Shown: positions 1 to 22,141 of the stretch, in pieces
How the letters are laid out: every line of letters starts with the position of its first letter
Numbering within the stretch: the stretch's first letter is position 1
Virus record (IMG/VR): IMGVR_UViG_3300042945_000300
Span: 1-22,141 of that record
DNA: 22,141 nt
From: a virus
Reading direction: 5' to 3' (one strand)
Position numbers and translations under genes: made by a program
Notes under the pieces: model-generated
What the model saw: only the letters and a program-made list of their open reading frames with translations
Told to the model about the DNA's origin: nothing
The model's database searches: none

Positions 1-153
1 AAAGCTTGCTTCAAACGGTGTGCCGTTGTTCGGGTCAATGATCGCGGTCCTTATGCTCATGGCAGGGGATTGGATCTCAGTAAAGGTGCGGCTGATGCTA
101 TCGGTCTCACTAACTCTGGAGTTGGAAGGGTAAAAGTAACCCGTCTTAACTAA
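1..153 (+). CDS. RlpA-like double-psi beta-barrel protein, C-terminal end (partial)
   Basis: An open frame enters from the left edge and stops at TAA 151-153, giving 50 residues. The end reads [20 protein letters not shown], then AADAIGL and a [10 protein letters not shown]-type last strand. This matches the C-terminal half of the RlpA/DPBB fold: the VNDRGP block, then the DLS motif whose Asp (residue 25 here) is the catalytic acid in bacterial RlpA. RlpA proteins are peptidoglycan lytic transglycosylases acting on denuded glycan strands. Only the end is visible, so the catalytic His and any signal or anchor sequence cannot be checked. The gene ends 8 nt before psbA and is probably co-transcribed with it. 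A cell-wall role in entry or lysis is inference; a non-enzymatic barrel is the main alternative. Confidence 0.72.
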
Positions 154-161
154 CTTCAACT

Positions 162-1241
162 ATGACTGCTATTCTTGCAGCCCCTCGGTCTCAGTCCAAC
201 TGGGACCGTTTTTGTGACTGGGTAACCAGCACCAACAATCGTCTTTATGTTGGGTGGTTTGGAGTCCTTATGATTCCTTGCCTGCTTGCAGCAACCACCT
301 GTTTTATTCTTGCATTCGTTGCGGCTCCCCCTGTCGATATTGATGGCATTCGTGAGCCCGTAGCCGGGAGCCTTCTTTATGGAAACAACATCATATCGGG
401 AGCCGTCGTTCCGAGCAGCAATGCCATCGGACTTCACTTCTACCCAATTTGGGAAGCTAGTTCACTTGATGAATGGCTCTACAACGGGGGTCCATTCCAA
501 CTCACAGTGTTCCACTTCCTCATTGGCATCTATGCTTACATGGGACGAGAGTGGGAACTTAGCTATCGATTAGGGATGAGGCCCTGGATCTTTGTTGCAT
601 ACTCCGCCCCTGTCGCAGCCGCCACGGCTGTTTTCCTTGTCTACCCGTTTGGTCAAGGTAGTTTCTCCGATGCTATGCCTCTCGGTATATCGGGTACCTT
701 CAACTACATGCTTGTCTTCCAAGCCGAGCATAACATCCTTATGCACCCCTTCCATATGTTGGGTGTCGCTGGGGTGTTTGGTGGGTCGCTATTCAGTGCA
801 ATGCATGGTTCGCTTGTTACGTCCTCGCTTGTGCGTGAAACTACTGAAGAGGTATCTCAGAACTACGGTTACAAGTTTGGGCAAGAGGAAGAGACCTACA
901 ACATCGTAGCCGCTCATGGTTACTTTGGCCGTCTGATCTTCCAATACGCTTCGTTCAATAACTCTCGTAGTCTGCACTTCTTCCTGGCTGCTTGGCCGGT
1001 AGTTGGCATTTGGTTTGCTGCTCTTGGCGTGTCTACCATGGCCTTCAACCTGAATGGGTTTAACTTTAATCAATCGCTTCTTGACAACAAGAGCCACGTG
1101 ATTAATACTTGGGCAGATATTCTGAACAAGGCTAACCTTGGTTTTGAGGTAATGCACGAGCGCAACGCTCACAACTTCCCTCTTGATTTGGCTGCTGCTG
1201 AAACTACTCCTGTGGCTCTGGTAGCTCCTGCTATTGGTTGA
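162..1241 (+). CDS. psbA: Photosystem II D1 reaction-centre protein (phage psbA)
   Basis: Encodes 359 residues alignable with cyanobacterial D1 without gaps until the last residues. D1 is a five-helix thylakoid protein carrying the primary donor, Mn4CaO5 ligands and the QB site. Key residues sit at standard numbering: TyrZ Y161, H190, chlorophyll ligand H198, iron ligands H215 and H272, QB residue S264, and Mn ligands D170, E189, H332, E333, H337, D342 and A344, followed by a 15-residue tail normally removed by CtpA. Position 130 is Glu, the high-light form. Compared with common D1 sequences it has C40, A125, F144 and A171, the last beside Mn ligand D170. No intron or frameshift is visible. 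No clear Shine-Dalgarno precedes the ATG; translation may be coupled to the gene ending 8 nt upstream. In phages, psbA replaces decaying host D1 during infection. It lies just before the capsid gene, so late expression is likely. Confidence 0.98.
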
Positions 1242-1243
1242 GC

Positions 1244-1357
1244 GTGGCACATCAATCCTCCCAGCTTCAGGCTTTTGTAACTCGTTACAGTCCTGAGCCT
1301 GAAGTGCAAGAAGAAGAACAAACTGAAGAAGAAGAGACTCAGGAAGAATCTGAGTAA
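1244..1357 (+). CDS. Possible small acidic peptide (37 aa)
   Basis: A short frame starts at GTG 1244, two bases after the psbA stop; a TTG at 1238 overlapping that stop is an alternative start. It ends at TAA 1355. The peptide begins MAHQSSQLQAFVTRYSPEPE and ends in a Glu-rich tail, with 12 Glu and a single Arg overall. Its first bases share the string TGGCACATCAA with the start of the capsid gene (MAHQTS...), which supports GTG as the start or suggests a partial duplication. No family is recognised. The acidic tail recalls small scaffold or decoration peptides, but that is speculation. It could also be non-coding sequence with a chance purine-rich frame. Confidence 0.4.
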   Translation: MAHQSSQLQAFVTRYSPEPEVQEEEQTEEEETQEESE

Positions 1358-1362
1358 ATCGT

Positions 1363-1393
1363 AGGGAGAGCACCTCAGAGTCGGACTCTCCCT
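1363..1393 (+). terminator. Stem-loop after psbA (weak terminator or processing hairpin)
   Basis: AGGGAGAG (1363-1370) pairs perfectly with CTCTCCCT (1386-1393), an 8-bp stem with a 15-nt loop. A smaller competing hairpin, AGAGT-CGG-ACTCT, occupies 1377-1389. No proper U-run follows (TTCCTTGG), so intrinsic termination is doubtful. RNA processing or 3'-end protection of the psbA message is equally possible. Confidence 0.45.
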
Positions 1394-1398
1394 TCCTT

Positions 1399-1429
1399 GG
1401 CTGAGGCCGGTACGCCGACACCCTTAGCC
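1399..1429 (+). promoter_or_regulatory. GC-rich stem-loop with UACG loop in the leader upstream of the capsid gene
   Basis: GGCTGAGG (1399-1406) pairs with CCTTAGCC (1422-1429) with one G-U pair. Inside it, CGG (1408-1410) pairs with CCG (1415-1417) around a TACG loop of the UNCG class. The CCGAC at 1415-1419 could instead pair with GTCGG at 1380-1384 or 1437-1441, so alternative folds exist. Function unknown; it could be part of a processed leader or a transcription pause. Confidence 0.4.
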
Positions 1430-1430
1430 G

Positions 1431-1458
1431 TTGACAGTCGGAAAGACGACAACACAAT
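1431..1458 (+). promoter_or_regulatory. Sigma70-like promoter candidate upstream of the capsid gene
   Basis: A perfect -35 TTGACA lies at 1431-1436. After a 16-nt spacer there is CACAAT at 1453-1458, matching the -10 consensus at four of six positions. The predicted start would fall near 1465, about 55 nt before the capsid ATG. T7-like phages usually transcribe late genes with their own polymerase, so a host-type promoter here would be notable. The -10 is weak and chance is possible. Confidence 0.35.
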
Positions 1459-1475
1459 AAGGCTACACATTTTTT

Positions 1476-1489
1476 TCCAAACGTTTGGA
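1476..1489. repeat. Perfect 14-bp palindrome before the capsid gene
   Basis: TCCAAACGTTTGGA is a perfect inverted repeat with no spacer, preceded by seven consecutive T (1470-1476). It starts 45 nt upstream of the capsid start codon. It could be a protein-binding operator, an RNA stem or a recognition site; the sequence does not say which. Confidence 0.6.
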
Positions 1490-1520
1490 GAGCAAGTAAA
1501 CAACTTCTTTCTCTCTTTCA

Positions 1521-2642
1521 ATGGCACATCAAACTTCTACCCTGACCACGAGCCTGACTCGTCCTGGTCAGGATAATGGTGCGGGCGACGCCCGTGCTCT
1601 TTTCCTGAAACTGTTTTCGGGTGAAATGTTCAAAGGCTTCCAGCACGAGTCGATTGCTCGTGACCTGGTTATGAAGCGCACTCTGAAGAACGGCAAGTCT
1701 CTTCAGTTCATCTACACTGGCCGTACCACGGCTGAGTTCCACACCCCTGGCAACGCTATCCTCGGTAACACCGACGGTGCGCCTCCGGTGGCTGAGAAGA
1801 CCATCACCTGTGATGACCTTCTGATTAGCTCGGCTTTCGTGTATGAGCTGGATGAAGTGCTGGCTCACTACGACCTGCGTAGCGAAATCAGCCGCAAGAT
1901 TGGTTATGCTCTCGCTGAGAAGTATGACCGTTATATCTTCCGTGCTATCGCTCGTGGCGCTCGTCAAGCCAGCCCGATCACCAAGGCCAGCTTCGTTGAG
2001 CCTGGTGGTACCCAGATCCGTGTTGGTTCTTCTGCCAACGATTCCGATGCTTTCGATTCCGCCAACCTGGTGGCTGCGTTCTATGACGCTGCTGCTGCGA
2101 TGGATGAGAAGGGCGTGTCCAGCGATGGTCGTGTGGGTGTTCTGAACCCCCGCCAGTACTATGCGCTGATCCAAGCCATCGGTTCTAACGGTCTGGTGAA
2201 CCGCGATGCTCAGGGTGATTCCCTGCAGCGCGGTAACGGCATCATCGAGATTGCCGGTATCAAGATCTACAAGTCCATGAACATTCCGTTCCTGGGCAAC
2301 TACGGCACCAAGTACGGCGGCACCACTGGTGAAACCTCGCCTGGTAACGTGGGTAGCTTCGTTGGTCCTGCTCTTGAGAACGCTGCTACCGGCAGCGGTG
2401 TGAACAACGACTACGGTACTGCTGCTGAAGTGGGTACCAAGTCCTGCGGCCTGATCTTCCAGAAGGAAGCTGCTGGTGTGGTTGAGGCCATTGGTCCTCA
2501 AGTGCAAGTGACCAGCGGCGACGTGTCGGTGATCTATCAGGGCGACGTGATCCTTGGCCGTCTGGCTATGGGCGCTGATTACCTGAACCCGGCTGCTGCT
2601 GTTGAGCTGTATGTGGGCGCTACCGCTCCTTCTGCTTTCTGA
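1521..2642 (+). CDS. Major capsid protein, T7 gp10-like
   Basis: Encodes 373 residues beginning MAHQTSTLTT. It follows the T7/cyanopodovirus capsid pattern: an N-arm, the FSGEMFKGFQ region, a QFIYTGRTTA strand, the IDD-loop equivalent around LDEVLAHYD, and a C-terminal domain ending VIYQGDVILGRLAMGADYLN. The protein has the HK97 fold and builds the icosahedral shell. Codon use is biased to C-ending and GGC/CTG-type codons more than neighbouring genes, as expected for a very highly expressed protein. A clear terminator follows 19 nt after the stop, so it can form its own transcript end. No strong Shine-Dalgarno lies directly upstream; the nearest purine-rich block (GGAGAG) is about 30 nt away. 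Scaffold and portal genes, which precede gp10 in T7, are not adjacent here: psbA is. Confidence 0.96.
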   Translation: MAHQTSTLTTSLTRPGQDNGAGDARALFLKLFSGEMFKGFQHESIARDLVMKRTLKNGKSLQFIYTGRTTAEFHTPGNAILGNTDGAPPVAEKTITCDDLLISSAFVYELDEVLAHYDLRSEISRKIGYALAEKYDRYIFRAIARGARQASPITKASFVEPGGTQIRVGSSANDSDAFDSANLVAAFYDAAAAMDEKGVSSDGRVGVLNPRQYYALIQAIGSNGLVNRDAQGDSLQRGNGIIEIAGIKIYKSMNIPFLGNYGTKYGGTTGETSPGNVGSFVGPALENAATGSGVNNDYGTAAEVGTKSCGLIFQKEAAGVVEAIGPQVQVTSGDVSVIYQGDVILGRLAMGADYLNPAAAVELYVGATAPSAF

Positions 2643-2660
2643 TTCTTTGTAATCAATCTT

Positions 2661-2686
2661 GGGGGAACTTCGGTTCCCCTTTTTTT
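2661..2686 (+). terminator. Intrinsic terminator after the capsid gene
   Basis: GGGGAAC (2662-2668) and GTTCCCC (2673-2679) form a perfect 7-bp stem closed by a TTCG tetraloop in its most stable c(UUCG)g context. Seven consecutive T follow (2680-2686). The flanking G2661/T2680 can add a wobble pair. This is the textbook arrangement and matches the position of the T7 T-phi terminator just after gp10, which lets only part of the transcripts continue into the tail genes. Confidence 0.92.
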
Positions 2687-2703
2687 ATCTTCTGATAGGT
2701 ACT

Positions 2704-3321
2704 ATGCCCTTTCCTACATATGCTGCGTCCACCGAACTGGATGCTGTTAATCAAATTTTAAGCTCTGTGGGACAGGCTCCTGTCACCACGCTGGATCTAC
2801 AGAACCCCGAAGTCTCCATTGTCCTTAACACTCTTCGTGAGATTAATCGACAAGTCCAATCTGAAGGTTGGATCTTCAATACGGAGCGGGATTATGTGAT
2901 GCAACCTGATGCCAGCACCAATGAAATTATTTATCCGTACAACATTCTACAGATGGATGCTAATGTAGAACACCATAAAAATGACTACGATCTTGTACGT
3001 CGTAATGGTAAGTTGTACGACCGTCTCCATCACACCTTTGAATTTACTGAGGATATTCATGCGGATATTACTTGGTACTTTGACTTCACTGATGTACCGC
3101 CTGCTGTCCAGACATACATCGTTGCACGTGCTGCTCGCATGTGTGCCACTAAACTAATTGGTGATCAAGAAATCAATAAACTCCTTGCTGAACAAGAAGT
3201 CTACACCCGTGCTGCTGCCATTGAATATGAATGCAACCAAGGTGATTACTCCATGTTTGGGTTTAGGGATGGTCACAACTATTACACAAGCTATCAACCT
3301 TATCAAGCTTTGATGCGATGA
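2704..3321 (+). CDS. Tail tubular protein A, T7 gp11-like
   Basis: Encodes 205 residues from ATG 2704. The frame is open further upstream, but earlier starts lie inside the terminator hairpin; AGG six bases before this ATG is a modest ribosome site. The sequence has gp11 family hallmarks: an N-terminal ELDAVNQILSSVGQAPVTTL segment, a SEGWIFNTE block, and a helical C-terminal half with VARAARMCATKLIGD. T7 gp11 forms the dodecameric adaptor ring between portal and nozzle. The gene overlaps the next by four bases (ATGA), implying coupled translation of the two tail-tube proteins. T7 gp11 is 196 residues, so length agrees. Confidence 0.93.
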   Translation: MPFPTYAASTELDAVNQILSSVGQAPVTTLDLQNPEVSIVLNTLREINRQVQSEGWIFNTERDYVMQPDASTNEIIYPYNILQMDANVEHHKNDYDLVRRNGKLYDRLHHTFEFTEDIHADITWYFDFTDVPPAVQTYIVARAARMCATKLIGDQEINKLLAEQEVYTRAAAIEYECNQGDYSMFGFRDGHNYYTSYQPYQALMR

Positions 3322-6245
3322 GCACAATCAGCCAACGAATCCCAAACCTTTTTCTTGGTATTTCACAACAGCCTGATAGCAGGAAGTTTCCTGGACAAGT
3401 CCGTGATGCTGTAAATACCCTACCTGACTTTGCGTTGGGTATGTTGAAGCGCCCAGGTGGTGAATACATTGAGTCGTTGACAAACGCTACCACCACTGGT
3501 CGTTGGTTTTCGATTCTTAGGGATGAAGAAGAGAAGTACGTTGCTCAGTATGCTAACAATGTATTTCGCATCTGGAGTCTTACAGATGGTTCTCCCCGCG
3601 CTGTTAACATGGGGACCAATACTGGTGTCCCTGGTGGGTGTGTTATTGCTAATGTCAAAACCACACTGGCTAACTACAATACTGCAGTAGCTTTTAGAAA
3701 GGTTAAGCTGACTGAACTCCACAATGCTCAGTCTACCTACGCTGAAACCCTTGCTGGTCAAACCGGTACAACTGAAGAGTTGTTTGATGTAAAGTACAAC
3801 TATACTCCTCCTAGCTCTCCTAACTCTTTCCATGATGTGTACCTGTATTCAGGTATCACTAAAAATGCAGCAGGTCTTTATGTAGTCAAGAACGCTGACA
3901 CAGTGGTGTCTACAAGCGTCTCCTTGCCCGCTGGATACACTCTGGGTACCGAACGTACAGATGAGCACCCAAGGCTTGCTGCAGAGGGCTACAGGGTCTT
4001 TACAGCGATTCGTGCTGTAGCTGCTACACACAATGCTGGTCAGTTGTCAGCAGCCTTAGCTGCAATGAATACGGCACAGACCAACTATAACAATGCTGTG
4101 TCGGATGAAGCTACTAAGCTTGGACTGTATAACACTCAGGTTAATAACTGTGCTATTACCACGGTTCCTGCTAATGCGTACCTTAAGGATGCAGCTCCTG
4201 AGGACATTGAGGTTCTGACTCTTAATGACTACACCTTTGTTTTAAATAAAGCAAAGACCGTAGCAATGGATACAGCTACAACTACAGCAGCCTTACCTAA
4301 TCAAGCTTTTGTTGTTCTTAGCGTTGTAGGTACCGGGCACTATCAAATTAAACTTGATGGAACCTTGCGTGGTACTCACAACGCTGGTACAGGTGGTGAT
4401 GTTGATTCCATCCTTAATGACCTTGTTGGTGATATTCACAACCAAGTTTTTGGTGGTAAGACCTACACCGCTATACGAGTTGGTGCTGGTATTTACATCA
4501 GTTGTACCGCTTCCTTTACCATTGAAGTTACGGGCGGCCCTTCTCAAGATGCATTGTATGCCTTTCAGGATACTGTTGCAACGGTTTCTGTTTTGCCGGG
4601 CCAAGCTAAAGATGGATATGTTGTAAAGGTTGTTAACTCTGCTGATGTTGAAGTAGATGACATGTGGCTTAAGTTTAACACATCTTCCGGAGCAACCTAC
4701 GGGGTAGGCACTTGGGAAGAAACTGTTGGACCTGGCATTACATATCGGTTTGATCCGCTGACAATGCCCCATCAACTGGTACGCCAATCTGATGGATCAT
4801 TTACTTATCAAGCTGTTACCTGGGATGAAAGATTGATTGGTGATCTTACCACTAATCCTAACCCCAGCTTTGTTGGTACAACGATCCGACACATGTTCCT
4901 TTATCGGAACCGTCTTGGATTCTTGTCGAATGAAACAGTAACAATGAGCAGAGCTGGTGACCTGTTTAACTTCTTTAACACCACAGCTCTTACTTCAACT
5001 GATGATGACCCGATTGATATTTCGGCATCAACTGCTAAACCAGTTACTCTTAATTATGTACGGCCTACAGCTGTTGGTCTGATTCTATTCGGAAATACCG
5101 AACAGTTTCTTCTTAGCACTGACTCTGATATTCTGAGTCCTAAGACGGCAAAGATTAACACAATGTCGTCGTATGAGTGTGAGGCTCATCTTGAGGCTGT
5201 GTCCACTGGTATTTCTACAAACTTTATTGCTAAGACTCCACTTTACACCAAACTGTTTAATCTTGTGGAGATTAGGAATGATAGTCCGCCTCTTGCAGAA
5301 GAGCTGACCTATAACATTCCTGAACTGATTCCAAGTACTATTGATAGCTTTATTTCTTCTGCAGCTGCATCAATTATTTCATTGGGCACTATAGGGAGCA
5401 GCACTGTCTATCAATACCGATTCTTACAACTCAGTGAAAAAAGGGTACAGTCCTGGTACAAATGGACGTTGACTGGTACTTTGTTGGATCAATTCTTTGA
5501 TCAAAGTACTTACTACACTGTAGTGGCTAATGGTAGTGAAGTAGAAGTACAAGCATTCAATCTCCGTCAATCAAGTGATGAAGGGTTCCTTACTCTTCCT
5601 ACGGGTGAAAAGACTGATGTGTTTCTAGATTACTGGTCCATTAACCCATACCGTACCTATGACTCTAATGCTGATACTACTCGTATCTTCTTGCCATATG
5701 ATACTGCAAGTGGTAAGACCTTTGTAGTTGTAGCCCTTGGTGGGTATATTGGCGGCAGTAACGTTACCTCTAGCCAATCCGTTGGTGCTGTTTTAGAACC
5801 AACTGTGGCTGGTACAACCGGTGCTTATTATGCTGACATTCCTGGTGATTATCGTGGACGGGATCTAATCATTGGATACCAATACGAAATGTCTATGGAA
5901 CTTCCCACATTTTATATCACTAAAAATGAAGGAAGTTTTGTTAGCAGTGATCAAACCGCTGATCTTGTTATTCACCGAATCACAGTTGCAACGGGTCTTA
6001 GCGGTCCAGTAACTTATGAAATTGATTTGACTGGGATTCCCACTTGGGAAAATGTTGTGTCTACCACACTGCCCAACACTTACGTACTAAACAACGTTAA
6101 CCTTTCTGCTACTTCGCTGCATGTTGTTCCAATTTACCAGCGAAACCGAAACATCTCTATTAGGATTATTGGAGATACTCCATTCCCAGTAAACTTGTTG
6201 GACTTGACGTGGGAAGGTAAATACAGCAACCGCTTCTACAGATAA
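3318..6245 (+). CDS. Tail tubular protein B / nozzle, T7 gp12-like
   Basis: Encodes 975 residues. The N-terminus contains ISQRIPNLFLGISQQPDSRK and a LKRPGGEYI segment diagnostic of T7 gp12. The protein forms the hexameric tail nozzle to which fibres attach. T7 gp12 is 794 residues; part of the excess is an Ala/Asn/Thr-rich, probably helical block at about residues 119-280, after the IWSLTDGSPRAVN strand and before the EDIEVLTLNDYTFVLNKAKT strand that resumes the family pattern. The rest reads as beta-rich propeller and platform sequence, including a YRNRLGFLSNETVTMSRAG motif conserved in gp12. Its start overlaps the gp11-like stop. No ribosome site is obvious, consistent with coupling. Eight bases, the palindrome GGTTAACC, separate it from the next gene. 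Confidence 0.95.
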   Translation: MSTISQRIPNLFLGISQQPDSRKFPGQVRDAVNTLPDFALGMLKRPGGEYIESLTNATTTGRWFSILRDEEEKYVAQYANNVFRIWSLTDGSPRAVNMGTNTGVPGGCVIANVKTTLANYNTAVAFRKVKLTELHNAQSTYAETLAGQTGTTEELFDVKYNYTPPSSPNSFHDVYLYSGITKNAAGLYVVKNADTVVSTSVSLPAGYTLGTERTDEHPRLAAEGYRVFTAIRAVAATHNAGQLSAALAAMNTAQTNYNNAVSDEATKLGLYNTQVNNCAITTVPANAYLKDAAPEDIEVLTLNDYTFVLNKAKTVAMDTATTTAALPNQAFVVLSVVGTGHYQIKLDGTLRGTHNAGTGGDVDSILNDLVGDIHNQVFGGKTYTAIRVGAGIYISCTASFTIEVTGGPSQDALYAFQDTVATVSVLPGQAKDGYVVKVVNSADVEVDDMWLKFNTSSGATYGVGTWEETVGPGITYRFDPLTMPHQLVRQSDGSFTYQAVTWDERLIGDLTTNPNPSFVGTTIRHMFLYRNRLGFLSNETVTMSRAGDLFNFFNTTALTSTDDDPIDISASTAKPVTLNYVRPTAVGLILFGNTEQFLLSTDSDILSPKTAKINTMSSYECEAHLEAVSTGISTNFIAKTPLYTKLFNLVEIRNDSPPLAEELTYNIPELIPSTIDSFISSAAASIISLGTIGSSTVYQYRFLQLSEKRVQSWYKWTLTGTLLDQFFDQSTYYTVVANGSEVEVQAFNLRQSSDEGFLTLPTGEKTDVFLDYWSINPYRTYDSNADTTRIFLPYDTASGKTFVVVALGGYIGGSNVTSSQSVGAVLEPTVAGTTGAYYADIPGDYRGRDLIIGYQYEMSMELPTFYITKNEGSFVSSDQTADLVIHRITVATGLSGPVTYEIDLTGIPTWENVVSTTLPNTYVLNNVNLSATSLHVVPIYQRNRNISIRIIGDTPFPVNLLDLTWEGKYSNRFYR

Positions 6246-6253
6246 GGTTAACC

Positions 6254-6709
6254 ATGACTAATTCCACCCAAGGGTTTAGGGTACGCCCTGCAACCTTAGA
6301 AGATGTACCTGTGATAGCAAAGGATCTATTAGAGGAAGGTATAGCAGACTTCTTTAGAGCTGGTATCAATCCAGTTCTATGTATGGCTGCTGATACTCTT
6401 TATAGTAAAACCTTCCTTTTAATCAGTCCTGATGATAAACCTGCTGCATTATTTGGTGTAGATGATTATGGGTGCATATGGATGAACATGACGCATGAAG
6501 TTCGTAAACACCCTAAATCGTTCATCAAATGGGCCAGAGAGTTTGTTAAAACCTTGGGACCAATGCTTTGGAACAGAGTAGATATTCAGAACAATAATCT
6601 AAGAAAGTTCTTGAGACTTATTGGTTTCAAGGTTATTAACGTCGTTCTATGCGACACACGAAACATCTATTATGTGGAATTTGCAAAACTAAATTATGGT
6701 AGCATTTGA
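6254..6709 (+). CDS. T7 gp13-like protein with GNAT-type fold
   Basis: Encodes 151 residues. It starts FRVRPATLEDVPVIAKDLLE, the usual opening strand and helix of a GNAT acetyltransferase, and has PAALFGVDDYGCIWMNMTHE in the middle. It ends with LWNRVDIQNNNLRKFLRLIG followed by FKV, which parallels the T7 gp13 segment LWNYVWVGNTSHIRFLKTIG. T7 gp13 is needed for proper assembly of internal virion proteins. The position between gp12-like and gp14-like genes is that of T7 gp13. I see no clear acetyl-CoA pyrophosphate loop (Q/R-x-x-G-x-G/A), so catalysis is doubtful and a structural role is likelier. The stop overlaps the next start by 14 bases. Confidence 0.8.
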   Translation: MTNSTQGFRVRPATLEDVPVIAKDLLEEGIADFFRAGINPVLCMAADTLYSKTFLLISPDDKPAALFGVDDYGCIWMNMTHEVRKHPKSFIKWAREFVKTLGPMLWNRVDIQNNNLRKFLRLIGFKVINVVLCDTRNIYYVEFAKLNYGSI

Positions 6710-7385
6710 ACCCGTAAGCGCCAGTATTATGGGTGTGCTGTCTATTGGACAGTCACTGTTTGGTGCAAGCCAAGAAAGCGCACAAAGACAACAACAATAC
6801 CAACAAGAAAAGGAGAGGGTTCAGCGTCAGAATGAGCTTAATGCTAAACTAGTTGCTGCATCCAATAAGCGTACTGCTGACATTTATGGTTACCAAACCG
6901 GTCGCTTTACACAGAACCTTGGATTTATTCAAGAAGATTTTTCACGTGCTGGTGAAGACCTGCAACGTGAACTGGGTGCTGCCTTTGCTCAATCAGCTTA
7001 CTCCAGGCAAGGTCAACTGACTGCATTGTCACAGGCTGTGGGTTTTAACCGTGCAGCTTTTGAAGGGGTTAGTCGCTCACGAGAACGTGCTGATGTTCTT
7101 GGAACTCTTGGTGTGTTTGGCCGTAATGCTGCTATGGAAGCCGAACGCCTTTCTGGTGTTGTTGGTCAAACTGGAAGGAGTCGCCAAGCACTTGGTCGTC
7201 AAGCTGCTCAATCCGTTTTCAATGCTTATGGAGATCTTGGTATTCTTCCTGAGCTTCAACAGTTTATTCCAGCAGAAATGCCTAATGCTCCATTCCAGCC
7301 TAATGCAGGTTTGACAATTATGAGCGCATTAACCAGTGGTGCTTCTACTGCTATGTCCGTTGGACGAACAATGGCAAAGGGTTAA
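6696..7385 (+). CDS. Internal virion protein, T7 gp14-like
   Basis: Encodes 229 residues (T7 gp14 has 196). The N-terminus has a short hydrophobic segment (ASIMGVLSIGQSLFGAS). A long Gln/Arg/Glu-rich helix follows (about residues 25-60), then Ala/Gly-rich helical sequence and a small hydrophobic C-terminal stretch. This helix-rich, amphipathic pattern is typical of gp14, which is ejected first and forms the pore in the outer membrane. Identification rests on position between gp13-like and gp15-like genes and on composition more than on a motif. The start lies 14 bases inside the previous gene, and four bases separate it from the next. Confidence 0.82.
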   Translation: MVAFEPVSASIMGVLSIGQSLFGASQESAQRQQQYQQEKERVQRQNELNAKLVAASNKRTADIYGYQTGRFTQNLGFIQEDFSRAGEDLQRELGAAFAQSAYSRQGQLTALSQAVGFNRAAFEGVSRSRERADVLGTLGVFGRNAAMEAERLSGVVGQTGRSRQALGRQAAQSVFNAYGDLGILPELQQFIPAEMPNAPFQPNAGLTIMSALTSGASTAMSVGRTMAKG

Positions 7386-7389
7386 ATAA

Positions 7390-10266
7390 ATGGCACTATC
7401 TAAAGAACTACAACTACAACAGGGTTATCAAAGCCCGATAGAACGCCAAGGTTTCAATCCTCTTCAACTGACTGACCAAACAGATCAGCTTGAGCGCAAC
7501 AAACAGGTTGAGCTTTCTAATATCCAAGCAGAAGGAAGTGCAATCAATGAAACCGCAAAACTGCAAGACCTTGCTAATCGTCTTAATCTAGAAGAAAGCG
7601 CCCGAATTGTTCAATTTTCTGAAACCTTGGGTAAGGTAGTAGGCGAAGGCGTCAAGATGTACGCTGAAGCTGGTATTGAACGTGGCATGAATAAAGCACT
7701 AGATGCTGGTGCTACCTTTGAAGAATGGCAGGAATATACTGAAAGTCTAAACCGAGCTAAGCTTGGTGATGCCGCTATGCAAGTTGCTGCTAATGATTCA
7801 CTTGCCAAAGGTGAACCATTTGAAGTAGCAAACCTGTACAAGAAGCTTGGTCATTATGAGAAGATTGGGTTTACCCGAACAATGGCTAAGCAAGCTGGTG
7901 ATGCTTACAAGCCTTGGCTAGAGGAGCAACTTCAAAGTAATAACACCCTTCAAATTCGATTGAAAGATGGCACAGTCTTTACTCCATCTGAATCGAAGGG
8001 TGATCCAATTAAAACTGCTCAAGCTGTTCGTGCACTCAATTCTGAGTTTTATAAACAGTATGGCCTTGTAGGTGTTAATACCACACTTCTTAATGAGCAC
8101 GCTTTTCCTTCAATGCGGAAAGCCCGTAGTGAAGTTATTGGTGAAGCTCGCTTTCAATTTGCTCAAGAAGAATCGTTTAAAGCACGAGAGCTTGCTGATG
8201 CACAGCTGCTGACTGATGAAGGCCGTGATCCCTTGGCTTGGATCCGAAGAATGTCTGCCACTGTTGATGCACGTGGTAATCACCTTGGAATGCGTGGTGC
8301 TTGGACAGAGTTTTGGAAACACCTGGGTAACTTAGATAAAGCCGGGCAATTAGACCTTGAAACGTTTAACAACATTAAAGGGTCGGTTGATCCCGAATCA
8401 GGTAAAACCGTTGGTGCTCGTTGGGAAACTCAATTCAGAGCTTTTGAAAAAGAACGAGCAGCTAATGCACGTGCTAATTTTGCTGCAGATGAAGCTGACC
8501 GTGAAATGCTTGCTAAGCAAGGTGAGCAGCAACTAGAGACCTATTTCCGTGATAACCCTGATGAAGCTACTGAAGCTAACATCAAAGGTGCTCAACAGGA
8601 ATACTTCAATAAATACGGTAGAGAGAGTTCTTACCTAAAGAACCTTGAATCTACTTATGGTATGGATGCTCGGGCCAAGGACGAACTAAATGATCGTTTT
8701 CAAAAGCTTGCTGAGCAGAATCTTCTTACCACTGAAATGGTTGCTCGTGCTCCTTGGGATATTCAAACCAAATGGATGTCTTCGGCCAAGCAACAAGAAG
8801 CAGGTAGAACAGCTACTTTTAAAACTCAACTCAAAGCTATTGAGAACCACGTTAAAACTGATCCTCGTGTGAAAGTTTCACCTGATGGTTCTACCAGTGG
8901 CATGGCAACACTTGTGATTGGTGAACTTCAAGCTAAGTTTAACCGCAAGGTGTCTGAGTACGTTGGTGCTGGCATGAGCCAAACTCAAGCCGCTAACCAA
9001 GCCGTTGCTGAGGTAATGTCTGAGTTCAAGACTGATCCTCGTTATGCAATGAATAACATGGGTGAGTTCTCTAACTTCACTCTTGGCACTGCTAAAACCT
9101 CTGCTGCTATCAATCATAAACTAAACACCATTCGTTCTAGTATTCTTGGTGGTGGTAAATCTTCTCTTAACAAGAAACCTGGCCTTATCTTCAATGCTGC
9201 AGAATTAACTGCCATGGAGGATGGTTACGGTGAAGCCGGTTGGAAGATGCCTTTGGAGGCTCAATACTGGGGATCTAAACTTGGTATCAGTGGTCTTGAA
9301 GTCATTAACCGACAACGTGAAGCCGCTGGCATGAGGCCATTGATTACTCCTGCTTCTATGGAAGTAGCAAACAAATCAATGTCCGTTCAGATGCAAGCGT
9401 TGCTTAATCGTCTACCTACGTATAACCGCTCTGTACGGGCGCTGAGCAGCATGGGAAGCTTCCAGCCTACTATGGTGCCTAAGGGCTTCGGAACGGTTGT
9501 ACAGAAGGCTGCAAGGGCCAATGGCATTGATCCTGCAATCCTTACTGGTATTCTTGAAGTAGAATCAAACTGGCGTGATGATGTTATCTACGGTAGAACT
9601 CAGTCTAATGCAGGCGCTAGAGGTATCGCTCAAATTATGCCGGAGTATCATCCTGGTGTAAATTATAACGATCCCATTGCAAGCATTAACTACGCAGCCA
9701 AACACCTTAAGGGTTTGATTGCAGCTACTAATGGAGATGTTAATCGTGCCATTCAAGCTTATAACGCAGGTTTAGGCGGTATTGGAAAGTCTCAAGAGAA
9801 CAGGGATTATCTTCCTAAAGTTCTTAAATCAGCTGCTAAGTACGGCTACGGTCAAGCTTGGCGTGATCCTGCAACCATGCGTCCTTCTGTTGTTTATAAG
9901 ATTGGCAGTCTTGGATATGGATCTACGGGTCCACATCTTGATGTGAAACGTGTTGCACGAGGTACTACTGCTACTACTGGTTCTGTTCCAATTAAACCCA
10001 ATGAAGTTGATAACTTTGTTGAAGTGAACGTGAATGGTAAGTGGAAGCCTCTTTCTAAAGGTACAACTCTGACTGATACTGAAGCTCGTCATCGTGCACG
10101 AGGTTCGTATGGAGTTGATTATGCAGCCCCCTCTGGTACGCCAGTAAGGCTGAAAAACGGAGCACAAGTCGTTGATACGTTCAAAGGTCATGAAGGTACA
10201 GACCATATGATCATTGAACTTCCTGACGGCAGACGGTTCCAATTCCTACATGGTACAAAAGTATAA
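7390..10266 (+). CDS. Internal virion protein, T7 gp15-like, with C-terminal SLT lytic transglycosylase and permuted M23-like domain
   Basis: Encodes 958 residues; T7 gp15 has 747. Residues 1 to about 690 are charged and helix-rich, as in gp15, a core protein ejected into the periplasm. An SLT lytic transglycosylase follows at about 700-810: catalytic Glu E725 in VESNW, the RGIAQIMP motif, and QAYNAGLGG at 789-797. In T7 this domain is at the N-terminus of gp16. The last 130 residues contain IGSLGYGSTGPHLDV (838-852), then a linker, then YGVDYAAPSGTPV (907-919) and HMIIELPDGRRFQFLHG ending at 955. These are M23 peptidase motifs in rotated order. D910, H849 and H954 are kept, but the first Zn-ligand His is Ser (S906) and the second HxH His is Asp (D851), so activity is uncertain. 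Likely role: local murein opening during DNA entry. Two bases separate it from the gp16-like gene. Confidence 0.88.
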   Translation: MALSKELQLQQGYQSPIERQGFNPLQLTDQTDQLERNKQVELSNIQAEGSAINETAKLQDLANRLNLEESARIVQFSETLGKVVGEGVKMYAEAGIERGMNKALDAGATFEEWQEYTESLNRAKLGDAAMQVAANDSLAKGEPFEVANLYKKLGHYEKIGFTRTMAKQAGDAYKPWLEEQLQSNNTLQIRLKDGTVFTPSESKGDPIKTAQAVRALNSEFYKQYGLVGVNTTLLNEHAFPSMRKARSEVIGEARFQFAQEESFKARELADAQLLTDEGRDPLAWIRRMSATVDARGNHLGMRGAWTEFWKHLGNLDKAGQLDLETFNNIKGSVDPESGKTVGARWETQFRAFEKERAANARANFAADEADREMLAKQGEQQLETYFRDNPDEATEANIKGAQQEYFNKYGRESSYLKNLESTYGMDARAKDELNDRFQKLAEQNLLTTEMVARAPWDIQTKWMSSAKQQEAGRTATFKTQLKAIENHVKTDPRVKVSPDGSTSGMATLVIGELQAKFNRKVSEYVGAGMSQTQAANQAVAEVMSEFKTDPRYAMNNMGEFSNFTLGTAKTSAAINHKLNTIRSSILGGGKSSLNKKPGLIFNAAELTAMEDGYGEAGWKMPLEAQYWGSKLGISGLEVINRQREAAGMRPLITPASMEVANKSMSVQMQALLNRLPTYNRSVRALSSMGSFQPTMVPKGFGTVVQKAARANGIDPAILTGILEVESNWRDDVIYGRTQSNAGARGIAQIMPEYHPGVNYNDPIASINYAAKHLKGLIAATNGDVNRAIQAYNAGLGGIGKSQENRDYLPKVLKSAAKYGYGQAWRDPATMRPSVVYKIGSLGYGSTGPHLDVKRVARGTTATTGSVPIKPNEVDNFVEVNVNGKWKPLSKGTTLTDTEARHRARGSYGVDYAAPSGTPVRLKNGAQVVDTFKGHEGTDHMIIELPDGRRFQFLHGTKV

Positions 10267-10268
10267 CA

Positions 10269-13200
10269 ATGTACAATCCTTACGAGGACTTCAACGCTAA
10301 GGATGAGCCTTTGAGCGATGATATTAAAAATCAACTGCTTCAAGAAAAGGCTCAATCCGAACAAACTGTTATGAATATGAAGGCAGCCGAACAAGCTGCC
10401 TTACAACCTGCTACTGCTGCTGCTGGTACGCCCAGTAAGCAGCAACCGGCACAAGCTAAGCAAACGCCGACAGATGCTGAAAAGCAAGAGCCTAAAGATG
10501 CAGGGGATTATGCCCGTGATGTTCTAGAGTTGGGATTGGCTGTGCCTACTGGTACAGTTGATTGGGCTGTTGACTTGTACAACGTCCTTCCTACTCCTGA
10601 TCTTCCGAAGATCCCTAAGTTTAAGAACGAAGTATTCCAAGCTGCACGTGAAATCTCTTCCTTTGTAGTTCCTACTGTTCTCCTTACTCGTGGTCTTGGT
10701 GGAGCAGCTTCGGCTGCCAATGCCAAGGTCAAGTGGGAGATGGGCAAGAATGCACTGGTTAAGTGGTTGGGTGAAGCTGGTATTGCAGCTGGTTCTGGTG
10801 CATTTGTTGATGCTACTAACAAGATTAACGAGACCGACGATAACCTTCAAGGGACTCTCAAAAAGATGTTCCCTAAGACCTTTAGCTGGATCTCTGATGA
10901 CTGGGCTACCGTTGATGGTGACTCTCCTGATGTGATTCGTGCTAAGAACATCAATGAAGGTGTCGGTCTTGGCATCTTTACTGACCTGTTGGTTGGTGCT
11001 GGTAAACTTCTTCGTGCTACACAAAAGACAAAGGAAGCTACTAACTTCATCCCCATGGATGAAAAGGCAGTTAACTTCAAAAAGCAACACGAAACTGGAA
11101 CAGTAACAGCAGAAGATGAAGTCCTTGAATCAGCTGGTCGTCGGGAAGAACTCCTAGATGAACGAGCTGATTACGGCCTTGCTAACAACAAAGAGGGTGC
11201 TTACCTTGGTATCCACGATGTATTCGATGTTGAAGAAGCTGGTGTCCGTGGTGTTGATCCAATGGGCGTTGTTGGCGCTGGTATTGACCAGGTGCGGATT
11301 GCTAAGAATTATGGAACCGTTTATGGACGACTTCGTAATTTTATGTCTGAGCCTGCTGCAAAGTATGTGCTCAGAACTGCTGATCCAGCTACCTTTGATG
11401 AAGTAGACCAATCACTGAAGCAAGCGTTTGATTCTGCTGGTAAGTATAAGGTGATGCTTGGCGATGAAGCCACCATTACTTATAAAGATGTAGTTGCAGA
11501 GGGTGATAACCTTAGCAAAGTTCTTCTAGATCCTCGTATGGATGTAGAGGAAATGAAAAAAGTCTTTACCGAGTTCTCTGATACCGTTGATGGTACTGAG
11601 CGGCTTTCTGTCGGTACTCGTGGTGACATTGCCTTTGCAGGCTCACTGCAGGCTCTTCGTCAGCTTCGTGATGAATACATCAATCTGGATACTGTCCGTG
11701 CTCAAGGGTATCTGGCTACTTCCTTTGCTGGTCAAATCTCTGACCTTGCAGAGGGTGCTCGTCTGATGGACGGCACTGCTGCCATTGAACGTGCTCAGGA
11801 ACAGATCCTGGATAAGGTTGAGTATCTTACCATTGTTCAAGGCCGAGCCAAGCAGCTGCGTGGTCAAGGTCTGAATAGCCTGAAGCAAATCTATGCTCAT
11901 CTTAATGAGAAAGATTTTACCAAGGTACAGAATATGGTTGATAGCTTCAACGAAACCAAAAAGGCTACTGACCAAGAAATCATTGATCGCGCTAAGCGTA
12001 CTGTTGATACTCTGCGTCAAGTATCTAAGGAGCGTCCTGAATATCTAGTGCCGTTGCAAATGGCATGGGAGTTTACGGATGGTAACATTGATACTATGGC
12101 TAAGCTAAACAGGTATGTTGATCAAAGCCTGGGGGACTGGTTCCCTAAGTTTTTTGTTGACGGCAATCCTGAGATGCCTAACGTCATTGTGCAGGGCATG
12201 TGGAGTAACATCTACAACTCTGTGCTTACCTCTGTGTCTACCCCACTAAAGGCTGGGTTTGCTAACGCTGCTCTGTTGCTTGAGAAGCCTATCACCGTTC
12301 TTGGTGGTGCTGTCATTGGTGGTGATGTTAAGACCCTAAAGCGTGGGTGGTATCAATACTCGGCATTTGTGGACACCTTTCAAAAGGGTCTGAAGCACAT
12401 GACCGATGTGTACCGTAAAGCTGCTAATGATCCGACTTCTGTTGGATACATCATGCGGGATGACCTGGTTAAGAAGAATGAGCAAACGATGGATATTCTC
12501 CATTCGTATGCCATGGCTTCTCAGCAGCGTGGTAATGAAGGTCCAATGGCCTTGTATCACAAAGCCGAAGCTCTTAACGACATGGCTAACAATCCCTGGC
12601 TTCGTTTTGGTGCTAACGCTATGACGGCATTGGACGGCTTTGCACGGGCTATGATTGCCAACGCTGAGTCCCGTGGTAGGATCTACGACAAGTTCATTGA
12701 TGGTGGTCGAAAGCTTGATGCTGATGGCATTAAGAAAGCTTTGGATGATCAATACAATGAGATGTTTGATTCCACCGGTATGATCACCAACACTGCTGTT
12801 GATTATGCTAGCCGTGAAATCGCTATGAACCTTGACAGCCCTGCTGTTGATGGTTTGTCTCGTTTGATTGAACAGTATCCTGCTATGAAGCCGTTCTTGA
12901 TGTTTCCACGTACGAGTGTGAACATTCTTGATATGGCTAATAAGCACAGCCCTATCTCGATCTTTGCTAAGGAATACAACGAGATTGCCTATAAGCCTCT
13001 TAGCAACTTTACCATTGATGAAGTTGAATCTATTCTTACCAAGCGTGGTCTACCCGTTGATGAGAATATGATGGATACCTTCAACACCCTTCGTGCTGAG
13101 GTGCGTGGCCGTAAGGCTGTAGGGACTATCACCATGATGACTGCTGCAGGCATGTTCCTGAACGGTGGTCTGCGTGGTAATGGTCACTACGATAAAGAGC

Positions 13201-14150
13201 GTAACCGTGTTCGTCAAGAGCTTGGTTGGAAACCTCGTACGTACAAAGGCTGGGATGGTAAGTGGTACAGCTATGACGGTCTTGGTCCTATCTCTGACTT
13301 CCTGGCTTTAACAGCTGATGTGATGGATAACTTTGATTCCATCACCGAGAATGATCTTGAGACTACCATTAACAAGCTTGGCTTTATCATTAGCGGTAAC
13401 TTGACCAACAAGTCCATGCTTGCAGGTATTGAGCCGATGAATGATGTTCTGGCCGGTAACCCTGCTGCATTGAATCGTTGGGCTGCCTCTTTTGCTTCTT
13501 CCCTTGCACCGCTGTCTGGTGCACGTAATGAACTTGGTCGCCTTATGGCTCCTTCTCTTCGTGAGTTGGATATGGAGTTCACTCAACTTCTTCGTAACCG
13601 TAACAAGTTTATGGATGTTGTTGACTCTAAAGGTGCACTACCTGATAAGCACGACTGGATTGATGGTACTAAAGTTGGTTACCCTGAAAACTTCTTTGTA
13701 CGGGCATGGAATGCTGTGTCTCCTATGAAGGTGTACGAAGGTCAATCTGCTGAACGTCAATTCTTGCTGGATATTGAATACGATTCCCGCCCGAGTTTCA
13801 ACAAGAGCACCAAAGGTGTGGAGTACACTCCTAAGGAACGCTCTAAGTTGTTCTCATTGATGGGTCAACAGGGTTACTTCAAGCGTGAACTGAGCCGCAT
13901 TATGCAAGGTACTGATGCTCAAATGTGGCGTGAATCCATTAAGACTGAACGTGGTAACGGTTCTCGCATTGATCCTAATCAATGGATGAACCTGTATCGT
14001 CAAATTGATGTCGCTTTGGATCGTTCTAAGCGTATGGCTGAAGTTCAGCTGAGCAACCGTGATGAAGTGATGCGTCGTCAATACGAACAAGGTCTTGATA
14101 AAACCTATCAGCAGCGTGGTGTTTCCATTCTGCAATGGCAAAATAAATAG
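10269..14150 (+). CDS. Internal virion protein / DNA ejection protein, T7 gp16-like
   Basis: Encodes 1293 residues, close to T7 gp16 (1318), but the N-terminus (MYNPYEDFNAKDEPLSDDIK) has no transglycosylase motifs; these lie in the preceding gene instead. Residues about 30-80 are a Gln/Ala/Pro/Lys-rich linker. A hydrophobic segment follows (SSFVVPTVLLTRGLGGAASA), possibly membrane-inserting during ejection. The remainder is long, helical and soluble-looking, with a C-terminal third containing GWKPRTYKGWDGKWYSYDGL and a YSLMGQQGYFKRELSRIM-like stretch typical of phage core proteins. gp16 spans the inner membrane and helps pull DNA into the cell. Assignment rests on length, gene order and general sequence character. 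Confidence 0.86.
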   Translation: MYNPYEDFNAKDEPLSDDIKNQLLQEKAQSEQTVMNMKAAEQAALQPATAAAGTPSKQQPAQAKQTPTDAEKQEPKDAGDYARDVLELGLAVPTGTVDWAVDLYNVLPTPDLPKIPKFKNEVFQAAREISSFVVPTVLLTRGLGGAASAANAKVKWEMGKNALVKWLGEAGIAAGSGAFVDATNKINETDDNLQGTLKKMFPKTFSWISDDWATVDGDSPDVIRAKNINEGVGLGIFTDLLVGAGKLLRATQKTKEATNFIPMDEKAVNFKKQHETGTVTAEDEVLESAGRREELLDERADYGLANNKEGAYLGIHDVFDVEEAGVRGVDPMGVVGAGIDQVRIAKNYGTVYGRLRNFMSEPAAKYVLRTADPATFDEVDQSLKQAFDSAGKYKVMLGDEATITYKDVVAEGDNLSKVLLDPRMDVEEMKKVFTEFSDTVDGTERLSVGTRGDIAFAGSLQALRQLRDEYINLDTVRAQGYLATSFAGQISDLAEGARLMDGTAAIERAQEQILDKVEYLTIVQGRAKQLRGQGLNSLKQIYAHLNEKDFTKVQNMVDSFNETKKATDQEIIDRAKRTVDTLRQVSKERPEYLVPLQMAWEFTDGNIDTMAKLNRYVDQSLGDWFPKFFVDGNPEMPNVIVQGMWSNIYNSVLTSVSTPLKAGFANAALLLEKPITVLGGAVIGGDVKTLKRGWYQYSAFVDTFQKGLKHMTDVYRKAANDPTSVGYIMRDDLVKKNEQTMDILHSYAMASQQRGNEGPMALYHKAEALNDMANNPWLRFGANAMTALDGFARAMIANAESRGRIYDKFIDGGRKLDADGIKKALDDQYNEMFDSTGMITNTAVDYASREIAMNLDSPAVDGLSRLIEQYPAMKPFLMFPRTSVNILDMANKHSPISIFAKEYNEIAYKPLSNFTIDEVESILTKRGLPVDENMMDTFNTLRAEVRGRKAVGTITMMTAAGMFLNGGLRGNGHYDKERNRVRQELGWKPRTYKGWDGKWYSYDGLGPISDFLALTADVMDNFDSITENDLETTINKLGFIISGNLTNKSMLAGIEPMNDVLAGNPAALNRWAASFASSLAPLSGARNELGRLMAPSLRELDMEFTQLLRNRNKFMDVVDSKGALPDKHDWIDGTKVGYPENFFVRAWNAVSPMKVYEGQSAERQFLLDIEYDSRPSFNKSTKGVEYTPKERSKLFSLMGQQGYFKRELSRIMQGTDAQMWRESIKTERGNGSRIDPNQWMNLYRQIDVALDRSKRMAEVQLSNRDEVMRRQYEQGLDKTYQQRGVSILQWQNK

Positions 14151-14185
14151 ACTAATCCACCAATTCCCAACTACTTACTAGCGTA

Positions 14186-17100
14186 ATGGCTGTAACTGAA
14201 AACTTTTACACAGGGAATGGTTCTACCACTTCCTATTCGTTCACTTTCCAATACATTGACGAGGATGACATTAAGGTAACTCTTAATGGCACTCTTACAA
14301 CTGCATACACTCTTGCCAACGCTACAACTGTCTTGTTTAACTCTGCTCCTGCTAATGGAGTGGCTATTAGGATTTATCGGGACACAAATACTGATAGCTT
14401 GAAGTCTACATTTTTTGCTGGTTCCGCTATTCGGGCACAGGATCTTAATGAAGACTTCTTGCAGAATAACTATGCTGTCCAAGAAATCCAAAACTATACT
14501 TGGGATAACGAAACTCAAACCATCCATAGTGATGAGCCGTGGGTTAGTTCTGATTCGCAAATTGCAACTACCGCTGCTATTGATGCACGGTTCCAGGATG
14601 AACTGAATGAGACCATCACCTCGGCTGAGGTTTGGCCGGATAATGATGATACCGTAGCTACGACTGCTGCTATTGATAACCGAATTGATAGTAAGATTGA
14701 TGCTGCTATCACTGGTGATATTGGTACAGATGGCACTGGTATTACGGTCACCAATGATGGTGATGGTACGATTACTCTTGGCCTTGGTACTGGTACGATT
14801 GATCTTGATCGTATCAAAGACGAAGACATTCTTACCTATGCTGAGCAGAACGCTGGTTCTCCCTCTTGGGATAGTGATGGTCGCATTGCTACAACCTATG
14901 CAGCTGCACGTCGGTTTGATACCCTTGTTCAAACTTCAACTCCTGTTGGAACTAACTGGGCAGTTGGTAAGACCTGGCTTCAAAATGATGCTAACCTGAC
15001 CCTTTCTGTTTGGAACGGTTCTGCGTGGCTTGGTATTGCTTCTGGTGGTACGTTTACTAACCAACCCAAGGTTGTTTACGTGGATGCTACTGCTGGTGAT
15101 GACAACAATGATGGTCACCGTGTTAGCCGTCCTAAGGCTACCATTAAAGCTGCTGTTAACCAGATCAATGCTGATGCAGCTTATGGTGAAGGTTCTGTAG
15201 TTGTTGTGGCTCCTGGTGTTTATCAGGAAGTAGCTCCTATCGACATTACCAAAAAGGATGTGTCGATCATCGGTCAAGCTCTTCGTAGCTGTATTGTTCA
15301 CCCGACTGCTGCCACTGAAACCAATAGCCTGTTCCGCCTTAACAGCGGTTCTTACATCGCTAACCTTACCCTTACGGGTATGAAGGCAAGCGGTACTCGT
15401 GGTAACAGTACCATTGATAATGATGCTACCTACGGTCTGCCTGAGAACCAAGGATGGAACTTCTCCTTCTATCCTGGGGCTATGATTTATAAGTCTCCGT
15501 ATATTCAGAATTGTACTAACTTCTCTGATTCGGAGATTAATAACAGCAGCCTTACTCCTCATACTCCTGCTGGTGGTGCTGGTGGTGATACCGACTCTGC
15601 CATGACTGGTGGTGGCTTGTTGATTGATGGTTCTACACCACACTCTACCAGTCCACTTCGGTCCATGGTGTGTGACAGCTATACTCACGTTGGTCTTGAT
15701 GGTCCTGGTATCCTGGTTACCAACAACGGTTACTGCCAAGCAACTAGCAGTTATTCCTTCTTTACCCATTACCACATCAAGTGCCGTAATGGTGGTCAGG
15801 CTAACCTGGCTGCTTCTACCACTGACTTTGGTCGGTATTCGCTCGTGGCTGATGGTCGTTCCCAAAACGCTATCTTTACTGCTACTACGACTGCTCTTGC
15901 CAACAGTGGATCCACTACGTTTACCATTGGTGCTCCAACTGCTGGTAGTCCCTGGCATGGTACTGCTACCCGTCCTCAAAGCAATATGCTTGTTGACATT
16001 GGGGGTAATACCTATCCAATTCTGTCTGCTACAGCAGCTGGTGCTGGTTGGACTGTAACCATTAGCCGTCCTGATCCTGCTAATAAATCTAACAACCTTG
16101 GTCTTAATGGATCGGTTGCAGGTGGTTCTGCAGTTTCTTTCTATCTTCGTTCTATGATCGCTTCTAGCGGTCACACGATGGAGTATGTCGGCTCTGGTAC
16201 TAACTATACCGCTCTTCCTGAAAACGGTGGTGTACCTATTGAAGCCAATCAAGTTATTGAGTTGAACAACGGTAAAGTTTGGGCTGCTATTACTGACCAC
16301 AACGGTAAGTTCAAGCTTGGTGATACGCTGACAGTTGATCAACAGATTGGATTTGTTACTATTCCATCTGGTTCGATTGCATTTGACCTTGCATCTGACC
16401 TTAGCCCACAGCTTGGTGCAAACCTTGATGTTCTTAATAGGACTATCTCTAGTAGCACTAATAACGTAAGGATTGATGATACTTTAGAGGTTAATGCTGG
16501 TAGTGCTGGAACCCCTGCTATTACATTTAACGGCGATACTAACACCGGTATCTATAGTCCTGGCGCCGACCAAGTAGCCATCTCAACTAATGGCACTCAG
16601 CGCTTATTGATTGATTCCACCGGAACGATATCAGCAAACAGCGATGTTGCTGTCCCGAATACTAAAGCCTACATGGTGCGTGATAGTGGCGGCACAAGTC
16701 GATACGCCATGTATATGTCTGGCTCGCTTTCGCCGAGTGCGGGCAATGACTTGTTCGTTGGCAATACTCTGAACAATAATCTAATCTTTTATACAAACGG
16801 GACTGAGCGTGTTCGGGTTACCAACGACGGCAAATTAGGTCTGGGGACTTCTAGCTTTAACACTGGATTACTTTTGCAAACTGCCGGCGGAACAAGCAAC
16901 GGCATTGGCTTCCTAACCAGTGGCACAGCTTCTGTCGTTTGGCGTTTGGTGCAGCAAGGTGCCAATGATGGCAGTGCCGGCATCATGCACGGATCTAGTA
17001 GTGCTAGGGATTTTTACATCAAATCCGATGGGGGTGGCACCGCTAATTTACTCGTCGATGGCAAATTAGGAATTGGCTCTATTTCGCCTGATGCGAATAG

Positions 17101-18223
17101 CCAGCTTCATGTTGTTGGATCTAGTTATCAACCTTTATACATTAATACCACTGGCACTGGTGGGGGTGGCGCAGCGTTTCTTCGCTCAGGCACTCAAGCC
17201 CTTTATGTGGGCACCGCTGGGTCAAGCTGGCTTTCTGGGTCTTCGACCGCAGATGGACTTATTCGATCAGAAGCAAATCTCATTTTTGGTATTGGCAACA
17301 GCGAACGCATGAGGATTGACTCCTCAGGTCGAGTAGGGATTGGCACTACTTCGCCTGGCTACAAGTTAGACGTAAATGCGGAATCAAACTTAAACGGAAT
17401 CCGCATCGGCCTTAATGGCGACACCATCAATTCCACAACAGGCGGAGCTTCTGCGCTCCTCGCTTTTCAAACTAACAGCACCGAACGCGCCCGCATCGAC
17501 AGCTCGGGACGCCTGTTAGTTGGCACGTCTACTAGCGTTGGCTTTGGCGCAGGACTGCAGCTATTCGGGACATCAACTAACGGATACGCAGAGATCGTTA
17601 GGGGAGCTGCAAGTGGCGGTGGTCCTGGCCTGATTCTTACCAAGAGTAGAAACACCACGCCGGGTAGTTATACGATTGTCCAAAGTGGCGACAACCTTGG
17701 CCAAATTGATTTCAACGGAGACGACGGGACCGACTATGCAACCACCGGCGCTCAAATTTCCTGCCAAGTAGACGGCACCCCTGGCGCTAACGACATGCCG
17801 GGCAGGCTGGTCTTCAGCACCACCGCCGATGGAGCGAGCAGCCCGACGGAGCGGATGCGTATCGCCAACAATGGTGCAATCTCTACCGTTGTTCCAGGTG
17901 GATCTACTCTTTACCCCGCCTTCGCCTGCCGCGCCTGGGTGAACTTCAACGGCACTGGTACCGTGGCAATCAGGGCATCGGGTAACGTGAGCAGTATTGC
18001 GGATAATGGAGTTGGGAACTATTCGGTGAACTTTACGACGGGGCTGGCGGACGCAGACTTTGCCGTAGGGCTAGGCGGATCACAAGACGGTTTCAACGCT
18101 TCCACAAACTCAAACATAGGAACAGGTGGATTTGGGGCGGGACAGATCTCGCTTCTTTGCCGCAACAATGCTGATACAGCATATGTTGATTATGCCACTG
18201 TCACTTGCGGAGTATTCCGATGA
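14186..18223 (+). CDS. Tail fibre protein, T7 gp17-like N-terminus with beta-helix and repeat-rich C-terminus
   Basis: Encodes 1345 residues. Residues 1-120 match the T7 fibre tail-attachment domain (TENFYTGNGSTTSYSFTFQY, then IRIYRDT and AIRAQDLNEDF). Three copies of a D-x-x-(I/V)-ATT-x-A motif follow near residues 123, 154 and 230, probably trimeric shaft. From about 294 a YVDATAGDDNNDG / PKATIKAA segment and VVVAPGVYQE mark a pectin-lyase-like parallel beta-helix, so polysaccharide binding or cleavage is possible. The distal part has repeats of the type N-x-(x)-(E/Q)-R-x-R-(I/V) with S-x-G near residues 803, 872, 1038, 1097 and 1221, then a C-terminal module from about 1245 (AWVNFNGTGTVAIRASGNVS). 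Codon use changes near 16,530 from GGT/ACT-rich to GGC/CGC/GGA-rich, which suggests a swapped distal module. The gene is coupled to the next by ATGA. Confidence 0.92.
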   Translation: MAVTENFYTGNGSTTSYSFTFQYIDEDDIKVTLNGTLTTAYTLANATTVLFNSAPANGVAIRIYRDTNTDSLKSTFFAGSAIRAQDLNEDFLQNNYAVQEIQNYTWDNETQTIHSDEPWVSSDSQIATTAAIDARFQDELNETITSAEVWPDNDDTVATTAAIDNRIDSKIDAAITGDIGTDGTGITVTNDGDGTITLGLGTGTIDLDRIKDEDILTYAEQNAGSPSWDSDGRIATTYAAARRFDTLVQTSTPVGTNWAVGKTWLQNDANLTLSVWNGSAWLGIASGGTFTNQPKVVYVDATAGDDNNDGHRVSRPKATIKAAVNQINADAAYGEGSVVVVAPGVYQEVAPIDITKKDVSIIGQALRSCIVHPTAATETNSLFRLNSGSYIANLTLTGMKASGTRGNSTIDNDATYGLPENQGWNFSFYPGAMIYKSPYIQNCTNFSDSEINNSSLTPHTPAGGAGGDTDSAMTGGGLLIDGSTPHSTSPLRSMVCDSYTHVGLDGPGILVTNNGYCQATSSYSFFTHYHIKCRNGGQANLAASTTDFGRYSLVADGRSQNAIFTATTTALANSGSTTFTIGAPTAGSPWHGTATRPQSNMLVDIGGNTYPILSATAAGAGWTVTISRPDPANKSNNLGLNGSVAGGSAVSFYLRSMIASSGHTMEYVGSGTNYTALPENGGVPIEANQVIELNNGKVWAAITDHNGKFKLGDTLTVDQQIGFVTIPSGSIAFDLASDLSPQLGANLDVLNRTISSSTNNVRIDDTLEVNAGSAGTPAITFNGDTNTGIYSPGADQVAISTNGTQRLLIDSTGTISANSDVAVPNTKAYMVRDSGGTSRYAMYMSGSLSPSAGNDLFVGNTLNNNLIFYTNGTERVRVTNDGKLGLGTSSFNTGLLLQTAGGTSNGIGFLTSGTASVVWRLVQQGANDGSAGIMHGSSSARDFYIKSDGGGTANLLVDGKLGIGSISPDANSQLHVVGSSYQPLYINTTGTGGGGAAFLRSGTQALYVGTAGSSWLSGSSTADGLIRSEANLIFGIGNSERMRIDSSGRVGIGTTSPGYKLDVNAESNLNGIRIGLNGDTINSTTGGASALLAFQTNSTERARIDSSGRLLVGTSTSVGFGAGLQLFGTSTNGYAEIVRGAASGGGPGLILTKSRNTTPGSYTIVQSGDNLGQIDFNGDDGTDYATTGAQISCQVDGTPGANDMPGRLVFSTTADGASSPTERMRIANNGAISTVVPGGSTLYPAFACRAWVNFNGTGTVAIRASGNVSSIADNGVGNYSVNFTTGLADADFAVGLGGSQDGFNASTNSNIGTGGFGAGQISLLCRNNADTAYVDYATVTCGVFR

Positions 18224-18465
18224 ACAGAATCATCTTCCAAAACGAAATCGGAGGCATTTCCGTCATCATCCCAACCGGCGAACTTCCCATCAAGGACGTT
18301 GCCCAAAAGGACGTGCCTGCTGGTGTCCCTTACCTGTTGGCTGATGCAGCCGAAATCCCTGACGACCGCACCTTCCGCGATGCCTGGGAAGCCGACTTCA
18401 GCAACCCTGACGGCTACGGCATCGGTGCCGACGCTTACTTCGCCGCCAAGGAGGCAGCCCAATGA
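18220..18465 (+). CDS. Small fibre-associated protein, possible tail fibre assembly factor
   Basis: Encodes 81 residues starting at ATG 18220, which overlaps the fibre stop (ATGA); an upstream in-frame TTG is a less likely start. The sequence reads MNRIIFQNEIGGISVIIPTG, then KDVPAGVPYLLADAAEIPDD and RTFRDAWEADF. From memory, proteins with the DVPAGVPY ... DRTFRDAWE pattern are frequently encoded directly after phage tail fibres, but I know of no proven biochemical role. Position and coupling suggest a chaperone or fibre-tip partner. Codon use is C-rich like the end of the fibre and unlike the integrase downstream, so it probably travelled with the fibre's distal module. Confidence 0.72.
   Translation: MNRIIFQNEIGGISVIIPTGELPIKDVAQKDVPAGVPYLLADAAEIPDDRTFRDAWEADFSNPDGYGIGADAYFAAKEAAQ
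18448..18454 (+). promoter_or_regulatory. Strong Shine-Dalgarno for the 78-residue gene
   Basis: AAGGAGG lies seven bases upstream of ATG 18462, inside the end of the previous gene. It is one of the few near-perfect ribosome sites in the window and fixes this start. Confidence 0.75.
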
Positions 18466-18698
18466 TCACCATCAATCTGGACAAAGCCAAAGCCATTGGC
18501 CACGACAAGCGCCGCGTCATGCGGACTGAGGAGTTCAAGCCCTACGACGAAGTGATCATGAAGCAAATCCCCGGTAAGGATGCCGCTGAGGCAGAGGCCA
18601 AGCGCCAAGAGATCCGGGATAAATACGCTGCCATCCAAAGCGACATTGATGCAGCGCAAAGCCCTGAGGAGATCAAGACTGCTCTTGGGCTGGAGTAG
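18462..18698 (+). CDS. Small fibre-associated protein, second partner
   Basis: Encodes 78 residues: MITINLDKAKAIGHDKRRVM at the start, IMKQIPGKDAAEAEAKRQEI in the middle and a helical C-terminus ending EEIKTALGLE. It is charged and almost wholly helical, probably a short coiled coil. It starts within the stop of the previous gene (ATGA) behind an AAGGAGG ribosome site, so the two small genes and the fibre form one translational unit. Similar pairs follow fibres in other phages, from memory. Function is unproven: fibre trimerisation or assembly is a reasonable guess. Codon use matches the preceding gene. Confidence 0.7.
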   Translation: MITINLDKAKAIGHDKRRVMRTEEFKPYDEVIMKQIPGKDAAEAEAKRQEIRDKYAAIQSDIDAAQSPEEIKTALGLE

Positions 18699-18726
18699 TC
18701 CTACTCACTAAATTTTTTAAACTAAC

Positions 18727-18751
18727 GGGGATGCTATAATTGTTCATCCCC
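18727..18751 (+). promoter_or_regulatory. Hairpin enclosing a perfect TATAAT upstream of the integrase
   Basis: GGGGATG (18727-18733) pairs perfectly with CATCCCC (18745-18751). The 11-nt loop is CTATAATTGTT, so the consensus -10 TATAAT sits at 18735-18740. No convincing -35 is present; the region 17 nt upstream is a T-run. A short T-tract follows at 18759-18763, so the same hairpin could weakly terminate the fibre operon in RNA form. Both readings are inference. Confidence 0.45.
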
Positions 18752-18776
18752 CATCCACTTTTTCCACCCACAATTT

Positions 18777-19634
18777 ATGACTCTTGTTTTGATGGATGTT
18801 TGGAACCAGTTTGTTGCTGAACGTTCTATTTCTTTGGAAGCCACAAGTTTGACTTCTGATTATCGTCAAGCACAAAAATGGTTATCGCGTTGTCCTCATC
18901 AGAATTTTCAAACTGATGGAAGGGCTATAATGGTATGGTTGTTGCAGGAAAAACCAATTCAATCTGCTCGTCGTGTAGCGATGTATCTTAAAAGTTTATA
19001 TCGTTGGGCAAGTCAAGAAGATGTCGGTTTAATTGAACGCAACCCTATTCAATCGTTTAGGATGCCTAAAGCGCCACAACGCGATGAAGAAATCATTGTC
19101 ATTCCACGTAATGAACTTGATGTTGTCTTCTCAACCTTAGCTGATAAACGTACGTACAAATCAACTAATTGGGCAGCTTATGCTGAGTTTATGCTTCAAA
19201 CAGCAATGAGAACCGGTGAAGTACGGGCGCTAATGTGGGAAGATATTAAGGATAATAAAATCCTTGTTCACCGCAACTATACCCTTACTCACGGGCTTAA
19301 ACACAGCACCAAAACAAATAAAAAGCGTTGGGTTCCTCTCAACGATAAATGTCAGCAAATTCTTTCTACTCTTGATAGCAACAACAAGTTCCTTTTTCCT
19401 TGGGACCGGTTGGCTTATCAAAGTTATTTCCGAAAGAAAATGCAACAACTTAAGGCTGCTGAGTTGATCTCTAATCTTTATCGTCCTTACGATCTGCGTC
19501 ACACTGCAATCAGTCGCTGGATTGAGGCTGATATTCCTATTGCTCAAGTTGCTGCCTGGGCAGGAAACACTGCAGATGTGATCTGGAAACACTACGCAAA
19601 CACCACTCAAGAGTACAACATTCCTAACCTTTAA
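18777..19634 (+). CDS. int: Tyrosine recombinase / phage integrase
   Basis: Encodes 285 residues. The N-terminal ~100 residues resemble a SAM-like core-binding domain (MYLKSLYRWASQ). The catalytic domain contains Arg I R145 in TAMRTGEVRALMWEDI, a Lys beta-hairpin in KTNKKRWVPL (179-188), box II YDLRHT with R241, and nucleophile Y273 in WKHYANTT. Two common His positions differ: Y238 replaces the first His of HxLRH, a frequent variant, and N264 (AGNT) replaces the His/Trp of LGHS. Such enzymes integrate phage DNA at an att site. Base composition is AT-richer with T-ending codons compared with both neighbours, suggesting separate acquisition. It lies alone between the fibre cassette and the lysis genes, with a possible own promoter upstream. 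No tRNA-like att sequence is visible nearby. The enzyme looks intact; an active role in lysogeny is unproven. Confidence 0.92.
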   Translation: MTLVLMDVWNQFVAERSISLEATSLTSDYRQAQKWLSRCPHQNFQTDGRAIMVWLLQEKPIQSARRVAMYLKSLYRWASQEDVGLIERNPIQSFRMPKAPQRDEEIIVIPRNELDVVFSTLADKRTYKSTNWAAYAEFMLQTAMRTGEVRALMWEDIKDNKILVHRNYTLTHGLKHSTKTNKKRWVPLNDKCQQILSTLDSNNKFLFPWDRLAYQSYFRKKMQQLKAAELISNLYRPYDLRHTAISRWIEADIPIAQVAAWAGNTADVIWKHYANTTQEYNIPNL

Positions 19635-19638
19635 ACCT

Positions 19639-19959
19639 ATGTCTGATACCAATACGAGCTATACCTGGCGCGTTGCCAACCTTGAACGCGAAACTAGCGA
19701 CGGTTACGTTTACATCATTCACTACACTGTGGATGCCAAGGATGATACCTACAGCGCCGGAGCGTATGGCTCTATCGGCCTTGAGCGCCCTGAAGGCGAT
19801 CTGATTCCGTTCAGCGAACTGACTGAGGATCAAGTGGTCATGGAGTGGCTGCTGCCTAAGATTGGCGAAGAAAAGGTCCAAGAAATCCACGCAGCACTTC
19901 AGACTCAACTTGATGAGCAGCGTCAGCCCACTAAAGCCTCGGGACTGCCCTGGGCTTGA
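19639..19959 (+). CDS. Conserved cyanophage hypothetical protein (DUF7936-like)
   Basis: Encodes 106 residues. The pattern is TYTWRVANLERE-like: SDTNTSYTWRVANLERETSD opens it, then YVYIIHYTVDAKDDTYSAGA and YGSIGLE strands, an IPFSELTEDQVVMEWLLPKI helix, and an end of SGLPWA. From memory this is a small beta-sheet plus helix family common in cyanophages, sometimes labelled DUF7936; I have not been able to check that label. No function is known. It starts four bases after the integrase stop, but its C-rich codon use differs from the integrase and resembles the small genes upstream of it. It precedes the lysis genes. Confidence 0.65.
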   Translation: MSDTNTSYTWRVANLERETSDGYVYIIHYTVDAKDDTYSAGAYGSIGLERPEGDLIPFSELTEDQVVMEWLLPKIGEEKVQEIHAALQTQLDEQRQPTKASGLPWA

Positions 19960-19988
19960 TTCTTACAAACCCTAACCGGTAATTACCA

Positions 19989-20186
19989 ATGCTTACCATC
20001 CTTGGCCTTAAGGTTTCCTATGAAACCCTGCTTTTCCTTGGCCTGTTTGTTGCCTCTGAAGTGATTGGCAACAGCAAACTGAAATCGAATAGCGTTGTCC
20101 AAATCATCCTTGCTGGTATCAACGCTCTAAAGCCTCTGCGTAAAGAGGACGACAAACTCCAACAACTCAAGGATACCTTCAAATGA
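19989..20186 (+). CDS. Small membrane protein, putative holin
   Basis: Encodes 65 residues with one strongly hydrophobic segment (about residues 10-27, ETLLFLGLFVASEVIG) and a second moderately hydrophobic stretch (VVQIILAGINALKPL). The C-terminus is short and charged. It overlaps the endolysin start by four bases (ATGA). T7 has its 67-residue holin gp17.5 at the equivalent place after the fibre, which supports a holin role. A membrane topology call cannot be settled by eye: one or two segments are possible, with the N-terminus either in or out. No conserved holin motif is recognised, so the assignment rests on context. Confidence 0.6.
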   Translation: MLTILGLKVSYETLLFLGLFVASEVIGNSKLKSNSVVQIILAGINALKPLRKEDDKLQQLKDTFK

Positions 20187-20749
20187 GTATCCGGCTGACT
20201 GACGTAGCCAAGTACTACAAAGGTCTGCCCAACCAAATCAAAGCCCTCCAAGCCCTTGAGAAACTCTTGGGTAAGGAGGGCCTTTCTGATTCTCAGGAAT
20301 GGGTTCAACTGTGGAGGCTTCCTCCCGCTGAACCTCCCAAGCAGCAATTCACTAATACATGGGATGGCATCGAAGCTGCTGCTGCTGCAGCTGGTGCCAA
20401 GTTTCCTGAAGTTGTGGCAGCCCAATGGGCACTTGAGTCTGCGTATGGCACCGCCCTGAGCGGTAAGAACAACTTCTTTGGTATCAAAGGTCCAGGCACG
20501 GTTAAGACCACCTGGGAAGATTATGGCAACGGTCCAGTCACGATCAAAGCATCCTTTCAAGACTTTGCTACTCCCTACGATTGCGTCAACCATCTGGTTA
20601 CCCAGTGGTACAAAGATTACAAAGGCTACAAAGGTGTTAACCGTGCAGCCACCCGTGAAGACTGTGCATATCTGCTAAAGCGTGAAGGATACGCCACCGA
20701 TCCTGTTTATGCCCAAAAACTTATCCGTTTAATGGAGCAGAATGATTGA
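20183..20749 (+). CDS. Endolysin, GH73-type N-acetylglucosaminidase (FlgJ-like)
   Basis: Encodes 188 residues. Residues about 1-45 are a helical N-terminal segment, possibly a small binding domain. The catalytic domain follows: KFPEVVAAQWALESAYGTAL with likely catalytic Glu E85, NNFFGIKG, a TWEDYG strand, FQDFATPYDCVNHLV, and a C-terminal YATDPVYAQKLIRLM. This is the standard order of the glucosaminidase fold in FlgJ and phage lysins, which cleaves beta-1,4 GlcNAc-MurNAc bonds. No signal peptide is seen, so release through the neighbouring holin is expected. It overlaps both neighbours (4 bases upstream, 8 downstream). T7 uses an amidase (gp3.5) in the early region instead, so lysis here is organised differently. 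Confidence 0.88.
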   Translation: MSIRLTDVAKYYKGLPNQIKALQALEKLLGKEGLSDSQEWVQLWRLPPAEPPKQQFTNTWDGIEAAAAAAGAKFPEVVAAQWALESAYGTALSGKNNFFGIKGPGTVKTTWEDYGNGPVTIKASFQDFATPYDCVNHLVTQWYKDYKGYKGVNRAATREDCAYLLKREGYATDPVYAQKLIRLMEQND

Positions 20750-20987
20750 AGCAATCATTACAGGAGTTTTCTCTCTCATTATTGGCGTTGGAGGAGGAGT
20801 TGCTGCTCTCAACGGCCGTTCATCCGCACGTATGGATGTGATTGATAAGCGCATTGATGGCCTTGAACTTCGCATTGCGGAAAAATACGTCCCACGTCAA
20901 GAACTGACTGCTGCTCTTCAAAAAATGGAAGATCACATGATCAGGATCGAAAACAAACTAGATCAAATTGCACTGCGTCATGGCTAA
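20742..20987 (+). CDS. Membrane-anchored coiled-coil protein (holin- or i-spanin-like)
   Basis: Encodes 81 residues: an N-terminal transmembrane helix (IEAIITGVFSLIIGVGGGVA) followed by a long charged helix with heptad-like spacing (VIDKRIDGLELRIAEKYVPR, then KMEDHMIRIENKLDQIAL). GGAG four bases upstream of the ATG supports the start. The architecture of one membrane anchor plus a coiled coil fits an inner-membrane spanin or a holin regulator. In T7 the Rz-type spanin gp18.5 comes after gp18; here this gene comes directly before it. It overlaps the endolysin by 8 bases and the terminase gene by 8. No outer-membrane lipoprotein partner was found. Confidence 0.6.
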   Translation: MIEAIITGVFSLIIGVGGGVAALNGRSSARMDVIDKRIDGLELRIAEKYVPRQELTAALQKMEDHMIRIENKLDQIALRHG

Positions 20988-21234
20988 TAAAAAGAAAGCC
21001 TCGGAGGACATGTTTAACGAGCTTCATAACCTCGTAACAACTGAGTTCCTCCAACGCATTAAATCCGGTGAAGCCAGTACACAAGACCTTAAAGCCGCGT
21101 GTGATTGGCTAGCTAAAAACGACATCAGTGGGGTTGCTTATGACGGCAATCCCCTTGATAAACTGGCGTCTGTGATGCCTAAAGTAGATCCTGAAATGGT
21201 GCAACGGAGGCTCTATGGCTCAAAGCACATCTGA
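20980..21234 (+). CDS. Terminase small subunit, T7 gp18-like
   Basis: Encodes 84 residues from ATG 20980; earlier starts (TTG 20968) would overlap more of the preceding gene. The protein is small and helical: MANKKKASEDMFNELHNLVT, then EFLQRIKSGEASTQDLKAAC and DWLAKNDISGVAYDG. T7 gp18 is 89 residues, and this F-x-R-I-K-x-G-E-A/D ... DL-x-A-A-x-W-L pattern is typical of the small packaging subunit that recognises phage DNA and regulates the large terminase. The position between lysis genes and the end of the late region is that of gp18. Eight bases overlap the upstream gene and 20 the downstream one. Confidence 0.8.
   Translation: MANKKKASEDMFNELHNLVTTEFLQRIKSGEASTQDLKAACDWLAKNDISGVAYDGNPLDKLASVMPKVDPEMVQRRLYGSKHI
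21206..21210 (+). promoter_or_regulatory. Shine-Dalgarno for the 84-residue basic protein gene
   Basis: GGAGG lies four bases upstream of ATG 21215 and inside the terminase small subunit gene. It supports independent initiation of the overlapping basic protein. Confidence 0.65.
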
Positions 21235-21469
21235 GTACTACAAACAGAACCCGAAGGCACGACAGCGCCGACAAAAGCAGCAATCAAAGTACAACAAAAC
21301 CAACAACGGTTTAAAGATCCGTACTGCTGCTAACAAACTAAATAGAAAACTTGGCACATATGGTAATGGTGATGGGATGGATGCATCTCATACCGGACCT
21401 GATAAAGGGAAGCTGGAAAAGCCCGCTACTAACCGACGTAGACCACGTACTAATCAAAAGTACGCATGA
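21215..21469 (+). CDS. Small highly basic protein of unknown function
   Basis: Encodes 84 residues with 21 Lys/Arg against 5 Asp/Glu. It begins MAQSTSEYYKQNPKARQRRQ and has a central GTYGNGDGMDASHTGPDKGK and a C-terminal TNRRRPRTNQKYA. The YGNGDG-x-D-x-SH ... NR pattern is, from memory, a recurrent small cyanophage protein, but I know no function. The charge suggests nucleic-acid or packaged-DNA binding. It lies between the terminase small subunit (20-base overlap) and an HNH nuclease (ATGA overlap), so a role in packaging or DNA processing is the best contextual guess. A good ribosome site precedes it. Confidence 0.68.
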   Translation: MAQSTSEYYKQNPKARQRRQKQQSKYNKTNNGLKIRTAANKLNRKLGTYGNGDGMDASHTGPDKGKLEKPATNRRRPRTNQKYA

Positions 21470-21792
21470 CCCCGTTACTACCTACGCCTGATCACTACCT
21501 CCAAAACCTAATAACCATGACCAGTCCAGAAGCAAAACGGCTCTGGAGAAGAGCCATTAAGGAACACTTCAACTGTCAATGCGTTTATTGTGGAGAAACT
21601 TATGAATTACATGAACTTACACTTGACCACGTACGTCCTCGCTGTCTTGGTGGGGAAGACCTTACATCAAATCTTGTACCCAGCTGTTGGGAGTGTAATC
21701 AGGCAAAAGGTAGTAGCAACTGGCTACAATGGATGAGAAGCACATTCGGTATAACGCCAAGAGAGAATCTAATCCTTTCACACATTAACTAA
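21466..21792 (+). CDS. HNH endonuclease
   Basis: Encodes 108 residues from ATG 21466, which overlaps the previous stop; M18 (ATG 21517) is an alternative start giving 91 residues. The core is CQCVYCGE (C39, C42), LTLDHVRPRCLGGEDLTSNL with H55 and N69, and VPSCWECNQAKGS with C74, C77 and N78. The two CxxC pairs form a zinc-binding knuckle, and H55, N69 and N78 are the HNH residues, so the nuclease looks intact. Possible roles: a packaging cofactor, since HNH genes next to terminases are known in other tailed phages, or a free-standing homing endonuclease. Overlapping gene arrangement favours an integral role over a recent homing insertion. Confidence 0.88.
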   Translation: MTPLLPTPDHYLQNLITMTSPEAKRLWRRAIKEHFNCQCVYCGETYELHELTLDHVRPRCLGGEDLTSNLVPSCWECNQAKGSSNWLQWMRSTFGITPRENLILSHIN

Positions 21793-21794
21793 TT

Positions 21795-22141
21795 ATGCCA
21801 GCTTTAAACGAAGCTCAACGTAAACGGCAGCGTATGCTGCAGAAACAACGTGAAGAGGCTTATGCCGCTTCTATGCGTGCCAAGCCTGGTCAAAAAGGCC
21901 AACAAACCGGTGCTCAAGGGGCAGCATCTAAAGGGGAAACCATTGGGGGTGCACCTCAACGTGTTCGTGTTAAGAACCCCGTTAAAAGCAAACAGCTTAC
22001 TGCTGATGAAGCACGTACTCCTAAAGTAGAAGCAGGTAAGTCTGATCCTGAGTTTCGTCGGCCAACTCCTGCTGAAAAGCAACCGGCTAAACCGGCTATG
22101 CGTGCAGCTCAACAGCCTACCACTGCTACTAAAGCTCCCGC
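21795..22141 (+). CDS. Low-complexity basic protein, start only (partial)
   Basis: An open frame starts at ATG 21795, two bases after the HNH stop, and runs off the window after 115 codons. It begins MPALNEAQRKRQRMLQKQRE, a short charged helix, and then becomes Lys/Gln/Ala/Pro/Gly-rich and probably disordered (TGAQGAASKGETIGG, AEKQPAKPAMRAAQQP). No family is recognised. It occupies the place where T7 has small genes before the large terminase, but nothing here resembles the terminase ATPase. A DNA-binding or structural tail-like role cannot be judged without the rest. Confidence 0.65.
   Translation, partial: MPALNEAQRKRQRMLQKQREEAYAASMRAKPGQKGQQTGAQGAASKGETIGGAPQRVRVKNPVKSKQLTADEARTPKVEAGKSDPEFRRPTPAEKQPAKPAMRAAQQPTTATKAP

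Follow-up and report, generated by a model that had tools for sequence, protein, structure and literature searches.

The window analysed here, a virus record of 22,141 bases taken as a whole, carries psbA, capsid, tail, internal core, and fibre genes, followed by orfA, orfB, an integrase gene (int), the DUF7936 gene, lysis genes, a small terminase gene, and an HNH gene (Table 1). The structural genes are named by their order. The closest named DNA relatives are Synechococcus podoviruses such as S-SBP1, S-RIP2, and S-CBP3; relatives of this type match 6%–13% of the window at 76%–84% identity. An earlier inspection of the letters alone (the sequence-only reading) had placed int between fibre helpers and lysis genes; it is confirmed to lie between fibre/orfA/orfB and a block of DUF7936, lysis, and terminase genes.

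Table 1. Features of the window, in order of position
Feature	Position	Strand	Remark
psbA (photosystem II D1), full-length	162..1241		Immediately before the capsid gene
Tail fibre, 1345 aa	14186..18223	+	Distal part: putative exchanged module
orfA, ~81 aa	18220..18465	+	Overlaps the fibre stop codon; in the putative left cassette
orfB, 78 aa	18462..18698	+	Last gene of the putative mobile left cassette
15-bp exchange site TAGTC-CTACT-C^A-CTA	18696..18710	+	Putative crossover between 18706 and 18707
7-bp hairpin, TATAAT in loop	18727..18751	+	Likely int promoter and operator (putative function)
int, tyrosine recombinase, 285 aa	18777..19634	+	Pfam, PHROG, alignment
DUF7936 gene (PF25590)	19639..19959	+	Most often the next gene to the right of the site or of int

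The int protein is a tyrosine recombinase. It matches PF00589 (Phage_integrase) with 57.7 bits (cut-off 27.1; E 1.7e-15) and is assigned to PHROG integrase. Residues R145, K179/K182, R241, and Y273 are invariant in all 20 aligned relatives, and the two other active-site positions are occupied by Y238 and N264. As the sequence-only reading had pointed out, N264 stands where His or Trp is usual. It is kept in 20 of 20 relatives and is thus a family trait, which gives no reason to follow that reading in inferring an altered efficiency. When the predicted structure (mean pLDDT 69) was submitted to Foldseek, the top matches of this model were Tn1549 Int, lambda Int, XerA, and Cre; a sequence search of the PDB gave one weak, misleading match. 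Only one named relative is close: siphovirus S-LBS1 has an integrase with 66.7% identity along its whole length, and the gene for it directly follows a tail-fibre gene.

The composition of int (GC 0.41, GC3 0.34) had been called atypical. This applies in comparison to the immediate neighbours (GC3 0.67/0.70 for orfA/orfB and 0.56 for DUF7936) but not to the genome, as the fibre, gp14, gp15, and gp16 genes have GC3 values of 0.27–0.42. In 16 of 18 relatives, the GC content of int is within 0.05 of that of its own locus, the exceptions being L005 and S-LBS1. It is orfA and orfB, not int, that look foreign: their GC3 (0.67–0.70 over 18220–18698) is well above that of the fibre gene (0.41) and of most of the window.

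According to the sequence-only reading, int is a lone integrase with no visible att site. However, a conserved 15-bp element, TAGTCCTACTCACTA, is present upstream of int, and its TAG (18696–18698) is the orfB stop codon. The 3' ends of orfB homologues in other phages (L004, L069, L092) coincide with the same 15-bp site. The integrase alone was used to retrieve 34 viral contigs. After loci with an incomplete int (9) were left out, the DNA upstream of 25 complete int copies and of S-LBS1 was compared as a set of 26 loci, and in 19 of these the site or a same-shaped variant lies at most 100 bp upstream of int. Relatives with the same placement and an associated site, which that reading had named as evidence against itself, are thus common. 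S-LBS1 has a partial site, TAGTCCCCTTCACAT, upstream of int; in L025, L026, and L027, the site is farther off (612 to 1684 bp upstream). In three of the 26 loci (L029, L030, and L032), no site was found upstream of int, and int there lies beside an opposite-strand gene which, read by eye, resembles fibre-assembly genes. As a control, random 100-bp windows of the same loci were scanned; the site occurred in 0 of 6911 at two mismatches and the loose pattern in 23 of 6911. The window holds no second copy on either strand with up to three mismatches.

The hairpin described in the sequence-only reading is present ahead of int. Its stems are GGGGATG (18727–18733) and CATCCCC (18745–18751), with TATAAT (18735–18740) in the loop. 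The stem is kept in L003, L004, and L007, which have TAGAAT in the loop, and TTGACA-type promoters were seen by eye at the same place in many other int relatives. It is thus likely, as had been suggested, that int has a promoter of its own, just to the right of the crossover position derived below.

Exact scans of viral contigs returned at least 119 stretches with TAGTCCTACTCACTA and 92 with TAGTCCTACTCTCTA. Among the matches listed, tail-fibre similarity mostly stops just left of the element, and DUF7936 often comes next; 23 of 210 element instances had no match to the tested window proteins. For named phages, the element is exact in S-CBP1 and S-CBP4, near-exact in S-CBP3, S-RIP1, and KBS-S-2A, and present as looser variants in DSL-LC07 and S-H1; it was not recognised in S-CBP2, S-CRES1, NATL1A-7, DSL-LC02, S-B28, WH11-B, and S-EIVl. 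A blastn search with a 45-nt query gave, at E up to 10, mostly chance matches, plus S-CBP4. In a sample anchored on TerS (at least 80 fetched, 28 loci usable), at least 6 loci have the exact site and at least 12 the loose pattern (several of these coding), and two further variants were seen by eye (L359, L362), so the site is not universal. In very many cyanophages, whether int is present or absent, tail-fibre genes carry the element at their 3' end. Look-alikes of the form TAG[T/C]C-N6-nCTA with the centres CCCAGA, CCCACA, ATCTCG, ATCTCA, and AGTACC proved to be coding repeats inside fibre genes and were dropped from later counts.

The non-redundant exact instances (165) comprise 40 types of left sequence and 84 types of right sequence, which combine many-to-many. 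Pairwise comparison of 174 instances with flanks yielded 49 pairs which share only the right flank, 183 which share only the left, and 8 which share both. We then counted, at successive positions, pairs which are alike on both sides versus on one side only. The counts are 16 versus 270 at the site, 20 versus 49 at the DUF7936 start, 40 versus 52 at the DUF7936 end, 21 versus 29 at the end of the next gene, and 16 versus 11 and 9 versus 6 at two later gene ends. Control positions gave 38 versus 9, 27 versus 13, and 20 versus 2 (+500, +1000, and +2000 bases) and 11 versus 2 and 6 versus 1 (−1500 and −3000 bases). The site is the strongest breakpoint, and the borders of DUF7936 are also breakpoints.

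Where right flanks are at least 95% identical (21 pairs), the left flanks are unrelated in 12 pairs, weakly similar in 6, and the same in 3. Pairs with near-identical right and unrelated left flanks include two in which both loci have int (L008/L010, 99.8%; L003/L004, 97.7%). Twelve pairs are alike well upstream and again rightwards from the site and differ in the segment ending at the site, examples being L038/L138 (97.2% over 5452 bp, then about 2.5 and 2.1 kb apart) and L057/L058 (95.0% over 4651 bp). In eight pairs read closely, the left junctions lie inside the fibre ORF, often in repeated motifs. Swapping is equally clear in pairs without int and with int. These comparisons make it very probable that tail-fibre cassettes are exchanged at the element. 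A second, left-hand site within the fibre gene (TAGTGTTCTCCACTA or TAGCCATCTCRACTA) was considered and set aside: some left breakpoints are near such motifs, but the motifs encode conserved peptides, and constraint on DNA was not separable from constraint on protein.

The crossover was mapped with 1193 left-similar and 267 right-similar pairs. Site bases 6–10 track the left flank (identity 0.99–1.00 in left-similar pairs); in right-similar pairs, bases 6–9 reach 0.72–0.75, close to the random level of 0.66–0.76. Base 12 tracks the right flank (0.71 in right-similar versus 0.49, the random level, in left-similar pairs). The same map is obtained where neither locus of a pair has int. The centre differs in 14 of 1193 left-similar versus 76 of 267 right-similar pairs, a left linkage that is partly inflated because most loci were retrieved by the exact CTACT site. 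The mapping was therefore repeated on samples retrieved without the site.

For one such sample, a right-flank hairpin was the sole means of retrieval; it gave 29 stretches, of which 19 were left once repeats had been removed. The site abuts the hairpin in 17 of the 19 (strict pattern), with the centres CTACT (9), ACCTT (7), and ATTAC (1), and the left ends before these centres differ correspondingly; of the remaining two, one has the variant AAGTCCTACTC and the other ends at a contig edge. The other sample, for which only a common fibre end was used, comprised at least 120 stretches, and 101 non-redundant ones were examined. Of these 101, 37 keep the 11-bp tail, which is followed by 36 different 14-mers, some without CTA; the remaining ones have a TAAGTAAACT end instead (22), run straight into terminator-like sequence (13), or are of other types (29). 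As both flank-only samples give the same junction, the crossover is placed after base 11, TAGTC-NNNNN-C^H-CTA.

Several sites may follow each other within one locus. The centres of 41 consecutive site pairs within 3 kb have a fixed order, CTACT being followed by ACCTT (14), ATTAC (8), ATTCC (7), CTACT (2), or CACGT (1), ATTAC by ACCTT (5) or ATTCC (1), and ATTCC by ACCTT (3); CTACT retrieval biases the first step of such arrays but not the later ones. The reverse order does not occur among the 41 pairs. The hairpin AACTTC...GAAGTT lies directly right of the site in 19 non-redundant loci (e.g., L046, L073, L124, L176, L217), and a second site is often found about 50 bp beyond it.

We propose that site-specific recombination takes place at the 15-bp element upstream of int, and that exchangeable fibre cassettes have this element as their 3' tail. 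A cassette would consist of a fibre end, optionally with small accessory genes, and the 11-bp tail TAGTC-NNNNN-C, and its junction with new DNA would fall between bases 11 and 12 of the site. Phages in one cell would swap fibre ends, the rest of the genome remaining unchanged. The most likely enzyme would be the recombinase encoded just right of the site, with its own promoter; it would serve its own genome and also, in trans, those co-infecting phages which carry the site and have no recombinase. Comparison between loci shows that the site exists, that its flanks combine freely, where the crossover lies, and how int is placed; catalysis by Int, occurrence in co-infection, and a change of host range we infer. 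To the explanation as a whole (fibre-cassette exchange at the site, Int as the likeliest enzyme, lysogeny not the main role) we would give an even chance. A wider version is more tentative and, in our judgement, falls short of being probable: a community-wide exchange among lytic phages, in which host-recognition cassettes with 11-bp tails and centres in fixed order (CTACT, ATTAC or ATTCC, ACCTT) are moved by a phage recombinase, both in cis and in trans, among podoviruses, siphoviruses, and larger phages alike.

That Int is the enzyme working the site is plausible, its likelihood being about equal either way, given its placement beside the site, its likely own promoter, its invariant catalytic residues, and the crossover map. 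Swapping that is equally clear without int argues against it, as do the three int relatives without a site. The additional breakpoints at the borders of DUF7936 count against the proposed explanation as well. Moreover, arms of 5 bp are short for a tyrosine recombinase, and differing centres recombine here, unlike with Cre or lambda Int. Among 24 phage records searched, 13, all of them with the site or a variant and some of them fragments, have no PF00589 match, so that Int would be needed in trans; such action during co-infection would reconcile these phages with Int as the enzyme. A different, and rather unlikely, explanation dispenses with Int: the element is a shared boundary or 3' tail (e.g., for mRNA processing), general phage recombination swaps the modules, and Int is a bystander or frequent passenger. 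Such an origin agrees with swapping and an identical crossover map in loci without int, and with the left junctions in repeated fibre motifs, which point to ordinary homologous recombination on that side; the fixed order of centres fits slot-specific linkers. It does not sit well with different centres having the same arms, with a centre that almost never follows the right flank (partly inflated by CTACT retrieval), with a single exchange position rather than any within the 15 bp, seen also in the flank-only samples, or with the strong placement of the site beside a recombinase.

We regard it as improbable that the phage is temperate or transiently integrating, with the element as attP, an unsampled host attB, and mosaicism from occasional Int-driven attP x attP crossing, even though attP normally adjoins int and some T7-like cyanophages integrate at tRNA-Leu. 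Among these, P-SSP7 and S-TIP37, which like the window have a tyrosine recombinase in an essentially lytic T7-like genome, carry downstream of int an attP identical to part of a tRNA-Leu gene, and are reported to integrate transiently, without lysogeny (PMC8776855). The contrast to P-SSP7 drawn in the sequence-only reading holds, since the window, a fragment, has no tRNA and its site lies at the fibre end; as that reading had it, no tRNA-type att was found in the window, but it missed the associated recombination site at the fibre 3' end. S-LBS1 (MG271909, gene A12) resembles the window in the integrase and its position after the tail fibre, the end of which is followed by TAGTCCCCTTC, and differs in being a siphovirus, not T7-like. 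In the published account, its integrase is taken to serve lysogeny, the portal and helicase genes are said to contain attP candidates, and induction gave no sign of integration (PMC6157547). In genomes of the host family, which was reached through a Prochlorococcus genome and may leave a freshwater host outside the sample, an int relative was found in 0 of 400 at E 1e-10, whereas an identical search of phage records detected it in 3 of 3. The 15-mer occurs in 1 of the 400, namely the genome through which the family was reached, and in 300 such genomes, matches to 18686–18776 do not exceed chance level. Neither an attP shared with host genomes nor prophages with int were found in the sampled genomes. 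Genome contigs had no match in the int search and 60 scattered 15-mer matches with no convincing host site, the four cyanobacterial ones (L248, L250, L300, L303) looking like chance matches by their context. Rather than a host tRNA site, the element at the fibre 3' end seems to be one for recombination from phage to phage, and lysogeny would not be the main role of int. Very improbable, finally, is that Int is a selfish single-gene element inserting at the site by fibre genes. Helper-embedded satellites, which are reported to have an integrase clade targeting prophage late genes (PMC10111431), offer a parallel in the tie to late genes, but the window has a single int gene and no satellite gene set. 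Site-bearing loci occur both with and without int, and int may come after DUF7936 (site-DUF7936-int, as in L056 and L243) or before it (site-int-DUF7936, as in the window), which favours insertion; on the other hand, the right end of int in the window has no further copy of the site, and the cassettes that are swapped are found to the left of the site, whereas int is to its right.

The proposed cassette exchange resembles integrons in that a gene with its 3' site is the mobile unit, a tyrosine recombinase gene lies by the platform, and the middle of the site is variable. It differs in the fixed slot order, in the position of the cassettes upstream of int on the same strand, and in its site, one at the 3' end of each cassette, of 15 bp. 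While the gene with its 3' site recalls integrons, centres in fixed order recall the differing sites of engineered cassette exchange. The shufflon recombinase Rci is also a tyrosine recombinase encoded beside variable adhesin ends; it inverts segments between inverted sites inside the gene, unlike in the window with its one site copy. The NCBIfam matches of the window protein include no integron-integrase family, and XerC, XerD, and PRK00283 are found below cut-off only. Integrons have been reported in phages, in a study of which the main text contains neither "cyano" nor "Synechococcus" (PMC9892861). Cyanopodovirus fibre genes are phylogenetically incongruent according to another study (PMC4646655), which fits an exchange of fibre cassettes. 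Our literature searches, which most subscription papers lie outside, found no report of the 15-bp site.

Integrase genes of aquatic phages are usually read as signs of lysogeny. The window int may serve the swapping of fibres rather than hiding in a host genome. If true, this would explain why lytic cyanophages keep integrase genes, would show how phages of abundant photosynthetic bacteria could alter their host range quickly, and would offer a defined 15-bp site for measuring exchange. Even if Int is not the enzyme, an exchange point common to very different phages asks for an explanation.

Some further observations concern the surroundings of the site. DUF7936 is its commonest right neighbour in both podo- and siphoviruses and could have to do with the exchange or with the fibre. 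TAGTG-TTCTC-CACTA, in which the arms pair perfectly, occurs in frame inside the fibre genes of S-CBP4, WH11-B, DSL-LC07, and S-LBS1 (L307:7431, L314:4347, L317:4010, L036:9595; peptide LVFSTTADG), and could be a left-hand site or just conserved coding sequence. In L427, L437, L444, and L481, the fibre end is followed by TAGACACC..., TAAACACC..., or TAGGCACC... without the site, and the DNA downstream is similar to one of the known right flanks, which suggests a deletion of the site. One locus filed under a Planctomycetota MAG (L304:1891) has a cyanophage fibre end, the site, and DUF7936, and is probably a mis-binned phage.
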